A DNA stretch of 64,000 nt from Radicibacter daui. GTDB lineage: Bacteria > Pseudomonadota > Alphaproteobacteria > Radicibacterales > Radicibacteraceae. A model generated the notes under the pieces. It searched no databases. It was not told the origin of the DNA and saw nothing but the letters and a program-made list of their open reading frames with translations. Below, in pieces: positions 1 to 64,000 of the stretch. How positions within the stretch are numbered: the first letter of the stretch is position 1; the number at the start of each line of letters is the position of its first letter. The translations under genes and the position numbers were made by a program. The DNA is taken from positions 496,001-560,000 of the forward strand of contig CP131056.1 in NCBI GenBank assembly GCA_030657355.1, in the 5' to 3' direction.

Positions 1-1478
1 TCCACGGTGCGGCCCTCATGAACGACGATCACCCGGTCGCCGCCCTCCACCAGTTCCTCGAACTCGGAGGAGACCATCAGCACGGCAAGGCCGCGGTCGG
101 CGAGCTGGCGGATCAGGGTCTGGATTTCGTGTTTGGCGCCGACATCAATGCCGCGCGTGGGCTCGTCCAGCATCAGCAGCTTCGGCTGCATGGCCATCCA
201 GCGGGCGAGCAGCACTTTTTGCTGGTTGCCGCCGGAAAGCTCGCGGATGGGCTGGTCCATATCCGCGGTCTTGATGCCCAGGCGGCCGATGTAACTCTCC
301 ACCAGCTTGCGCTCCTCCCCCTCCGGCAGCACGCCGCGCCGGGCAAGACGGGGAAGGAGGGCCAGCGTCAGGTTCTCGCGCACGGAAAGGCCGGGCACGA
401 TGCCATCGATCTTGCGGTCCTCCGGGCACAGCGCAAAACCGGCGGCAATCGCAAGGCGCGGGTCGGCCTCGTTTATCTCGCCGCCCGCGATATGGATGCT
501 GCCGCGCTCATGGGCATCGAGGCCAAACAAGGCGCGCAGGATTTCGGTGCGGCCGGAGCCGAGCAATCCGGCAAGGCCGACAATCTCGCCCTCGCGCACG
601 GCAAGGTCGGCGGATTTGAGCCGGGTGCCGGCGCCGAGCCCGTCGGTGCGCACCACCTCGGCGCCGGGGGCGCGGGCGGCGCGGGAAAAACCGGTGAGGC
701 CGGCGCTCTCCAGCTCGCTGGCGTCCCGCCCCAGCATCGCGGCGATGAGGCCGAGCTTTGTCACCTCACTCATGCGGTGGCGGGCGATGGTGCGCCCGTC
801 GCGCATGATCGTCACGCTGTCGCAGATGCGAAACAGCTCATCGAGATGGTGGCTTACATATAGGACTGAAACGCCGCTGGCCTTGAGGTTGTTAATGACC
901 CGGAACAACACTTCCGTCTCATTGTCATCCAGCGAGGAGGTGGGTTCGTCCATGATGACGAGCCGGGCATCGAAGGAAACGGCCCGGGCAATCGCCACCA
1001 TCTGCTGCAGGGCGATGTTGTAGTGCCTGAGCGGCCGGGTCACATCGATGTCGATCTCGAAACGCGCCAGCACCTCGCGGGCACGGGCGTTTGCTGCTTT
1101 CCAGTCGATCATGCCCCAGCGCTTCGGCTCGTGGCCGAGGCAGATATTTTCTGCCACCGACCGGTAACCGACCAGATTCACTTCCTGGAAGATGGTGCTG
1201 ATGCCGCCAAGCTGCGCGTCGTGCGGGGAGGTGAAGCTCACCGGCTGGCCCGCGAACAGGATCTCGCCCTCGTCGCGGCGATAGGCCCCGTTCAAAACCT
1301 TGATCATGGAGGATTTGCCGGCGCCGTTCTGGCCGATCAGGGCATGAACCTCGCCGGGGGCAATTTCCAGCGTGCCGTCTGCGATAGCGGGAATGCCGGC
1401 GAAGGATTTGCGGATCCCCCGCATGCTCAAAAGCGGTGCCGGCGCTGCGGTGTCGGCAGTCGCGCTGGTAGCGGCCAT
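1..1478 (-). CDS. ytfR: Sugar ABC transporter ATP-binding protein, YtfR/RbsA type (partial, 3' end outside window)
   Basis: Duplicated ABC ATPase that would energise import of a sugar bound by the YtfQ-like protein encoded just upstream. The frame starts at the ATG at 1478 and is open to the left edge, giving about 492 visible residues; the family is about 500, so little is missing. The first domain has a Walker A (GQNGAGKS, residues 49-56) and a DEPTSSLD Walker B. The second domain has the degenerate P-loop usual for this family (GLLGSGRT), then LSGGNQQK and DEPTRGID. The permease genes expected next (ytfT/yjfF type) would lie beyond the left edge. It follows the binding-protein gene after a 192 bp gap that holds a strong hairpin. 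Assignment to the sugar class is firm; the YtfR name rests on the neighbour. Confidence 0.9.
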   Translation of the reverse strand, partial: MAATSATADTAAPAPLLSMRGIRKSFAGIPAIADGTLEIAPGEVHALIGQNGAGKSSMIKVLNGAYRRDEGEILFAGQPVSFTSPHDAQLGGISTIFQEVNLVGYRSVAENICLGHEPKRWGMIDWKAANARAREVLARFEIDIDVTRPLRHYNIALQQMVAIARAVSFDARLVIMDEPTSSLDDNETEVLFRVINNLKASGVSVLYVSHHLDELFRICDSVTIMRDGRTIARHRMSEVTKLGLIAAMLGRDASELESAGLTGFSRAARAPGAEVVRTDGLGAGTRLKSADLAVREGEIVGLAGLLGSGRTEILRALFGLDAHERGSIHIAGGEINEADPRLAIAAGFALCPEDRKIDGIVPGLSVRENLTLALLPRLARRGVLPEGEERKLVESYIGRLGIKTADMDQPIRELSGGNQQKVLLARWMAMQPKLLMLDEPTRGIDVGAKHEIQTLIRQLADRGLAVLMVSSEFEELVEGGDRVIVVHEGRTV

Positions 1479-1563
1479 GCGGTAAAGCCCCTCCCCGGGC
1501 TTTGAGGGTGCCGGTTAGGCCCGGCTTTTCCTCGGCTGGCTTTTTTATCTATTGCCTGACTGT

Positions 1564-1606
1564 GAGGGGCGGCCGGCGATTTCGCGTCGGCCGCCCCTCT
1601 TTTTTT
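1564..1606 (+). terminator. Strong hairpin with T7 tract between ytfQ and ytfR
   Basis: A perfect 12-bp stem (1564-1575 with 1588-1599) and a 12-nt loop are followed by seven T residues at 1600-1606. The T tract lies on the plus-strand side, so as an intrinsic terminator it would stop plus-strand transcription. On the minus strand, where the flanking genes are read, it is a hairpin preceded by A7. There it may protect the 3' end of the binding-protein mRNA and lower ATPase expression. Confidence 0.65.
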
Positions 1607-1670
1607 AAGGGTCAGGTCAGGGTGCCGGCTCTCGGCACGGCTCTATCGTCACGCCGAAAGCCGGCTCGCA

Positions 1671-2660
1671 TCAATAGGCGCCGGCAATGCTCGCGGCAGC
1701 ATTGTCGATGGTGAAGATGCGGTCAGAGACCTTCACCCACGGCTCGATCTTCTCGCCGGCGGCATAGCGCTTCATCGTCTCGCAGGAGAGCGGGCCGAAG
1801 AAGGGGCTCGATTCCACCGTCACACCCAGCTTGCCATCGATGATGGCCTGCATGGCATCGCGGGTGCCATCGATGGAGGCGATGATCACATCCTTGCCCG
1901 GCTTGCGGCCGGCGGCTTCCAGCGCCTGGATGGCACCGATGGCCATTTCGTCATTGTGAGCGTAGACGGCGGTCACGTCCGGATGGGCCTGCAGCAGCGT
2001 TTCCATGACCTGCCGGCCCTTGTCGCGGGCGAAATCGCCAGACTGGGAAGCAAGGATGGTCATGCCACTTTCCTTGGCGACGGCGTCGTCAAAGCCCTTC
2101 TTGCGATCATTGGCCGGGGAGGAGCCGGTGGTTCCTTCCAGCTCGATGATCTTGGCCTTGCCGCCGGTTGCCTTGATCAGCCAGTCAGCCGCACGGTGGC
2201 CCTGGTCGATGAAGTCGGAGCCGAGGAACGTCACATAATCGCGACCGGCCTTGGCCACGTTGGCATCGACGCTGCGGTCGACGAGGAAGACCGGAATGCC
2301 GGCCTTCTTGGCGCGCAGCACGGCCGGCAGCAGCGGCTTTTCTTCTCGCGGCGGCAGGAAGATCGCGTCCACGCCCTGGGCGATCATGGAATCGACGTCG
2401 GCAACCTGCTTGGCGGCGCTGCTGGCCGCATCGGTCGCCACCAGGTCCCAGCCGCATTTCGGCGCGGTGTCCTGAAAGCTCTTGGTTTCGGCAATGCGCC
2501 AGGGGTTGTTGCTCTCCGACTGGGCGAAACCGACCTTGTAGTGGTCCTTCTTGGCCAGGGGCGGCAGGTCCTGCGCGTGGGCCAAGGAAACGGCGCCGGC
2601 GCTGATAATGAGCGCGGCACTGGCGGCAAGCATCAGCTTGACGGTCTTCATGTTCGTCAC
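1671..2660 (-). CDS. ytfQ: Sugar ABC transporter substrate-binding protein, YtfQ-like
   Basis: Periplasmic binding protein (329 aa, Peripla_BP_4/type 1 fold) that captures a sugar for the importer whose ATPase follows. A signal peptide covers about residues 1-29, ending in a SLAHAQ cleavage region. Several stretches match from memory the E. coli galactofuranose-binding protein YtfQ, including DRKKGF, SQSGDFARDKG, VYAHNDEMAIGAIQA and GRKPGKD. The true ligand (galactofuranose, arabinose or another sugar) cannot be fixed from sequence. It is first in a minus-strand operon with ytfR and is divergent from a LacI-family gene, the likely regulator. A TTGACA-type promoter lies about 50-75 bp upstream. 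Confidence 0.9.
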   Translation of the reverse strand: MTNMKTVKLMLAASAALIISAGAVSLAHAQDLPPLAKKDHYKVGFAQSESNNPWRIAETKSFQDTAPKCGWDLVATDAASSAAKQVADVDSMIAQGVDAIFLPPREEKPLLPAVLRAKKAGIPVFLVDRSVDANVAKAGRDYVTFLGSDFIDQGHRAADWLIKATGGKAKIIELEGTTGSSPANDRKKGFDDAVAKESGMTILASQSGDFARDKGRQVMETLLQAHPDVTAVYAHNDEMAIGAIQALEAAGRKPGKDVIIASIDGTRDAMQAIIDGKLGVTVESSPFFGPLSCETMKRYAAGEKIEPWVKVSDRIFTIDNAAASIAGAY

Positions 2661-2707
2661 TCCTCCCGTTATGGCGTCGGCTTCAAAGGCGTCCGGCGCT
2701 TGACATA

Positions 2708-2737
2708 ACGCTATGGAAGCGCGGCTAATGGTGTCAA
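2708..2737 (-). promoter_or_regulatory. Possible sigma-70 promoter of ytfQ
   Basis: Read on the minus strand, a perfect -35 box TTGACA (2732-2737) is followed after 18 nt by a weak -10 TAGCGT (2708-2713). The ytfQ start is at 2660, leaving a leader of about 40 nt. The -10 match is poor, so this is tentative. Confidence 0.3.
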
Positions 2738-2791
2738 TAGATATTTATTAGTTCGGCTTTCTCGCAGGTGCGGCGCGGATTTCTTGTTGTT

Positions 2792-2801
2792 TTTCGCGAA
2801 A
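2792..2801. promoter_or_regulatory. Candidate LacI-family operator TTTCGCGAAA
   Basis: A perfect 10-bp palindrome with a central CG, the usual centre of LacI-family operators. It lies in the 195-bp divergent region between ytfQ and the LacI-type gene starting at 2856. Its short length makes a chance match possible. Confidence 0.4.
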
Positions 2802-2855
2802 GTGCGCATTACGAGCTAATAGATAAATCGAACAATGGGGTAGCGGGAGCGGCGG

Positions 2856-4007
2856 ATGGCGCGCAATGGGTCCCGAGGGGGCGAGGGCAGGACTGGGCCG
2901 GGACGACCGGCGGGCCGGACCCTTGCCGGCGTGGGATATCCGCGCGGCACCCGTCACGTCACGATGACGGATGTTGCCCGGGCGGCAGGCTGCTCGCAAT
3001 CCACGGTTTCCGTGGTGCTCAACAGCACTCCGGGTATCCAGATCTCGGAAGCGACTCGTGAGCGGGTAATGGAGGCGGCGCAGCGTCTGGGTTATCCCTT
3101 CGCCGCCCCGTTACCGCCGCTGTTTGAAGGATTGCCGCCTACGGGCGGTACCGTCGGGTATCTGGTCGACCGGCTGGCCACGGCGCCGGAGGCGGTGGTT
3201 TCCATCGAGGGTGCCCGGCAGGAGGCCTGGAAGGCCCGTTACATGCTGCAAATCTCGCAGACGCTGGGCGACCCGGAGATCGAGGCGGCGGCACTCGGTC
3301 TTTTCCTGCAGCAGAATGTCGATGCCGTTATCTATGCCTCCATCATGACCCGTGAGGTCACGCTGCCGCAGCGGCTTATCGACAGCGGCAAGCCGGTGGT
3401 GCTGCTCAATTGTTATACCGAGGACAACCGTTTCCCGTGCGTGCTGCCGGGCGAGACCGCCGGCGGCCAGCGTGCAGCGACCGCCTTGCTGCAGGCTGGG
3501 CACAGCCGGGTCGCCATGATCACCGGTGAGCTGTGGATGGATGCAGCGCGCGACCGCCTGACCGGCTATCGCCGTGCATTGGCGACGGCCGACATCCCCT
3601 TTGATCCCGAACTGGTGCGCGAAGGCAACTGGCAGACGAGCGCGGGTTATGAACACACCCACGCCCTGATGAGGCTCGCCAGTCCCCCCACGGCCATCTT
3701 CTGCGCCAACGACCGTATGGCCGTTGGCTGTTATGAAGCGCTGAAGGAGCTGGGTCTGCACATTCCTGACGATGTCTCCGTCGTCGGGTATGACGACGAG
3801 GAAGTCTCCCGCCATCTCTCTCCGCCGCTTACCACTCTGGTGTTGCCGCACGAGGATATGGGCAACTGGGCCGTGGACCGCCTGTTCGCCGGCAACATCA
3901 TCGAGCAGCCGCTGCATGCGCCGGTGAAACTGGAATGTCCGCTGGTGGAGCGCGCCTCCATCGCCCCGCCCCGGCTGGCAGGGGCGATCAAACTGAAAAA
4001 GCGCTGA
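2856..4007 (+). CDS. LacI-family transcriptional regulator
   Basis: DNA-binding regulator (383 aa) likely to control the divergent ytfQ-ytfR sugar importer in response to a sugar effector. A LacI helix-turn-helix begins near residue 37 (MTDVARAAGCSQSTVSVVLN) and is followed by a periplasmic-binding-protein-like sensor domain ending in VVGYDDEEVSRHLSPPLTT. The first 36 residues form a basic, Gly/Arg-rich extension ahead of the helix-turn-helix. I keep the start at 2856 because a GGGAG element precedes it and the internal ATG at 2964 has no ribosome site, but the short form is possible. It converges with another LacI-family gene, the two stops 21 bp apart. Confidence 0.9.
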   Translation: MARNGSRGGEGRTGPGRPAGRTLAGVGYPRGTRHVTMTDVARAAGCSQSTVSVVLNSTPGIQISEATRERVMEAAQRLGYPFAAPLPPLFEGLPPTGGTVGYLVDRLATAPEAVVSIEGARQEAWKARYMLQISQTLGDPEIEAAALGLFLQQNVDAVIYASIMTREVTLPQRLIDSGKPVVLLNCYTEDNRFPCVLPGETAGGQRAATALLQAGHSRVAMITGELWMDAARDRLTGYRRALATADIPFDPELVREGNWQTSAGYEHTHALMRLASPPTAIFCANDRMAVGCYEALKELGLHIPDDVSVVGYDDEEVSRHLSPPLTTLVLPHEDMGNWAVDRLFAGNIIEQPLHAPVKLECPLVERASIAPPRLAGAIKLKKR

Positions 4008-4028
4008 GCATTTCCCCGTCTTCCGGGC

Positions 4029-5045
4029 TCAACCGATCCGGGCGACCGAGTCCCGCACGATGAGGAAGGGCTGGAAGACGAGGCTTGCCGGTGCCCTTGG
4101 AATGAGGCCGATTTTTGCCAGGACATGACGCACGGCGACCCGGCCCATGGCATCCAGCGGCTGGCGCACCGTCGTTAGCCGCGGATAGAGAAACTGGGCA
4201 AACTCGATATCGTCGAAGCCGACGATGGAGAGATCCTGCGGCAGATTCAGCGAGCGCTCCCGGCACAGCATCATTGCCCCCGCCGCCATCTGGTCGTTCT
4301 GGCAGAAAAGGGCAGTCGGCCGCTGGCCGGGCGGCCGGTCGAGCAGTGCGGCAACGGCCCGGCTGCCGCCGCGCTCGGTAAAATCCCCCTCGATGATCAT
4401 GTCGTCGCCAAGGGCGGCGCCGGCTTCGGCCATGGTGCTGCAAAAGCCTTCCAGCCGTTCGCGCGCCTCGTGCAGGCGCAGGGGGCCGGTGATGCAGGCA
4501 ACCTTGCGGTGCCCGTGGTCCAGCAGATGGCGGGCGGCCAGCGCGCCGCCGGTCCGGTCGTCGGTATAGATGCAGTTTTCCGCCAGCGCCGGCACCAGGC
4601 GGTTGATGACGACGATGCGCTCCTCGGTCTGGTGTGCCAGCTCCTCAAGGTCGGCGTCCTGCAGGCCGTCGGCATGCAGGATGACGGCCTCGCACTGGCG
4701 TTGCAGCAGCAGGCTGACGGCAGCACTTTCGCGCATGGCTTCGGCGTGACCGCTCGCCACCATCATCTGGTAGCCATGCGCGTCGCACTCGTTTTCCACG
4801 CCGGTCATCATCAGCCCGTAATAGGGGCCGTAAAAATCATTCACCACCATGCCGATGGTTCGGCTGCGCCGGGTGGCGAGGCTTTGCGCCACCACGTTGG
4901 GGCGAAAATTGAGGGCCTGCATGGCGCTGCGTACCCTCTGCGCCAGATCGGCATTGACGCTGCTGCGCCCGGCGATGACACGCGAAACCGTAGCTTTGGA
5001 GACGCCGGCCTCACGGGCGACGTCATCGATTGTGGAAACCACCAT
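4029..5045 (-). CDS. LacI-family transcriptional regulator
   Basis: A 338-aa regulator with a canonical N-terminal LacI helix-turn-helix (TIDDVAREAGVSKATVSRVI) and a sugar-binding-protein-like effector domain (VVNDFYGPYYGLMMTGVE; LSIVGFDDIEFAQFLYPRLTT). The start at 5045 is supported by a GGGAGGA ribosome site 5-6 nt upstream. It is clearly distinct in sequence from the LacI-family protein encoded convergently next to it. No catabolic genes sit on its upstream side, so its targets may be the ytf importer or loci elsewhere. A perfect 12-bp palindrome about 130 bp upstream suggests autoregulation. Confidence 0.92.
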   Translation of the reverse strand: MVVSTIDDVAREAGVSKATVSRVIAGRSSVNADLAQRVRSAMQALNFRPNVVAQSLATRRSRTIGMVVNDFYGPYYGLMMTGVENECDAHGYQMMVASGHAEAMRESAAVSLLLQRQCEAVILHADGLQDADLEELAHQTEERIVVINRLVPALAENCIYTDDRTGGALAARHLLDHGHRKVACITGPLRLHEARERLEGFCSTMAEAGAALGDDMIIEGDFTERGGSRAVAALLDRPPGQRPTALFCQNDQMAAGAMMLCRERSLNLPQDLSIVGFDDIEFAQFLYPRLTTVRQPLDAMGRVAVRHVLAKIGLIPRAPASLVFQPFLIVRDSVARIG

Positions 5046-5403
5046 TTTTCCTCCCGGGCCGTCTGCTTGTTTTTGGCGCTGTCCTCATAGAGGCCGTGCC
5101 GGGCAGTTCAGCCAATCAACGGTGTCACCTAATTCGGTTTTCAGGGAGCGGAATCGCATCGGCGACCGCAACCGGAAACCGGTTTCTTTCGTTCCATCCA
5201 ATGACAGGCCCTTGTGGGCCGTCAAGCATCGTCCTTCAGGTTTCTTTTCAGGGATAACGGGTCGTGCAACCTAATCACGTATGTAACTTGCTCGTTCGAA
5301 ACTAATACTTTCTTAATATCAAAATGTTACACTCCGTTACGGTTAACAGGGGCCTGTAATTTCAAGCCTTTAGGGACGATTTGATCGGGGGCATTTGTCG
5401 AGC
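5046..5403. other. Intergenic region with LacI-type operator and AT-rich promoter zone
   Basis: A 358-bp divergent gap between a LacI-family gene (minus) and the unrecognised gene at 5404 (plus). It carries the 12-bp palindrome at 5175-5186. From about 5265 to 5360 it is markedly AT-rich for this genome, which fits promoter DNA for the plus-strand gene. I see no RNA gene or small reading frame that I can support. Confidence 0.6.
5175..5186. promoter_or_regulatory. Candidate LacI-family operator GAAACCGGTTTC
   Basis: A perfect 12-bp palindrome with a central CG pair, in the style of PurR/GntR/GalR-family operators. It lies about 130 bp upstream of the LacI-family gene that starts at 5045 on the minus strand, the usual place for autoregulation. 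Confidence 0.55.
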
Positions 5404-7074
5404 ATGTCGGGAAAGGCCGGATCGGGAAAGGTGGTCGCCCGCCTGGATCCTCTACTGGACAAGTTACCGGAATCGACGCGCACCCAGCTCTGGCGCGCCG
5501 TCGCCAGCGGGGGACTCGGCGATGGCGATACCGCCAGAGCGATCCAGAGCCTGCTTGCCGGTAAAATCAACGGTGTGCGCCACGACCATGTGCGCCGCCT
5601 GTTCCTGACCCTTTGGGACAAGTTGATGGTGCGCGATCCGCTGCTGGCCGGCGTCGCCCATCAGGCTCCCGGCCTCACCCAGTTCTATGATTTCAGCGCA
5701 CTCTGGGAAGCGCTGCTCCAGTATGAAGGCGCCGACGAGCTGCGCGAGGAAGCCGGTGCCATCCAGCAATGGATGGAGCAGCATAGCGCCGATACCCCCA
5801 TCGACGAGCTGATTCGCAGCGAGCAGGCCAAGGTCGCCCGTCGCAATCTGGCGTCGCATGCTGCCGAGCTGCTGGGCGAGTTCCTTGAGCGTTCGACCAG
5901 CGAGCAGCGCAATTTCATGTCGATCATCAATGCGCTGCGCCAGGCGCTGATGGAGCGTGACCAGCAGAGCGACCTGGCCCTCTCCTGCCGGCCGCTGCGC
6001 CATGAGGACCTGCATTATTTCGCTGCGGCGGTGGAAGCAGCCTGCCGCCTTGGACATCCATTCGAATCGATCGAGCTGCCGGCAAATGGCAAGGCCGAGG
6101 AGCCGGTTACCGTTGCCGTCTCGGCGCTCGATGCCGTGCTCGGTGGCCGGATTGCCGGGCATGATGTCGGCCTGTGGCCGCTGGGCGCCGCCTTTTTCCA
6201 GGGTTATGGCTCCGAGCTGCTGACCGCCAACGTGACCGAGCTGCCGGAGCAGCTGCAGCTGCGCCTGCGCGGGCTGTTGCCGCCGGTGGCCGCGGTCGGC
6301 TGCGCCTTCATAGAGCAGACGCTGGAACGTAACCTGACGGTGCTGGGGCGCGACAAGCATGCGCCCATGCAGTTCCCGACACCGGTACGCCGCGCGATGG
6401 TCGACTGGACGCGCCAGCTGCACTTCCTTGTGCTTGCCATCGAGCAGCTGCGTGCCGGGGCGGAGGCCGCCTCGCGCGAGCTTAACGAGAGCCTCAGCCG
6501 TATTTCCGTGGTGCTGATGCCGGAGACGCTGGCCGCCATCGACCGGCGCATCGATCTTCTGGATGTAGAGATTGCCGGGGCCGGCGATGTCGATGACATG
6601 TTGTGGTTCGGCCGTCTGTCGCCGCACATCAAGCGCCTGCGTACGCCCCGCCGGCGCCCGCTGGACATGATGGGCACGGACGAGGCACGCATCGTGGAGT
6701 CGGTAGAGACGGTGGTCCGCCGGCTGGATGTCCACCCGCCGGCCGAAGCGGTTTATTTCGAGGCGATGGCCCGGCTTGCCGCTTTCCAGACCACCTTTGG
6801 CGGCCAGTCCAACCGGGTGGTCAACCTGACCAATAAACGCCTGCTGCGTAGTGCCATCACCATGATGGACCGCCCGCGTGGCCTCTCCGCCCTCGGGCTC
6901 GATCTCGTGCACGAGATGCTGGAACTGGCTGAGGCCGAGCGCCATGATTCGCGCAACTGGCGCGATCCGCTGTTGATCCAGCTTGGCTCCACCGCCGGCT
7001 CGCTCCAGCTGGAAGGCACGCTGCCTCGCCGGGTAGCTGTACCCGATCCGCTCTCCTCGCGTCCTTTCCGGTAA
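5404..7074 (+). CDS. Unrecognised 556-residue protein upstream of a chemoreceptor
   Basis: I do not recognise a family. The product is about 556 aa, with no signal peptide, no membrane segment and no obvious catalytic motif. It looks largely alpha-helical and rich in Leu, Ala, Arg and Glu (for example AELLGEFLERSTSEQ and QLHFLVLAIEQL), so it is probably cytosolic. The ATG at 5404 is chosen; a TTG at 5395 just after a GGGGG run is an alternative that adds three residues. The reading frame is long and has the codon character of its neighbours, so it is a real gene. A methyl-accepting chemotaxis gene follows on the same strand after 144 bp, but a functional link is only a guess. Confidence 0.75.
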   Translation: MSGKAGSGKVVARLDPLLDKLPESTRTQLWRAVASGGLGDGDTARAIQSLLAGKINGVRHDHVRRLFLTLWDKLMVRDPLLAGVAHQAPGLTQFYDFSALWEALLQYEGADELREEAGAIQQWMEQHSADTPIDELIRSEQAKVARRNLASHAAELLGEFLERSTSEQRNFMSIINALRQALMERDQQSDLALSCRPLRHEDLHYFAAAVEAACRLGHPFESIELPANGKAEEPVTVAVSALDAVLGGRIAGHDVGLWPLGAAFFQGYGSELLTANVTELPEQLQLRLRGLLPPVAAVGCAFIEQTLERNLTVLGRDKHAPMQFPTPVRRAMVDWTRQLHFLVLAIEQLRAGAEAASRELNESLSRISVVLMPETLAAIDRRIDLLDVEIAGAGDVDDMLWFGRLSPHIKRLRTPRRRPLDMMGTDEARIVESVETVVRRLDVHPPAEAVYFEAMARLAAFQTTFGGQSNRVVNLTNKRLLRSAITMMDRPRGLSALGLDLVHEMLELAEAERHDSRNWRDPLLIQLGSTAGSLQLEGTLPRRVAVPDPLSSRPFR

Positions 7075-7218
7075 AATCCGCCCGTTTGTAAATGGAACGA
7101 GGCCCGGCGCTTACAAATTTTTGCCAAGTTGGGCAATGCGCCCCCCGGCCGTTACAGCCGAAGATGCAGCAAGCCCGTCACGCCGGGTCCTCCACTCTCT
7201 CGCACAAAGAGAGGCTGC

Positions 7219-9318
7219 ATGCGTATTTCGACCAAGCTGCTCCAGCTTTCAGCCGGGTATAGCGGCGCAATCATCGTTCTTGGTGGCCTGTTGTGGGCTC
7301 TTGGGGTCGAGGTCAACAAGTCAAGCATCCGGGCCGACCGATCATTATCCCTGCTGGGCGCGACGGAAGAGCTGAAACGCATGGCGGACCGCATCAGTCT
7401 TGCGGCCATGGACAGCCTTGTTGATTCCGCCGCCGGAACGATTACGCCGGAGCGCCAGCAGCGTCTGGCGGAAAGCAGGAAAAGCGTCGCCGACGCCATT
7501 GCCACGCTTCGCTCCGCAAATGTCGGCGAAGAGGCCGCCATCACGTCGGTGGAAGGCGGCTTTGCCAAGCTGGACGCGGCCATCACCCAGGATCTCCAAC
7601 ACGCGCTGGAGCAGTTTGGCAAGGCAGATGATGCCTTTGCCAAACTTGATGACGCAATGGATGCGGTCGGCGATGAGCTGACGGGGGCTGTCGAAAAGCT
7701 GGCCGACGGTGTTCAGGCTGCCGTTTCCAAGGCGAGTGCCGATGGCGATATCATGGCGACCAATCAGCTGCTGGGCTCGGTCGGCCATATCGAGGAAATG
7801 CGGGCCGACGTGCAGGCCATCACGCTCGCGGCGATGGATACGATCATTGACCGTGATGCCGGCGAGATCATCGAAGGCCGTGACAAGATTGTGGAAAGGG
7901 CCGTCGAGGCCGTTGAGCAAAGTCTGCAGGATCCCTTTTTTGCGACCTTGCCGGACGGGCCCGGCCTCGTGTCCAGGATCAGGGAGACTCTTGCGGCACA
8001 GCGCAGCAACTTCTTTGATACCCTGCAGCCGCTCGTTGTCAGCCAGGGCAAGGCAAAGGAAGTGTTCGATCGGCTTGATGATGAAATCGACGCCGCGTCC
8101 GATGCTATCGGTGCCGGGCTCGAAGATGTCAGCACGGCCATCAGCACCGAAACCCGCGAGGCACGGCTGAGAGCGCAGAGCCGCGGCGCCGCACTGCTGC
8201 GCTGGGCGGAAATTACGGCGGCACTTGTGCTGCTTGCCGGCGCCGTTTTTTCGCTATTGCTGCGCCGGAACATCGCGCGTTCGCTTGCCGACCTCTCCAC
8301 TTCGATGCGTGAACTGGCCGCCGGACGGCTGGTCGAAAAGATCGCCGGTGAAGGTCGCCGTGACGAGATTGGCTCCATGGCGGAAACGGTTATCGTCTTC
8401 CGCGACAACCTGCGGGAAAATATCAAGCTGCGCGAGGAGCGCGAAGGGCAGGAGAAGGCGGCCGAAGCCGAAAGGCACCGCCTCATGCAGACGGTGGCCA
8501 GCGAGCTTCAGGCAGCCATCGGAGGCATAGCCAGTTCCGTCGACAGCGCCGTAGGTGAACTGCGCCAGGTGTCGGACAAGGTCAATGACGCTGCCGGCGA
8601 TACCAGCCGCCGCAGCGAAACGGCCTCTTCCGATGCCGACGACACCCGGGCGGCCATCCAGACCGTAGCCGCAGCAGCGGAGGAGATGACGGCAACCATC
8701 GGCGGGGTGCGGGAGCAGACGGGTGAGGCTGCCCGTCTTGCCGACAGCACGCGCGATATTGCCCGGACGACAGAGGGCAACGTGGCCCGGCTGAGCGAGG
8801 CTGCCCGCTCGATCCGCGAGGTTGTGTCGCTCATCAATGCGGTGGCGGACCAGACCAATCTGCTGGCGCTCAACGCTACCATCGAGGCCGCCCGTGCCGG
8901 AGAAGCGGGCAAGGGTTTTGCCGTGGTGGCGCAGGAAGTGAAGTCTCTCGCGACCCAGACCGGGCGGGCAACGGACGAGATTGCCGGCAAGATCGACGAG
9001 ATCGGCTCGATTACCGATCAGGTGGTCAAGGATGTCAGCGAGATCATCGCTGCCATCGGTTCGCTGGCCGAGGTCAATGGCGACGTGATGTCGTCGGTAT
9101 CCCAGCAGACCGAGGCCACCGAGGAGATGTCCCGCAGCACACGCAAGGTCTCCGACGCCATCGTGGCGGTGGCGGATAATCTGGGCTCCATCCGCTCCGT
9201 CAGCGCCGAAACCCGCAACGCCGCCGACGCCATCGTGTCGGCAGCCAACACGCTCGCACGGCTCTCCCGGGATCTTGCGGGCGCCGTAGACCAGCAGGTC
9301 AAGCGCCTGCTGGCCTGA
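7219..9318 (+). CDS. Methyl-accepting chemotaxis protein with HAMP domain
   Basis: Transmembrane chemoreceptor (699 aa) that would signal to CheA/CheW. Membrane helix 1 spans about residues 12-31 and helix 2 about 328-350. The periplasmic part between them is about 290 residues and helical. A HAMP domain follows (about 350-402), then the cytoplasmic signalling domain with the conserved hairpin tip around 546-580 (TNLLALNATIEAARAGEAGK, then GFAVVAQEVKSLA). The start at 7219 is preceded by AGAGAGG; an upstream in-frame ATG at 7129 adds 30 residues with no membrane character. The sensor region contains two related segments about 145 residues apart (LAAMDSLVDSAAG and LAAMDTIIDRDAG). There is no C-terminal CheR-tethering pentapeptide. 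The ligand is unknown. Confidence 0.93.
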   Translation: MRISTKLLQLSAGYSGAIIVLGGLLWALGVEVNKSSIRADRSLSLLGATEELKRMADRISLAAMDSLVDSAAGTITPERQQRLAESRKSVADAIATLRSANVGEEAAITSVEGGFAKLDAAITQDLQHALEQFGKADDAFAKLDDAMDAVGDELTGAVEKLADGVQAAVSKASADGDIMATNQLLGSVGHIEEMRADVQAITLAAMDTIIDRDAGEIIEGRDKIVERAVEAVEQSLQDPFFATLPDGPGLVSRIRETLAAQRSNFFDTLQPLVVSQGKAKEVFDRLDDEIDAASDAIGAGLEDVSTAISTETREARLRAQSRGAALLRWAEITAALVLLAGAVFSLLLRRNIARSLADLSTSMRELAAGRLVEKIAGEGRRDEIGSMAETVIVFRDNLRENIKLREEREGQEKAAEAERHRLMQTVASELQAAIGGIASSVDSAVGELRQVSDKVNDAAGDTSRRSETASSDADDTRAAIQTVAAAAEEMTATIGGVREQTGEAARLADSTRDIARTTEGNVARLSEAARSIREVVSLINAVADQTNLLALNATIEAARAGEAGKGFAVVAQEVKSLATQTGRATDEIAGKIDEIGSITDQVVKDVSEIIAAIGSLAEVNGDVMSSVSQQTEATEEMSRSTRKVSDAIVAVADNLGSIRSVSAETRNAADAIVSAANTLARLSRDLAGAVDQQVKRLLA

Positions 9319-9342
9319 GCCAGACGCCCGTCCACTCCGGTG

Positions 9343-10293
9343 TCAGCCGCCTTCGGTTGCCTTCTTCGGTGTTTCCGGCTGGGCCTGGCGGGCGTCGATA
9401 ACCTTGCGGCGAATGCCCCGGGTACGGGTGAAGAAGGCGTGCAGCTGCTCGCCGTCTCCCCAGCGGATGGCCCGTTGCAGCGCCGTCAGATCCTCGCTGA
9501 AGCGCTGCAGGATCTCCAGCACCGCCCCGCGATTGTGCAGGAAGACGTCGCGCCACATGGTGGGGTCGGAAGCGGCAATACGGGTGAAGTCGCGGAAACC
9601 GCCGGCCGAGAACTTGATGACTTCCTGCGCGCTTGCCGTTTCCAGATCCTGCGCCGTGCCCACGATGGTGTAGGCGATGAGATGCGGCACGTGGCTGGTG
9701 ACGGCCAGCACGCGGTCGTGATGGCCGGCTTCCATGATCTCGATGTTGGAGCCGCAGCCTTTCCACAGCGCCTCAACCTTGGCCACGGCGGCAGGATCGC
9801 TACCTTCCGGCGGTGTCAGGATGCACCAGCGGTCGATATAAAGCTCGGCAAAGCCGGCCTCCGGGCCGCTATGCTCGGTACCGGCCACCGGATGCGCCGG
9901 CACCAGCGCCACCCCTGCGGGCAGTGAAGGAGAAAGATCGGCGATCACCGAGGCCTTGGTGGAGCCGGTGTCGCTGACGATGGCACCGGGCTTGAGGGCC
10001 GGGCCAATGGCTTCGCCGATGGCCTTGTAGGCGCCCATCGGGGTGCAGATCACGACAAGGTCGGCCTCACGCACCGCATCGGCCGGATCGATATAGCCTT
10101 CGTCAATGAAGCCGAGCTTCAGCGAGGTATCGATGGTCGGCTGCGTGCGGGCACTGCCCACCACCTTGCGGGCAAGCCCCCACTTCTTGATCGCACGGCC
10201 GAGAGACGAGCCGATCAGGCCGAGGCCGATCAGCGCGACAGTATCGAAAACCGGCGCGTCGACAGCCGGGTGATGGGAAATGCCGGCAGCCAT
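9343..10293 (-). CDS. tyrC: Prephenate/arogenate dehydrogenase
   Basis: NAD(P)-dependent TyrA-family enzyme (316 aa) of tyrosine biosynthesis, which oxidatively decarboxylates prephenate and/or arogenate. An N-terminal Rossmann motif (VALIGLGLIGSSLGRA, about residues 19-34) is followed by the catalytic-histidine segment AHPVAGTEHSG and the helical dimerisation domain (SHVPHLIAYTIVG). There is no chorismate mutase domain in this protein; that activity is encoded two genes upstream. The start codon overlaps the stop of hisC by one base (position 10293), so the two are translationally coupled. The monofunctional cyclohexadienyl dehydrogenase type is usual in Alphaproteobacteria; substrate preference cannot be read from sequence. 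Confidence 0.93.
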   Translation of the reverse strand: MAAGISHHPAVDAPVFDTVALIGLGLIGSSLGRAIKKWGLARKVVGSARTQPTIDTSLKLGFIDEGYIDPADAVREADLVVICTPMGAYKAIGEAIGPALKPGAIVSDTGSTKASVIADLSPSLPAGVALVPAHPVAGTEHSGPEAGFAELYIDRWCILTPPEGSDPAAVAKVEALWKGCGSNIEIMEAGHHDRVLAVTSHVPHLIAYTIVGTAQDLETASAQEVIKFSAGGFRDFTRIAASDPTMWRDVFLHNRGAVLEILQRFSEDLTALQRAIRWGDGEQLHAFFTRTRGIRRKVIDARQAQPETPKKATEGG

Positions 10294-11393
10294 CAGCCCT
10301 TGCCCTGTTGCTTGGCCCAGGCGGAGAGGCTGGCAACGACAGCCTCCATCTCCTCACGCACGCCGATGGTGACGCGCAGGCAGGTGCCAAGACCGTAGCC
10401 GCCCATCTGGCGCACGAGAATGCCGTCAGCCTTGAGGGCAAGGCGTGCGCTTTCTGCCTTGCCGGCATCGTGGAAATCGACGAGCAGGAAATTGCCGACG
10501 CTCGGCCAGGGCTTGAGGCCCAGCTTTTCCACTTCGCCCGCGAACCAGGGCAGCATCTCGTCATTGTTGCGCTTCTGCGCATCCATGTGGGCACGGTCCG
10601 CCAGCGCGGCCACGCCAGCGGCCTGGGCAGCCAGCGAGACGTTGAAGGGGCTGCGCACACGGTTCAGCACATCGGCAATGTCGCCCGGGCAGTAGGCCCA
10701 GCCGAGACGCACGCCGCCCAGCCCGAAAATCTTCGAGAAGGTACGCAGCATCACCACATTCGGGTGGCGGTCCACCAGCTCGGCGCCGGCGCTGTACTCG
10801 TTGCCGCTCACATATTCGGCATAGGCGGCATCGAGCACGAGGATGACATGCGGCGGCAGGCCGGCGGCAAGGCGTGCCACTGTCTCGCTATCGACCACCG
10901 AACCGGTCGGGTTGTTCGGGTTGGCGAGGAAAACAAGGCGCGTACGGCCGTTGACGGCAGCCAGGATCGCGTCGATGTCGGCCGTCAGATTCTTCTCCGG
11001 CACGGCGATAGAGGCGGCGCCGGCAGCGGTCGCATTGATCGCGTACATGAGGAAGCCGTGCTGGCTGTAGACGATATTGTCACCCGGGGCGCAGTAGGCG
11101 CGCACCAGCAGGGTGATCAGCTCGTCCGAGCCTGCGCCGCACACGATGCGTGCCGGATCGAGGCCCCAGCGCTGGCCGATGGCCTCGCGCAGCTCCGTGC
11201 TGCCCCCGTCAGGGTAACGGTGCATCTCGCCAGCGATCTTCTCCAGCGCGGCGCCGACGCTGGGCGAGGGGCCGAGCGCGCCTTCATTGGAAGAGAGCTT
11301 GATGATGCGCTGGTTGCCCTCGGCCTTGGACTCGCCACCGACATAGGGGATCAGTTCCAGGACCCCCGGCAGGGGCTGCGGCTTGGTGGACAT
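10293..11393 (-). CDS. hisC: Histidinol-phosphate / aromatic aminotransferase
   Basis: PLP-dependent class I/II aminotransferase (366 aa). HisC transfers amino groups to imidazole acetol phosphate, but copies placed with tyrC and chorismate mutase probably act on aromatic keto acids or prephenate as well. The PLP-lysine motif is visible (TFSKIFGLGGVRLGWA), as are the cofactor-binding LANPNNPTGS and the opening LPGVLELIPYVGG. I place the start at the ATG at 11393: it follows the chorismate mutase stop at 11407 with GAGGCAACCGAG between, and the 21 residues further upstream are not HisC-like. It is the middle gene of a three-gene aromatic operon. Confidence 0.92.
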   Translation of the reverse strand: MSTKPQPLPGVLELIPYVGGESKAEGNQRIIKLSSNEGALGPSPSVGAALEKIAGEMHRYPDGGSTELREAIGQRWGLDPARIVCGAGSDELITLLVRAYCAPGDNIVYSQHGFLMYAINATAAGAASIAVPEKNLTADIDAILAAVNGRTRLVFLANPNNPTGSVVDSETVARLAAGLPPHVILVLDAAYAEYVSGNEYSAGAELVDRHPNVVMLRTFSKIFGLGGVRLGWAYCPGDIADVLNRVRSPFNVSLAAQAAGVAALADRAHMDAQKRNNDEMLPWFAGEVEKLGLKPWPSVGNFLLVDFHDAGKAESARLALKADGILVRQMGGYGLGTCLRVTIGVREEMEAVVASLSAWAKQQGKG

Positions 11394-11406
11394 TTTCTCG
11401 GTTGCC

Positions 11407-12300
11407 TCAGGGCTGAAAGGGAACGGGATAGTTGCCAATGACCAGGATGCGGTCAACTGCGCCGCCGGCCAGGGTCACGGCATCCTTCAGGCGTGCATCG
11501 TTTCCGGCGACAAAGCCGTCCGTCTCGACAAGCTGGATGGCAACGCCGCCTTCTGCTTCGCCGAAGGAAGCGAGGAAGTTCTGCGGACGCAGGCCTGCCT
11601 TGATGAGTGTGTCCTTGAGCCGGCTGCGGCTGAGATCGCCCACCAGTTCGATGCCCAGCAGCGTACGGTCGCTGCCGGATTCCTCCGCCGGGGCAAGGCT
11701 CACCACAAAACCGTCCGCACGCGGGCGGCCGCCATTCGCCGGCGCCCGCAGGAAGGGGACGCGGGCAATGATGCGGGGGGCGCCGGCTTCGTTGGTGAAG
11801 AGCAGCGGCCACCAGGGCGAGCCTTCGCCCTCCTGCGGCATCGGCAGTACCGCGGCACTTGCCCGTGCCTCGCTTACCGCGCGGATGGCGGCAACGGCGC
11901 TGTTGGCCGCCCGCACCGGCACTGTGGCACCGAAATGATCGCGCGCGGCATTGCCGAGCCCGCCATCGGCGCGGTCGTCATAGGTCACGATGTTGAAGGG
12001 GCCCTGCAGCGTGGAGAAGGAGGAGATGATCTCCCGCCAGAGCGCAAAGATGGTGAATTTCGGCACGCTTCCGGTGGCACCGCCCAGCAGGCGGCGCAGT
12101 ATTTCCGCCTCGCGCGCCGGCCGGATGATTGCGGGAGCCTGCGCAGGCGCAGCTTCGCCGCCCTCGGCCGCTGCCGCCTTCTTGGCGGCCGTCACCTCGT
12201 CCATGATGGCGGCACGCTCGGTGAGCAGCTCCAGAATGCGGTCATCGATGTTGTCGATGCGCTCACGGATTTCCGGAAGGGCGGGCGGTTGCTGCGGCAT
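11407..12300 (-). CDS. Chorismate mutase with degenerate prephenate dehydratase-like domain
   Basis: N-terminal AroQ-type chorismate mutase domain (about residues 8-90: IRERIDNIDDRILELLTERA, then a helix ending LRRLLGG) that would convert chorismate to prephenate. The C-terminal 200 residues resemble the prephenate dehydratase/ACT layout in length and order (FTIFALWREIISSFS; then DRTLLGIELVGDLSRSRLKD, an ACT-like region). However, the catalytic TRF motif and the GPxGT-type opening of active dehydratases are missing, so dehydratase activity is unlikely. The start at 12300 gives 297 aa; an ATG at 12351 would add 17 residues. It heads the operon with hisC and tyrC. Confidence 0.85.
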   Translation of the reverse strand: MPQQPPALPEIRERIDNIDDRILELLTERAAIMDEVTAAKKAAAAEGGEAAPAQAPAIIRPAREAEILRRLLGGATGSVPKFTIFALWREIISSFSTLQGPFNIVTYDDRADGGLGNAARDHFGATVPVRAANSAVAAIRAVSEARASAAVLPMPQEGEGSPWWPLLFTNEAGAPRIIARVPFLRAPANGGRPRADGFVVSLAPAEESGSDRTLLGIELVGDLSRSRLKDTLIKAGLRPQNFLASFGEAEGGVAIQLVETDGFVAGNDARLKDAVTLAGGAVDRILVIGNYPVPFQP

Positions 12301-12425
12301 GGAAACTCGACTTTTCGCGGGGGGCGGGAAACGGTCGTCGGACCCTCTCATGCAAGAGGGTTATTCCTAGAGCGCGGCCCGGCTAAAATCAAAGCGGAAT
12401 CGCCGCTTTTGCAGTGTTTTCCGCC

Positions 12426-13208
12426 TTATTCCCGCCCCTTGCGGCGGGCGGTGAGCGAGGGTTCCCGCGGCAGGCGTGCAGCCCCGTTACCGGTAATGGC
12501 CGGCAGCAGGCGTGGACGGGCATAGCGCCGCTCCGCCTTGCCGGCGCTGGGGCGGGCATAAATCTGCTTGCCCGCCTCCACGATCACGACGCCGCCGATA
12601 CCGGCAAACCAGCGGGCGCCGATATCTTCCCACGCGCCGGAGGCCTTGAGCATAAGCCGGCTGCGCGCCGGCGGAATGTGCAGCCCGTAACCGGTGCTTT
12701 CGGGAATGAACTGGGCATTGCGCAGCAACTGATGCAGCTGCGAGGAGCTGTAGGGGCGCCCGAAGCCAAAGGGGGTGCGGTCGGTGCGCGCCCACAGGCC
12801 CGTGCGGTTGGGCACTACCACCATCAGCCGTCCGCTGCTGGTCAGTACCCGCCACACTTCCGACAGCAGACGGTCGGCATTGCCGGAATGTTCGAGGCTG
12901 TGCACCAGCAGCACGCGGTCGACGGAAAAGTCGGGCAGCGGCAATTCGCCGTTGTCGGCCAGCGCCACGCAATAGGGCCCTTCCGCCGGCCAGGCGAGGA
13001 TGCCCTGCTCCGGCGGCATCAGCGCAATCACCCGGTCCGCCTCGTCGCGGAACTGGCGCAGGAAGGGCGTGGCGAAGCCGAGGCCCAGCACCACCTCACC
13101 CCGCACATTGGGCCACAGGTCGCGGATGCGGCCGCGCAGGACACGGCGAACCGTGAGCCCCAATCGGCCGCTATAAAAGTCGCGCAGATCGATAACGTCT
13201 CTGGACAT
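12426..13208 (-). CDS. Class I SAM-dependent methyltransferase
   Basis: A 260-aa protein with the late half of a class I methyltransferase fold: VDRVLLVHSLEHSGNADRLL, then a VWRVLTSSGRLMVVVPN strand. The SAM-binding glycine motif is altered (VVLGLGFATPFL in place of an acidic DxGxGxG). The segment GLWARTDRTPFGFGRPYSSS is typical of a group encoded divergently from gloB in Alphaproteobacteria. The basic C-terminal tail (about residues 225-260) looks disordered. The substrate is unknown. It is transcribed divergently from gloB, 92 bp away, and sits upstream of the chorismate mutase gene in the same direction. Confidence 0.8.
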   Translation of the reverse strand: MSRDVIDLRDFYSGRLGLTVRRVLRGRIRDLWPNVRGEVVLGLGFATPFLRQFRDEADRVIALMPPEQGILAWPAEGPYCVALADNGELPLPDFSVDRVLLVHSLEHSGNADRLLSEVWRVLTSSGRLMVVVPNRTGLWARTDRTPFGFGRPYSSSQLHQLLRNAQFIPESTGYGLHIPPARSRLMLKASGAWEDIGARWFAGIGGVVIVEAGKQIYARPSAGKAERRYARPRLLPAITGNGAARLPREPSLTARRKGRE

Positions 13209-13300
13209 GGTTTCCCGAGCCTAACATGTGCGCTATGGGCTTTGTCAGTGCCAACCGGCATGCCGGCCCGATGATGGGGCCCGACGAAGGGGAAAAAGCG

Positions 13301-14077
13301 ATGCTGTCCGTCGAAGCGATCCCGGTCCTCAATGACAATTATGCCTGGATCCTGCGGGATGAAGGGGGCAATGGCCTTGCCCCCGTTGTCGCTGTGGTTG
13401 ATCCGGGCGAGGCCGCGCCAATAGAAGCCTGGCTCGAGGCGCGGGCGCTTGGCCTTACGCACATCCTCATCACCCACCATCACGGCGATCATATCGGCGG
13501 CCTTGCCGCGCTCAAGGCGCGGTATGGCGCCCATGTCATCGGCCCTGCCGCCGATACGGCGCGCATTCCCGGTATCGACGAGCCGGTGGGGGAAGAAGAT
13601 ACGGTGCGGCTCGGGGGCCTCGTGGCCCGCGTATTTGCAACGCCCGGCCACACTTCCGGTCACATCTCGTTCTGGTTTGAGGCCGGCAAGGCGCTGTTTT
13701 CGGCCGATACGCTGTTTTCGCTGGGCTGCGGGCGCCTGTTCGAAGGCACGCCGGAGCAAATGTGGGCCTCGCTTTTGAAGTTGCGGGCCCTGCCGGATGA
13801 GACGCGCATCTTCTGCGGGCATGAATATACGCAGAGCAACGCCCGTTTCGCCCTCAGCGTCGACCCGGACAATGCGGCCCTCAAGGCCCGCGCAGCGGAG
13901 ATCGACCGGCTGCGGGCCGCGGGTGCCATGACGCTGCCGGCCCTCCTGGGGGCAGAGAAGCGGCAGAACCCCTTCCTGCGTGCTGACGATCCGGCCCTTG
14001 CTGCCGCGCTCGGCCTTGCCGGCAAGCCGCCGGCCGCTGTCTTTGCACACTTGCGGTCAGCCAAGGACAGCTTCTAG
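13301..14077 (+). CDS. gloB: Hydroxyacylglutathione hydrolase (glyoxalase II)
   Basis: Metallo-beta-lactamase-fold hydrolase (258 aa, typical length) that cleaves S-lactoylglutathione to lactate and glutathione, the second step of methylglyoxal detoxification. The dinuclear metal motif THHHGDH lies at residues 58-64. Further ligands are in ATPGHTSGHISFW, FSADTLFSLGCGRLFEG and CGHEYTQSNARFA. The ATG at 13301 is chosen because it begins the family-typical VEAIPVLNDNYAWIL and follows AAGGGGAA; an upstream frame to 13226 is not family-like. A glutathione S-transferase gene follows on the same strand. Confidence 0.95.
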   Translation: MLSVEAIPVLNDNYAWILRDEGGNGLAPVVAVVDPGEAAPIEAWLEARALGLTHILITHHHGDHIGGLAALKARYGAHVIGPAADTARIPGIDEPVGEEDTVRLGGLVARVFATPGHTSGHISFWFEAGKALFSADTLFSLGCGRLFEGTPEQMWASLLKLRALPDETRIFCGHEYTQSNARFALSVDPDNAALKARAAEIDRLRAAGAMTLPALLGAEKRQNPFLRADDPALAAALGLAGKPPAAVFAHLRSAKDSF

Positions 14078-14126
14078 CCTCCTGTTCCCCGCGGTCCCTT
14101 GCGGTCCCGAAAAGGTCTTTGCCCCC

Positions 14127-14750
14127 ATGCTCACCCTTTATACCAGCGCCACCACCCCCTTTGGCCGCAAGGTCGCCATCGTACTGAGCGAACTCGGCCT
14201 TTCGGACCAGGTTGAGCGCAAGACCATCAACCCGTGGGAGGATGCCGCGATCTATGGCGTCAATCCGCTCGGCAAGATTCCTGTCCTTGTGCTGGAAACC
14301 GGTGAGACGCTGATCGAAAGCGCCGAGATTTGCGATGCGCTGTGCGAGATGGCCGGCGAGCGCGGGACCCGGATGTTGCCGCGCGCCGGTGTGGCACGTC
14401 GTCGCCAGCTTTACCTGCAGGCAGTTGCCGATGGTGCCATCGGCGCCGGTGTTCTTGCCATGCGCGAGAGCCTCAGGCCCGAGGGGGAGCGTTCGCCCAG
14501 CTGGCGGGAGCGGCAGCTGCGCGCCATGACCAATGCCGGTGCGCTGCTGGAGGCGGAAGCGGCAAAGGGGGATTTTGCCGTGCCGGGCAGCGAGCCGACA
14601 TTGGGCGAATGCGCGGCGGCCTGTCTGCTCGGTTATTTTGACCTGCGGTTTGCCGATGTCGGCTGGCGCGAACGTTGGCCGCGGCTCAAGGCGTGGCATG
14701 CAGCGCTCGCCGAACGGCCCGGCTATGTCTCGACCGCTCCGGTGCTGTGA
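14127..14750 (+). CDS. Glutathione S-transferase family protein
   Basis: Thioredoxin-fold N-terminal domain plus a helical C-terminal domain (207 aa). The N-terminus reads MLTLYTSATTPFGRKVAIVL, where a Cys/Ser-type active-site region is replaced by TTPFGRK, as in several bacterial beta/zeta-like GSTs. The glutathione-contact segments NPLGKIPVLV and LIESAEICDAL are clear. The cytosolic conjugation or thiol-transfer substrate is unknown. It lies 49 bp after gloB. Its stop overlaps the start of the following cupin gene (ATGA at 14750), suggesting coupled translation. Confidence 0.88.
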   Translation: MLTLYTSATTPFGRKVAIVLSELGLSDQVERKTINPWEDAAIYGVNPLGKIPVLVLETGETLIESAEICDALCEMAGERGTRMLPRAGVARRRQLYLQAVADGAIGAGVLAMRESLRPEGERSPSWRERQLRAMTNAGALLEAEAAKGDFAVPGSEPTLGECAAACLLGYFDLRFADVGWRERWPRLKAWHAALAERPGYVSTAPVL

Positions 14751-15205
14751 TGGTGATGCCTGCGTTCTCTGCCCTGCGACTGGAGCCGGACGAGCTTATC
14801 AGTGCCCTTGGCATGCAGCCGCACCCGGAAGGCGGACATTATGTCGAGCTCTGGGCCGACCCGCTGCCGGCCGGCGGGCGGCCGGCCAGCACCCATATCT
14901 ATTATCTGCTGCGCGCCGGTGAATTTTCGCATTGGCATCGGGTGACCGACGCGGCCGAGATCTGGCACTTCTATGCCGGCGCGCCGCTGGACCTTGGCCT
15001 CAGTGCGGACGGACAGACGGCCGAGACAAAGGTTCTGGGGCTCGATATTGCCGCCGGCGAGCGGCCGCATCTCGTCGTCCCTGCCAACTGGTGGCAGACG
15101 GCGCGCAGTACCGGCGCCTGGACGCTGGTTGGCTGCACGGTCGCGCCGGGCTTTACTTTCTCCAGCTTTGAGATGGCGCCGCCCGGCTGGCAACCGGGCG
15201 AGTAA
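14750..15205 (+). CDS. DUF985 (cupin_5) family protein
   Basis: A 151-aa beta-barrel protein of the DUF985/cupin-5 family. Family features are visible: LGMQPHPEGGHYVELW, the paired motif THIYYLLRAGEFSHWHRV, then AEIWHFYAGAPL and VVPANWWQTAR. The biochemical role of the family is not established; a sugar- or metabolite-binding enzyme is plausible. The start ATG overlaps the GST stop codon by one base. The gene is convergent with the DUF2125 gene, and the two share a hairpin at their ends. Confidence 0.85.
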   Translation: MVMPAFSALRLEPDELISALGMQPHPEGGHYVELWADPLPAGGRPASTHIYYLLRAGEFSHWHRVTDAAEIWHFYAGAPLDLGLSADGQTAETKVLGLDIAAGERPHLVVPANWWQTARSTGAWTLVGCTVAPGFTFSSFEMAPPGWQPGE

Positions 15206-15232
15206 GTAAAGCCGGCTTTCCTGGTTTTACTT
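15204..15232. terminator. Hairpin shared by convergent genes
   Basis: A 10-bp stem (15204-15213 with 15223-15232, including one G-U pair on the plus strand) with a 9-nt loop. It lies between the cupin stop and the DUF2125 stop codon, which is inside the right arm. No long T tract follows, so its termination strength is uncertain. Confidence 0.45.
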
Positions 15233-16264
15233 CAGCTCCAGCCGCGGCAGGCGGAAAAGCCGTGCCGGCCCCACCGACAACCAGCGGTCCTGCAGGCTGA
15301 GCGGCACGGTCACCGCCCCGCTCGCGTCGGGTTTGCCGAGAAAGAGTGTGGCGGCAAAAATGCCGGAGGCCTGGCCGGGGGTAATCACGCCGGCCTGAGC
15401 CAGCGCGTCTACCGTCTCACGCACACCGGTAACCTTTGCGGTCAGGGCGGCCTCGGGCTGCAGGTCCGGGTCGAAGGCGAGAGTGCCGTTTGCCTGGGCC
15501 GAAAGCGGCCCCCAGTCCATCAGCAGGCGGTTGATCTCAAGGGTGCCGCCTTCCTGCGACCATTGGGCAAGGTCGGCCGGGCTCGGGCGCTGCGGCAGCG
15601 TGCCATGCAGCTGCGTATCGGCGACAAGCCGCTCGATATGGTCGGCCGGCGCACCGGGAATATCGACCGGGCTGATGCCGACAAGGCTCACGCCGGCGCT
15701 CAGAGTGACCGGGGCGTCCGGGCTCTTGTCATCGGCATCGACGGTGCCTTCCTTCGGGATCGCGGCCGAAAGGGTAAGTCCGTTTGCCACGATGGCATGG
15801 TCGAGCCCGTCGCCCGTCAGCGCGGCGTTATGCAGGCGCAGCACGCCGGAGCGGAAGCCGCCGCCATAGGCAAGGTTCACATCCGCATCCCCGCCGGCCG
15901 TCGTCAGCGTGTAGGTGCCGAGTTTGGTCGGCATGTAGAGGCTCTGCGGGCCGGCAAGCTCAAGGTTCGCCTGATGCGGATTCCAGATCGGCCCGCTGAC
16001 ATAGACGCGCTGCCCGTCCCACTGGCTGCCATCCGGCCAGGTCACCCGCAGTTGCGGCAGGTTGGCCCGCAGGCGCAGCGGGTAACCCGTAATCTTGAGG
16101 CTCTGATAGGTGATCTTGATGCCGGCATCGTCCTGCTGGTCAACGAAGCGGGTGATGGTGGCGCGGAAGAAGCTGCGGGCCCACACCCAGTAGGCGCCAT
16201 GCGCCGCTACCAGCGCGATGAACAGCGCCAGGAGGGAGAGGGAGAGCAATCGCCGTTTGCGCAT
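15227..16264 (-). CDS. DUF2125 domain-containing protein
   Basis: A 345-aa envelope protein of a family found almost only in Alphaproteobacteria; its function is unknown. An N-terminal signal anchor (about residues 6-26, LLSLSLLALFIALVAAHGAY) is followed by a long beta-rich extracytoplasmic domain. Family features include the early segment YQSLKITGYPLRLRANLP and a terminal LSLQDRWLSVGPARLFRLP. Repetitive beta architecture of this sort is seen in AsmA-like lipid-transfer and membrane-biogenesis proteins, but this link is only structural inference. It is divergent from chaC. Confidence 0.85.
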   Translation of the reverse strand: MRKRRLLSLSLLALFIALVAAHGAYWVWARSFFRATITRFVDQQDDAGIKITYQSLKITGYPLRLRANLPQLRVTWPDGSQWDGQRVYVSGPIWNPHQANLELAGPQSLYMPTKLGTYTLTTAGGDADVNLAYGGGFRSGVLRLHNAALTGDGLDHAIVANGLTLSAAIPKEGTVDADDKSPDAPVTLSAGVSLVGISPVDIPGAPADHIERLVADTQLHGTLPQRPSPADLAQWSQEGGTLEINRLLMDWGPLSAQANGTLAFDPDLQPEAALTAKVTGVRETVDALAQAGVITPGQASGIFAATLFLGKPDASGAVTVPLSLQDRWLSVGPARLFRLPRLELK

Positions 16265-16314
16265 TGTAGGCAGCCTGTGGCACGGAAAAGAAAGTTGCCG
16301 CCAGCTATAGCGCG

Positions 16315-17010
16315 ATGTGGCGGCTGACCCAAGCGCGGCTGAGGCCGGGTTTTGTGAAGGCGTTTATTTTGTCTGCCGCTGATGAAGCAAAGGGACTGAC
16401 GACATTGAAAGAGCACTCGCCGGTCGATGTCGGGGTCTACCGGACCGGCATTCGTTTCCAGGGAACCTTGCCGGTTCCCGCAGGCCAGCCGCTCTGGGTC
16501 TTTGCCTATGGCTCGCTGATGTGGAACCCCGGCTTCACCTACGAAGAGGCGGTGCACGGCAAGCTTCGCGGTTATCATCGCCGTTTCTGCGTGCGCTCCA
16601 CTCACTATCGCGGCAGCCCGGAGGCGCCCGGTCTGGTGCTGGGGCTCGATGCCGGGGGTGCCTGCGAAGGGCTGGTCTACAAGGTCCCGCCGGAAGCGGT
16701 GGAAGAGACCGTCTCCTATCTCTATGAGCGCGAGATGATCGGCGATGTCTACCAGCCGATGTTGCTGCCGGTTCTGGCCGCCCATCACGGCAATCTGCGT
16801 GCCTACACCTTCGTCGTCCGCCCCGATGCGCCGGACTATTGCAACCTGCCGGAGGCGGAGTGCGCTGCCATTATCGCTGCGGCCGAGGGGCTGGCTGGCC
16901 GCAATCTGGATTATCTCGCCAACACCGTGCGCCACCTTGAAAAGCTGGGGGTTCCGGACCAGCAACTGCATGATTTGCTGGCGCTGGCGCGTGACCATCA
17001 CGCTCGCTGA
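16315..17010 (+). CDS. chaC: Gamma-glutamylcyclotransferase, ChaC type
   Basis: Enzyme of the ChaC family (231 aa, the same length as E. coli ChaC) that cleaves glutathione to 5-oxoproline and Cys-Gly in the cytosol. The signature substrate-binding loop WVFAYGSLMWNPGF starts near residue 61. The later LRGYHRRFCVRS, the catalytic-Glu region SYLYEREMIGDVYQP and the LDYLANTVRHLEKLG tail also match. The ATG at 16315 lacks a clear ribosome site; a TTG near 16405 after AAGGGA is an alternative that keeps the whole domain. It joins gloB and a GST in a stretch rich in glutathione genes. Confidence 0.92.
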   Translation: MWRLTQARLRPGFVKAFILSAADEAKGLTTLKEHSPVDVGVYRTGIRFQGTLPVPAGQPLWVFAYGSLMWNPGFTYEEAVHGKLRGYHRRFCVRSTHYRGSPEAPGLVLGLDAGGACEGLVYKVPPEAVEETVSYLYEREMIGDVYQPMLLPVLAAHHGNLRAYTFVVRPDAPDYCNLPEAECAAIIAAAEGLAGRNLDYLANTVRHLEKLGVPDQQLHDLLALARDHHAR

Positions 17011-17175
17011 TTCGGACCGGAAACCCCGTTACCGGGCGATGTTGCCCGCGTTCTCCACAGATTTTACCAATCTTTAAGGACGTAACGTATCTTATTGTTA
17101 ATAAAGAAAATTGGTGCCTTTTTCAGAATCGTATGGGCCGCATTGAGACTAGAAATCCCGACATTTTCCCCAGTT

Positions 17176-17184
17176 TTATCCACA
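17176..17184 (+). promoter_or_regulatory. Perfect DnaA-box match TTATCCACA
   Basis: It lies in the 240-bp gap between chaC and plsC. A one-mismatch relative (TTCTCCACA) is at 17051-17059. The DNA between them (about 17060-17130) is unusually AT-rich for this genome. A single perfect box can occur by chance, and no partner origin genes are seen here. Confidence 0.3.
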
Positions 17185-17250
17185 GGGGAGCGGCAAAGCT
17201 GTCAATCCTGTGTTGAGACAATTTTTTGACAAAGTTCTCCGCCGGCGGTT

Positions 17251-18015
17251 TCAGCCCGCGGACGCAAAGGCTTTCAGCCGCTCGGGGATCGCGGTTGCTG
17301 GCCCGCCAGCCTCCTGCACCAGCCTGTCGGTGGCATACTCGATCTGTGCCGCGAGCATGTCGTTCACCACGGCCTCGTCGAACCCCGGCTGGATCGGCGG
17401 CAGGATCTCGATGGTGATGGTGCCGCGGCGCTTGGTGTAGGCGTTGCGCCCCCAGTAAAGCCCGGAATTGAGGGCCACCGGCACCAGCGGCAGATTGAGC
17501 CCGCGGTAAAGGGCGCTTACGCCGGCCTTGTATTCTTTCCACACGCCGGGCGCCACACGGGTTCCTTGCGGGAAGATGGCGATGGGCCGGCCGGTTGCAA
17601 CAGCTTCCTTGGCCGAGCGCAGCATGGAGATGACGGCCGCCCGACCGCCCTTGCGGTCAACCGGGATCAGCTTTGCCTTGCGGGCGCACCATCCCCAGAT
17701 CGGCAGGCTCAAAAGCTCTTTCTTGATCACCACCGCCGGGTCGTCGATCAGCAGGTGCAGCTTCATCGTCTCCCAGGCGGACTGATGCTTGGCCGCAAGG
17801 ATACACGGGCCCTCGGGCAGGTTTTCCCGCCCGATCACGACATAATCGAGCCCCAGCAGCCATTTCTCGATCAGCGCCACATAGCGCAGATAAACCTGGA
17901 TGATCGACATCATCACGCCGCGCGGAAAGGCGAGCGTGGGCAGCAGGACGAGGCAGGTCAGCGCGGTGCCGCCGTAGAAGAACACATTGAAAAGCAGCGA
18001 GCGCAGGGCGTTCAT
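17251..18015 (-). CDS. plsC: 1-acyl-sn-glycerol-3-phosphate acyltransferase
   Basis: Membrane-associated acyltransferase (254 aa) making phosphatidic acid from lysophosphatidic acid and an acyl donor. The HX4D-type motif appears as KHQSAWET (His77 with Glu82 in place of Asp), a variant I associate with the alphaproteobacterial group. The FPQGTR motif is at 148-153 and VPVALNSGLYWGR follows. A hydrophobic N-terminal segment (about 8-32) anchors it. The start at 18015 gives MNALRSLLFNV; an in-frame ATG at 18021 is equally possible, and a much longer upstream extension is not protein-like. It is last in the ftsE-ftsX-ydcF-plsC run. Confidence 0.92.
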   Translation of the reverse strand: MNALRSLLFNVFFYGGTALTCLVLLPTLAFPRGVMMSIIQVYLRYVALIEKWLLGLDYVVIGRENLPEGPCILAAKHQSAWETMKLHLLIDDPAVVIKKELLSLPIWGWCARKAKLIPVDRKGGRAAVISMLRSAKEAVATGRPIAIFPQGTRVAPGVWKEYKAGVSALYRGLNLPLVPVALNSGLYWGRNAYTKRRGTITIEILPPIQPGFDEAVVNDMLAAQIEYATDRLVQEAGGPATAIPERLKAFASAG

Positions 18016-18064
18016 GGGCATCCGGTCCGGCGGCGTCCGGGAGCCTCGGCTCTCCGGGGGCGCA

Positions 18065-18724
18065 TTAGAGGGATTTGAGCAGGTGCTTGGGCAGCGCCAT
18101 TGCCCGGCGGAACCATGCCGGCCCCAGCGCCACCAGCAGCTTGTTATATTCGTTGACGAGCAGACGCAACGTGCCTTCATGGTTCCACCATTCGTCAAGC
18201 TCCAGCCCTTCCGGAGCGACCGGATAGGGCATCACGAAGACGTCCGGCAAGGTGCGCTCGAACTCCAGCATCGCCCGGCGCATATGGTAGTTCGCCGTTA
18301 CGATCCAGATCGAGTTGAAGCCGTTGTCCCGTACCCAGTCGCTGGCTTCGCGGGCATTTCCCTCGGTGTCCTGCGCCAGATAACCCAGATGGATGCAGCA
18401 GCCGACCAGTTCCTTTGGTACCTGGCGCGGGGCGAAGACCTCGCTGATGCTGCCCCCTCCGCCCACGCCGGAAATGAAGAGCTGGTCCGCCCGGTCATTT
18501 TCCAAAAGGTCGAGCCCGACCTGCAGCCGGTTGGTGCCTCCCGTCAGCACGACGATGGCATCGGTGGTGATGGTCGGGTTGGGCGCCTGGCGCTGGACGT
18601 CGGTGACGAACCACAGGAAACCGCCAGCCCAGCCGATCGCGGCAATGATGCAGGCAAGAAAAAGGGCGCGCAGCAGGGGCCAGCGCCGGCGTTCGGCTGT
18701 GTAGCGGTAGCGATTGCGTCTCAC
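18065..18724 (-). CDS. YdcF family (DUF218) membrane protein
   Basis: A 219-aa protein with a basic N-terminus, one membrane helix (about residues 19-41) and an extracytoplasmic DUF218 domain. Family motifs are clear: TTDAIVVLTGGTNRLQVGL, DQLFISGVGGG, EGNAREASDWV and IWIVTANYHMRRAMLEFER. DUF218 proteins of this type (ElyC, SanA, YdcF) act in envelope or peptidoglycan-precursor metabolism; the exact reaction is unknown. Its start overlaps the ftsX stop (ATGA at 18721-18724), so it is translationally coupled to the division transporter-like genes. A second DUF218 gene lies at about 22.4-23.1 kb. Confidence 0.88.
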   Translation of the reverse strand: MRRNRYRYTAERRRWPLLRALFLACIIAAIGWAGGFLWFVTDVQRQAPNPTITTDAIVVLTGGTNRLQVGLDLLENDRADQLFISGVGGGGSISEVFAPRQVPKELVGCCIHLGYLAQDTEGNAREASDWVRDNGFNSIWIVTANYHMRRAMLEFERTLPDVFVMPYPVAPEGLELDEWWNHEGTLRLLVNEYNKLLVALGPAWFRRAMALPKHLLKSL

Positions 18725-19599
18725 GGCAGGCGTTTCAGTGTTGCAAGGACGGTAAGGCGCGCGGTGAGCGCCGCGAAGAAGGTGGCCGCCAGCGGGACCA
18801 GCAGCAACCAGAGGCAGTCGGTTAGCGGCAGCGCCAGCCGGATCGGCAGCCCGCTTTGCGGACCGACGATGCGCTGGGCGGCAAACAGGGCGAGGACCGC
18901 CAGCACCAGCCCGGCAAGACCGCCGCGCGAGGCGTTGCCCGCGGCCGAGCGCTGGAACTGGCGCGCGATATAACGGTCGCTGGCGCCCATGATGTGCAGC
19001 AGTTCTACCGTGCTGCGGTTGAGCTGAAGTCCGGCCCGGACGGCAAAGATGACGGCCAGTATGGCTGTCAGGGCGATGAGGGCAAGCGCGCCGAAAGCCA
19101 GCGTCTGCACCGTCACCGCGGCCCGGGAGACTTCGCCCAGCCAGTTGCCGTGATCGTCGAGCACGCTGCCGGGTATCTCCGCATCCAGCCGCTGGCGCAG
19201 CAGCGCGACATTGAGCGACGTGCCGTCGGCCCGCACATCGACAAGGGTCGGCAAGGGCAGGTCGGAAAGGCTGGCATTGCTGCCGAGCCAGGGGGAAACG
19301 AGCTTTTCGCTCTCACTCTTTGGCAGGGCACGGGCGGCGGAAACGCCAGGCGTCTCGCGCAGCAGGTCGAGTGCCTGCCGCACGCGCTCATCCTGTCCCG
19401 GCTTGCCGGGAGCGAGCGGCAATATCTGGACGGTAAGGCTGCTGCCGAGCGCCTGTGACCAGCTGGAAGCGGCATTGCCCAGCACCAGGGCGAAGGCGAG
19501 GCTCATCACCCCCAGGAACACCATGAGCCCGGTGATCCAGGGCAGGAAACGAGAAGCGCTGTCGCGATGCAGCGGCAGATCATAGTGGATCTTCAGCAT
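18721..19599 (-). CDS. ftsX: Cell division protein FtsX
   Basis: Integral membrane partner of FtsE (292 aa). FtsEX forms an ABC-type complex that activates peptidoglycan hydrolases at the septum. The layout is typical: a first membrane helix at about 21-46, a periplasmic loop (about 47-160), then three helices near 165-190, 216-240 and 255-285 with the FtsX-domain segment LNRSTVELLHIMGASDRYIA. The start codon at 19599 shares its first base with the last base of the ftsE stop, so translation is coupled. Confidence 0.92.
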   Translation of the reverse strand: MLKIHYDLPLHRDSASRFLPWITGLMVFLGVMSLAFALVLGNAASSWSQALGSSLTVQILPLAPGKPGQDERVRQALDLLRETPGVSAARALPKSESEKLVSPWLGSNASLSDLPLPTLVDVRADGTSLNVALLRQRLDAEIPGSVLDDHGNWLGEVSRAAVTVQTLAFGALALIALTAILAVIFAVRAGLQLNRSTVELLHIMGASDRYIARQFQRSAAGNASRGGLAGLVLAVLALFAAQRIVGPQSGLPIRLALPLTDCLWLLLVPLAATFFAALTARLTVLATLKRLP

Positions 19600-20276
19600 C
19601 AGTAGGGCTTGGCTCCCGGCGGCAGGCGGTCGAGATGCCCGCCCTGCAGATGCAGGCGCGGATGGTTGAAGCGCTCGATAAGCGCCTCATTGTGAGTGGC
19701 GATCACGATGGTGGTGCCGAGGCGGTTAAGCTCCTCGAAGAGGTGCAAAAGCCGGGTGCCAATGCGGTCGTCGACATTGCCGGTCGGTTCGTCGGCAAGC
19801 AGCAGGCTCGGGCGGTTGATCACGGCGCGGGCGATGGCCACACGCTGCTGCTGGCCGCCGGAAAGGGTTGGCGGGCGGGCTTCCAGATGGTCACCCAGTC
19901 CAACCCAGCGCAGAAGTTCGCTCACATGCTCGCGGATCTGGTCCTCCCGCGCGCCGGCAAGGCGCAGCGGCAGCGCCACATTGTCGAGCGTCGAGAGATG
20001 GTCGATGAGGCGGAAATCCTGAAACACCACGCCGATACGCCGGCGCAGCAGGCTGAGCTCCGGGCGGCTCAGGCTGGAGATATCCTTGTCGAACAGGGTT
20101 ACGAGCCCGCGTGAGGGGCGGTGGGCAAGGTAAAGCAGGCGCAGCAGCGATGATTTGCCGGCGCCGGACGGGCCGGTCAGGAAGTGAAACGACCCCGGCG
20201 CCAGTTCAAAGGTTATGTCGCGCAGGACTTCCGGCCCACTGCCGTAGCGCATTCCCACGCTGTCGAAACGGATCAA
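19599..20276 (-). CDS. ftsE: Cell division ATP-binding protein FtsE
   Basis: ABC ATPase (225 aa) that drives FtsX in septal cell-wall hydrolysis. The Walker A GPSGAGKSS, signature [15 protein letters not shown], Walker B LLLADEPTGNVD and switch histidine IATHNE are all present. FtsE normally begins MIRFENVGMRYG; here the matching residues follow a TTG codon at 20276 preceded by AGGAAA, so I place the start there. An in-frame ATG at 20435 would add 53 residues that do not resemble FtsE. It is first in the four-gene run with ftsX, ydcF and plsC. Confidence 0.92.
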   Translation of the reverse strand: MIRFDSVGMRYGSGPEVLRDITFELAPGSFHFLTGPSGAGKSSLLRLLYLAHRPSRGLVTLFDKDISSLSRPELSLLRRRIGVVFQDFRLIDHLSTLDNVALPLRLAGAREDQIREHVSELLRWVGLGDHLEARPPTLSGGQQQRVAIARAVINRPSLLLADEPTGNVDDRIGTRLLHLFEELNRLGTTIVIATHNEALIERFNHPRLHLQGGHLDRLPPGAKPY

Positions 20277-20571
20277 ACCAGACTTTCCTGCTTCAGGGGG
20301 ACCTCGGCCGGCAATTTCCGGCGGCGGATGGCACCATCCCGCCCGGCAATGGCGAAATTGTGCCGCGGAGAATGCCATCTGGGGCGCCGTGCGTCCACCC
20401 GGCCCCATCAGGGGCCTGATCATCCGGTTGGGCACTTGCGGGCGTGGGCGCTGTTCCCTTGCCGGGGTCCGGCGCTGTCCCTATAACCGATCTATATTTG
20501 TTTCTTTCCCAAGGGCCTGCCTGTTTGCACCATCGGTGCCGGCCCCTGGTGCCGGAGGCTGTTTCGCTTTC

Positions 20572-21519
20572 ATGATCGTCCAGTGCCCCAACTGCTCGAC
20601 CCGGTACACCGTACCGGACGAAAGCCTCGGCGCGAGCGGGCGGACGGTGCGGTGCCATCGCTGCCATCATGTCTGGCGCCAGCCGCCGCCCGGAGCCGAT
20701 GCTGCCGGATATGACGAGGCTGCCCCCGAATATGAGGCCGCAGGCAATTACGGCTACGAAATGGACGAGGGCGAGGGTGCTGACGGGGCCTTCGGCGAAG
20801 AGTTCGATTTCGCCAGTTTCGTCACGGACGATGAGCCCGCTGCCCCGCCACCGCCGCTGCCCGGCCGCGCTGGCCGGCAGGAGCGCAAGAAGGGGCGCCG
20901 TGCAGGCAGCCTGTTGCGGCTCGGCTCCCCCATCGGCTGGGGCGCGCTGGTGCTTGTTCTGGTTCTCGTCGCGGGTGCCGGCTTCTTCCTGCGTCAGCAG
21001 GCGATCAACCTCTATCCACCGCTTGCCGTCCTTTATGACCGGCTGCATCTGCTGCCCGGCGCGCCGCCCCCCGGCCTTTCCATCCCGCCGGCACAGATTC
21101 GCATCTCCAGTGCCGATGGCGCGCGAGGGCACACGCTCACCGTCTCCGGCGAAATCCGCAATGCCGAGGATGCACCCGAACAGTCTGTGCCGGTCATCGG
21201 CGCCACCTTGCTCGATGCCGAAGGCAACGTGCTGCGAGACTGGCTGATCGAACCGATCCCTGACCGGATTGCTCCAGGTGGCTCTGCCTTCTTCCAGAGC
21301 GAGCTGGTCAACCCGCCCGAAGAGGCGGTGGATGTGTCCCTGCGCTTCACCGACAAGGCGGTGGGGCAGATGGCGGACGAGAGCAGCCATGGCGGTGCCG
21401 GGGAGCATGAAGCGTCGGCCATGGAAGAAAAGCCGGCTGGTGAGACCGGGCATGATGCCCCGGCTGAGGGCGGCCATGCTGCCCAGCCGGCGGGCGAGCA
21501 CGAGGCCCCTGCCCACTAA
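20572..21519 (+). CDS. Zinc-ribbon (MJ0042) DUF3426 membrane protein
   Basis: A 315-aa protein beginning with an MJ0042-type zinc finger (Cys5, Cys8, Cys28, Cys31). An acidic linker rich in Asp, Glu, Ala and Pro follows, then one membrane helix (about residues 123-142, VLVLVLVAGAGFF) and an extracytoplasmic DUF3426 domain (LTVSGEIRNAEDAPEQSVP). The last about 55 residues are low-complexity Ala/Glu/His. The function is unknown. Family members are often encoded next to ftsE, as here, where it is divergent and 295 bp away. A GGAGG lies 12 nt before the start. Confidence 0.85.
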   Translation: MIVQCPNCSTRYTVPDESLGASGRTVRCHRCHHVWRQPPPGADAAGYDEAAPEYEAAGNYGYEMDEGEGADGAFGEEFDFASFVTDDEPAAPPPPLPGRAGRQERKKGRRAGSLLRLGSPIGWGALVLVLVLVAGAGFFLRQQAINLYPPLAVLYDRLHLLPGAPPPGLSIPPAQIRISSADGARGHTLTVSGEIRNAEDAPEQSVPVIGATLLDAEGNVLRDWLIEPIPDRIAPGGSAFFQSELVNPPEEAVDVSLRFTDKAVGQMADESSHGGAGEHEASAMEEKPAGETGHDAPAEGGHAAQPAGEHEAPAH

Positions 21520-21552
21520 GGTAAAATGGCTCAGGGAAAGCCGAATTGGCCT

Positions 21553-22209
21553 TCAGGTGGCGTTTTCGCTGAGCGCCCGGGCCTGCGCCTCCAGCCACAG
21601 CGCCAGCTGCACGCGATTGGTGGTGTCGGTCAGGCGCAGCAATTTGTGCACCTCAACCTTGATGGTCGCCACGCTGGTGCCGATGCGCAGGGCGATATCG
21701 CTGTTGGGCAGACCGGCCGCCACGAGGCCGCAGATCAGCCATTGCCGCCGGCGCAGGCCGGTTTTTTCTGCGGCCAGCGCGTCGGTATTCTGCAAACCGT
21801 TACGACTGTCGGTCAGCAGGTCGAACCAGTTGAAGATCGTGCTTGCCGGAGCGGCGGCATCGACGATGGCGCTGACACCAAGGCCGGCGGCGATCACGCG
21901 CAGCCCCTGGGTTGGACGCAGCATCAGCCCGATTACCGGTACGGTGCCGGCGGCTATGGCCAGCCGCGCGAGAATGCCAAGGCCGGGGGCGGAGCCGTCC
22001 GTCGGGTCCACCAGCACGCAGTCGAACTTGCGTCCGGCGGCCAGCATACCCTCTGCCTGCCCGATGGAGCTGACGGATGTCACCTCAAGATCCGGTCGTC
22101 CTTCCGCCAGGCAGCGGAAGGCGTCATGGAACATCAAGGCACGATGTAGCACCAGGACATGTTGGGCTTTGGCACCACCTTGCATGGGCGGTTTTTCTCC
22201 GGAAGGCAT
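21553..22209 (-). CDS. LuxR-family regulator with a non-canonical receiver domain
   Basis: A 218-aa protein with a CheY-like fold (about 15-125) and a LuxR/NarL helix-turn-helix (about 150-210: LRRRQWLICGLVAAGLPNSD, then IALRIGTSVATIKVEVHKLL). The phospho-acceptor position looks kept (CVLVDPTDG). However, the acidic pair after beta-1 is replaced by His-Arg (VLVLHRALMFHD), and the conserved Lys near beta-5 is missing (AIVDAAAPAS). It is therefore unlikely to work as a normal phospho-switch. No sensor kinase is adjacent. The target is unknown. Confidence 0.8.
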   Translation of the reverse strand: MPSGEKPPMQGGAKAQHVLVLHRALMFHDAFRCLAEGRPDLEVTSVSSIGQAEGMLAAGRKFDCVLVDPTDGSAPGLGILARLAIAAGTVPVIGLMLRPTQGLRVIAAGLGVSAIVDAAAPASTIFNWFDLLTDSRNGLQNTDALAAEKTGLRRRQWLICGLVAAGLPNSDIALRIGTSVATIKVEVHKLLRLTDTTNRVQLALWLEAQARALSENAT

Positions 22210-22357
22210 ATGAATTTATGCTCCAGAGATACGCAGATCGATGCACCGCCGCCAATTTAGCCGGAGGTATAGGACATTTGATTAAAATATCCCTGCGGGT
22301 CGGCAACCCCATCCCATCGTCTATGCCGGCGGTGCAGGGGGATAGCGACAATCCGGA

Positions 22358-23140
22358 TCAGGGGGCTGGAAACAGCGCGTCGGTGCGGCCCAGCAGCCGG
22401 TAGGCGACAAGCCCGATCCATTCGCGCAGCGAGGCGGTCATCATGTCCAGATTGTCCGTCACGTCGTTCGTGCCGCCTTTGGGAAGCGTGCGGTAGTCTA
22501 CCGGATAGGCGCTCACAGGCCAGCCGGTCTGGCGGAAGATGCCGACGGTGCGCGGCATATGGATGGCCGAAGTCACCAGCAGCCAGTGCTCCCCCGGCTC
22601 CGGATGGACGATCCCGCGGGTGAATACGGCATTCTCGAAGGTGTTGCGCGAGTTGCGTTCGAAGATCACCCGGCCGGTGTCGAGCCCGACCTGCTCGAAA
22701 ACCTGGCGTGCCACATCCGCCTCGCGGATCCTGCCCGGGAATATCTGGGCGGAGCCGCCGGTAAAGACGAGCTTGGCCCGCGGGTAGTGGCGGGCAAGGG
22801 CGACGAACTCCGTCAGCCGTTCCGCCGCGCTGTTGAGGGCCGGCTGGCCGAAGGCCTCGGTGAGTGCCAGTCCCATGGAGCCGCCCAGTACGATGATGCC
22901 GTCGACCTTCTCCGGCAGGACCGTGACCTCGGGAAAACGGGCTTCCAGCGGCCTTGTTATCCAGTGCCCGACAGGCAGCAGAAAAACCGCCAGCATCAGG
23001 ATGCCGAGGCCGCAGAACAGCCTGAGGCCAGCCTTGCGGCTGCCAGCCAGCGTCAGGATTAATGCCAGCGTTTGCAGCGTCAGCAGGAGACCAAGTGGCT
23101 GGGCAACGAACCAGAAGAGCTTTGAGGCGATGAAGGTCAC
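22358..23140 (-). CDS. YdcF/ElyC family (DUF218) envelope protein
   Basis: A 260-aa membrane protein resembling ElyC in size and layout. Two N-terminal helices (about 8-30 and 36-58) are followed by a DUF218 domain (VDGIIVLGGSMGLALTEAFG, AKLVFTGGSAQIFPG, FERNSRNTFENAVFTRGI and HWLLVTSAIHMPRTVGIFR). ElyC acts in envelope biogenesis through undecaprenyl-lipid metabolism; the same role here is inference. I use a GTG start at 23140, where the hydrophobic helix begins; an ATG at 23242 would add 34 residues that look non-coding. It is divergent from the parvulin gene. Confidence 0.82.
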   Translation of the reverse strand: MTFIASKLFWFVAQPLGLLLTLQTLALILTLAGSRKAGLRLFCGLGILMLAVFLLPVGHWITRPLEARFPEVTVLPEKVDGIIVLGGSMGLALTEAFGQPALNSAAERLTEFVALARHYPRAKLVFTGGSAQIFPGRIREADVARQVFEQVGLDTGRVIFERNSRNTFENAVFTRGIVHPEPGEHWLLVTSAIHMPRTVGIFRQTGWPVSAYPVDYRTLPKGGTNDVTDNLDMMTASLREWIGLVAYRLLGRTDALFPAP

Positions 23141-23365
23141 GGGGAGCGGTAACCGGCGTGAAGAGTGTTGGGATGGGGCTTGCGGAACGGGCCGTCGCCA
23201 GCCTGCATTAGACTTGAGATCGCACCGCCTCTCAACCGCCAAGGCCTGCCGCTGTGCCGCAGGTCGCCTGTCCTTGCTCTAAAGGCCCGGGGCGTGCTTA
23301 ATCGCTCCCCGCGAAAGCATACCTTCAACAGGCCTTTGCCTTAACGGTCCAGCAGGAAGCCCTTC

Positions 23366-24226
23366 ATGTCGACCCTCTCCCCCCGCCGCGCCGCCGGCCT
23401 TTCCCTGATGGCCCTGGCCACGGGCCTGATGCTCATCGGCACGGCACCGGTGCGCGCCGACGACAAGGCGGCGGACGATCCCGTGGTTGCCACCGTCAAT
23501 GGCACGCAGATCCTGCGCTCTCAGGTGGTCGAGGAGATCCAGCAGATGGATCCGCGCGCCGCGCAGATGCCGCTGGAGATGATCTTCCCGCAGGCGCTGG
23601 ACTACACCGTCTCGCGCACGCTGCTGAAGCAGGCCGCCGACAAGGCCAAGCTCGACAACGATCCCGATGTGGTCAAGCGTCTCGCCGCCGCCAAGGAATC
23701 GGTGATGATGAGCGTCTATCTCGACCATGCCGTGCGCGCCAAGGTCAACGATGCCGCCGTCAAGGCCGCTTATGACGACTTCCTCAAGGCCAACCCGCCG
23801 GAGCCGGAAATCAAGGCCCGTCATATCCTTGTCGACAGCGAGGACAAGGCCAAGGACATCATCAAGCAGCTCAATGACGGCGCCGATTTTGCCGATCTTG
23901 CCAACAAGGACAGCAAGGATGGCAACGGCACGACCGGTGGCGATCTCGGCTGGTTCACGCACGACAAGATGGTGCCGGAATTTGCCGACGCTGCTTTCAA
24001 GATCGAGCCGGGCGCCTACAGCACCGAGCCGGTGAAGTCCCAGTTCGGCTGGCACGTCATCAAGGTCGAGGACAAGCGCATGACCGCCCAGCCGACGCTG
24101 GATGAGAAGCGTGACGAGCTTGAGCAGCAGCTGAGCCAGCAGGCGGTGCAGGACGTGCTCACCGATCTGCGCGGCGATGCCAAGATCGAGAAGTTCGACA
24201 GCAACGGCAAGCCCGTCGCCCAGTAA
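23366..24226 (+). CDS. Periplasmic parvulin-type peptidyl-prolyl isomerase
   Basis: Secreted folding factor of the PpiC/SurA-like group (286 aa). A signal peptide covers about residues 1-31 (ending APVRADD). An N-terminal helical chaperone-like region (VVATVNGTQILRSQVVEEI) precedes the parvulin domain at about 145-240, with IKARHILVDSEDKAKDI, GGDLGWFTHDKMVPEF and SQFGWHVIKVED. It would catalyse proline isomerisation in exported proteins. It stands alone, is divergent from the ElyC-like gene, and is followed by a strong terminator. Confidence 0.92.
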   Translation: MSTLSPRRAAGLSLMALATGLMLIGTAPVRADDKAADDPVVATVNGTQILRSQVVEEIQQMDPRAAQMPLEMIFPQALDYTVSRTLLKQAADKAKLDNDPDVVKRLAAAKESVMMSVYLDHAVRAKVNDAAVKAAYDDFLKANPPEPEIKARHILVDSEDKAKDIIKQLNDGADFADLANKDSKDGNGTTGGDLGWFTHDKMVPEFADAAFKIEPGAYSTEPVKSQFGWHVIKVEDKRMTAQPTLDEKRDELEQQLSQQAVQDVLTDLRGDAKIEKFDSNGKPVAQ

Positions 24227-24237
24227 GAGCTGACAGG

Positions 24238-24270
24238 AACCTCTCCCGTATTTTTCCCGGGAGAGGTTTT
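24238..24270 (+). terminator. Rho-independent terminator after the parvulin gene
   Basis: A perfect 11-bp stem (24238-24248 with 24258-24268) with a 9-nt loop and a short T run just after, 12 bp past the stop codon. Confidence 0.8.
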
Positions 24271-24389
24271 CTTGTCGCTTTTGGACGTTACAAGGGGATG
24301 GGCGGGCAGCGATGCCTTGCCCATCTTTCTTCATCTTGAAACCCTCTGGCGGCGCTGGCCGCCTGTTCATGACATAAGGATCGAGGTCG

Positions 24390-25634
24390 ATGGCCGGTGC
24401 CCTTCCCGTCTCTCCGCTTGCTCCCGCCACCATCGGTGAATTGCCGCCGGTTGCCGGTGTGCGTATTGCGACGGCGGCCACAGGCCTGCGATACAAGAAT
24501 CGCCCCGATCTTCTGGTGATGGCCTTTAATGAAGGCACCAGCGCTGCTGGCGTCTTCACGCTGTCCGCCACCCGCGCCGCGCCGGTTGACTGGTGCCGTG
24601 ACGCGCTGAAAGCCTCAGGTGGCAAGGCGCGCGCGCTGGTCGTCAATTCCGGCAATGCCAATGCCTTTACCGGCAAGGCCGGCATGGCTTTTGTCGATGC
24701 CACGGTTGCGGCGGCTGCCGGCAAGGTCGGCTGCGCTGCCGATACCGTCGCCGTTGCTTCCACCGGCGTGATCGGTGAGCCGCTGCCCGCTGCCGCCCTT
24801 GTGCCGCATGTCGAGGCTGCGGCCCCGCGTCTCGGCAGCGAAGGCTGGCTTGCTGCCGCCGAAGCTATCCGCACCACCGACACCTTTGCCAAGCTCGCCA
24901 CTGTCACCGCGACCATCGGCGGCGTTGAGGTTCGTCTCAACGGCATCGCCAAGGGCTCGGGCATGGTGGAGCCGAACATGGCCACCATCCTTGGTTACAT
25001 CGCCACGGATGCTGCTGTTCCTCCCGCCGTGCTGCAGGCCATGCTCTCGCGGGCGGCCGATCTTTCCTTCAACGCCATTACCGTCGACAGCGATACCTCG
25101 ACCAACGACACGCTGATGATGTTCGCCACCGGCGTTGCGGGTAACCCGACGGCCGCCGATGTTGCCGATCCGCTCTGGGCCGGCTTCGTCTCTGCTCTCA
25201 CCACGTTGGCGCAGGATCTTGCCCGCCAGATCGTGCGCGACGGTGAGGGGGCGCAGAAATTCATCTCCGTCACCGTCTCCGGCGCGAAGGACGAGGCTTC
25301 GGCACGCCGTATCGCCAAATGCGTCGCCAACTCCCCGCTGGTGAAGACGGCGATTGCCGGCGAGGACGCCAATTGGGGCCGCCTTGTCATGGCGGTCGGC
25401 AAATCCGGCGAACCGGTCGAGCGTGACCGGATTGCCGTTTCCATCGGCGGCGTCACCATCGCGCGGGATGGCGGCCGGGTGGAAGGTTATGACGAGGCGC
25501 CGGTGACCGCCCACATGAAGGGCCGCGAGATCGACATCCTGCTCGATCTCGGCATCGGTGCCGGTTCGGCGACGGTGTGGACCTGCGATCTGACGCACGG
25601 CTACATCAACATCAATGCCGATTACCGCAGCTGA
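24390..25634 (+). CDS. argJ: Glutamate N-acetyltransferase / amino-acid acetyltransferase
   Basis: Bifunctional ArgJ (414 aa) of arginine biosynthesis: it recycles acetyl from N-acetylornithine to glutamate and may also use acetyl-CoA. The autoproteolytic site is clear in KGSGMVEPNMATILGY, with Thr199 as the expected new N-terminal nucleophile of the beta chain. The N-terminal LVVNSGNANAFTGKAG and the C-terminal WTCDLTHGYININADYRS are family hallmarks. It is first in a run with a GNAT gene and mutT and overlaps the GNAT gene by 20 bp. The argJ-GNAT-mutT order points to one transcript. Confidence 0.96.
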   Translation: MAGALPVSPLAPATIGELPPVAGVRIATAATGLRYKNRPDLLVMAFNEGTSAAGVFTLSATRAAPVDWCRDALKASGGKARALVVNSGNANAFTGKAGMAFVDATVAAAAGKVGCAADTVAVASTGVIGEPLPAAALVPHVEAAAPRLGSEGWLAAAEAIRTTDTFAKLATVTATIGGVEVRLNGIAKGSGMVEPNMATILGYIATDAAVPPAVLQAMLSRAADLSFNAITVDSDTSTNDTLMMFATGVAGNPTAADVADPLWAGFVSALTTLAQDLARQIVRDGEGAQKFISVTVSGAKDEASARRIAKCVANSPLVKTAIAGEDANWGRLVMAVGKSGEPVERDRIAVSIGGVTIARDGGRVEGYDEAPVTAHMKGREIDILLDLGIGAGSATVWTCDLTHGYININADYRS

Positions 25635-26154
25635 GCTTTCGGCTTTCGGTCGCCTTGACGCGGGCGCGGCACTGCTGCGCCCGTGGCAGGCCTCGGACGC
25701 GCCGCAGTTGCCGACACTTGTCGGTGACTGGCGCGTGGCGCGCTGGTTGATTGCGGTACCCTTTCCCTATGTGGAAAGTGATGCCCGGTTCTGGATTCGT
25801 CACAGCGGCCAGCTGCGTGCCGCGGGCGATGCGCTGGGCTGGGCCATCGTGCGCAAGGGCGGTGACGCGCTGCTCGGTGGTATCGAGCTCCGCCTCGGCG
25901 CCGAAGGCCGCGCCGAACTCGGTTACTGGATGGGCCTGCCCTACCAGCGGCGCGGTTACATGCGCGCGGCTGTGATCGCAGCGCTTGATGTGGCGACCCG
26001 GCTGGGCCGGCAGGCAGAGGCGACGGTCGATCCGCTGAACGCTGCCTCGCGGGCGCTATTGTTTGACGCGGGTTTTGTTTTGCGCGGCCAGCGCATGGTG
26101 CGCACTCGTGACGGCCGCGAAATCATCCACGATTTTCTTGAGAAAGACCGATGA
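25615..26154 (+). CDS. GNAT-family N-acetyltransferase (RimJ/RimL-like)
   Basis: A 179-aa acetyltransferase of the RimJ/RimL type. The expected elements are present: LLRPWQASDAPQL, the beta-strand WAIVRKGGDALLGGIELRL, ELGYWMGLPYQRRGYMRAAV carrying the acetyl-CoA-binding R-x-x-G-x region, and DPLNAASRALLFDAGF. The substrate (protein N-terminus, amino acid or small amine) cannot be told. The gene starts inside the end of argJ and its stop overlaps the mutT start (ATGA), so it is translationally coupled on both sides. Confidence 0.87.
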   Translation: MPITAAELSAFGRLDAGAALLRPWQASDAPQLPTLVGDWRVARWLIAVPFPYVESDARFWIRHSGQLRAAGDALGWAIVRKGGDALLGGIELRLGAEGRAELGYWMGLPYQRRGYMRAAVIAALDVATRLGRQAEATVDPLNAASRALLFDAGFVLRGQRMVRTRDGREIIHDFLEKDR

Positions 26155-26570
26155 CCCAGCCAGCTTCCGCCAAGCCGATCGTTCTTGTGGCCGCCGTGGC
26201 GCTGGTCGATACCGATGGCCGCGTGCTGCTGGCGCAGCGGCCGGAAGGCAAGAGCCTTGCCAGCCTGTGGGAGTTTCCCGGCGGCAAGGTCGAGCCCGGG
26301 GAGACGCCTGAACACGCGCTGGTGCGTGAACTGAAGGAAGAGCTGGGCATCGACACCTGGACCTCGTGCCTCGCCCCCTTCACCTTTGCCAGCCACGCCT
26401 ACGAGAATTTCCACCTGCTGATGCCGCTTTATATCTGCCGCAAATGGCAGGGGGAGCCGCACGGGCAGGAAGGGCAGGTGCTGGCCTGGGTGCGCCCGCA
26501 GCGCATGAAGGACTATCCCATGCCGCCGGCGGACGTGCCACTGGTGGCGATGTTGCGCGACCTGCTCTGA
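26151..26570 (+). CDS. mutT: 8-oxo-dGTP diphosphatase (Nudix hydrolase)
   Basis: Nudix enzyme (139 aa) that hydrolyses oxidised dGTP to limit mutation. The full Nudix box runs from Gly45 to Ile67, with Glu51, Arg59-Glu60, Glu63-Glu64 and Gly66 in place. The N-terminal VAAVALVDTDGRVLLAQRP and the C-terminal WVRPQRMKDYPMPPADVPLV match MutT. The start overlaps the GNAT stop (26151-26154). It is convergent with the NDUFAF5-like gene, and the two stop codons share one small palindrome. Confidence 0.93.
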   Translation: MTQPASAKPIVLVAAVALVDTDGRVLLAQRPEGKSLASLWEFPGGKVEPGETPEHALVRELKEELGIDTWTSCLAPFTFASHAYENFHLLMPLYICRKWQGEPHGQEGQVLAWVRPQRMKDYPMPPADVPLVAMLRDLL

Positions 26571-26587
26571 GGCGCCTTGGCGCCTCA
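26568..26587. terminator. Perfect palindrome spanning two convergent stop codons
   Basis: A 9-bp stem with a 2-nt centre contains the mutT stop (26568-26570) and the methyltransferase stop (26585-26587). No T tract follows, so it is at best a weak bidirectional terminator. Confidence 0.4.
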
Positions 26588-27502
26588 GTGTTTCAGCGGT
26601 TGCTCTTCGGTAGACAGCGCATCGGCAAGGCGCTGGCTGGCGCTGCCGCGCCTCAGCGGTTGCTGCTGGCTTTCATGCGGAGACCAGCCGGAGAGATAGA
26701 GCACCTGGAACGTCGCGAGCAGACGCCCGTCCGGCTCTGCAAAGCGCTGCTGGTAAAGCTCGGCGGCGCGCAGGAAAAGCTGTTTGCCGGGGTTGGCCTT
26801 GCGCCGCTCGACCACCGCATTGGTCTCCCCCATGCCGCGCAGATCCGCCATCAGGCGGAAGGCGTTTTCGTAAGTCACTTCGATGGTGTCGCTATCGACC
26901 ACCGGCAGGGCGAAGCCGGCGCGCTGCAACAGGCCGCCGGCATCACGCACGTCGGTGAGCGGAGAAAGGCGCGGGGAGAGCGCGCCGTGCAACTCGGCCT
27001 CGGCATCCTGCAGGCAGCGCCGGAGTTCAAAGAGCGTGTCACCGCCCAGGAGAGCGCCGAGGAAAAATCCGTCGGCCTTGAGGCTCTTGCGGATTTGCAG
27101 CAGCGCGCCCGGCAGGTCGTTCACCCAATGCAGGCTGAGGCAGGAGGTGATCAGATCGAGACTGCCCTCCGCCACCGGCAGGAACTCCTCGTCCGCAGCA
27201 AAGGCCGGCTGGCCGGTCCGGGCGGCGGCCGCTGCGGCCATGCGCGGAGAAAGATCCGCCTGCAGGATCGTTGCGGGAGCGCGGCTGGTTGCCTGCATGG
27301 CGTCGGTCATGGAGCCGCCGTGGCAGCCCAGATCGAGCGCGAGGGGGAAATTGCGGTTCACATCCAGCAGCCGGTCGGCAAGACGCGCCGCCACCTCCTC
27401 ATAGAGGAAGGCGTGCTCGCCAATCCCGGAAGCAGCGCGGTCGCGGCGCCGACGCAGCAGCGACCGGTCGAAGATGTTCATGTTATCGTGGCTGGCAGTC
27501 AT
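26585..27502 (-). CDS. NDUFAF5-like SAM-dependent protein (BioC/methyltransferase fold)
   Basis: A 305-aa class I methyltransferase-fold protein of the alphaproteobacterial group related to mitochondrial NDUFAF5, which hydroxylates an arginine of complex I subunit NDUFS7. The N-terminal IFDRSLLRRRRDRAASG is the hallmark. The SAM motif ALDLGCHGGSMTDAM and LITSCLSLHWVNDLPGALLQ follow. Whether the bacterial protein acts on NuoB is inference from the homologue. The start could instead be the ATG at 27481. It is divergent from comF with a very short gap, an arrangement I know as common in this class. Confidence 0.85.
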   Translation of the reverse strand: MTASHDNMNIFDRSLLRRRRDRAASGIGEHAFLYEEVAARLADRLLDVNRNFPLALDLGCHGGSMTDAMQATSRAPATILQADLSPRMAAAAAARTGQPAFAADEEFLPVAEGSLDLITSCLSLHWVNDLPGALLQIRKSLKADGFFLGALLGGDTLFELRRCLQDAEAELHGALSPRLSPLTDVRDAGGLLQRAGFALPVVDSDTIEVTYENAFRLMADLRGMGETNAVVERRKANPGKQLFLRAAELYQQRFAEPDGRLLATFQVLYLSGWSPHESQQQPLRRGSASQRLADALSTEEQPLKH

Positions 27503-27540
27503 GGGCGCGACTATGGCGCCTCGCCCGCGGAAAGTTAATC

Positions 27541-28314
27541 GTGCAGTTCACGCTTCCCCGCCCCCGCTTCGAAAGCCTGCGCCGCGACCTGCAGCTGCTG
27601 CGGCGTTTCGGCCAGCTGGTGCTCGATACCGTATTGCCGCCGCGTTGCCTTGCGTGCCGGCAGACGGTGGCGGAGCCGGGGGCACTGTGCGCTACCTGCT
27701 GGTCTGGCCTTTCTTTCATCTCCGCCCCGCTTTGCCCGCGCTGTGGCGCTCCGCAGGAGATGGCCGGCACCGGTGCCTTGCCCTGCAATTGCGCTCGTCG
27801 CCGTTATGCGCAGGCCCGCGCCGCCGTGCTCTATGACGATGCCAGCCGCCCGCTGGTCACCGCGCTCAAATTCGCTGATCGCACCGCCCTTGCCGATCTG
27901 TTCGGCCGCTGGCTGCAGGCGGCAGGGGCAGAAATGCTCGCCGATGCCGATCTGCTGGTGCCGGTGCCGCTTCATCGCTGGCGCCTCTTGTGGCGGCGCT
28001 ATAACCAGTCGGCACTGGTGGCCACCGCGCTCTCCCGCCGCTCGGGTGTGCAGTTGCTGCCGGATGCCCTGCTGCGCCCGCGCCGCACGCGCCCGCAGCC
28101 GGGCCTTACCCGCGCTGCCCGCCGGCGCAATGTGCGCGGTGCTTTTGCCATCAATGAACGCCACCGGCTGCGTCTTGCCGGCTGCCGTATCGTGCTGGTG
28201 GATGATGTGCTCACCAGCGGTGCGACGCTGGAGGAGTGCGCCCGGGTACTGCTGGCAGCCGGCGCGGTGGAAGTGCGGGCATTGACAGTGGCGCGCGTGG
28301 CCGATCCGGCGTGA
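27541..28314 (+). CDS. comF: ComF family protein (double zinc ribbon plus phosphoribosyltransferase fold)
   Basis: A 257-aa ComF-type protein. The N-terminal half has paired cysteines for zinc ribbons (RCLACRQ, CATCW, CPRCGAP, CNCARRR). The C-terminal half has the phosphoribosyl pyrophosphate motif IVLVDDVLTSGAT and the NQSALVATALSRRSG region. ComF proteins are linked to DNA uptake in competent species; elsewhere the role is unclear. The start is a GTG at 27541 after GGAAAG; the frame upstream overlaps the divergent gene and is not ComF-like. grxC follows on the same strand. Confidence 0.92.
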   Translation: MQFTLPRPRFESLRRDLQLLRRFGQLVLDTVLPPRCLACRQTVAEPGALCATCWSGLSFISAPLCPRCGAPQEMAGTGALPCNCARRRYAQARAAVLYDDASRPLVTALKFADRTALADLFGRWLQAAGAEMLADADLLVPVPLHRWRLLWRRYNQSALVATALSRRSGVQLLPDALLRPRRTRPQPGLTRAARRRNVRGAFAINERHRLRLAGCRIVLVDDVLTSGATLEECARVLLAAGAVEVRALTVARVADPA

Positions 28315-28428
28315 CAGGCAGGGCAGCCTTGCCCGGAGTGCGCGGCCCCGGGGCGGGAGCGCGGCTTGCGTGCCTTGCTGCGCCGCTTATATAAAATGAA
28401 TTAATTCCGTCACAGAAAGTCCCCCGCC

Positions 28429-28692
28429 GTGGCCAAGGTTGAAATCTACGCAACGCCCATTTGCCCCTATTGCGCGCGCGCCAAGCAGCTGCTGGGCAAA
28501 AAGGGCGTTTCTTATGACGAGATCGATGTGATGGCGCAGCCGCGCCTGCGCGTGGAAATGCGCGAGCGTGCGGGTGGACGCAACACCGTGCCGCAGATTT
28601 TCATCGACGGTCAGCATGTTGGTGGCTGCGATGACATCCACGCGCTGGATGCCGCCGGCAAGCTGGACCCGATGCTGGGCCTTGCCGGATGA
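28429..28692 (+). CDS. grxC: Glutaredoxin 3
   Basis: An 87-aa dithiol glutaredoxin with the active site CPYC (Cys12, Cys15) and the glutathione-binding NTVPQIFIDGQHVGGCDD segment. It reduces disulfides and glutathione adducts in the cytosol using glutathione. The start is GTG at 28429. Its stop overlaps the start of the Nit2-like gene (ATGA at 28689-28692), coupling the two glutathione-linked genes. Confidence 0.95.
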   Translation: MAKVEIYATPICPYCARAKQLLGKKGVSYDEIDVMAQPRLRVEMRERAGGRNTVPQIFIDGQHVGGCDDIHALDAAGKLDPMLGLAG

Positions 28693-29510
28693 GCATGTTG
28701 CGCGCAGCGCTGGTGCAGATGACTGCAGGTCCGGAGATTGAGCCGAACCTGAAGGTCATCGAAGAGCAGGTCACGAAGGCTGCCGATGCCGGCGCCCATT
28801 TCGTGCTGCTGCCGGAAAACTGTACGCTGATTGCCCCGGATGCCGCCCATCTGCGCGCGCGTCTGTTTGAGGAGGCGCAGCACCCCGCGCTTGGCCTGTT
28901 TCCCGATCTCGCCCGCCGCACCGGCACCTGGCTGCTGGCCGGTTCCATCGCGGTAAAGGGTGCTGATGGGCGCGCGGCCAACCGCTCGCTGCTCTTCTCG
29001 CCCGACGGCAAGCTCGTTGCCCGCTATGACAAGATCCACATGTTCGATGTCGATCTGGCCGGCGGCGAGAGCTACCGCGAATCCGAGCGGTTCCGTCCCG
29101 GCGATATGGCTGTGGTGGCTGATCTGCCGTGGGGAATGGTCGGGCTTTCCGTTTGCTACGACCTGCGCTTTGCCTATCTCTATCGCGCGCTTGCCAAGGC
29201 CGGCGCGCGCATCCTGACGGTGCCGGCGGCCTTCACCGTGCCCACCGGCAAGGCGCACTGGCATGTACTGCTGCGCGCCCGCGCCATCGAAGCCGGCTGT
29301 TTTGTGCTCGCCCCGGCGCAAACCGGCACCCACGCCGGTGGCCGGCGTACCTATGGCCACAGCCTCATCATCTCCCCCTGGGGCGAAATTCTCGCCGAGG
29401 CCGGAGAAGAGCCTGAAATCATCATGGCGGACCTGGACATGGCGCGCGTCGATGAAGCGCGCCAGAGCGTTCCTGCCCTTAATCACGACCGGAGTTTTGT
29501 TGGACCATGA
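28689..29510 (+). CDS. Nit2-like carbon-nitrogen hydrolase (probable deaminated-glutathione amidase)
   Basis: Nitrilase-superfamily amidase (273 aa). The catalytic triad is visible: Glu43 (LLPENCTL), Lys115 (RYDKIHMFDVDL) and Cys156 (LSVCYDLRFAYLYR). The last segment and THAGGRRTYGHSLIISPWG match the NIT1/NIT2 clade, whose members hydrolyse deaminated glutathione or omega-amidated keto acids. Placement directly behind grxC favours the glutathione-repair role, but this is inference. Its stop overlaps the start of the DUF1178 gene. Confidence 0.9.
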   Translation: MSMLRAALVQMTAGPEIEPNLKVIEEQVTKAADAGAHFVLLPENCTLIAPDAAHLRARLFEEAQHPALGLFPDLARRTGTWLLAGSIAVKGADGRAANRSLLFSPDGKLVARYDKIHMFDVDLAGGESYRESERFRPGDMAVVADLPWGMVGLSVCYDLRFAYLYRALAKAGARILTVPAAFTVPTGKAHWHVLLRARAIEAGCFVLAPAQTGTHAGGRRTYGHSLIISPWGEILAEAGEEPEIIMADLDMARVDEARQSVPALNHDRSFVGP

Positions 29511-29977
29511 TCCGCTACGCTCTTCGTTGCCGCAGCGGCCATCAGTTTGAAGCCTGGTTTCGCGACAGCGCGACCTATGACACCCAGGCCGGGGCCGGAG
29601 AAGTACTGTGCCCGTCCTGCGGCACCCACAAGGTGGAAAAGGCAGTGATGGCGCCGGCCATCGGCCGTGGCCAGAAGGAACGGGTGCCGGTTGCCGCGAC
29701 AGCGACGAACACCGCTCCCGGCGTGCCTGAAACTGTCGTTTCCGGCGCGCCGCAGGGGGAGATGATGCGCGCGATGCTGGCCAAGCTGCGCGAGCATGTG
29801 GAAAAGAACTGTGACTATGTGGGCGAGCGTTTTGCCGAAGAGGCGCGTCGCATCCATTATGGCGAAAGCGAGGAGCGCGGCATCTATGGCGAGGCAAGCC
29901 AGGATGAAGCTGAGGCATTGCGCGACGAGGGGATCGAGGTGAATTCCATCCCCTGGGTTCGCCGCGCCGACAGTTAA
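29507..29977 (+). CDS. DUF1178 family protein
   Basis: A 156-aa protein of a family common in Alpha- and Betaproteobacteria and of unknown role. It opens with the family pattern IRYALRCRSGHQFEAWFRDS. A zinc-ribbon-like pair LCPSCGTHKVEKAVMAP follows, then a variable linker and the conserved acidic helix GERFAEEARRIHYGESEERG. It is the last gene of comF-grxC-nit2-DUF1178, the last three overlapping by 4 bp each. Confidence 0.9.
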   Translation: MIRYALRCRSGHQFEAWFRDSATYDTQAGAGEVLCPSCGTHKVEKAVMAPAIGRGQKERVPVAATATNTAPGVPETVVSGAPQGEMMRAMLAKLREHVEKNCDYVGERFAEEARRIHYGESEERGIYGEASQDEAEALRDEGIEVNSIPWVRRADS

Positions 29978-30000
29978 GCCCGGAAAGGCTAAAACGGGCC

Positions 30001-31053
30001 TCAGTCCTTGGTGGCGGAGGCCTGCATCTCGATGGTGCGCAGCGTGTCGAGGCCGGGGATCATTTCCGACTTCAGGAACTCCACCCGCCGGTTGGGCGAG
30101 CCGGGGTTGGAGCCGAAGCGCTGCTTCCACAGCGACATCTTGACCGCAAGGCCGCACAGCACGCCGCCGATGGTGACGTGGTGGCTTGTGATCGCTTCCT
30201 TCACCTGGCGGAAGGTTGCGGCGTCGATCTGCTCCCAGAAGCGCTGGCTGCGGCGGTCGAAATACTCGAACCGGCCGGTGATCGAGGCGGTGATGTCGTT
30301 GAGCGAGCCCTGGATCTGGTCCAGCGTGCGCATCAGCGGCCGGTCCTTGCCGTGTTGCCAGCTGTTCTTGATCTCCATCATCCAGCCCAGGAACTCGTGA
30401 ATTTCCGGCACGATGCGGTCAAGGCACGAGCGGAAATAGGCGAGTGACAGGAAAACGTCGCCGTAATCCTCAAGGAACTCCGGAATATCCTGGATGGTAA
30501 TGTTGAGCCCGTCGGCGAGCCGCCGCAGGTTGTTGATTGCCTCGTCCCGGTTGGGCTTGGCGATGGCGTTGATGATCTCGAAAACGTCGTTGAACTGATC
30601 GGTCCCGTTGCCGAACACCTGCTGGATGAGCGGCAGGGTAAAGCTCTTCATGTAGGTGGTGAGTTCGCGGCGCTTTTCTTCAGAAAGCTTGAGCGCCGCA
30701 ACGTCATTGACCTGGATGTCGAGCCGCCGGAGTTCAAGGCGCAGTGAATAGACATCGAAGCTGTTGAGGCTGGCGAGGCGCGACAGCAGGATGGAGTCGC
30801 GTGTGATCGTCGCCTTGTCGGCCGGAAAGATCGAGCCAAGCTGGCGTACGGCCACCTGTCCGCTGCCGGAGCGTTCGTCATTGAACAGCTCGACGACGGA
30901 TTCGAGCTGCACGTTCTTGATCATGCAGGCTTTGCGCAGGCCCGGGGTTTCCAGCGGAATATCGGCAAGCGGCAGCTTGTGCAGGGAATCGCGCGGGTTC
31001 TCGCTAACCGAGCGAGTGCCCTGCGACCTTGCCGCTACACCTTCATCGGGCAT
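30001..31053 (-). CDS. Unrecognised 350-residue protein
   Basis: I do not recognise a family. There is no signal peptide, membrane helix or catalytic motif. After a polar N-terminal stretch (about 1-35) the protein is well ordered and mainly helical (LESVVELFNDERSGSGQ, SLRLELRRLDIQVNDVA, IPEFLEDYGDVFLSLAYFRS, IQGSLNDITASITGRFEYFD). It looks soluble and possibly oligomeric through its helices. It stands alone on the minus strand between DUF1178 (convergent) and DUF4170 (same strand), so the context gives no function. Sequence quality and length make it a real gene. Confidence 0.75.
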   Translation of the reverse strand: MPDEGVAARSQGTRSVSENPRDSLHKLPLADIPLETPGLRKACMIKNVQLESVVELFNDERSGSGQVAVRQLGSIFPADKATITRDSILLSRLASLNSFDVYSLRLELRRLDIQVNDVAALKLSEEKRRELTTYMKSFTLPLIQQVFGNGTDQFNDVFEIINAIAKPNRDEAINNLRRLADGLNITIQDIPEFLEDYGDVFLSLAYFRSCLDRIVPEIHEFLGWMMEIKNSWQHGKDRPLMRTLDQIQGSLNDITASITGRFEYFDRRSQRFWEQIDAATFRQVKEAITSHHVTIGGVLCGLAVKMSLWKQRFGSNPGSPNRRVEFLKSEMIPGLDTLRTIEMQASATKD

Positions 31054-31166
31054 GTCAACGTCACCTGATCAGAGCACCGGGTGCCGGGCGGCCCAAAGCA
31101 GGCGCCACGGCAGGCCGGTCATAGATGCCCCTGGCAAGAAAGCAGGAGCAGAAGCCGGGAAAGGCT

Positions 31167-31361
31167 TCAGATTTCGCCTTCGAGAATCACCAGCCGGTGC
31201 TGGGCGTCGTCGACCTGGCGGCTGGTACGCTCGAACCAGACCTTACGCGCTTCTTCCGGCGTCAGATACGGGCCATAGCGCTCCTCGGTCCCGTGCTTCA
31301 GCGTCAGCCAGCTCATATCCTCGAACTGCCCGCCCCACACCAGATAGAGTTTCTGCGACAT
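31167..31361 (-). CDS. DUF4170 family small protein
   Basis: A 64-aa protein matching the small alphaproteobacterial DUF4170 family in its pattern: an aromatic start (KLYLVWGGQFEDMSW), a central YGPYLTPEEARKVWFERTS and a short VDDAQHRLVIL strand. The fold is probably a small alpha/beta domain. The function is not known. It is on the minus strand upstream of the unrecognised 350-residue gene and divergent from nrdB. Confidence 0.8.
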   Translation of the reverse strand: MSQKLYLVWGGQFEDMSWLTLKHGTEERYGPYLTPEEARKVWFERTSRQVDDAQHRLVILEGEI

Positions 31362-31741
31362 CGCTCCGCATCCTTTGCGCGTTGAGAGGCTTCAATGAGG
31401 CCGCCCCGGCGAGGGGGCAAATGCCTGTTTCCGGTCCCTCGACCGGGGGCCGTTTTGGTGCGGGATTCTTGAAGGCTGCCCCTCTGCCTGTCAACTCAGC
31501 CTAAGGCATAGCCCCCATGACGATTGCACAGTTAGTTAGCTAGCTCTGGGGCGGTTTTCCGCAATGCGCCACTATCTGTGGTGGGCGCAACAGAGGGGTA
31601 TCCGTCCTCATCGGCTGGACAGGGGAAAAGCGCCAGACCTACAATGCGCAACAGCAGGCCGCTTGTTCCAGAGGAGCGGTCTTTTGCCCCTCTTCGATGA
31701 CTGTTTTGCCAGGCCGGCTTGCGCCGGCGCCGGAGCCCCTG
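31362..31741. other. Intergenic region upstream of nrdB
   Basis: A 380-bp divergent gap between DUF4170 and nrdB. It holds a candidate NrdR box at 31569-31584 and a short repetitive GTTAGTTAGCTAGC stretch at 31531-31544. No small gene or RNA is supported. Confidence 0.5.
31569..31584. promoter_or_regulatory. Candidate NrdR box upstream of nrdB
   Basis: The 16-bp imperfect palindrome CCACTATCTGTGGTGG agrees with the NrdR consensus (ACACWATATNTWGTGT) at 11 of 15 defined positions. It lies about 160 bp upstream of nrdB. A convincing second box at the usual spacing was not found. Confidence 0.4.
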
Positions 31742-32701
31742 ATGACCCTTCTGACGCCGCGTCCCGTCTACAAGCCCTTCAATTATCCCTGGGCCTATGA
31801 AGCGTGGCTTACCCAGCAGCGCGTGCACTGGCTGCCGGAAGAAGTGCCGCTGGCCGACGATGTGAAAGACTGGAAACAAAAGCTCACCGACTCCGAGCGC
31901 AACCTGCTCACCCAGATTTTCCGCTTCTTCACCCAGGCGGATATCGAGGTGAACAACTGCTACATGAAGCACTATGCGCAGGTGTTCCAGCCCACCGAAG
32001 TGCAGATGATGCTCTCGGCCTTCTCCAACATCGAGACGGTGCATATCGCCGCCTACAGCCATCTGCTCGATACCATCGGCATGCCGGAAATCGAGTACAG
32101 CGCCTTCATGCAGTACAAGGAGATGAAGGACAAATACGACTACATGCAGGGCTTCAACGTGAATTCGAAGAAGGACATCGCCACCACGCTGGCGGTGTTC
32201 GGCGCGTTCACCGAGGGCCTGCAGCTCTTTGCCAGCTTTGCCATGCTCATGAACTTCCCGCGCTTCAACAAGATGAAGGGCATGGGCCAGATCGTGACCT
32301 GGTCGGCGCGCGACGAGACGCTGCACATGCACAACGTCATCCGCCTGTTCCGCACCTTCCTGCATGAATATCCCGAGGTCGACACCCCGCAGCTGCGCGC
32401 CGATCTGGAAGAGGCGTGCCGTACCATCATCTCGCACGAGGACGCCTTCATCGACCTCGCCTTCGAGCTGGGCGGTGTCGAGGGGCTGACGGCCGACCTC
32501 ATCAAGGATTACATCCGCTATATCGGCGACCGCCGGATGGTGCAGCTGGGCTATGAGCCCATTTTCGGCAAGGACAAGAACCCGCTGCCCTGGATGGACG
32601 ACATGCTCAACGGCCTTGAGCATGCGAACTTCTTCGAAAACCGGGCGACGGAATATTCCAAGGCCTCGACCCGCGGCACCTGGGACGAAGCTTTCAACTG
32701 A
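31742..32701 (+). CDS. nrdB: Class Ia ribonucleotide reductase, beta (radical) subunit
   Basis: R2 subunit (319 aa) that houses the di-iron centre and tyrosyl radical for NDP reduction. The ligands and radical site line up with E. coli NrdB in order and spacing: Asp67, Glu98, His101, Tyr105, Glu158, Glu192 and His195. Retention of Tyr105 argues for the tyrosyl-radical class Ia/b type. The start at 31742 follows GGAG; an in-frame ATG at 31697 would add 15 residues. The catalytic subunit gene nrdA is not adjacent: a divergent DUF4170 gene is upstream and a convergent LysR gene downstream. A strong terminator follows. Confidence 0.95.
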   Translation: MTLLTPRPVYKPFNYPWAYEAWLTQQRVHWLPEEVPLADDVKDWKQKLTDSERNLLTQIFRFFTQADIEVNNCYMKHYAQVFQPTEVQMMLSAFSNIETVHIAAYSHLLDTIGMPEIEYSAFMQYKEMKDKYDYMQGFNVNSKKDIATTLAVFGAFTEGLQLFASFAMLMNFPRFNKMKGMGQIVTWSARDETLHMHNVIRLFRTFLHEYPEVDTPQLRADLEEACRTIISHEDAFIDLAFELGGVEGLTADLIKDYIRYIGDRRMVQLGYEPIFGKDKNPLPWMDDMLNGLEHANFFENRATEYSKASTRGTWDEAFN

Positions 32702-32728
32702 GCCGTCCCGCCGGTTGACTGGATTTTT

Positions 32729-32765
32729 AAGGCCGCCCGGCTCCCTGCCGGGCGGCCTTTGTTTT
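32729..32765 (+). terminator. Rho-independent terminator of nrdB
   Basis: A perfect 13-bp GC-rich stem (32729-32741 with 32747-32759) and a 5-nt loop, followed by T and GTTTT. It overlaps the last base pairs of the convergent LysR gene. Confidence 0.85.
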
Positions 32766-33678
32766 AGCGTCGCAGCGTCACATGCGGGGGCTGGGTGGCG
32801 GCCCAGTGGCGGGCATAGTCGGCGGAAAGTTCCAGAAATGCCCTGAGGATGCCGAGGCGTTTGCGGTCCTCATGGCAGACGACAAAGGTCGTCATCACAA
32901 TCGGGGTCGCGATGGGGGCGACGGGGCGCGAGACCAGCCGTTCGTCTGGCGCGCATTCGGAGCGGGCAAAGAAGCTGATACCCACATTACGTGCCACCAC
33001 CTCGCGGATCGCCTCGCGGGTGGAAACCTCCACCATGTCGCGCGGTTCCACCCCTTCGCTCTCCAGTGCGGCCAGCACAAGCGCGCGGGTGCGGGAGCGG
33101 TTTTCGCGGATGATCAGCGTCTCGTTCGCCACTTCCGTGAAGGGTATTTGTTTCAGCCCCGCCAGCCGGTGGCCGCGCGGCAGCACAAACTCTAGTGGGT
33201 CGGGCGCCAGCGGCAGATAGTGCAGGCCGGGAATGGCCGGCGGGTCCACTACCACGGCCACATCCACCTGCGCCGCCAGCACCTGCTCCAGCACGTCACG
33301 GGCATTGCCGATCTGGATGGCGACACTGGGATGTGGATAGCGCGCCCTGAACTCGGCAAGCAGCGAGGCAGCATGGGCGGGCCCATCGGCGGCGATACGC
33401 AGGCTCCCGGTCTCCAGCGAGACCGCCTGCTCGAAGGCCTCGTCGATTTCCTGCGCCGCGGCCATCAGTCTTTGTGACAGGGAAAAGAGATGCCTGCCGG
33501 TCTCCGTCAGCATAAGGCGGCGGCGCGAACGTTCGAAAAGATGGGTCTGATAACGCTCTTCAAGCGCCTTGATTTGCTGGGACAAAGTGGGCTGCGAGAC
33601 ACCAAGGCGCCGTGCTGCCTGGCTGACGGTGCCCTCTTTAGCCACCGCGTAAAACGCCCTGATATGCTGATAGTTCAT
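32764..33678 (-). CDS. LysR-family regulator of the phosphonate cluster
   Basis: A 304-aa LysR regulator. The N-terminal winged helix-turn-helix reads MNYQHIRAFYAVAKEGTVSQ, then AARRLGVSQPTLSQQIKALE. The effector domain covers about residues 90-295. It is divergent from the AEP importer operon, the usual position for a LysR activator of the adjacent genes. Its effector is likely AEP or a breakdown product (inference). A 19-bp inverted repeat overlaps its start codon, suggesting that it represses its own translation start region. Confidence 0.9.
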   Translation of the reverse strand: MNYQHIRAFYAVAKEGTVSQAARRLGVSQPTLSQQIKALEERYQTHLFERSRRRLMLTETGRHLFSLSQRLMAAAQEIDEAFEQAVSLETGSLRIAADGPAHAASLLAEFRARYPHPSVAIQIGNARDVLEQVLAAQVDVAVVVDPPAIPGLHYLPLAPDPLEFVLPRGHRLAGLKQIPFTEVANETLIIRENRSRTRALVLAALESEGVEPRDMVEVSTREAIREVVARNVGISFFARSECAPDERLVSRPVAPIATPIVMTTFVVCHEDRKRLGILRAFLELSADYARHWAATQPPHVTLRR

Positions 33679-33693
33679 AGATTTTACCTATGA
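33675..33693. promoter_or_regulatory. Candidate LysR binding site overlapping the regulator start codon
   Basis: The inverted repeat TCATAG-N7-CTATGA (33675-33680 with 33688-33693) has the dyad size of LysR recognition sites. The regulator's ATG (33678-33676) lies in its left arm. The phnS start is 150 bp away on the other side. Confidence 0.45.
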
Positions 33694-33842
33694 GCACTAT
33701 TCAAGAATGAGATTTGATCAATGACCTAAAGCGCCCCAAGACTCAACCCGGCGCTTGCGAGGGCCGGCCCGAGGGGAAATCGGGGCTGACACCTTGCGGG
33801 TGCCTCCTTCAAGCGGACAACCGATCACCGGGGAGAGTCATC

Positions 33843-34865
33843 ATGTCCCGCAAGCTTGCGGCCGCCGCTTTTGGCGCCGTTGCCCTTCTGGGTGCCACTG
33901 CCGCCCACGCGGCCGAAGAACTGACCGTCTACACCGCCTTCGAGGCTGACGATCTGGCGCGCTACAAGGCCGCCTTCGAAGCCGCCAATCCTGGCATCAC
34001 CATCAACTGGGTGCGTGATTCGACTGGCGTCGTCACCGCCAAGCTGCTGGCCGAGAAGGACAATCCGCAGGCTGACGTGGTGTGGGGCCTTGCCGCCACC
34101 TCGCTCCTCCTTATGAAGAGCGAAGGCATGCTGGAGGCTTACAAGCCGGCCGGCGCCGACCGTCTCGACAAGCGCTTCATCGACAGCTCCAACCCGCCGA
34201 CCTGGGCCGGTTTTGACGCCTGGGTGGCGTCGGTCTGCGTCAACACGGTGGAAGCCAGGAAGCTTGGCCTGCCAATGCCGACTTCCTGGGCCGATCTCAC
34301 CAAGCCGGAATATCGCGGCCATGTCTCGATGCCGAACCCGGCTTCCTCGGGCACCGGCTTTCTCGATGTTTCTTCCTGGCTGCAGATGATGGGCGAGGAA
34401 AAGGGCTGGGCCTATATGGACGCCCTGCACCAGAACATCACCGCCTACACCCATTCCGGCTCCAAACCCTGCAAGGACGCCGCCCGCGGTGAAGTCGCCA
34501 TGGGCGTTTCCTTCGCCTATCGCGGCGCCCAGTCCATCAATGACGGTGCGCCGATTGCCATCGTCGTGCCGAAGGAAGGCGTGGGCTGGGACATGGAAGC
34601 GGCTGCCATCGTCAAGGGCACCGACCATGAGGAAGCGGCAAAGAAGCTGATGGACTTCTCCGTCTCCGAAGGGGCGATGAAGGAATACAATGTCGGTTAT
34701 GCCGTGCTCGGCATTCCCGGCATTGCCAAGCCGGTGCCGAACTATCCGGAAAACATTTCCAAAAGCATGATCAACAACGACTTCGAGTGGGCCGCCACCA
34801 ACCGCGACCGCATCCTTGCCGAATGGCAGCGTCGTTATGACGGCAAGTCCGAACCGAAGAGCTGA
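33843..34865 (+). CDS. phnS: 2-aminoethylphosphonate ABC transporter substrate-binding protein
   Basis: Periplasmic binding protein (340 aa) of the ferric-iron/AEP type (PhnS2-like). A signal peptide covers about residues 1-23 (ending TAAHAA). The mature protein opens LTVYTAFEADDLARYKAAFE, and DVVWGLAATSLLLMKSEGML is characteristic. The start at 33843 is preceded by GGGGAGAG; upstream in-frame codons are not protein-like. Specificity for AEP is inferred from the family and from the downstream phosphonate genes. A 10-bp hairpin follows the gene and probably boosts its mRNA over the rest of the operon. Confidence 0.9.
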   Translation: MSRKLAAAAFGAVALLGATAAHAAEELTVYTAFEADDLARYKAAFEAANPGITINWVRDSTGVVTAKLLAEKDNPQADVVWGLAATSLLLMKSEGMLEAYKPAGADRLDKRFIDSSNPPTWAGFDAWVASVCVNTVEARKLGLPMPTSWADLTKPEYRGHVSMPNPASSGTGFLDVSSWLQMMGEEKGWAYMDALHQNITAYTHSGSKPCKDAARGEVAMGVSFAYRGAQSINDGAPIAIVVPKEGVGWDMEAAAIVKGTDHEEAAKKLMDFSVSEGAMKEYNVGYAVLGIPGIAKPVPNYPENISKSMINNDFEWAATNRDRILAEWQRRYDGKSEPKS

Positions 34866-34873
34866 TGACGGTC

Positions 34874-34904
34874 TCCGGCGGGCGGGTTTCTTCTGCCCGC
34901 CGGA
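34874..34904 (+). terminator. Hairpin between phnS and phnT
   Basis: A perfect 10-bp stem (34874-34883 with 34895-34904) with an 11-nt loop and no T tract. It is more likely an mRNA-stabilising or attenuating structure between a binding-protein gene and its ATPase gene than a full terminator. Confidence 0.5.
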
Positions 34905-34949
34905 TCCCTCGCGGCGCTGCCTGCCGCCGCCTTCGACGGAGTTGCCAGC

Positions 34950-36038
34950 ATGACGAAAACCAACCTTGAGCCCTATCTCGAAATCAGGGACGTGAGCCGC
35001 CGTTTCGAGCAGTTCGTCGCTCTGTCGGGGGTGTCGCTGAACGTGGCGCAAGGCGAGTTCGTCTGTTTCCTCGGCCCCTCGGGCTGCGGCAAGACCACGC
35101 TTTTGCGCATCATTGCCGGCCTCGATTTTCAGGATGAAGGCCAGGTGGTGCAGGCAGGCCGCGATGTCTCTCGCCTGCCGGCCTCGAAGCGCGATTTCGG
35201 CATCGTCTTCCAGTCCTACGCGCTTTTTCCCAATCTTACCGTTGCCGCCAATGTCGGTTACGGGCTCAAGGGTCGCGGCCTCAGCCGCAGTGCCATCGAC
35301 GCCCGCGTGGCGGAACTGCTGGAACTGGTCGGCCTCACCGAGCTGGCGCGCCGTTTCCCGGCACAGATTTCCGGTGGCCAGCAGCAACGTGTCGCCCTTG
35401 CCCGCGCCCTTGCTTCTTCCCCCGGCCTTTTGCTGCTGGACGAGCCCTTTTCTGCCCTTGATGCCCGCGTGCGCCAATATCTGCGCAGCGAGATGAAGGA
35501 GCTGCAGCGCCGCCTCGGCGTCACCACCATCATGGTGACGCATGATCAGGAAGAGGCGCTCTCCATGGCCGACCGTATCGTGGTGATGGATGCCGGCCGC
35601 ATCGCCCAGATCGGCACGCCGGAGGAAATCTACTCCCGCCCCGGCAACGCCTTTGTTGCCAGCTTCATCGGCGAGATGAATTTCCTGCCCGGCCGTGTAC
35701 TCGGCAGCGGCCGCATCCAGCTGGCCGGCGGGCTTGATTGCGCCTGCGACACCGCCGGCTTTGCGGAGGGTAGCGCCGTTACCGCTGCCATCCGGCCCGA
35801 GCATGTGAAGATCGGTGCCGCTGCGGCGGGTGAGGCCAATAGGCTCGGCGGCGAAATCGGCCGGATTGAATTTCTGGGATCGGTGGTGCGGGCCCATCTT
35901 GGCGCCGGCGCGCTTGGCGGCGCCAGTCTGCGCGTGGATGTGCCGCAGGGCGAGAGCGAGCGTCTTGCCTCCTTTGCCGGCCACCCGCTCGACATCGCCT
36001 TGCCACCGGCAAGCCTCAGGCTCTTTGCCGGCGCATGA
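34950..36038 (+). CDS. phnT: 2-aminoethylphosphonate ABC transporter ATP-binding protein
   Basis: ABC ATPase (362 aa) energising AEP import. Walker A GPSGCGKT is at 42-49, the signature [14 protein letters not shown] near 141, and Walker [13 protein letters not shown] follows with the switch [17 protein letters not shown]-terminal TOBE-like regulatory region (about 240-355, [11 protein letters not shown]) matches the spermidine/iron/phosphonate group. The next gene, the permease, begins 11 bp after the stop, or overlaps by 4 bp if its upstream ATG is used. Confidence 0.92.
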
Positions 36039-36049
36039 GGGGGAAACCG

Positions 36050-38068
36050 ATGAGCGATATTCCCGCCTCCGCGCTGAATTTCTTCTTTCGCCCGGCCCGG
36101 GCGCAAAGCCGGCCGCAGCAGGGCGCCAGTGCCCGACCCCTGTTCTGGCTGGTGGCGCTCTATCTCATCGTCGCCCTCGCCCTGCCGGTCGCCACCATCG
36201 GCTGGAAGTCGCTGCAGACCTTCCATTTCGACCTCTCGCAGGTCGAGCTTGAGATGCAGCGCGCCGGCATATGGCAGGACCATGCCACCCTTGCCGACTG
36301 GTCTTCCCGCAACAGCTATACGGCCAATGACGGGCTATCCGCGTCCGAACTGTCGCGGGAGCAGGTAACGCGCATCCTGCGCAAGAGCGACCGTAGCGGT
36401 ATCGATCTCTTCCGTCTGCGGGATGTGTCGCCCAAAGGCGGCATGCTCATGCTGGATGGCGCTGTGCTGCCGTCCGGCCAATGGGTGGAGGTCAGCAAGG
36501 CCACTCTCGGCAAGGTGCAGATCAGGCCGGTGATGGCAATCGGGCTCGGCAATTTCGCCCGCTATTTCGAAACGCCGGCACTGCGCCAGTCGATCGTCAA
36601 CAGCCTCATCATCGCTTCCCTATCCACGCTTATCATCGTGCCGCTGGCCTTCGTCTTTGCCTATGGCGTCACCCGTACCTGCATGCCGCTGCGCCGGGTC
36701 ATGCAACTGGCGGCCAGTGTGCCTCTGCTGGTGCCCTCGCTGCTGCCGGCCCTGGCGCTGGTTTATCTTTTCGGCAATCAGGGGCTCTTCAAGGCACTGC
36801 TGATGGGGCATTCCATCTACGGGCCCATCGGCATCGTCATGGCGTCGGTCTTCTTCGTCTTTCCGCACGCCGTGCTCATTCTCATCGTCAGCCTGTCGCT
36901 GGCCGATGCGCGGCTCTATGAAGTGGCGCAGGCCATGCGGGTTTCGCCCTGGCGTCAGGCGCTCACCATCACGCTGCCCTCGGCGCGTTATGGTCTCGTC
37001 TCCGCCGCCTTCGTCAGCTTCACGCTGGTGCTGACCGATTTCGGCGTGCCCAAGGTGGTGGGCGGGCAGTTCAACGTCCTGGCGCTCGATATCTACAAGC
37101 AGGTCATCGGCCAGCAGAATTTCCAGATGGGCGCCGTCGTCTCGCTTGTGCTGTTGTTGCCCGCCATCGTTGCCTTCTGGGTGGAGCGGATGGCCGCGAG
37201 ACGGCAAACCTCGCTGCTGACGGCCCGCTCGGTCGCTTATCAGCCGCGGCCTGACAGGCTGCGCGATCTTTCCTTCTTCGCGCTTTGCGCTGTCATCAGC
37301 CTCGTCCTTCTTGGTGTGCTTGCGATGTGCCAGCTGGCGGCGCTCTTTCGCCTCTGGCCTTACAATCTCGCCGTCGGCTTCTGGCATTATGATTTCAGCA
37401 CGACGGATGGCGGTGGCTGGCGTTCCTACGGCAACTCGCTGGAGCTGGCTTTTCTGGTCGCCAGTTTCGGTGCCGCCCTCGTCTTTATCGGAGCCTGGCT
37501 TACTGAAAAGACCCGCGGCATGGCAGTGGAGCGGGCGCTTACCCGGGCTATGGCGCTGATGCCGATGGCCATTCCCGGCATGGTGCTGGGCCTTGCCTAT
37601 ATCTTTTTCTTCAACGCGCCGGCCAATCCGCTGCATGGGCTTTATGGCACCATGGCCATTCTGGTCATCTGCACGGTGGTGCATCTTTACACCGTGCCGC
37701 ACCTCACCGCCGTTTCGGCGCTGAAACAGATGGACCCGGAGTTCGAAGCCGTCTCCGAAAGCCTGCGCCAGCCCTTCTGGCGCACCTTCGGTGCCGTCAC
37801 CGTGCCGGTTTGCCTGCCGGCGATTGTGGAAATCTGGATCTATCTGTTCGTCAACGCCATGACGACCGTCTCTGCCGTCGTCTTTCTCTATAGCCCCACC
37901 ACCACGCTGGCTTCCGTGGCGGTGCTCAACATGGACGATGCCGGCGACATCTCGGCCGCCGCCGCCATGGGCATGATGATTTTCTACACCAATGCCGCGA
38001 TGCGGCTGTTGCACATGCTGGCGACCGGTCCGCTGCTGCGGTCGACCCAGCGCTGGCGTGTGCGCTGA
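36050..38068 (+). CDS. phnU: 2-aminoethylphosphonate ABC transporter permease (fused, two permease domains)
   Basis: A 672-aa inner-membrane protein with two MetI-like permease modules in one chain (PhnU2 type), so no separate second permease is needed. After an N-terminal helix (about 32-52) and a soluble loop to about 165, the first permease module carries VMRVSPWRQALTITLPSARY-like coupling residues. The second, after about residue 395, carries ESLRQPFWRTFGAVTVPVCL. The ATG at 36050 follows GAGGGGGAAA and is preferred to the ATG at 36035 inside the end of phnT. Confidence 0.92.
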   Translation: MSDIPASALNFFFRPARAQSRPQQGASARPLFWLVALYLIVALALPVATIGWKSLQTFHFDLSQVELEMQRAGIWQDHATLADWSSRNSYTANDGLSASELSREQVTRILRKSDRSGIDLFRLRDVSPKGGMLMLDGAVLPSGQWVEVSKATLGKVQIRPVMAIGLGNFARYFETPALRQSIVNSLIIASLSTLIIVPLAFVFAYGVTRTCMPLRRVMQLAASVPLLVPSLLPALALVYLFGNQGLFKALLMGHSIYGPIGIVMASVFFVFPHAVLILIVSLSLADARLYEVAQAMRVSPWRQALTITLPSARYGLVSAAFVSFTLVLTDFGVPKVVGGQFNVLALDIYKQVIGQQNFQMGAVVSLVLLLPAIVAFWVERMAARRQTSLLTARSVAYQPRPDRLRDLSFFALCAVISLVLLGVLAMCQLAALFRLWPYNLAVGFWHYDFSTTDGGGWRSYGNSLELAFLVASFGAALVFIGAWLTEKTRGMAVERALTRAMALMPMAIPGMVLGLAYIFFFNAPANPLHGLYGTMAILVICTVVHLYTVPHLTAVSALKQMDPEFEAVSESLRQPFWRTFGAVTVPVCLPAIVEIWIYLFVNAMTTVSAVVFLYSPTTTLASVAVLNMDDAGDISAAAAMGMMIFYTNAAMRLLHMLATGPLLRSTQRWRVR

Positions 38069-38089
38069 ATTTCAGGAAAAGGAGCAGCC

Positions 38090-39262
38090 TTGGTGTCTGG
38101 GGTTTACGATCTCGCCGTGGTTGGCGGCGGCATTCTGGGGCTCGCGCATGCCTATGAGGCGGCGCGCCGTGGCAAGCGTGTGGTGCTGATTGACCGTGAC
38201 GCCCAGGCCAATGGCGCCTCGGTACGTAATTTCGGTTTCATCACCGTCACCGGCCAGGATCGCGGCACGGTGTGGAACCGGGCGATGAAAAGCCGGAATG
38301 TCTGGGCTGACGTGGCGCCGAAGGCCGGCATTCGCGTCGAGCAGAAAGGGCTGCTGCTGCTGGCGCAGCGCCCGCTCGCCATGCCGGTGCTGGAAGCTTT
38401 CATGGCTACCGAAATGGGCGAGCAGTGTGCGCTGCTGACCCCGGAGGAGGTGGCCAGCCGTTACCCGACGCTAAAGCCGGCAGCGATCGAAGGCGCGCTC
38501 TACAGTCCGCATGAGCTACGCGTGGAATCGCGGGACGCTATCCCGCGGCTTGCCGCCTGGCTTGCCGGGGCGCTGGGCGTTACCTTCCTGCGTCAGGCCC
38601 TCGTTAAGTCCATCGCCCTGCCGCGCATCGAAACCACTGCCGGCATGGTCGAGGCAGAGCAGGTGGTGGTGTGTCCGGGCGATGATTTCCTCTCGCTCTA
38701 TCCCGAGCGTATCGCCCGCTACAACCTCACCCGCTGCCAGCTCAACATGCTGCGCATCGTGCCGGAGGAGCCGGGTTTTGCCCTGCCGCTGCCGGTCATG
38801 TCCGATCTCAGCCTCGTGCGGTATGAGGGTTATGCCCGCCTTGCCGAAGCGGCGGCGCTGAAGCAGCAGCTCATCGCCGAGCAGAAGCCCTTTCTCGATA
38901 ACGGCATCCATCTGATCGCGGTTGCCAGTGCCGATGGCTCGCTGGTGGTGGGCGATTCCCATCACTACGCGACGACCCCGCCGCCCTTTGCCGATGTCGG
39001 GGTAGACGATCTTATTCTTGAGGAACTGAAGGCGGTTACCGGCCTCAAGCGCTGGCGGGTCGCCGAGCGCTGGACGGGCACCTATGCCTCGGCCAGCGAT
39101 CGCGGCGTATTGATCGACACGCCGGAGCCGGGCGTGCGTCTCGTCATCGTTACCAGCGGTACCGGTGCCTCCACCGGCTTCGGGATCGCGGCGGAAGTCA
39201 TCACCTCGCTCTTCGACGGTGTGCCGGCGGTGGGTGAGGAAGCGGAAGGAGAAGCGGCATGA
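38090..39262 (+). CDS. FAD-dependent amine oxidase of the phosphonate-associated HpnW family (TIGR03364)
   Basis: DAO-family flavoprotein (390 aa). The N-terminal FAD motif is LAVVGGGILGLAHAYEAARR with VVLIDRD, then ASVRNFGFITVTGQ. The C-terminal GTGASTGFGIAAEV closes the FAD site. Members of this group sit in phosphonate clusters, and relatives have been shown to oxidise AEP or N-methyl-AEP to phosphonoacetaldehyde. With phnX directly after and no phnW transaminase, that role fits well. The start is TTG at 38090 or GTG at 38093 after AGGAG. The phnX start overlaps its stop (ATGA). Confidence 0.88.
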   Translation: MVSGVYDLAVVGGGILGLAHAYEAARRGKRVVLIDRDAQANGASVRNFGFITVTGQDRGTVWNRAMKSRNVWADVAPKAGIRVEQKGLLLLAQRPLAMPVLEAFMATEMGEQCALLTPEEVASRYPTLKPAAIEGALYSPHELRVESRDAIPRLAAWLAGALGVTFLRQALVKSIALPRIETTAGMVEAEQVVVCPGDDFLSLYPERIARYNLTRCQLNMLRIVPEEPGFALPLPVMSDLSLVRYEGYARLAEAAALKQQLIAEQKPFLDNGIHLIAVASADGSLVVGDSHHYATTPPPFADVGVDDLILEELKAVTGLKRWRVAERWTGTYASASDRGVLIDTPEPGVRLVIVTSGTGASTGFGIAAEVITSLFDGVPAVGEEAEGEAA

Positions 39263-40089
39263 GCGAGCTGAAGGCAGCGATTTTCGACTGGGCGGGCACG
39301 ATGATCGATTTCGGCTCCCGCGCGCCGATGGGGGCCTTCGTCGAGGTGTTCGGCGAGTTTGGCATTACCATCAGCATCGCTGATGCTCGCGGCCCGATGG
39401 GCCTGCCCAAGCTGGAGCATATCAAGGCGCTGGGGCGCCTGCCGCATGTGGCCGAGCAGTGGCGTGCCCGCCGGGGCACGGCGTTTGATGAGGCGGCGGC
39501 CGAGGAGATCTACAAGGTCTTCGTGCCGCGTAATGCCGGGATCGTTACAGACTATTCTGGCCTCATCCCCGGTGCGGCGGAGACCGTGGCCGCCCTGCGG
39601 GAGCGCGGCCTCAAGATTGGCTCCACCACCGGCTATACCCGCGGGATCATGGAGCGGGTGCTGCCGGTGGCGGCCGCCCAGGGTTACGCACCGGACAATC
39701 TGGTGTGCGCGGGTGACCTTGCTGCCGGCCGGCCGACGCCGCTGATGATGTACAAATGTTTTGTCGATCTCGGTCTCTGGCAGCCCTGGCGGGTGGTGAA
39801 GGTGGATGACACCGAACCCGGCATTGCCGAGGGGATTGCCGCCGGTACCTGGGTGGTGGCGGTCTCCCTCAGCGGCAATGCCGTCGGCCTTTCCGAAGCC
39901 GAACTTGCCGCCCTGCCGGAAGCCGAGCGCCGACAGCTCAACGCCGCCGCGCGCAAGCAGCTGACGGCCGATGGCGCCCATATGGTGATCGACAGCGTGG
40001 CCGACCTGCTGCCGGCACTCGCCGCCATTGAAGAGCAGATTGCCGCCGGCCGGCGTCCGCACCGGCTGGAGCAGCTCTGGGCGGCCTGA
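39259..40089 (+). CDS. phnX: Phosphonoacetaldehyde hydrolase (phosphonatase)
   Basis: HAD-superfamily enzyme (276 aa) that splits phosphonoacetaldehyde into acetaldehyde and phosphate. The nucleophile Asp10 lies in IFDWAGTMIDFG, and the Schiff-base lysine Lys51 in GPMGLPKLEHIKALG; both sit where the Bacillus cereus enzyme has Asp12 and Lys53. STTGYTRGIMERVLP and VVKVDDTEPGIAEG complete the HAD motifs. It is the last gene of the AEP operon and releases the phosphate that the pathway is run for. Confidence 0.96.
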   Translation: MSELKAAIFDWAGTMIDFGSRAPMGAFVEVFGEFGITISIADARGPMGLPKLEHIKALGRLPHVAEQWRARRGTAFDEAAAEEIYKVFVPRNAGIVTDYSGLIPGAAETVAALRERGLKIGSTTGYTRGIMERVLPVAAAQGYAPDNLVCAGDLAAGRPTPLMMYKCFVDLGLWQPWRVVKVDDTEPGIAEGIAAGTWVVAVSLSGNAVGLSEAELAALPEAERRQLNAAARKQLTADGAHMVIDSVADLLPALAAIEEQIAAGRRPHRLEQLWAA

Positions 40090-40100
40090 GCTGCCTGCTG

Positions 40101-40745
40101 TCAGAAGGTGATCCCGGCGATCTTGCCGGCAATCGCGGTGCCGAGCTTGGCATGTTCGCTCGCGCCGAAATGCAGGCCTTCCTCCGGATCGACGGCGGCG
40201 ACCTTGCCGCCGTCGAGGAAGTGAGCGCCTTCCGCTTCCGCCATCTGGGCATAGAGCGCGGCGAGCCGGTGGGATTTATCCTCCCCGCCGGCCATCATGG
40301 TGCCGAAGAGGCCACTTTCCCGGATCGGCAGCGGGGCCACCACCAGTACGGCGGGCGGCTTGCCGTCGATACCGGCATCGCTGGCATGGATGGCGCGCAC
40401 CAGCTTGCGCATCGAGGCGGTGATGTCTTCCGCCGTCACCGCGAAGCGCACTTTCAGGTCATTGCTGCCCAGCATCACCACCACGAGATCGAGCGGCCGG
40501 TGGGTCTCCAGCAATGCCGGCAGCAGGGCAAGGCCATTCTTGTGTGCGCCTTCTATCGGGTCGTCATGTACCGTGGTGCGGCCGGGCAGGCCTTCCTCGA
40601 TCACGCGCCAGCCGGGCCCCAGCTTTTCCGCCACCACGCCGGGCCAGCGCTCGTCCGGACCCAGCCGGCCGCTGCCGCTCATCTGGCGCATCGGCAGCGT
40701 GCCGTGGGTGTTGGAATCGCCAAAACACATCACCGTGCGGACCAT
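40101..40745 (-). CDS. SGNH/GDSL-family hydrolase
   Basis: A 214-aa arylesterase/lysophospholipase-like hydrolase. The nucleophile block is CFGDSNTHG with Ser11. VVMLGSNDLKVRF gives the oxyanion Asn, and the last block is GLHFGASEH with the likely catalytic His. There is no signal peptide, so it is probably cytosolic. The substrate is unknown; acetyl-xylan or aryl esters are common for relatives. The start at 40745 follows GGGGAA. The gene is convergent with phnX and is not obviously part of the phosphonate pathway. Confidence 0.86.
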   Translation of the reverse strand: MVRTVMCFGDSNTHGTLPMRQMSGSGRLGPDERWPGVVAEKLGPGWRVIEEGLPGRTTVHDDPIEGAHKNGLALLPALLETHRPLDLVVVMLGSNDLKVRFAVTAEDITASMRKLVRAIHASDAGIDGKPPAVLVVAPLPIRESGLFGTMMAGGEDKSHRLAALYAQMAEAEGAHFLDGGKVAAVDPEEGLHFGASEHAKLGTAIAGKIAGITF

Positions 40746-40884
40746 GATCGCCTGTTCCCCTGCTTTTGGGCGACCCTGCCTTTCCGGCCTTTCCGGATGG
40801 GCCTGCCGTGCCTGACCCAAGAGATCAGGCGCTGCGGGCCCACCCGTCAACCCCCGCCGGCATATTGCGGGGCGAGGTGGCCGC

Positions 40885-43800
40885 CTAGCCTATGGTCATG
40901 AGGTTGGCATTGCCGCCGGCCGCCGCTGTGTTGGTGCAAACGGCGACTTCCTCCAGCAGCAGGTCGAGCGAGTAATCCATGCCGCCGCCGGCAAGGTCCG
41001 CCGCTGTCAGCCCCTGCAGGCTGACGATGGGGCCGGGCAGGGAGGCTGCCTTGCGGGCAACCGCCGCCAGTGCATCGCCATCGCCTTCAAACAGCAGGGC
41101 GGCGGGGGCACTGCCGGTGCTCCAGTCATCAACCAGTTCGATCTTGCCCTTGAGCGCTGCCGGCAGGCCGTCGAGCGCGGCCCTGGCGGCATCCTTCTCG
41201 ACCACCGGGCGGTTGCCGGTGGCAAGGGCGGCTGCCAGCTGGCGGCGCAGGCCCGCTGCCGTCTGGGCTACCAGCGCCACCCGGCCGCGCGGGCGCAGGG
41301 TGTAGAGGTTGCGCTCACCCACCGGGCCGGGTAGCTCCAGGGCCGTGCCGAGGGTGGAGCGGGCGATATACTGGCGTGCTGCTTCCGCCGTGTCCTTGTG
41401 GCCGGCGCCGGCCAGCCACTCCGCATAGGCCGTGGCTGCCGGTGCGGCTTCCGGCGTGCCCTTGCCGGCAAGGGCACTCTCGCCATTACCGGGGGCCACC
41501 AGACGGCTCAGATACAGCGGGCCGCCTGCCTTGGGGCCGGTGCCGGAAAGGCCGCGCCCGCCGAAGGGCTGCACGCCCACCACCGCGCCGACGATGTTGC
41601 GGTTGATATAGAGATTGCCGGCTTCGACCCGCGAGGTCACATGGGCGATGGTCTCGTCAATGCGGGTGTGCAGGCCGAAAGTCAGGCCGTAACCGGTGGC
41701 GTTGATCTCGTCGATCAGCTTGTCCAGCTGGCCGCGCTTGTAGCGCAGCACATGCAGCACGGGGCCGAAGACCTCGCGCTTGAGCTCGGCAAGGGAGCCG
41801 ATCTCGATCAGTGTCGGCGGCACGAAGGTGCCGCTGCGGGCGCCGGCCGGCAGGGTCAGCTGCTCCACCTTGCGGCCCTTGACCCGCATGCCGTCGATAT
41901 GGGCGTTGATGATCCCCAGCGCTTCGGTACTGATCACGGGGCCGACATCGGTGGAAAGCCGGTCCGGCTCGCCCACCGTCAGTTCCTGCATCGCGCCCTT
42001 GAGCATGGTGAGGATACGGCCCGCCACATCTTCCTGCAGACAGAGCACGCGCAAGGCCGAGCAGCGCTGGCCGGCACTGTCGAAGGCGGAGACCATCACG
42101 TCGCCCACCACCTGCTCGGCGAGGGCCGAGCTGTCGACGATCATGGCGTTCTGGCCGCCCGTCTCGGCAATCAGCGGGATCACATGGCCTTCCGGCGTCA
42201 GCCGCTCGGCCAGCTGGCGCTGGATCAGGCGGGCAACCTCGGTGGAGCCGGTAAACATCACGCCGCGCACGCGGGCATCGCCCACCAGCGCCGCGCCCAC
42301 ATCGCCGGCGCCTGGCAGCAACTGCACAGCGCCGGCCGGCACGCCGGCTTCCCGCAGGATTTCAACCGCGGCATAGGCGATGAGCGGGGTTTCTTCTGCC
42401 GGCTTTGCCAGTACCGGATTGCCGGCGGCAAGGGCCGCCGCGACCTGGCCGGTAAAGATGGCGAGCGGGAAATTCCACGGGCTGATGCACACCACCGGCC
42501 CCAGCGGGCGATGGCTGTCGTTGGAAAAGCCCTCGCGGATGCGGGCAGCGTAGTAGCGCAGGAAATCCACCGCCTCGCGCACTTCGCCGATGGCGTTGGG
42601 CAGCGTCTTGCCGGCCTCGCGCACGATGACGCCCATCAGGTGCGTCATGCGGCCTTCCATGATGTCGGCCGCGCGGGTCAGGGCATGGGCACGTTCTTCC
42701 GGCGGGGTGGCGGCCCAGATCGGGGCTGCGGCCAGCGCGCCGGTAAAGGCGGCGTCCACATCGGCCGGGGCTGCGTCCAGCACCGTGCCCACAAGGTCAC
42801 GATGGTTGGCGGGGTTGCGCAGCTCGCGGACAGCCGAGCCAGTAGCGCTCACGCCCTCAGCCAGCAGTGGCCTTGCGTTCCAGTTGTACTCCACGCCGGC
42901 AAGCAACGCGGCGGAGAGCGAGGCAAGGCGCTGCTCGTTGGACAGATCGAGGCCGCCGGAATTTTCCCGCTCGGCCCCCAGCAGGTCGCGCGGCAGGGCA
43001 ATGCGCGGATGCGGTGCCCCCAGCGGTTCGATGGCATGCGCTTCTTCCACCGGGTCTATGATCAGGGCGTCGACCGGGATGGCGGCATCGCCGATGCGGT
43101 TGACGAAGGAGGTGTTGGCGCCGTTTTCCAGCAGGCGGCGCACCAGATAGGCGAGCAGCGTTTCATGCGTGCCCACCGGCGCATAGATGCGGCACGGCCG
43201 GTTCAGCTTCTCGCGGCCGACCACCTCTTCATAAAGCGGCTCGCCCATGCCGTGCAGGCACTGGAACTCATACTGGCCGGCATAATAATTGGCGCCGGCC
43301 AGCGCATGGATGGTCGCCAGTGTGCGGGCATTGTGGGTGGCGAATTGCGGGAAGATGGCGTCCGGCGCTGCCAGCAGCTTGCGGGCGCAGGCGATGTAGC
43401 TGACATCGGTGTAGATCTTGCGGGTAAAGACCGGGAAGCCCTCAAGCCCGTCCACTTGCGCGCGCTTGATCTCGCTATCCCAGTAGGCGCCCTTGACGAG
43501 GCGGATCATCAGCCGGTGGCCGCTGCGGCGGGCAAGGTCGATGACATAGTCGAGCACGAAGGGCGCGCGTTTCTGGTAGGCCTGCACCACGAAGCCGATA
43601 CCGTTCCAGCCGGCAAGCTCCGGCTCGAAGCAGAGTGCTTCCAGCAGGTCGAGCGAGATTTCCAGCCGGTCGGCCTCCTCGGCATCGATGTTGATGCCGA
43701 TATCGTACTGGCGGGCAATCAGCGTCAGCGCCTTGAGGCGGGGCAGTAACTCGGCCAGCACCCGGTCATGCTGGGCACGCGAATAACGCGGATGCAGCGC

Positions 43801-44769
43801 CGACAGCTTGATAGAGATGCCAGGGCCTTCATAGATGCCGCGCTTTGCCGCCGCCTTGCCGATGGCATGGATCGCCTGCTCATAGTCGCGGTAATAACGC
43901 TCCGCATCCTCGGCCGTCGTCGCGGCTTCACCCAGCATGTCATAGGAGTAGCGGAAGCCTTTGGCCTCCAGCTTGCGGCTGTTGGCCAGCGCCTCGGCGA
44001 TGGTCTGGCCGGTCACGAACTGCTCGCCCATCATGCGCATGGCGATGTCCACGCCCTTGCGGATCAGCGGCTCGCCGCCGCGGCCGATCAGGCGGGTGAG
44101 CGCCGTGGCAAGGCCGGCTTCGCTGGCGGTGGTGGTGAGTTTGCCGGTAACGACAAGGCCCCAGGTGGCGGCATTCACGAACAGCGACGGGCTATGGCCG
44201 AGATGGGACTGCCAGTTGCCTTCGCTGATCTTGTCGCGGATGAGCGCATCGCGCGTTGCCCGGTCGGGGATGCGCAGCAACGCCTCGGCAAGGCACATCA
44301 GCGCGATGCCTTCCTGGCTGGAGAGCGCATATTCCTGGATCAGCCCTTCCACGCCGCCGCGCTGGCCCTTGGCGCGCAGTGCCAGCACCAGCTTGCGGGC
44401 AAGCTCGCGGGCATTCGCCGCCATCGGGGCCGGCAGTTGCGCCTGGCTGATGAGCAGCGGCAGGCATTCCGGCTCCGGGCGGCGATAGGCGGCGGTAATC
44501 TTGGCGCGTAGCACGGTCTGCGGCTGTACATGCTGGGCAAAGTCGAGGAAGGGTTGCGCCTGCTCGTCCGCCTCGGCGGGCAGGGTTGCGCCTTCATCGC
44601 TGCCGGCGTCATGGCCGGGCAGGGAGTCGCCGCGTTCCAGGCGCTCCAGCGTGTGCAGGATTGCCTGCTTGATCAGCCAGTGGGGCGTGCGACCCTGAAT
44701 TTCCGCAGCAGCCTTCAGGCGCTCGCGCAGGGTTTCGTCCAGTTTCACGCCGATCGTGGTCGTCGCCAT
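40885..44769 (-). CDS. putA: Bifunctional proline dehydrogenase / L-glutamate-gamma-semialdehyde dehydrogenase
   Basis: PutA (1294 aa) oxidises proline to glutamate in two steps, with FAD then NAD. The order is: an N-terminal ribbon-helix-helix domain (about 1-48, TTTIGVKLDETLRERLKAAA), the proline dehydrogenase barrel (DIGINIDAEEADRLEISLDL; RLVKGAYWDSEIKRAQ), the aldehyde dehydrogenase domain (LIAETGGQNAMIVDSSAL; the catalytic Cys in SAGQRCSALR near residue 902) and a long C-terminal domain typical of large PutAs. The DNA-binding domain means it can repress its own gene when proline is scarce. The start at 44769 follows AGGTGATAAAG. Confidence 0.97.
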   Translation of the reverse strand: MATTTIGVKLDETLRERLKAAAEIQGRTPHWLIKQAILHTLERLERGDSLPGHDAGSDEGATLPAEADEQAQPFLDFAQHVQPQTVLRAKITAAYRRPEPECLPLLISQAQLPAPMAANARELARKLVLALRAKGQRGGVEGLIQEYALSSQEGIALMCLAEALLRIPDRATRDALIRDKISEGNWQSHLGHSPSLFVNAATWGLVVTGKLTTTASEAGLATALTRLIGRGGEPLIRKGVDIAMRMMGEQFVTGQTIAEALANSRKLEAKGFRYSYDMLGEAATTAEDAERYYRDYEQAIHAIGKAAAKRGIYEGPGISIKLSALHPRYSRAQHDRVLAELLPRLKALTLIARQYDIGINIDAEEADRLEISLDLLEALCFEPELAGWNGIGFVVQAYQKRAPFVLDYVIDLARRSGHRLMIRLVKGAYWDSEIKRAQVDGLEGFPVFTRKIYTDVSYIACARKLLAAPDAIFPQFATHNARTLATIHALAGANYYAGQYEFQCLHGMGEPLYEEVVGREKLNRPCRIYAPVGTHETLLAYLVRRLLENGANTSFVNRIGDAAIPVDALIIDPVEEAHAIEPLGAPHPRIALPRDLLGAERENSGGLDLSNEQRLASLSAALLAGVEYNWNARPLLAEGVSATGSAVRELRNPANHRDLVGTVLDAAPADVDAAFTGALAAAPIWAATPPEERAHALTRAADIMEGRMTHLMGVIVREAGKTLPNAIGEVREAVDFLRYYAARIREGFSNDSHRPLGPVVCISPWNFPLAIFTGQVAAALAAGNPVLAKPAEETPLIAYAAVEILREAGVPAGAVQLLPGAGDVGAALVGDARVRGVMFTGSTEVARLIQRQLAERLTPEGHVIPLIAETGGQNAMIVDSSALAEQVVGDVMVSAFDSAGQRCSALRVLCLQEDVAGRILTMLKGAMQELTVGEPDRLSTDVGPVISTEALGIINAHIDGMRVKGRKVEQLTLPAGARSGTFVPPTLIEIGSLAELKREVFGPVLHVLRYKRGQLDKLIDEINATGYGLTFGLHTRIDETIAHVTSRVEAGNLYINRNIVGAVVGVQPFGGRGLSGTGPKAGGPLYLSRLVAPGNGESALAGKGTPEAAPAATAYAEWLAGAGHKDTAEAARQYIARSTLGTALELPGPVGERNLYTLRPRGRVALVAQTAAGLRRQLAAALATGNRPVVEKDAARAALDGLPAALKGKIELVDDWSTGSAPAALLFEGDGDALAAVARKAASLPGPIVSLQGLTAADLAGGGMDYSLDLLLEEVAVCTNTAAAGGNANLMTIG

Positions 44770-45075
44770 CTTTATCACCTGTCACCGGGGGCAGATCCGC
44801 CTGTATCAGCGCCCGTCGCGCCGGCGGTCTCCTGCCAATCCTCAATATCTGACGCCGGCAAACCGTAGGTGCAACCGTATTTTTGCAAAGGTTGCGCCTA
44901 TTATTCGATTGATTTCGCTGATGCCCGGATGATTCCCGGAAATTGGTTTTCTTGTCCGTATAAATGCCGGTTTCCGGCGGGGCTTTGATGCGTCGCGGCA
45001 GCTGGCGCGGTTGCTGCCCGCACCCGGGCGCTTTAAACAGAAGAAAAGAAAGGCAGCTTCCGGGAGGAAAACAGG
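44770..45075. other. Divergent control region between putA and an aldo/keto reductase
   Basis: A 306-bp gap containing the candidate PutA operator at 44870-44896 and a short AT-rich stretch around 44895-44965. A GGGAGG ribosome site precedes the plus-strand gene. No other gene is seen. Confidence 0.6.
44870..44896. promoter_or_regulatory. Candidate PutA operator repeats
   Basis: An exact GTTGCA hexamer, the motif bound by the E. coli PutA ribbon-helix-helix domain, lies on the minus strand at 44870-44875. A near copy GTTGCG lies on the plus strand at 44891-44896. They frame an inverted repeat, GCAACC with GGTTGC, about 100 bp upstream of putA. Confidence 0.5.
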
Positions 45076-46059
45076 ATGAACTACCGCAGATTCGGCAAGA
45101 CCGGCTGGCAGGTGTCGGAGATCGGCTTCGGCGCCTGGCAGATCGGCGCTTCCTGGGGTGATGTGAGCGAGGCGGATGCCGTCGCCGCCCTCAATGCCGC
45201 CATCGATGGCGGGCTCAATTTCATCGACACCGCCGATGTTTATGGCGATGGCCGCTCCGAGCGCATCATTGCCAGCGTGCTGAAGCACCGTAAGGAGGAC
45301 ATCCGCGTTGTCTCCAAGGCTGGCCGCCGCCTGCCGGCGCAGGCACCCGAGGGCTATACGCGGGAAAATCTCACCGGTTGGATCGAGCGCACGCTGAAGA
45401 ATCTGGAGATCGACACGCTCGATCTCGTGCAGCTGCATTGCCCGCACCCCACTGTCTATTACCGGCCGGAAGTTTTCGGGTATCTCGACGACCTCGTGAC
45501 GGCCGGCAAGATCCGCCACTACGGCGTTTCGGTCGAGCGGGTGGAAGAGGCGGTGAAGGCGGTCGAGTATCCGGGCGTTGCCTCGGTGCAGATCATCTTC
45601 AACATTTTCCGCCAGCGCCCGGCGGAGCGCTTCTTCGCGCTGGCGAAGGAAAAGGATGTTGCCATCCTCGCCCGTGTGCCGCTCGCCAGCGGTCTGCTGA
45701 CCGGCAAGCTGAATTCAGCAAGCCAGTTTTCCGCCGATGACCACCGCAACTTCAACCGCCATGGCGAAGCCTTTGACGTGGGCGAGACCTTTGCCGGCGT
45801 GCCGTTCGAGGTTGGTCTCGAGGCGGTCGACGCGCTGCGTCCGCTGGTGCCGGGCGGGGCGACCATGGCCCAGTTCGCCCTGCGCTGGATCCTGATGTTT
45901 GACGCGGTATCGGTCGTCATTCCGGGCGCGCGTAATGCCGCGCAGGCTGCGGGCAATGTTGCGGCCAGTGCGCTGGCCGCGCTCTCGCCGGACGTGATGA
46001 CCAGAGTGGCAGATATCTATGCCCGCCTCATCAAGCCGCACGTGCATCAGCGCTGGTAA
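45076..46059 (+). CDS. Aldo/keto reductase
   Basis: A 327-aa NADPH-dependent oxidoreductase of the AKR superfamily. The catalytic tetrad is visible: Asp51 and Tyr56 in FIDTADVYGDG, Lys81 in VVSKAG, and the His of LHCPHP. The C-terminal SVVIPGARNAAQAAGNVAAS is the cofactor-binding region typical of the AKR11-like/YhdN group. The substrate is unknown. It is divergent from putA, with GGGAGG before the start, and the MAPEG gene follows after 63 bp. Confidence 0.92.
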   Translation: MNYRRFGKTGWQVSEIGFGAWQIGASWGDVSEADAVAALNAAIDGGLNFIDTADVYGDGRSERIIASVLKHRKEDIRVVSKAGRRLPAQAPEGYTRENLTGWIERTLKNLEIDTLDLVQLHCPHPTVYYRPEVFGYLDDLVTAGKIRHYGVSVERVEEAVKAVEYPGVASVQIIFNIFRQRPAERFFALAKEKDVAILARVPLASGLLTGKLNSASQFSADDHRNFNRHGEAFDVGETFAGVPFEVGLEAVDALRPLVPGGATMAQFALRWILMFDAVSVVIPGARNAAQAAGNVAASALAALSPDVMTRVADIYARLIKPHVHQRW

Positions 46060-46761
46060 AGGCGGCTGCTTTTCTGCAGCCCGTCCGCCGGCCTTGCCGG
46101 TCTCCTTGTCAGGAACTTCCAGATGGCCCCTGCCACCCTGCTGCCCGTTACCCTGCTCTATGCCGGCCTGCTCGGCCTCCTGATGATGGTGCTGGTGCTG
46201 CGCGTCAGCCTGATCCGGCGCGGACGCAAGATCGCGTTTGGCGATGGCGGCGATGTCGAGCTGGCAAGCCGCATCCGCGTCTTCGGCAATTTCACCGAAT
46301 ACGTGCCCATGCTGCTCATCCTGATGGGGGTGCTGGAGCTGGATGGCGCGCCGGTGCTCTTCCTGCACGGGCTTGGCATCCTGTTTGTTGCCGCGCGGGT
46401 GCTGCATGCCCTCGGCCTGCATGCGGCGGATTTCTCCCGCTCGCGCATGCGTTTGCGGTCGCTGGGCGCGGCACTTTCCATGCTGTGCGTTCTGGCCGCC
46501 TCGCTGGCGGCGGTTGCGCTGTGGTTGCGGGCGGCCTGAGGCCGCCCGTTTCTGCTGCCCGGCCTGGTTGCTGCTGCCGCCAAGCGCCCGCTCGATCTTG
46601 CGGTCGGTGTTGTACTGGCTAAGGGCGTAGACCGACCAGATCGCAGCCGGCAGCCAGCCGATGATCGTCAGCTGCAGGATAAGGCAGATGATCCCGGCAA
46701 TCGGCCGGCCGATGGTGAAGAACTGCAGCCAGGGCAGGATCAGGGCGAGCAGCAGGCGCAT
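45715..46761 (-). CDS. Pmp3/YqaE-like membrane protein whose frame lacks a normal stop
   Basis: The first 60 residues (46582-46761) match the Pmp3/YqaE small membrane family: two hydrophobic helices split by a loop (LLLALILPWLQFFTIGRPIA, then ICLILQLTIIGWLPAAIWSV) and YALSQYNTDRKIERALGG. Family proteins usually end near here, but no stop occurs in any of the three minus frames close by. This frame runs on for 348 codons, antisense across the MAPEG gene and into the aldo/keto reductase. The tail is Gln/Arg/His-rich and looks like antisense noise. The real gene is probably the short head; a lost stop, an assembly error or a genuine long product are the options. Confidence 0.45.
   Translation of the reverse strand: MRLLLALILPWLQFFTIGRPIAGIICLILQLTIIGWLPAAIWSVYALSQYNTDRKIERALGGSSNQAGQQKRAASGRPQPQRNRRQRGGQNAQHGKCRAQRPQTHARAGEIRRMQAEGMQHPRGNKQDAKPVQEEHRRAIQLQHPHQDEQHGHVFGEIAEDADAACQLDIAAIAKRDLASAPDQADAQHQHHHQEAEQAGIEQGNGQQGGRGHLEVPDKETGKAGGRAAEKQPPLPALMHVRLDEAGIDICHSGHHVRRERGQRTGRNIARSLRGITRARNDDRYRVKHQDPAQGELGHGRPARHQRTQRVDRLETNLERHAGKGLAHVKGFAMAVEVAVVIGGKLAC
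46123..46539 (+). CDS. MAPEG family protein
   Basis: A 138-aa four-helix membrane protein of the eicosanoid and glutathione metabolism superfamily. Helices lie at about 6-26, 60-76, 80-98 and 112-134. The conserved FGNFTEYVPMLLILMGVLEL and ARVLHALGL segments match bacterial MAPEG proteins. Glutathione transferase or peroxidase activity is known for some members but cannot be assumed here. The stop codon sits in the loop of a strong hairpin. Confidence 0.88.
   Translation: MAPATLLPVTLLYAGLLGLLMMVLVLRVSLIRRGRKIAFGDGGDVELASRIRVFGNFTEYVPMLLILMGVLELDGAPVLFLHGLGILFVAARVLHALGLHAADFSRSRMRLRSLGAALSMLCVLAASLAAVALWLRAA
46528..46548 (+). terminator. Hairpin with the MAPEG stop codon in its loop
   Basis: A perfect 9-bp GC stem (46528-46536 with 46540-46548) whose 3-nt loop is the TGA stop. 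TTTCT follows, so it probably acts as a weak intrinsic terminator. Confidence 0.55.
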
Positions 46762-46884
46762 ACGGCAAGGTCTCCGCTTTTCCGGTGAGGCCGCCCGGAT
46801 CGGGCGCTCTCTACAGCAAACCGTAGTTCTGCTGTTTCCCGCCCGTCAATTATGCGGCTGAAAAGCAGGCTTTTGCGGGGCGTC

Positions 46885-47229
46885 TCAGCTCTTGCAGTAA
46901 ATGCCGTAGAGCACATTCAGCACTTCGGTCGCCTCGGGGCTGGCCAGGCGGTAGAAGATCTGCCGCGATTCCCGGCGTGTTTCCACAAGGCCGTCTTCGC
47001 GCAGCCGCATCAGATGCTGCGACAGGTGCGGCTGGCGCAGGCCCAGCAGCTGTTCCAGTTCGCCGACCGACTTTTCACCCGTCACCAGCTGGCACAGAAC
47101 CAGCAGCCGGTGTTCATTGGCCAGCGCCTTTAAAAGCTCGGCCGCCCGCCCGGCCTGCTGCTGCATGAGTTCGATTTCCATTGCCCTATTTCGGCCGCCG
47201 GGCGCGTCGAGATCAAGGGAAAGCGGCAT
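46885..47229 (-). CDS. bigR: ArsR-family regulator, BigR/SqrR-like persulfide sensor
   Basis: A 114-aa winged-helix repressor. The core VGELEQLLGLRQPHLSQHLM, then RLREDGLVETRRESRQIFYRL closely follows BigR. The two cysteines used by BigR/SqrR to sense persulfides are both present (Cys46 in VLCQL, Cys112 in YCKS). Sulfide-derived persulfides would release it from DNA. The start at 47229 has GGAGG 4 nt upstream; a GTG at 47262 that overlaps the previous stop is an alternative. It is second in a minus-strand pair with the persulfide dioxygenase-like gene and faces the sulfur transport genes across a shared promoter. Confidence 0.88.
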   Translation of the reverse strand: MPLSLDLDAPGGRNRAMEIELMQQQAGRAAELLKALANEHRLLVLCQLVTGEKSVGELEQLLGLRQPHLSQHLMRLREDGLVETRRESRQIFYRLASPEATEVLNVLYGIYCKS

Positions 47230-47258
47230 GCTGCCTCCGGCAATATCGGTGAACGGGA

Positions 47259-48137
47259 TCACAGGCGGTTTACCGGGATCTTCAGATAGCTGACCCCGTT
47301 TTCCTCCGGCGGCGGCATGTGGCCGGCGCGCATGTTGACCTGTATGGAGGGCAGCAGAAGTACCGGCATCGCCAGTTTGGCATCACGTGCTTCGCGCAAG
47401 GCGATGAAGTCCTTCTCCTCAGTGCCGTCATGCAGATGGATGTTGGCGCGCCGCTCCTCCCCGATGGTGGTCATGAAGCTCGGGTCACGGCCGGGCGGCG
47501 GATAATCGTGGCAGAGGAAAAGCCGCGTTTCGTCCGGCAGGGCCAGTAGCCGACGGGTCGATTGCCAGAGTGTGTGCGCACTGCCGCCGGGAAAGTCGCA
47601 GCGAGCGGTGCCGACATCGGGCATGAAGATCGTATCGCCAACAAAAACGGCATCTCCGACCACGAAGGCAAAATCCGCCGGTGTATGGCCGGGCACATGC
47701 CAGGCTACGGCATCGAGGTCTCCGATGGCGAAGTGCTCATTATCCTCGAACTGATGGTCGAACTGGCTGCCATCGGTGGCAAAGCCATGTTCGGCATTGA
47801 AGATGGTGCGGAAGATTTTCTGCACCGTCCTGACCGGGCTGCCGATGGCCGTACGTCCGCCGAGTTTGCCCTTGAGATAGGGCGCGGCGGAGAGATGGTC
47901 GGCATGGATGTGCGTTTCCAGATGCCACTGGGTGGTGAGGTGGTTCCTGCGCACGAAATCGATGAGGGCATCGGCCGAGCGGGTATCCGTGCGGCCTGAT
48001 TTGGGGTCGTAGTCCAGCACGGAATCGACAATCGCGCAGGCCGTGCCGGGGCCGGCATGGATCACGTGGCTGACCGTTGAGGTGGCCGGGTCGAAGAACG
48101 ATTGAACCTGGGGCCGTTGCAAATCGCTCATGGCCAT
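47259..48137 (-). CDS. blh: Persulfide dioxygenase-like metallo-beta-lactamase hydrolase (Blh/ETHE1 type)
   Basis: A 292-aa MBL-fold enzyme of the Blh/ETHE1 group, which oxidises glutathione persulfide to sulfite. The metal motif is THIHADH (His76, His78, Asp80, His81). WHVPGHTPADFAFVVGD, the Asp-bearing FVGDTIFMPDVGTARCDFPG and LCHDY follow. Blh in Xylella and Agrobacterium carries an extra N-terminal DUF442 rhodanese-like domain, which is absent here. GGAGAA precedes the ATG at 48137. It is the first gene of the BigR operon. Confidence 0.9.
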   Translation of the reverse strand: MAMSDLQRPQVQSFFDPATSTVSHVIHAGPGTACAIVDSVLDYDPKSGRTDTRSADALIDFVRRNHLTTQWHLETHIHADHLSAAPYLKGKLGGRTAIGSPVRTVQKIFRTIFNAEHGFATDGSQFDHQFEDNEHFAIGDLDAVAWHVPGHTPADFAFVVGDAVFVGDTIFMPDVGTARCDFPGGSAHTLWQSTRRLLALPDETRLFLCHDYPPPGRDPSFMTTIGEERRANIHLHDGTEEKDFIALREARDAKLAMPVLLLPSIQVNMRAGHMPPPEENGVSYLKIPVNRL

Positions 48138-48179
48138 TTCTCCGCTGAGGACGGGCCGCAGGGGCGGCCGTTGGGTATC

Positions 48180-48207
48180 AATATATTCGTATTGAATATA
48201 ATATCAA
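48180..48207 (-). promoter_or_regulatory. Probable promoter of the blh-bigR operon
   Basis: On the minus strand, -35 TTGATA (48202-48207), a 16-nt spacer and -10 TATATT (48180-48185). The start of blh is 43 bp further on. A plus-strand TATAAT (48197-48202) may serve the divergent genes. Confidence 0.5.
48182..48200. promoter_or_regulatory. Candidate BigR operator
   Basis: A perfect 7-5-7 inverted repeat, TATATTC-GTATT-GAATATA, in the divergent region. BigR/SqrR sites are AT-rich dyads with ATTC/GAAT half-sites, as here. It lies within the spacer and -10 of the predicted blh promoter, an ideal position for repression of both directions. Confidence 0.6.
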
Positions 48208-48252
48208 TATGGAATATGTAAGAAGCATCCAGTCCCCCATACGGTCTTGAAG

Positions 48253-48708
48253 ATGGAACATTTCACTCCCCTCCCGGCGCTTGCCGGCGGCCTGCTCATC
48301 GGCCTTGCCGCCGCGCTGCTCTTCAACCTGCAGGGGCGGATAGCAGGCATCAGCGGCATCTTCGCCGCGGGCCTTTCCGCGCTCCTGCGCCGCACCTGGG
48401 ATGAAGCCGCCTGGCGCTGGGCGTTTCTCATCGGGCTCGTGCTCGCCCCGCTGGCCCTGCGTCCGGGAACCGGTGAAGGCGCTCTTGAGGTCTGGCTGCC
48501 GGCTTCGCCGACCCCGACCGGCCTGCTGGTCGCCGCCGGGCTTCTGGTTGGCTTCGGCACAGCGCTTGGCAGCGGCTGCACCAGTGGCCATGGCGTCTGT
48601 GGCCTTGCCCGGCTTTCCCGTCGCTCCTTTCTGGCCACGGCGCTGTTCATGGTGGCGGCAGCTCTCACCGTTTTCGTGCGGCGTCACCTTCTGATGGCAG
48701 GTTTCTGA
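48253..48708 (+). CDS. YeeE/YedE family sulfur-transport half-protein
   Basis: A 151-aa membrane protein with about four helices, forming one half of a YeeE/YedE transporter. The cysteine-bearing hallmark GFGTALGSGCTSGHGVCGLA is clear; in the full-length thiosulfate transporter YeeE such cysteines line the path. It is the first of two half-genes (PmpA/PmpB-like), and its stop overlaps the start of the second (ATGA at 48708). The ATG at 48253 has no strong ribosome site; a TTG at 48247 is a close alternative. It probably moves a reduced sulfur species. Confidence 0.88.
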   Translation: MEHFTPLPALAGGLLIGLAAALLFNLQGRIAGISGIFAAGLSALLRRTWDEAAWRWAFLIGLVLAPLALRPGTGEGALEVWLPASPTPTGLLVAAGLLVGFGTALGSGCTSGHGVCGLARLSRRSFLATALFMVAAALTVFVRRHLLMAGF

Positions 48709-49136
48709 TGCTCGCAATCTTCTCCGGCCTGCTCAGCGGGCTTGTCTTCGGGGCCGGCCTTGTGATCTCCGGCATGAGCGATCCGGCCAAGGTGCTGGGT
48801 TTTCTCGATGTCGCCGGCAACTGGGACCCGAGCCTTGCCCTGGTCATGGCCGGAGCGATTCCGGTTGCCGCTATCGGCTTTGTCCTTGCCCGGCGCCGGG
48901 GCAGCTCGCTGTTTGGTGAGCGCCTTAACTGGCCCACTCGTAGCGACCTTGATCTGCCGCTGATTGTCGGCGCCATCCTCTTTGGCATCGGTTGGGGTAT
49001 TGCCGGCCTGTGCCCGGGCCCGGCGCTGGTGCGCCTTGCTTCCGGGCGAGAGGAGTCGTTGGTCTTTGTTCTCGCCATGGCTGTCGGCATGGGCGGGGCC
49101 ACGCTGCTCATGCGCCTCGTTCAAAAGAAAGGCTGA
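48708..49136 (+). CDS. YeeE/YedE family second half (DUF6691-type)
   Basis: A 142-aa membrane protein, the partner half of the sulfur transporter. It has GLLSGLVFGAGLVISGMSDPAKVLGFLD near the N-terminus and the Cys-bearing GIGWGIAGLCPGPALVRLAS near the C-terminus, both usual for PmpB-type halves. Its start overlaps the end of the first half and a TauE/SafE gene follows 7 bp later, so the three form one operon. Confidence 0.88.
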   Translation: MLAIFSGLLSGLVFGAGLVISGMSDPAKVLGFLDVAGNWDPSLALVMAGAIPVAAIGFVLARRRGSSLFGERLNWPTRSDLDLPLIVGAILFGIGWGIAGLCPGPALVRLASGREESLVFVLAMAVGMGGATLLMRLVQKKG

Positions 49137-49143
49137 CCCCGCG

Positions 49144-49959
49144 GTGCCGTTTTTGCCTTCAGCTCCCGTTATCGCCCTGTCGCTCGCTTCCGGCAGTCTT
49201 GTCGGCTTTTCGCTCGGGCTTATTGGCGGGGGCGGCTCTATTCTGGCTGTGCCGCTGCTGCTCTATGTTGTGGGCATCAGCGATCCGCATGTTGCCATCG
49301 GCACCAGCGCACTGGCCGTGTCGGTCAATGCCTTCGCCAATCTTGGCCTGCATGCCCGGGCAGGGACGGTCAAATGGCGCTGTGCGCTGTTTTTCTCGTT
49401 CTTCGGCGTGATCGGGGCTTTTGCCGGCTCAAGCCTTGGCAAGCAGCTTGAAGGTGACCATCTGCTGGCAGCCTTTGCGGCTGTCATGCTGGTGGTGGCG
49501 CTCGTCATGCTGCGCAAATCCGGCGCTGCGGTGAACGCTGCCGGCGGCAAGGCCGATGTTCATTTGACGCCGCGCATGGCGCCCAAGCTCGGCAGCTTCG
49601 GGTTTCTCACCGGTTTTGCTTCCGGCTTCTTCGGCATTGGCGGCGGCTTTCTCATTGTGCCCGGCATCATGGCGGGCAGCGGCATGGCCATCCTGAATGC
49701 CATCGGCTCGTCGCTGTTTTCCGTCGGCAGCTTCGGCCTGACCACGGCCCTCAACTATGCCGCTTCGGGCCTTGTCGACTGGCCGGTGGCCGGGCTCTTC
49801 ATCGCCGGCGGGGTTGTCGGCGGGCTTGCCGGTATGCGCCTCGCCCTGCGGCTTGCCGGCCGCAAGGGCGTACTGATGCGCATCTTTGCCGGCGTCATCA
49901 TCGCCGTGGCGCTTTACATGCTTGTGCGCGAAGCGCTGCCGCTCTTCACCGGGGCGTAA
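49144..49959 (+). CDS. TauE/SafE family sulfite/sulfur-compound exporter
   Basis: A 271-aa membrane protein with about eight helices. The family repeat appears twice: GFSLGLIGGGGSILAVPLLL near the N-terminus and GFASGFFGIGGGFLIVPGIM in the second half. It would export sulfite or a related anion made when persulfide is oxidised by the Blh-like enzyme. The start is a GTG at 49144, because the frame upstream lies inside the previous gene and is not TauE-like. It is last in the three-gene operon. Confidence 0.9.
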   Translation: MPFLPSAPVIALSLASGSLVGFSLGLIGGGGSILAVPLLLYVVGISDPHVAIGTSALAVSVNAFANLGLHARAGTVKWRCALFFSFFGVIGAFAGSSLGKQLEGDHLLAAFAAVMLVVALVMLRKSGAAVNAAGGKADVHLTPRMAPKLGSFGFLTGFASGFFGIGGGFLIVPGIMAGSGMAILNAIGSSLFSVGSFGLTTALNYAASGLVDWPVAGLFIAGGVVGGLAGMRLALRLAGRKGVLMRIFAGVIIAVALYMLVREALPLFTGA

Positions 49960-49963
49960 GGGT

Positions 49964-52792
49964 TCAGGCCGTTTCGCTCACCGGGTCGGCCAGCACCTCT
50001 TCCAGCGCACTGCGCACCTGGTTCAGCTTGCCTTCATGCGCGATCTTCATGCCGAAGACGTCGCGAACATAGAACACGTCCACCACATTGGTGCCCCAGG
50101 TGCCGATCTTGGCGGTGCCGATCTGGATGTTGAGGCGGGTGAGGGCACGCGTCAGCTCATAAAGCAAGCCGATACGGTCGCGGCCATTGACCTCGATGAC
50201 GGTGAAATTCTTCGACGCCGTGTTGTCGATGAGCACGCGCGGCTCGGTGGCGAACAGGCGCGATTTGGAGCGCATGGCCTGACGGCGCTTGGCCAGCTCG
50301 GTGTCGATACGCAGCCGGCCTTCCAGCGTCTTTTCGATGATCTCGGGCAGTCGGGAGAGAATCTGCGGCCCGTCCGGCGCCTCGCCCTGCACGTCCTGGA
50401 TGGTAAAGACGTCCAGTGCCATACCGTTGGTGAAGGTGAAGATACGTGCGTCGACGATGCTGGCGCCCGAAGCGGCAATGGCGCCGGCCAGCCGGTTGAA
50501 AAGGCCGGCATGGTCCTGGGTATAGACGGTGACGGTGGAGACGCCGCGGCGCTGGTGCACCTCGACATCTACGGCCAGCCGCTCGCCGCTGCGCTCGGCC
50601 TTGCGGATGAGCCCCGCCTGCTGGGCCAGCGTTCGTGCGGGGAAAGAAAGCCAGTAACCCGGATATCCCAGCGCCTTGAACTTCTCGATCTGCTCGTTCG
50701 TCCAGGGACTGTCGCCTTTTTCAGCCAGCAGCAGTTCGGCGGCCTCCGCCTGCACCGAGGCCACGCGCCGGTCGGTCGTCTCCTGGCTGAGGTTGCCGGT
50801 GAGATAGTCGTTGGTCTGGTTGAACATCTGCCTGAGCAGCGTCGCTTTCCAGGCATTCCAGCGCCCGGGGCCGACGGCGCGGATATCGCAGGCGGTCAGG
50901 ATCAGCAGCAGGCGCAGGCGCTGGGGGGAGCGCACCAGCGTCGCCATGTCGGCAATGGTCTTGGGGTCTTCAAGGTCGCGTTTCAGCGCGGCGTCTGACA
51001 TGGCGAGGTGCCAGCGCACCAGCCAGGCCACCGTCTCCGTTTCTTCGGGTGTAAAGCCCCAGCGCGGGCAGATCTTCCGGGCCACGCGGGCGCCGAGAAT
51101 GGAATGGTCGCCGCCGCGCCCCTTGGCGATATCGTGCAGGAACATGGCGGCGTAAAGCGCCCGCCGGCTCGGCTTGTCCTCGCGGATATGCTCGAAAAGC
51201 TTGGTCGCCAGCGGCAGTTCGTCCTTGACGCTGCCCTTTTCGATATCATGCACATTGCTGACGGCGATGAGCGTATGCTCATCCACCGTGTAACAATGGT
51301 ACATGTCGTACTGCATCTGGGCGACGACACGGCCGAAATCGGGAATGAAGCGCCCCAGCACTCCGGCCTCGTTCATGGCCCTGAGCGTCGGCATCGGGTT
51401 CTGCTCGGAGGTCAGGATGTCGACGAACCAGCGGTTGGCTTCCGGATCGTTGCGGACCTTGTTGCCGATATTCTTGAGATCGCGCGAGATGAGGCGCAGC
51501 GCCGTCGGGTGAATATCCAGCCGGTCGCGGTGCATGATCCAGAACAGGCGGATCATGTCGCGCGGCTCGTCCTTGAAGTGGCGGTCATTGCGCACGGAAA
51601 GGCGCCCGCCCTCATTGGCAAAACCGTCGATCTCGCTCTGCGCGGCCGAGCGGCGCAGCAGGCTGAGGCGCGGCGCGCGCTTGGTTTCGCTTTCCAGATG
51701 CGCACACAGCACGCGGGTCAGGTCTCCCACATCCTTGGCGATGAGGAAGTAGTGCTTCATGAAGCGCTCGACGCCCTGCGTGCCGGCATGGTCGGTATAA
51801 TGCAGGCGGTCGGCGATGGTTTTCTGCACGTCGAAGGTCAGCCGGTCTTCTGCCCGTCCCGTCAGGGCGTGCAACTGGCAGCGTACCGTCCACAGGAAAT
51901 CCGCCGCCTTCTCGAACCGCTGCGATTCCTCGGGTGTGAAGACGCCTTTTTCCACCAGCGCGGCGCCGTTGTCGGCGCGGTAGGTGAACTTGGCGATCCA
52001 GAACAGGGTGTGCAGGTCGCGCAGGCCGCCCTTGGCTTCCTTGATGTTGGGCTCAAGCACATAGCGGCTATCGCCAAAGCGCTGGTGTCGCTCGTCGCGC
52101 TCCAGCAGCTTGTCGCGGATGAAGTTTGCCGCTCCACCCTGCATTATTTCTTTATCGTAACGTTTTCGCAGCTCGGTAAAAAGCGGCTGGTGCCCGGCGA
52201 TATAGCGCGCTTCCAGAAGCGCGGTGGAGATGGTCAGGTCCTTGCGGGCCTGCTTCAGGCACTCCTCCACCGTGCGCACGGCATGCCCCACCTTGGGGCC
52301 CAGATCCCACAGCAGATAGAGGATGAACTCGACGACCTGCTCGATGCTGGAAGTGCGCTTGTAGGGCAGCAGGAACAGGAGATCGACATCCGATTCCGGG
52401 GCCATCTCGCCGCGCCCGTATCCGCCCGTGGCCACGATGCAGAACAGCTCGCCCGTCGTCGGGTTGGTCAGCGGATAGGCATGCGTGGTGGCGAAGCGGT
52501 AGATCGCCTGGACGAGGTTATCGACAAGGAAGGTGGTCTCATGCGTCGATTGCGGGCCGCCGCTGGTGCCCGTCTCCAGCCGGTGGGCTATTTCCGCCCG
52601 GCCCTGCTTCCAGTATTCGCGCAAGACCTCGAGCACCTGCTTGCGCCGTGCTTCGGGGTTTTTCTCACTGGCGGCAACCCCGTCCAGCGCGCCATTCAGC
52701 AGCGCCACATCGACGATGCTGGCGGGGCGGGCGACATGGGTGCTGCGGCGGCGGGGAGCGCGGGTGGTCACGACGTTCATGTCTGCTGACAT
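49964..52792 (-). CDS. glnD: [Protein-PII] uridylyltransferase / uridylyl-removing enzyme
   Basis: GlnD (942 aa) is the glutamine sensor that uridylylates PII proteins under nitrogen limitation and removes UMP when glutamine is abundant. The nucleotidyltransferase motif GGYGRGEMAPESDVDLL begins at residue 123. The HD domain carries DEHTLIAVSNVHDIEKGS and HDIAKGRGGDHSILGA. Two ACT domains end the protein (TVTVYTQDHAGLFNRLAGAI; EVNGRDRIGLLYELTRALT). All domains are intact. It is a single gene, convergent with the TauE/SafE gene 4 bp away. Confidence 0.97.
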   Translation of the reverse strand: MSADMNVVTTRAPRRRSTHVARPASIVDVALLNGALDGVAASEKNPEARRKQVLEVLREYWKQGRAEIAHRLETGTSGGPQSTHETTFLVDNLVQAIYRFATTHAYPLTNPTTGELFCIVATGGYGRGEMAPESDVDLLFLLPYKRTSSIEQVVEFILYLLWDLGPKVGHAVRTVEECLKQARKDLTISTALLEARYIAGHQPLFTELRKRYDKEIMQGGAANFIRDKLLERDERHQRFGDSRYVLEPNIKEAKGGLRDLHTLFWIAKFTYRADNGAALVEKGVFTPEESQRFEKAADFLWTVRCQLHALTGRAEDRLTFDVQKTIADRLHYTDHAGTQGVERFMKHYFLIAKDVGDLTRVLCAHLESETKRAPRLSLLRRSAAQSEIDGFANEGGRLSVRNDRHFKDEPRDMIRLFWIMHRDRLDIHPTALRLISRDLKNIGNKVRNDPEANRWFVDILTSEQNPMPTLRAMNEAGVLGRFIPDFGRVVAQMQYDMYHCYTVDEHTLIAVSNVHDIEKGSVKDELPLATKLFEHIREDKPSRRALYAAMFLHDIAKGRGGDHSILGARVARKICPRWGFTPEETETVAWLVRWHLAMSDAALKRDLEDPKTIADMATLVRSPQRLRLLLILTACDIRAVGPGRWNAWKATLLRQMFNQTNDYLTGNLSQETTDRRVASVQAEAAELLLAEKGDSPWTNEQIEKFKALGYPGYWLSFPARTLAQQAGLIRKAERSGERLAVDVEVHQRRGVSTVTVYTQDHAGLFNRLAGAIAASGASIVDARIFTFTNGMALDVFTIQDVQGEAPDGPQILSRLPEIIEKTLEGRLRIDTELAKRRQAMRSKSRLFATEPRVLIDNTASKNFTVIEVNGRDRIGLLYELTRALTRLNIQIGTAKIGTWGTNVVDVFYVRDVFGMKIAHEGKLNQVRSALEEVLADPVSETA

Positions 52793-52906
52793 GGGGGCAA
52801 CTGGTGGGGCCGGTCAAGACCGCGAATGGTCCCTATCCATCTGGAAAGCCTTGGCAGGCAGCGGGCCGGGGATGCCGTCCTGCCGCCCGCAGGGCTTCGG
52901 ACGTTT

Positions 52907-53815
52907 TCAGGGGGCTTTTGTCGCTACTGCTGCCTGCGGGGCGCGCTGCGGAAACCGGGCAAAGATCACCACATTGCCCATGAGGATGAGCGGCAGGCCG
53001 GCAATCGCCCCCGGCGTCCAGTGATATCCCTCCAGCATGGTGGAGACGACCAGGGCCACCAGCGGGAAAAGCACAGTGGCGTAGGCCGCACGGTCCGGCC
53101 CTACGCGCTTAACCAGCGAGAGATAGGCCATGAAGCCGATGACCGAGCCGGGGATGGCGAGATAGGCAAGGCTCCAGAAGAAGGCCGAGGTCACAGGCGT
53201 CGCAAAGCTGTGGCCGGTTGCCAGCAGGTAGATGCCCATGAAAAGTGTGCCCCAGGTCATGCCGCGCGCCACCGCATTGGGTAGGCCAGTGCCTGTGGCG
53301 GTTGCCCGCACGGAGACAAGGTTGCCGAGTGAGAAGACATAGGTGCCGGCAAGGGCAAGCCCGACACCAAGCGCCGTCTCGCCGCTCGCTTCCAGATGGG
53401 TGAAGGTTTCGCCGAAGAGCAGCGCGATGCCGCCGATGCCGAGCGTGGCACCGGCAAGAGCCCGCGCCGTCGGCCGCTTGCCGAAAAAGACCCACTGGTT
53501 GAAGGCGTTGAACACCGTCGCCATGGTGAAGACGACGGAGACGATGCCGCTCGCGATATGCTGGGAGGCGCTGTAGATCAGCACGAAATTGAGCCCGAAC
53601 AGCGAGGCACCCATGATGGCAAACCAGCGGTGGCGCCTGAGCGGCACGGCCTCCAGCTTGCGCAGCAGGGCCAGCAGCAGCCACATGACGAGCGCGGCAG
53701 CGGCAAAGCGCCAGAAGATGGAAAGCTCGGGCGGGATCATCTCCACCTGCACGCGGATGGCGTACCAGGTAAAGCCCCAGGCGGTGACGATCACGGCAAA
53801 GAGAAAGGCGGTCAT
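52907..53815 (-). CDS. EamA/DMT-family transporter
   Basis: A 302-aa inner-membrane protein with about ten helices in two EamA repeats. The first opens AVIVTAWGFTWYAIRVQVEM; the second includes VIGFMAYLSLVKRVGPDRAA and YATVLFPLVALVVSTMLEGY. DMT proteins of this type export metabolites such as amino acids; the substrate is unknown. It is divergent from an AraC-family gene, which may regulate it. Confidence 0.9.
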   Translation of the reverse strand: MTAFLFAVIVTAWGFTWYAIRVQVEMIPPELSIFWRFAAAALVMWLLLALLRKLEAVPLRRHRWFAIMGASLFGLNFVLIYSASQHIASGIVSVVFTMATVFNAFNQWVFFGKRPTARALAGATLGIGGIALLFGETFTHLEASGETALGVGLALAGTYVFSLGNLVSVRATATGTGLPNAVARGMTWGTLFMGIYLLATGHSFATPVTSAFFWSLAYLAIPGSVIGFMAYLSLVKRVGPDRAAYATVLFPLVALVVSTMLEGYHWTPGAIAGLPLILMGNVVIFARFPQRAPQAAVATKAP

Positions 53816-53937
53816 GGTGGCGGCTCTGTCGAAAGTAAAAGGCGCCAGCTTGCGGCTGGCTGCCGGTTATTGCCGGACAATGCGCCCGGACCCGCCGCGG
53901 CGTCTGCCATAAGGCGGGGGATTTTTGTCACGATCTT

Positions 53938-53960
53938 GCGGGAAAGTGTTTTTGTCCCGC
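53938..53960. promoter_or_regulatory. Inverted repeat in the EamA/AraC divergent region
   Basis: GCGGGA-N11-TCCCGC, a perfect 6-bp dyad in the 279-bp gap between the transporter and the AraC-family gene. It could be a regulator site or a leader hairpin. Confidence 0.25.
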
Positions 53961-54094
53961 GCCTCCGGTGGGGTGCTGTGGCCTGCGGCATTGTGCCGGC
54001 GGGCGAGCGGGTGTTTTCTTGGGAACAGACCAGTCCATATTTTTGCAGGAGCATGGCCGGTGGTCCCGAGAGGAACTGCCGGCAGCCTTGAGCA

Positions 54095-55000
54095 ATGAAC
54101 AACCCGGCGAATGCCAACCTCGATAACCTGACGGTCTTTGCCGAACTCAAGGGCAAGGGCGTGCCGCTGCGCGCCTCCGCCCGGTTTGGCGACGGGCTGG
54201 CGGCTGCCTTCTGGCAGCGGGACGAGGTGGTGATCACCAATTACGATGCCCCGAATCATCACACCCTGTCGCTTTATGTCGAAGGCGGTAACGGCTTTCG
54301 CCGGCTGGACAAGGGCGCAGCCGCGGCCGCCGGTTCCCGTTCCGGCTGCCTGTGCCTGATGCCCGCAGGCCTTTCGACAAACTGGGAAGTGAACGGCCCG
54401 GTCGATCTATTTCATCTTTATGTGCCGGAAGCCGCCTTTGGCCGGGTGGTGCTGCAGACGCTCGATCTAGACCCGGGGCAGGTGTCCCTGCGTGACGAGA
54501 CCTTTTTCCATGACGGCACGATCGAGGCGCTGGTGCGCTCGGCAGTACTGCCGCTCAGCTGGGATGAGCCGGCCGAGCGTATTGCCGTCACCCATACCGG
54601 TCAGGCATTGCTCGCCTATCTTGCCGCCCGCTTTACCGAACGCGGTCTCAAGCGCCTGCTGGCACGCGGCGGCCTCAGCCCGCGAGTGCTGAAGCGGGTG
54701 GCCGAGTATGTCGATGCCAATCTGGCGGCGGCTATCGCCATCGAGGATCTGGCTGCTGTGGCGGAGCTGAGCCCCTTCCATTTCGCGCGGATGTTCAAGC
54801 AGTCAACCGGCGAAAGCCCGCACGGTTATGTCACCCGTCAGCGGCTGGAGCAGGCGCAGCGCCTGCTGAAGGAGGGCGCCCTGCCGCTGGCGGAAGTGGC
54901 GCTTGCCTGCGGCTTTTCCAGCCAGAGCCATTTCACCCTGCGGTTCCGGGAGCAGACGGGCATCACCCCGCGTCAGTTCGCCCTCGCCGCCGCCAGCTGA
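54095..55000 (+). CDS. AraC-family transcriptional regulator
   Basis: A 301-aa regulator. The C-terminal double helix-turn-helix (about 200-300) includes AAAIAIEDLAAVAELSPFHF, ARMFKQSTGESPHGYVTRQR and ALACGFSSQSHFTLRFREQT. The N-terminal about 180 residues form a cupin-like effector domain (SGCLCLMPAGLSTNWEVNGP). The effector is unknown. It is divergent from the EamA transporter, its most likely target, and convergent with the chromate transporter pair. Confidence 0.92.
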   Translation: MNNPANANLDNLTVFAELKGKGVPLRASARFGDGLAAAFWQRDEVVITNYDAPNHHTLSLYVEGGNGFRRLDKGAAAAAGSRSGCLCLMPAGLSTNWEVNGPVDLFHLYVPEAAFGRVVLQTLDLDPGQVSLRDETFFHDGTIEALVRSAVLPLSWDEPAERIAVTHTGQALLAYLAARFTERGLKRLLARGGLSPRVLKRVAEYVDANLAAAIAIEDLAAVAELSPFHFARMFKQSTGESPHGYVTRQRLEQAQRLLKEGALPLAEVALACGFSSQSHFTLRFREQTGITPRQFALAAAS

Positions 55001-55003
55001 TCG

Positions 55004-55546
55004 TCAGCCGCCGATACCCGCCAGCCCCGCCAGCGCGCCGGCTGCCAGCAGCCACAGCGGATGCCAGCGCGTCATCAGCGAGAAGATGGCGACCACGGCT
55101 GTGACCGTCAGCAGCGTCCATTGATGCACGCTGGCTTCGGTGATCAGCAGGGCGCTGGCCAGCACAAGGCCGATGGTCACCGGGGCAAGGCCGTTCTGGA
55201 TGATCTTGCGCCACGGCGCATCCTTGAAGCGTTCCCACACCTGCATGACAAGCGCGGTGACGATCGAGGAAGGCCCGAACTTGGCGAGGGAGACGACCAG
55301 CGCACCCTGCCAGCTTGCCACTCGCCAGCCCACCAGGGTCGCCACCATCATGTTGGGGCCGGGCGCTGCCTGGGCGAGGGCGAAGAGGGCACTGAATTCC
55401 TGCGCGCTCATCCAGCCATGCACCTCCACCACCTGCCTTTGCATCTCCGGCAGCACGGTGTTGGCGCCACCAAAGGCGAGCAGGGAAAGTTCGGCAAAGA
55501 TGCCGGCAAGGGCGATGAGGGTCGCGGTCACAGCCAGCGCCTCCAC
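55004..55546 (-). CDS. Chromate transporter, second half-subunit
   Basis: A 180-aa membrane protein of the short-chain CHR family. The family motif is FAELSLLAFGGANTVLPEMQ with VEVHGWMSAQEFSALFALAQ and AAPGPNMMVATLVGW. It needs the partner half encoded just upstream to form a ChrA-like exporter. The start overlaps the end of the partner gene by 19 bp. The natural anion may be chromate or something else. Confidence 0.9.
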   Translation of the reverse strand: MEALAVTATLIALAGIFAELSLLAFGGANTVLPEMQRQVVEVHGWMSAQEFSALFALAQAAPGPNMMVATLVGWRVASWQGALVVSLAKFGPSSIVTALVMQVWERFKDAPWRKIIQNGLAPVTIGLVLASALLITEASVHQWTLLTVTAVVAIFSLMTRWHPLWLLAAGALAGLAGIGG

Positions 55547-56106
55547 GAGAGGAACACGCTCACTGGCATCAGCACCAGCAGGGTCGGCAACAGCGGCAGG
55601 CGCAGCAGGGCCACGGCGGTAAATCCGGCCAGGATGACCAGCATGGCAACCGGCCGCTTCAGCATCGGCAGCAGCATGCGGATGGACATGGCGACCAGCA
55701 GGCCGGCGGCGGCGGCGGAAAGCCCGGCGAAGAGCCGCTGCAGGTGCGGTTCATCCTGGTAATGGCCATAGAGGATGCCGAGCGCGATGATGATGAGAGA
55801 CGGCGCCGCGATCAGGCCGGTTACCGCAGCAAAAGCGCCGAGCGCGCCGCGGAATTTCAGCCCCAGCGCCACCGCCATGTTGATGATGTTGCCGCCGGGC
55901 AGGAACTGGCAAAGCCCCAGCATGTCGGTGAATTCCGCCGCCGTCAGCCAGCCGCGTTTTTCCACCATCACCCGGCGCGCCAGCGGCAGCACACCGCCAA
56001 AGCCCATGAGGCCGATGGAGAGAAAACCGGTAAAGAGCTCGCGCGCCGTCGGCCCCGGAGGCCGGGTTTCGGCAGCAACATCGCTGGTGGAGGTGGTCAG
56101 GGACAT
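55528..56106 (-). CDS. Chromate transporter, first half-subunit
   Basis: A 192-aa short-chain CHR protein. The motif FLSIGLMGFGGVLPLARRVM is followed by KRGWLTAAEFTDMLGLCQFL and PGGNIINMAVALGLKFRG. The start at 56106 begins a normal N-terminus; an upstream ATG at 56205 would add 33 residues that look non-coding and overlap the regulatory dyad. It is first of the two-gene operon and divergent from a LysR-family gene. Confidence 0.9.
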   Translation of the reverse strand: MSLTTSTSDVAAETRPPGPTARELFTGFLSIGLMGFGGVLPLARRVMVEKRGWLTAAEFTDMLGLCQFLPGGNIINMAVALGLKFRGALGAFAAVTGLIAAPSLIIIALGILYGHYQDEPHLQRLFAGLSAAAAGLLVAMSIRMLLPMLKRPVAMLVILAGFTAVALLRLPLLPTLLVLMPVSVFLSWRRWL

Positions 56107-56200
56107 GGGGCGAGCCTTGGGGGAGGCGGCGGCCTTTTGAGAGCCGTCAGTACGCTTCCTTTTTCGCCCGGCATTTTTCAGATGTCCAATATATGATAAT

Positions 56201-56222
56201 CTCAAAATCCATATGTTTTGAG
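56201..56222. promoter_or_regulatory. Candidate LysR binding site
   Basis: A perfect 7-8-7 inverted repeat, CTCAAAA with TTTTGAG, in an AT-rich divergent region. It ends 8 bp before the LysR start codon at 56231, so binding would also cover that gene's ribosome site. Confidence 0.5.
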
Positions 56223-56230
56223 TATGAAGT

Positions 56231-57148
56231 ATGATTGAGCTGCGCCACCTGCGTTACTTCATCGCCGTTGCCGAGGAAGGGCATGTGACCCGCGCATCGG
56301 AGCGGCTTGGCATCGCCCAGCCGCCGCTCAGCCAGCAGATCAAGGCACTGGAGGAAGCTGTCGGCACGCCGCTCTTCATCCGCCATCCGCGCGGGGTGAG
56401 CCTGACGGATGCCGGTACGCGTTTTCTGGAAGGCGCACGGGCGACCATGGCGACGCTGGAAGAGACGCTGGATGCCACCCGCCGCACAGCCCGCGGCGAG
56501 CAGGGGCGCCTTGCCGTCGGCTTCACCAGTTCGGTTGCCTTCCATGCCATCGTGCCCGCTTCGATCAGCCGCTATCGCCGGCTTTACCCGCAGGTGTCGC
56601 TGGCGCTGGAAGAGAGCATTACCGCTGACCTGATGGATGCGTTGTTCGCCGGCCGGCTCGACATCGCCTTTGCCCGCCTGCCACCGGAAATCCCGCCGCA
56701 TGTCCGGCTGGAGCCGCTGCTGGATGAGGAGATGCTGGTGGCTCTGCCGCCCAGCCATCCTTTGGCGGCCGGCGGGCCGGAGGAGCCCATCGAGCTTCTG
56801 CGCCTTGCCGAAGAGACCTTCATTCTCTATCGCCGGCCCAGCGGCCCCGGCCTATACGACACCATCATCGCCGCTTGCCGCAGTGCCGGGTTCAGCCCCC
56901 GGATCGGGCAGGAAGCACCGCGTATGCTGGCAACGCTCAGCCTCGTTGCCTCCGGCCTCGGCGTCTCCATCATCCCGGCCTCCATGCGCCGGATCGATCC
57001 GGGCGGCATTGCCTACCGCCGGGTGGCCGGGGCGCCGGGTCTCGTTGCCCCGCTCTATCTCATCTATCAGCCCGATACGCTTTCCGGCGCCACACGCCGG
57101 CTTATCGAGGTGGTGCGGGAAGAACTTCCGGGCCTTGCCGGCCACTAG
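56231..57148 (+). CDS. LysR-family transcriptional regulator
   Basis: A 305-aa LysR protein close to the BenM/CatR/CbbR-like group. The helix-turn-helix region is IELRHLRYFIAVAEEGHVTR, then ASERLGIAQPPLSQQIKALE. The effector domain follows from about residue 90 (GRLAVGFTSSVAFHAIVPAS; ARLPPEIPPHVRLEPLLDEE). It is divergent from the chromate transporter pair and most likely controls it. The effector is unknown. Confidence 0.92.
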   Translation: MIELRHLRYFIAVAEEGHVTRASERLGIAQPPLSQQIKALEEAVGTPLFIRHPRGVSLTDAGTRFLEGARATMATLEETLDATRRTARGEQGRLAVGFTSSVAFHAIVPASISRYRRLYPQVSLALEESITADLMDALFAGRLDIAFARLPPEIPPHVRLEPLLDEEMLVALPPSHPLAAGGPEEPIELLRLAEETFILYRRPSGPGLYDTIIAACRSAGFSPRIGQEAPRMLATLSLVASGLGVSIIPASMRRIDPGGIAYRRVAGAPGLVAPLYLIYQPDTLSGATRRLIEVVREELPGLAGH

Positions 57149-57268
57149 AGGCTCCGCCGGATTGTTGTGCTTCCGGCATAGATCTGTTTTCCGGAATCTT
57201 GTTTTGCGCTTACCGAATTCCCTTTTATGCTCGTTTCCAGCTTCCGGTCGGAAAACAAGGAGGCAGAC

Positions 57269-58165
57269 ATGGGAGAGTTCGGTGTCCGGGAGACGCATGG
57301 CATCCTCCTTCGCAAGGAGAATGACTATGTGGCTTCCAGCGAAGGCCTTGGCTGGCAGTCCGCTTTTGTTTCCGCGCAGCGCGAGAAGCCATACGAGGAT
57401 GCGTATGGCGCGGTGCCTGACCATCTGATCATCCTGCATCTGGATGGTTATGTGAAAGTCGATCGCTGGGTCGGTGTCAGCCGTGAAAGCCGGATGATTG
57501 CGCCTGGCGGCACCTTCATTGTGCCCGGCGGGATGGATTTTCGCGTCCGGCTCAACGATCCGCTGAGCACTGTGCATTTTTATCTGCGCCACAATGTGCT
57601 GCAGGAGGTGGCGGGCGAGCTATGGAAGGGTGATCCCGACCAGATCGAATATCTGCCGCGCATCGGCGATGCCGACCCGCTGATAGAGCGCCTTATCCTG
57701 TCGCTGCGTGACGAGCTGGCGGGCGGCAATGTGCTGGGTCATGCCTATGTCGACTATGTCGTGCGTCTGGTGGCGGCCCGGCTGATCCGCAACCACTCCT
57801 CCGCCCACCAGCGTTTTGCCGGGGCTGTGGCTACCACGGGTGACATCCAGCGCAAGATCGCGCGGGCGACGGAGTTCGTGCAGTCCCGGTTGCACCGTTC
57901 TATCCAGCTGGACGAGATTGCCGCCGAGCTCGAAATCAGCGTTTCCCAGTTGGCCCGCCTGTTCAATCGCGCGCTGGGGCAGCCGCCGCATCGTTTCATC
58001 ATCAACCTGCGGGTCGCCCGGGCGCGAGAATTCCTTGCTACTTCCGACCTGCCGATTGCCGAGATCGCGCTCGCCTGTGGCTTTTCGCACCAGGAACACA
58101 TGACGCGTATCTTTCGGCGCGAGATCGGTCTGACGCCGGCTGCCTATCGCCGCTCAATCTCCTGA
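57269..58165 (+). CDS. AraC-family transcriptional regulator
   Basis: A 298-aa regulator. An AraC-type double helix-turn-helix covers about residues 205-298 (SIQLDEIAAELEISVSQLAR; IAEIALACGFSHQEHMTRIF). The N-terminal domain resembles a cupin (MIAPGGTFIVPGGMDFRVRL). The start at 57269 follows AAGGAGG; an upstream ATG at 57227 lacks this. It precedes the maleylacetate reductase and importer genes on the same strand after 170 bp, so it probably activates them in response to an aromatic compound. Confidence 0.9.
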   Translation: MGEFGVRETHGILLRKENDYVASSEGLGWQSAFVSAQREKPYEDAYGAVPDHLIILHLDGYVKVDRWVGVSRESRMIAPGGTFIVPGGMDFRVRLNDPLSTVHFYLRHNVLQEVAGELWKGDPDQIEYLPRIGDADPLIERLILSLRDELAGGNVLGHAYVDYVVRLVAARLIRNHSSAHQRFAGAVATTGDIQRKIARATEFVQSRLHRSIQLDEIAAELEISVSQLARLFNRALGQPPHRFIINLRVARAREFLATSDLPIAEIALACGFSHQEHMTRIFRREIGLTPAAYRRSIS

Positions 58166-58335
58166 GGAGCCACCCGTCAAGCACAGTCCGGCCAGCCTTC
58201 GTTGCATGCGCGGAACATGCAGGGTGGCTGATTGTTGTGTGCAGGATCTGCTTGCCGAGGCCGTGCATTCTTTCCGGCAATGGAGAGGCAGCCCGATAAG
58301 AAGCGCCTCCCACGCCGGGGAGTGGCGCCGAGATC

Positions 58336-59394
58336 ATGCAGGGATTTACCTACGATGCCTTGCCGGGCCGGGTTGTTTTTGGCCACGGCACCTTCCGTCA
58401 GCTGCCTGAAGAGGTAGTCCGGCTGGGGCTCGAGCGTGCCCTGGTGCTGGCAACACCCCAGCAATTGCGTGAGGCCGAGCGGATCGCCGCCACCCTGGGC
58501 GGCCGGTCCGTAGGCGTTTTTGCCGAAGCCGCCATGCACACCCCGGTCGAAGTGACCGAGCGTGCCATGGCGGTCGTCGCGGCGCGCGGGGCCGACGGCG
58601 TTATCTCTATCGGCGGCGGTTCCACCACCGGCCTCGGCAAGGCCATCGCCTTGCGCTCCGATCTGCCGCAGATCGTGGTGCCGACCACCTATGCCGGCTC
58701 GGAAATGACGCCGATCCTTGGGGAGACTGCCCAGGGGCGCAAGACCACCCAGCGCAGCCTCAAGGTACTGCCGGAGGTGGTTATCTATGACGTCGACCTG
58801 ACGCTGACGCTGCCCGCCGGCCTTTCCGGTACCTCCGGCATCAATGCCATCGCCCATGCGGTAGAGGCGCTCTATTCCCGCGATGCCAACCCGGTCATCT
58901 CGCTGATGGCGGAGGAAGGTATTGCCGCGCTGGCCCGAGCCTTGCCCGGCATCACCGCCGATCCGCTCGACAGGGCCGCGCGCAGCGATGCGCTCTATGG
59001 CGCCTATCTGTGCGGTGTCTGCCTCGGGGCGGTTGGCATGGCGCTGCATCACAAGCTTTGTCACACACTCGGCGGCACATTCGACCTGCCGCATTCCGAA
59101 ACGCACACGATCATCCTGCCGCACGCCCTGGCCTATAACGCGCCGGCCGTGATGCCCGCGCTCGCCCGTATCGAGCGGGCGCTTGGCGGGCCGGATGCGC
59201 CGCGCCGGCTTTATGAGCTTGCCGCCACCGTCGGCGCGCCACGGGCGCTGCGCGATCTTGGCATGCCGGAAAGCGGCATTGCCGAAGCAGCGGCTATTGC
59301 GATGGCGAACCCCTACTGGAACCCGGCACCGCTTGAAAAGGAGCGCCTCGCCGCCCTGCTGAGCCGTGCATGGGAGGGGGCGCCACCCGCCTGA
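58336..59394 (+). CDS. Maleylacetate reductase
   Basis: Iron-containing alcohol dehydrogenase-family enzyme (352 aa) that reduces maleylacetate to 3-oxoadipate with NAD(P)H. This step joins hydroxyquinol, resorcinol and chlorocatechol breakdown to central metabolism. The cofactor motif ISIGGGSTTGLGKAIALRSD, the family-typical VVPTTYAGSEMTPILGET, and the metal-site region MALHHKLCHTLGGTFDLPHS with ETHTIILPH are all present. The ring-cleavage and hydroxylase genes are not in the window and may lie beyond the right edge. Confidence 0.92.
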   Translation: MQGFTYDALPGRVVFGHGTFRQLPEEVVRLGLERALVLATPQQLREAERIAATLGGRSVGVFAEAAMHTPVEVTERAMAVVAARGADGVISIGGGSTTGLGKAIALRSDLPQIVVPTTYAGSEMTPILGETAQGRKTTQRSLKVLPEVVIYDVDLTLTLPAGLSGTSGINAIAHAVEALYSRDANPVISLMAEEGIAALARALPGITADPLDRAARSDALYGAYLCGVCLGAVGMALHHKLCHTLGGTFDLPHSETHTIILPHALAYNAPAVMPALARIERALGGPDAPRRLYELAATVGAPRALRDLGMPESGIAEAAAIAMANPYWNPAPLEKERLAALLSRAWEGAPPA

Positions 59395-59458
59395 TCCATT
59401 CAGCCGAACCTGCCTAAGCCGGCCGTCAGAGCCAACAAGATAAACAGGAGGAAACGTC

Positions 59459-60778
59459 ATGAACCGGAGTTTTCGGACGGGCCTTACCCGCCGCAGCTTT
59501 ATCCGCACCGGCGCGGCCGCCGGCATTGCCGCATCGTCGACCAGCCTCTTTACCCGTGCCCTGCGGGCATCCGAGCCCTTGAAGCTCGGTTATGTCAGCC
59601 CGCGCACCGGCCCGCTGGCCGCTTTTGGCGAAGCGGATGATTTCGTGATCAAGCGTTTCCTGGAGGCAATGAAGGGCGGCCTCTCCGTTGGTGGCACTAC
59701 CTACCCGGTCGAAGTTGTGGTCAAGGACAGCCAGTCAAATCCCAACCGCGCCGCTGAAGTTGCCAAGGAACTGATCGTCGACGATGCGGTCGATATCGTG
59801 CTGGTGTCCTCGACGCCGGAAACGACCAATCCCGTTGCCACCCAGTGCGAGATTGAGGAGGTGCCCTGCATCTCTACCGTCGCACCCTGGCAGCCCTATT
59901 TTATTGGCCGGCAGAGCAATCCGGGCGATCCCGCGAGCTGGGCCCCGTTCAAGAGCACCTTTCATTTCTTCTGGGGCCTTGAAGATGTGATCTCGGTCTT
60001 CACCAACATGTGGGGGCAGCTTTCCACCAACAAATCTGTGGGCGGCCTGTTTCCCAATGATGGCGATGGCAATGCCTGGGGCGACAAGCAGGTGGGCTTT
60101 CCGCCTGTGCTCGACAAGCTGGGTTACAAGCTCACCGATCCCGGGCGTTTCCAGGACCTGACGGATGATTTTTCTGCCCAGATCGCCGCCTTCCGGTCGG
60201 CTGAGGTGGAGATTGTGACTGGCGTGGTCATCCCGCCGGATTTCACTACCTTCTGGAATCAGGCGATGCAGCGGGGTTTCAAACCCAAGATCGCTTCGGT
60301 CGGCAAGGCGCTGCTGTTCCCGGTGGCGGTGGAATCGGTTGGCAAAGCCGGCCACAACCTTTCCTCCGAGGTGTGGTGGACACCAAGCCACCCGTTCAAA
60401 TCCTCGCTTACCGGTATCTCGGCGGCGGATATCGCCAGCGCTTATGAGCAGGATACCGGCAAGCAATGGACACAGCCCATCGGCTTTGCCCATGCCCTGT
60501 TCGAAGTGGCGGTGGATGCACTGAAGCGGTCGGCCGATCCCAAGGACCCGGGTGCCAATATCGAGGCCATCGGCGCAACCAACCTGCACACGCTCGTGGG
60601 GCCGGTACAGTTCGGCCAGGACAATGTACCGCCGTTCGCGCGCAAGAATGTCGCCAAGACGCCGCTTGTCGGTGGCCAATGGCGCCTCGGCAAGGACGAC
60701 AAATATTCCATTATCGTCGTCGACAATCAGACGGCGCCGGAGATTCCCGCCGCCGGGCATATGGAGGCGATCGCCTGA
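59459..60778 (+). CDS. Branched-chain-amino-acid-type ABC substrate-binding protein with Tat signal
   Basis: Periplasmic binding protein of the LivJ/LivK fold (439 aa). The N-terminus carries a twin-arginine signal (TRRSFIRTGAAAGIAASS), so it is exported folded by Tat. The mature part starts LKLGYVSPRTGPLAAFGEAD, the family entry motif. Relatives of this size bind amides, urea or aromatic acids. Beside maleylacetate reductase, an aromatic ligand is the best guess. AGGAGG precedes the ATG. It is followed by two ATPases and two permeases in tight order. Confidence 0.9.
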   Translation: MNRSFRTGLTRRSFIRTGAAAGIAASSTSLFTRALRASEPLKLGYVSPRTGPLAAFGEADDFVIKRFLEAMKGGLSVGGTTYPVEVVVKDSQSNPNRAAEVAKELIVDDAVDIVLVSSTPETTNPVATQCEIEEVPCISTVAPWQPYFIGRQSNPGDPASWAPFKSTFHFFWGLEDVISVFTNMWGQLSTNKSVGGLFPNDGDGNAWGDKQVGFPPVLDKLGYKLTDPGRFQDLTDDFSAQIAAFRSAEVEIVTGVVIPPDFTTFWNQAMQRGFKPKIASVGKALLFPVAVESVGKAGHNLSSEVWWTPSHPFKSSLTGISAADIASAYEQDTGKQWTQPIGFAHALFEVAVDALKRSADPKDPGANIEAIGATNLHTLVGPVQFGQDNVPPFARKNVAKTPLVGGQWRLGKDDKYSIIVVDNQTAPEIPAAGHMEAIA

Positions 60779-60793
60779 GGGCGGCAACGATCC

Positions 60794-61516
60794 ATGGCCA
60801 ACCTTCTGGAAGTCGAGGAACTGCGTAAAAGCTACGGCTCTCTCGTCGTCACCGACAGCGTCTCGCTGTCGGTGGGCGAGGGGGAGGCGCTGGGCGTCAT
60901 TGGTCCCAACGGTGCCGGCAAGACGACACTCTTTTCCCTCATCACCGGTGCGACCCGCCCCGACGCCGGGCGGGTGCGGCTGGATGGACGTGACATTACC
61001 GGCGTGGGGGCGGCAGGGCGCTGCATTGCCGGCGTTTGCCGGTCTCATCAAATCCCGCAGCCCTTCGAGAAGCTGACGGTGTTTGAAAACCTGCTGGTGG
61101 GTGCCTGTTTCGGCCGCGCCATGAGCGAGGCGGAAGCAACCGATCATTGTGCCGGCGTGCTGGAGCTCACCGGCCTTATCGCCAAGGCCAACCGCCCCGG
61201 CGGCTCGCTGACCCTGCTGGACCGCAAGCGGCTGGAACTGGCCCGGGCATTGGCGACGCAGCCGCGGCTGCTGTTGCTGGACGAGATCGCCGGCGGCCTT
61301 ACCGAAGGGGAGTGCGAAAGCCTTATCGGCACCATTGCCGCCATTCGTGCCGGCGGCACCACCATCGTTTGGATCGAACATATCGTCCACGCCCTGCTGG
61401 CTGTGGTCGGCCGGCTGGTAGTGCTCAATTTTGGCCGCAAGATCGCCGAGGGGAATGCCCATGCCGTGATGGACCTTCCGGAGGTCCGTGAAATCTATCT
61501 CGGTTCTCCGGTCTGA
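60794..61516 (+). CDS. ABC transporter ATP-binding protein, LivG type
   Basis: A 240-aa ATPase of the branched-chain-amino-acid class. Walker A is GPNGAGKTT (about 37-45) and Walker B LLLLDEIAGGL. The ABC signature is altered, reading SLTLLDRKRLELARALA where LSxGxQ would be expected. The partner LivF-type ATPase keeps a normal signature, so one composite site is probably weaker. It starts 15 bp after the binding-protein gene. Confidence 0.9.
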   Translation: MANLLEVEELRKSYGSLVVTDSVSLSVGEGEALGVIGPNGAGKTTLFSLITGATRPDAGRVRLDGRDITGVGAAGRCIAGVCRSHQIPQPFEKLTVFENLLVGACFGRAMSEAEATDHCAGVLELTGLIAKANRPGGSLTLLDRKRLELARALATQPRLLLLDEIAGGLTEGECESLIGTIAAIRAGGTTIVWIEHIVHALLAVVGRLVVLNFGRKIAEGNAHAVMDLPEVREIYLGSPV

Positions 61517-61528
61517 AGGGCAGAGGCG

Positions 61529-62230
61529 ATGGCACTTCTCGAAATCTCCGCCCTTGATGCCTTCTATGGCGATTTCCAGGCTCTGTTCGGGGCAAGCCTT
61601 CGCCTTGATACGGGCGAGGCGCTGGCCGTTATCGGCTCCAACGGAGCCGGAAAATCCACCCTCCTGAAAGCCCTCACCGGCCTGCTGCCGGCGCGGGCTG
61701 ACGCTATCCGCTTCGACGGGGCAGCCATTGGCGGCCTGCCGGCGTCGGAGATCATGAAACGCGGCATTGCCATGGTGCCGGAGGGGAGGCGGCTCTTTCC
61801 GTCACTGAGCGTGGAGGAAAACCTGCTGATCGGCGGTTGGGGGCGCACGGGCACAGGCCACTGGTCGCTTGAAAGTCTTTACCGGCTTTTCCCGGTCCTG
61901 AAGGAGCGCCGGCACTCGCCCGGTACCGCCCTTTCCGGCGGACAGCAGCAGATGGTCGCCATTGGCCGAGCGCTGATGTCCAACCCGGCGCTTTTGCTTT
62001 GCGACGAGATTTCTCTTGGCCTTGCCCCGGTAGTTGTCCGGGACATCTACGGCGCCCTGCCGGCCATCCGGGCGGAGGGTACCGCCGTGGTGCTGGTGGA
62101 ACAGGACATCGTGCAGGCTCTGGCCGTCTGTGACCGGGTTATCTGCCTGCAGGAGGGGCGGGTGACGCTGGAAGGCGAGCCGGCCGATCTCACGCGCGAT
62201 GCCATTCAGCGCGCCTATTTCGGGCGCTGA
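61529..62230 (+). CDS. ABC transporter ATP-binding protein, LivF type
   Basis: A 233-aa ATPase. Walker A GSNGAGKST, the signature ALSGGQQQMVAIGRAL, Walker B LLLCDEISLGLAP and the LivF-typical GIAMVPEGRRLFPSLSVEEN are all present. It pairs with the LivG-type subunit encoded 12 bp upstream. GAGG precedes the start. Confidence 0.93.
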   Translation: MALLEISALDAFYGDFQALFGASLRLDTGEALAVIGSNGAGKSTLLKALTGLLPARADAIRFDGAAIGGLPASEIMKRGIAMVPEGRRLFPSLSVEENLLIGGWGRTGTGHWSLESLYRLFPVLKERRHSPGTALSGGQQQMVAIGRALMSNPALLLCDEISLGLAPVVVRDIYGALPAIRAEGTAVVLVEQDIVQALAVCDRVICLQEGRVTLEGEPADLTRDAIQRAYFGR

Positions 62231-62242
62231 GGAAGGGATGCC

Positions 62243-63112
62243 ATGACCACACTTGTCGATATCGTGCTGCAGGGCGTCCTTCTCGGCGGTCTCTATGCGC
62301 TGTTTGCCGCCGGCCTCTCGCTGATCTTCGGCGTCATGCGGCTCGTCAATCTTGCCCATGGCGACCTCATCGTGCTCGCCGCTTTCCTCATGCTGGCGCT
62401 TACCCGGGTGCTGGGCCTGCCTCTGCCGGTCGCCGCACTGCTCTGCCTGCCGCTGATGTTCGCCATTGGCTATGCGCTGCAACGGCTGGTGCTTGACCCG
62501 GTGCTGGGCAAGGACATCCTGCCGCCCCTCCTCACCACCTTCGGCCTTTCCATCATCATACAGAACGGCCTGCTGGAAGGTTTTTCTGCCGATAGCCAGC
62601 GTCTGTCCGGCGGCGGGGTCGAGACGCTGTCACTCCCGCTGGGCGGCGGACTGGCCATCGGCCTGATGCCACTGCTCACGTTCCTTGCCGCCATTCTCGT
62701 CATCGTCGCCCTCAACCGGCTCTTCTACGCTACCGCCCTCGGGAGGGCCTTTCGTGCCGTGTCGGACGATCCGGAGATTGCACGGCTGATGGGTATCGAC
62801 AACCGGCGGCTTTTCGCCGTGGCGATGGGGCTGGCACTTTCGGTTTGTGCGGTTGCCGCCTTCTTCCTCGGCATGCGCTCCAATTTCGACCCCACCATTG
62901 GCCCGGCACGCCTTCTCTTCGCCTTCGAGGCGGTGATCATCGGCGGGCTCGGCAGCCTGTGGGGCACACTGGCGGGCGGGGTGGTGCTGGGGGTCGCACA
63001 GACGGCTGGTGCTGCGCTTAATCCCGAGTGGCAACTGCTGGCCGGGCATCTGGTTTTTCTCGCCATTCTCGTGGCACGGCCGCGCGGGCTTTTCCCGCGC
63101 GCCACGGATTGA
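62243..63112 (+). CDS. ABC transporter permease, LivH type
   Basis: A 289-aa inner-membrane permease. The N-terminal LQGVLLGGLYALFAAGLSLI and FGVMRLVNLAHGDLIVLAAF, and the coupling region FRAVSDDPEIARLMGIDNRR, are family hallmarks, as is FEAVIIGGLGSLWGTLAGG near the end. It forms the channel with the LivM-type protein that follows 6 bp later. Confidence 0.93.
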   Translation: MTTLVDIVLQGVLLGGLYALFAAGLSLIFGVMRLVNLAHGDLIVLAAFLMLALTRVLGLPLPVAALLCLPLMFAIGYALQRLVLDPVLGKDILPPLLTTFGLSIIIQNGLLEGFSADSQRLSGGGVETLSLPLGGGLAIGLMPLLTFLAAILVIVALNRLFYATALGRAFRAVSDDPEIARLMGIDNRRLFAVAMGLALSVCAVAAFFLGMRSNFDPTIGPARLLFAFEAVIIGGLGSLWGTLAGGVVLGVAQTAGAALNPEWQLLAGHLVFLAILVARPRGLFPRATD

Positions 63113-63118
63113 GGGCGG

Positions 63119-64000
63119 ATGATGAGCACCGTTTCCACCCATCCCTCGGCTCAATCTTCTACTGCGCGCTATCTGGTCCGTACCCGGACGCGCCTTTCCG
63201 CCGTAGCCGGCGGTGCCGGGCTTCTGGCGGTGCTGGTGCTGGCCCTGCTGCCACTCACGGCAAGCCGCGGGCTTTTGCAGGATCTCTTCTATCTTTTCAC
63301 CATGCTGGCGCTCGCCCAGTGCTGGAATCTGCTGGCCGGTTTTGCCGGGCTGGTTTCGGTCGGGCAGCAGGCCTATGTCGGGCTCGGAGCCTACCTGCTC
63401 TTTGCGCTTTGCCTCTGGGTCGGGCTCAGTCCGCTCCTTGCCATCCCGCTTGCCGGGTTGCTCTGTGCAGTCATCGCGGTGCCGTCGGCTTTCATTGTGT
63501 TTCGCCTGCGCGGGCCCTATTTCGCCATCGGTACCTGGGTCCTGGCGGAAGTGTTTCGTCTGCTGCTGGCGCAATTGCGCTCGCTGGGTGGTGGCACCGG
63601 CATGTCGCTGCCGCGCGAAGTGACGAACGAAGCCGGTTTTGTTGCCTGGACGGCGGAGCTTCTGCATGTGCGGGCGCCGGTGGCACGGGACATCGCCAGC
63701 TACTGGCTGGCGCTTGGCCTTGCTGTGCTCACCATCCTTCTCATCTATCGCCTGCTGCGCTCGCGGCCCGGCCTTGCACTCGCCGCCATCCGCGACAATC
63801 AGGGCGCCGCACTGTCGGTCGGGGTTGATGCCTTCCGCATCAAGCTCTGGGTCTATCTGGCGGTTGCCTTCGTCACCGGCATGACCGGTGCGCTTGTCTA
63901 TCTGCAAAAGGCCCGCATCTCGCCCGATGCCGCCTTCTCCGTGCTCGACTGGACGGCGAACGTACTCTTCATCGTGGTAATCGGGGGTATCGGCACCATT
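63119..64000 (+). CDS. ABC transporter permease, LivM type (partial, 3' end outside window)
   Basis: The first 294 residues of a LivM-type permease open to the right edge; the family is about 320-360, so the C-terminal end is missing. Hallmarks include FTMLALAQCWNLLAGFAGLV then SVGQQAYVGLGAY, RLRGPYFAIGTWVLAE, LAAIRDNQGAALSVGVDAFR and the start of the VIGGIGTI motif. The start may be 63119 or the next ATG at 63122. It is the fifth gene of the import operon. Confidence 0.92.
   Translation, partial: MMSTVSTHPSAQSSTARYLVRTRTRLSAVAGGAGLLAVLVLALLPLTASRGLLQDLFYLFTMLALAQCWNLLAGFAGLVSVGQQAYVGLGAYLLFALCLWVGLSPLLAIPLAGLLCAVIAVPSAFIVFRLRGPYFAIGTWVLAEVFRLLLAQLRSLGGGTGMSLPREVTNEAGFVAWTAELLHVRAPVARDIASYWLALGLAVLTILLIYRLLRSRPGLALAAIRDNQGAALSVGVDAFRIKLWVYLAVAFVTGMTGALVYLQKARISPDAAFSVLDWTANVLFIVVIGGIGTI

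Follow-up and report, generated by a model that had tools for sequence, protein, structure and literature searches.

A protein encoded beside a chemoreceptor gene of Radicibacter daui and its unnamed, predicted all-helical family in Alphaproteobacteria

In the window, a 64,000-nucleotide stretch of the Radicibacter daui genome, a gene that precedes a chemoreceptor gene (Table 1) proved to be real, to belong to a real protein family and to encode a protein with a predicted all-helical fold. It is best explained as a long-diverged copy in a lineage-specific paralog family of Alphaproteobacteria. The N-terminal module of this family also occurs alone, and in that form it is linked to a cluster of two-component genes. 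The place beside the chemoreceptor gene is not kept in the relatives. The family is lineage-restricted and new; its putative role is that of docking or scaffold proteins with the N-terminal module as their shared part.

Table 1. Features of the family gene and its surroundings (positions in the window)
Feature	Position	Strand	Basis
Undescribed helical family gene, 556 aa (559 aa from TTG 5395)	5404..7074	+	Open frame, paralogs, held-out profile, model
N-terminal module, approximately residues 10–205; occurs alone in Azospirillum short forms	5431..6018	+	Alignment; boundaries approximate
Signature stretch, residues 56–67: N56, R59, R64 and R65 invariant, F67 nearly so	5569..5604	+	Alignments of 13 and 49 members
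C-terminal conserved stretch, residues 457–520, with R457, G466, E512 and W519	6772..6963	+	Alignments of 13 and 49 members
Methyl-accepting chemotaxis protein (MCP), 699 aa; neighbour outside any conserved pair	7219..9318	+	Pfam HAMP and MCPsignal; neighbour count
Antisense open frame, 493 aa, judged not to be a gene	5464..6945	-	No Pfam match, no family-profile match

An unnamed family and its predicted fold

Read from its ATG, the gene comprises 556 codons and a stop. The alternative TTG start lies nearer to a GGGGG stretch than the ATG does, and either may be the true start. Two paralogs were found in the same genome, one (L002) matching at E 2.3e-17 with 31% identity over residues 18–260 and the other (L003) at E 4.6e-8 with 23% identity over residues 15–533; a fourth own-genome match (E 0.47), which contains a stop, was judged to be chance. 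A profile held out from both the window protein and L002, and thus built from 47 other members, gave a full-length match to the window protein (residues 10–529 of 556, E 3.4e-31 when scaled to 100,000 sequences); the best of 200 shuffled copies used as a control reached E 6.9. These matches bear out the first-pass annotation, made from the letters alone, in its claim that the frame is a real gene.

Seven columns are invariant in the alignment of 49 members (N56, R59, R64, R65, D96, R457 and W519 in the numbering of the window protein), and the equivalent columns are invariant in the alignment of 13 members as well; both alignments contain the window protein, which carries the N..R....RR signature and the C-terminal Trp. 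On these comparisons the window protein is to be placed in the unnamed family as a very diverged member. In a tree computed by a quick method its branch is long, at 2.45 changes per column, and its placement unsure. The other own-genome paralog L003 (G000:C1:1833724-1835262) is 57% identical to the member L012 of genome G158, which is of another taxonomic family, shown by the named scan to be Azospirillaceae, and groups with it inside an Azospirillaceae clade, which suggests that this copy may have been acquired by horizontal transfer.

The family is found in few of the genomes sampled broadly and in most of those sampled from the Azospirillaceae. Queried with the window protein, 8 of 387 genomes of its class matched (5 of 264 genera), and with the 13-member alignment, a profile that includes the window protein, 10 of 387 (6 of 264 genera); in a phylum-wide sample 3 of 397 genomes matched, the protein's own included. 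The window genome was the sole representative of its order among the genomes searched. Among the Azospirillaceae, a family profile (A3) found matches in 73 of 82 genomes, spread over 10 of 13 genera. The named scan run with the window protein alone produced 13 pattern stretches, none of which was confirmed, and no relative or close ortholog; the 47 loci of the named scan, counted from titles, comprise 38 from Azospirillum, four from Zavarzinia and five from other metagenome-assembled genomes (MAGs) of Rhodospirillales or Alphaproteobacteria. Eleven plasmid records matched the window protein, all of them from Azospirillum and labelled ‘hypothetical protein’ where annotated, and no phage record did. 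The Azospirillum hypothetical proteins AZOLI_RS22580 (WP_014249502.1) and AZL_RS26945 (WP_042445927.1) belong to the same family, with tblastn matches to residues 13–213 of the window protein at E 5e-6 and 7e-6, respectively, but differ from it in being only ~26% identical.

None of the libraries searched holds a model for the family. Pfam gave no family at E ≤ 1 for any of 13 members, the window protein included; NCBIfam gave no significant match for the same 13, the best (TorS, E 0.11) being judged chance; PADLOC returned nothing for all 13; PHROGs, searched with the window protein only, gave no significant match (best E 0.034); and the best match of the 49-member profile among PDB sequences, a glutamate racemase at E 0.049, was likewise set aside as chance. 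No enzyme family or motif was found with Pfam, NCBIfam, PHROGs or PADLOC. A literature search, which was thin and is not proof, returned nothing on the family or on the names AZOLI_RS22580 and AZL_RS26945. The first-pass annotation had recognised no motif and proposed an undescribed family; both claims hold in these searches, with members in Azospirillaceae and Zavarzinia and no curated model. A paralog family carried by most Azospirillaceae genomes, including those of the studied plant-growth-promoting genus Azospirillum, is without a name or a model in the libraries searched.

The peak hydropathy of the window protein over 19 residues is 1.25, and thus no membrane span is predicted. AlphaFold modelled it (from 13 sequences) with 71% helix at a pLDDT of 75.0 and a pTM of 0.61, residues 218–275 being largely below pLDDT 50. 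The member L014 (from 49 sequences) was modelled as all-helical at a pLDDT of 89.5 and a pTM of 0.84, and the two models agree in helix versus non-helix at 448 of 524 aligned positions. Foldseek found nothing below E 0.001 in the PDB for either model (best 1.5e-2 for the window protein and 4.6e-3 for L014), nor in BFVD, searched with the L014 model only. VIA re-alignment reached at best Z 7.6 for the window model and Z 9.2 for the L014 model, to solenoid-like parts of eukaryotic scaffolds; the best row (9duo_C, Z 9.2, rmsd 4.9 over 171 residues) is within the chance range for helical models, and rows below Z 10 were treated as helical background. As anticipated from the sequence, the protein is predicted to be soluble and helical, and the structure prediction proposed at that time as a check gave, for the member L014, an all-helical model with no clear PDB match.

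As far as structure goes, the family fold is predicted to be all-helical and solenoid-like, and we claim no new fold. The family resembles alpha-solenoid scaffolds of the HEAT, ARM and TPR kind in being almost all helix, long, soluble and without a catalytic motif, and its models overlap weakly with PELP1, the MUN domain of Munc13 and importin beta. It differs from them in that the repeat models of Pfam match none of the 13 members, Foldseek gave nothing below E 0.001 for either of the two models, and the helices of the window model are irregular in length, reaching ~34 residues.

Short forms and the two-component gene cluster

Some relatives consist of ~210–380 aa, by their more credible starts, and only the N-terminal module of these short forms matches the family profile (positions 14–217 or less). 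We examined 14 short-form loci, chosen for short open frames among the Azospirillaceae matches listed. In 13 of them the genes for a DUF3369 histidine kinase and for an OmpR-type regulator adjoin the short form, and 12 (L167, L186, L187 and L195–L203) also contain a HAMP-SpoIIE phosphatase, SiaC, DUF6272 (SiaB) and a second kinase. The gene order in these 12 is HAMP-SpoIIE phosphatase and OmpR-type regulator on one strand and, on the other, kinase, SiaC, DUF6272 (SiaB) and DUF3369 kinase; next come the short form and, after it, a pair of small genes. In L167 the products of both small genes have hydrophobic first ~20 residues. The 12 genomes are all of Azospirillaceae (G754, G764, G781, G784, G787, G756, G791, G757, G786, G768, G751 and G766). 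The Pfam domains of the cluster were confirmed in L167, L187 and L204, and the genes of the other loci were assigned by blastp to those proteins. In the locus L204 (G778:C1, 4756-8750) the cluster is reduced to the DUF3369 kinase and the OmpR-type regulator, and the short form is followed, at a distance of 39 bp, by a REC-GGDEF gene; L205, on a 4.1-kb contig, is without any cluster gene. Since the short forms of L187 and L203 have diverged to 39–42% identity with that of L167 and the cluster has been kept, the linkage has lasted.

The cluster genes recall the SiaABC(D) threonine-phosphorylation pathway of Pseudomonas aeruginosa, which, as far as outlined in PMC7647112 and PMC8457831, comprises the phosphatase SiaA, the DUF6272 kinase SiaB, and SiaC. 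The likeness lies in the HAMP-SpoIIE, DUF6272 and SiaC genes that adjoin the short forms in 12 of 14 loci. The differences are that the family protein has no match among the Sia components and that DUF6272 has no match in the window genome, in a search in which G754 and G781, serving as positive controls, did match. Co-location with siaB and siaC was found, accordingly, for the short-form relatives and not for the window protein. A signalling partner is well founded only for the short forms; for the window protein it would follow by homology. Should the N-terminal module act as a signalling adaptor, the conserved short-form locus would offer a compact test of the coupling of a Sia-type switch to a histidine kinase outside Pseudomonas.

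Long forms and possible functions

Our leading reading, put forward tentatively, is that the window protein may be a cytosolic helical adaptor or scaffold. A signalling protein would be the most likely partner docked by its N-terminal module (~200 residues, with the invariant N..R....RR patch), and the long helical array at the C-terminal end would present a variable surface to other partners; the adjoining chemoreceptor would not be needed. The protein binding, the signalling nature of the partner and the validity for the window copy are inferred. The reading is favoured by the following: the confident all-helical model of L014, with its resemblances to solenoid scaffolds and the lack of an enzyme family or motif; the short forms that keep only the N-terminal module beside two-component genes; and some long forms that adjoin signalling genes. 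In L012 a response regulator, with its receiver domain confirmed, overlaps the start of the family gene by 4 bp, and L154 shows the same arrangement; a hemerythrin-REC-GGDEF gene lies 21 bp downstream of the long form in L166, and in L190 a PAS histidine kinase gene precedes the long form by 63 bp.

The adaptor reading is weakened by the absence of a family-wide signalling enrichment. Among 50 representatives (47 at <75% identity plus three short forms), signalling genes made up 9 of 91 immediate neighbours versus 26 of 362 genes lying farther off (Fisher p 0.38), and a general signalling link for the whole family was rejected on this result. Receiver, histidine-kinase, GGDEF, SpoIIE and MCP genes were counted as signalling, genes under 100 aa were dropped, and receivers, kinases, GGDEF domains and phosphatases were sought with home-made profiles from few seeds, with misses possible in both classes. 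It is weakened further by the varied contexts of the long forms, by L205 with no cluster gene, by the lack of a DUF6272 match in the window genome and by the weakness of the solenoid resemblance.

Alternatively, the family could be a set of fast-evolving accessory proteins of housekeeping or metabolism with no signalling role, each paralog doing something different, which we consider possible though doubtful. Paralog identities are only ~17–31%, signalling genes are not enriched overall, and the long forms stand in many unrelated gene contexts that vary by lineage. One Azospirillum lineage precedes a gene that we take, from its N-terminal sequence, to be dnaN; another follows what, read in the same way, is presumably a phosphoribosyltransferase gene; and L002 of the window genome lies between genes whose N-terminal sequences we take for ilvC and mreB. 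Four loci from uncultured Rhodospirillales MAGs (L063, L068, L087 and L089) have the family gene immediately ahead of cobT; in two of them it stands between cobS and cobT and overlaps the latter by 4 bp (the CobT domain was confirmed in L068 and the upstream CobS domain in L089). In this lineage the protein could be, for example, a cobaltochelatase helper. Against such a role, in 13 of 14 loci the short forms are tied, across considerable divergence, to the two-component cluster, and none of the members examined from Zavarzinia, Azospirillum and the window genome lies beside cobT.

A bolder version of the adaptor reading, which we hold to be decidedly unlikely, would make the N-terminal module a new docking domain. 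Alone, in Azospirillum, it would be a dedicated component of a SiaB/SiaC partner switch wired to the DUF3369 histidine kinase; when fused to the helical array, it would form scaffolds that link this kind of phosphosignal to many outputs, the window copy having been recruited beside a chemoreceptor.

The invariant residues N56, R59, R64 and R65 could instead form a patch for solenoid-type binding of DNA or RNA, and some of the weak structural matches, Nop9 and FANCI for instance, are indeed solenoids that bind nucleic acids. Protein-binding solenoids dominate the same weak list, however, the protein over its full length has a slight acidic excess (64 K+R versus 73 D+E), and the arginines, paired with the invariant D96, may be structural. 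Nucleic-acid binding is in our view improbable.

The adjoining chemoreceptor and the opposite strand

The first-pass annotation gave a distance of 144 bp from the gene to a same-strand chemoreceptor gene downstream, which is exact when measured to the ATG of the MCP gene behind AGAGAGG. It treated the two as a pair and named an unconserved pairing as a refuting result. The pairing was not recovered in the relatives. We surveyed 100 stretches (the window and sets of 12, 47 and 40 loci); with identical copies removed, these contain 90 distinct family genes, among which are fragments and two frameshifted copies. Only one of the 177 immediate neighbours of these genes is MCP-like, and it is the window's own; four second neighbours are MCP-like, and an MCP-like gene occurs anywhere in the stretch, within ~6–8 kb, in seven cases, the window included, a number that is unremarkable because the genomes are rich in MCPs (43 MCPsignal matches in the 5.06 Mb of the window genome). 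The gene calls behind these counts and behind the signalling comparison were crude, being longest open frames with a weight from codon-position GC, and they contain errors: a 996-aa ‘fusion’ in L166 is overlong, and the N-terminus of a 412-aa frame in L187 probably is.

The window protein might still be a dedicated partner of this chemoreceptor, for instance an accessory protein of the signalling array, given the shared strand, the short gap and the result of a promoter and terminator scan of 5046–9400, which found no promoter-like site and nothing inside the 144-bp gap, in itself an uninformative result. We regard this as very unlikely and have rejected the chemoreceptor as the partner: the pairing is absent from the neighbours of the relatives, both paralogs in the window genome are without MCP neighbours, and with so many MCP genes a chance adjacency in one of 90 family genes is to be expected (as a rough estimate, ~1–2% per gene). 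The likeness to receptor-associated chemotaxis proteins such as CheW, CheA and CheR ends with the adjoining MCP gene; the family differs from them in having no Pfam match and no conserved MCP adjacency. For the window the result is mostly corrective, in that the pairing with the receptor gives no ground for a chemotaxis role. HAMP and MCPsignal are the only domains of this MCP that pass Pfam cut-offs; by eye, its sensor region (window 7350–7900) seems to contain two similar helical repeats, AAMD-S-LVD and AAMD-T-IID.

That the gene is a chance long frame in high-GC DNA opposite another gene, as the overlapping antisense frame might suggest, is refuted by the held-out profile, which matches in this strand and frame, and has practically no probability left. 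The antisense frame is absent among the 17 domain lines listed for the family profile, in which the three non-shuffled rows are all the window protein or L002. Because of the paralog matches and the held-out profile match we take the forward frame as coding and its antisense counterpart as not. With a GC content of 0.73/0.45/0.79 at the three codon positions of the gene, we judge the antisense frame to be a by-product of the high GC at the first and third codon positions.
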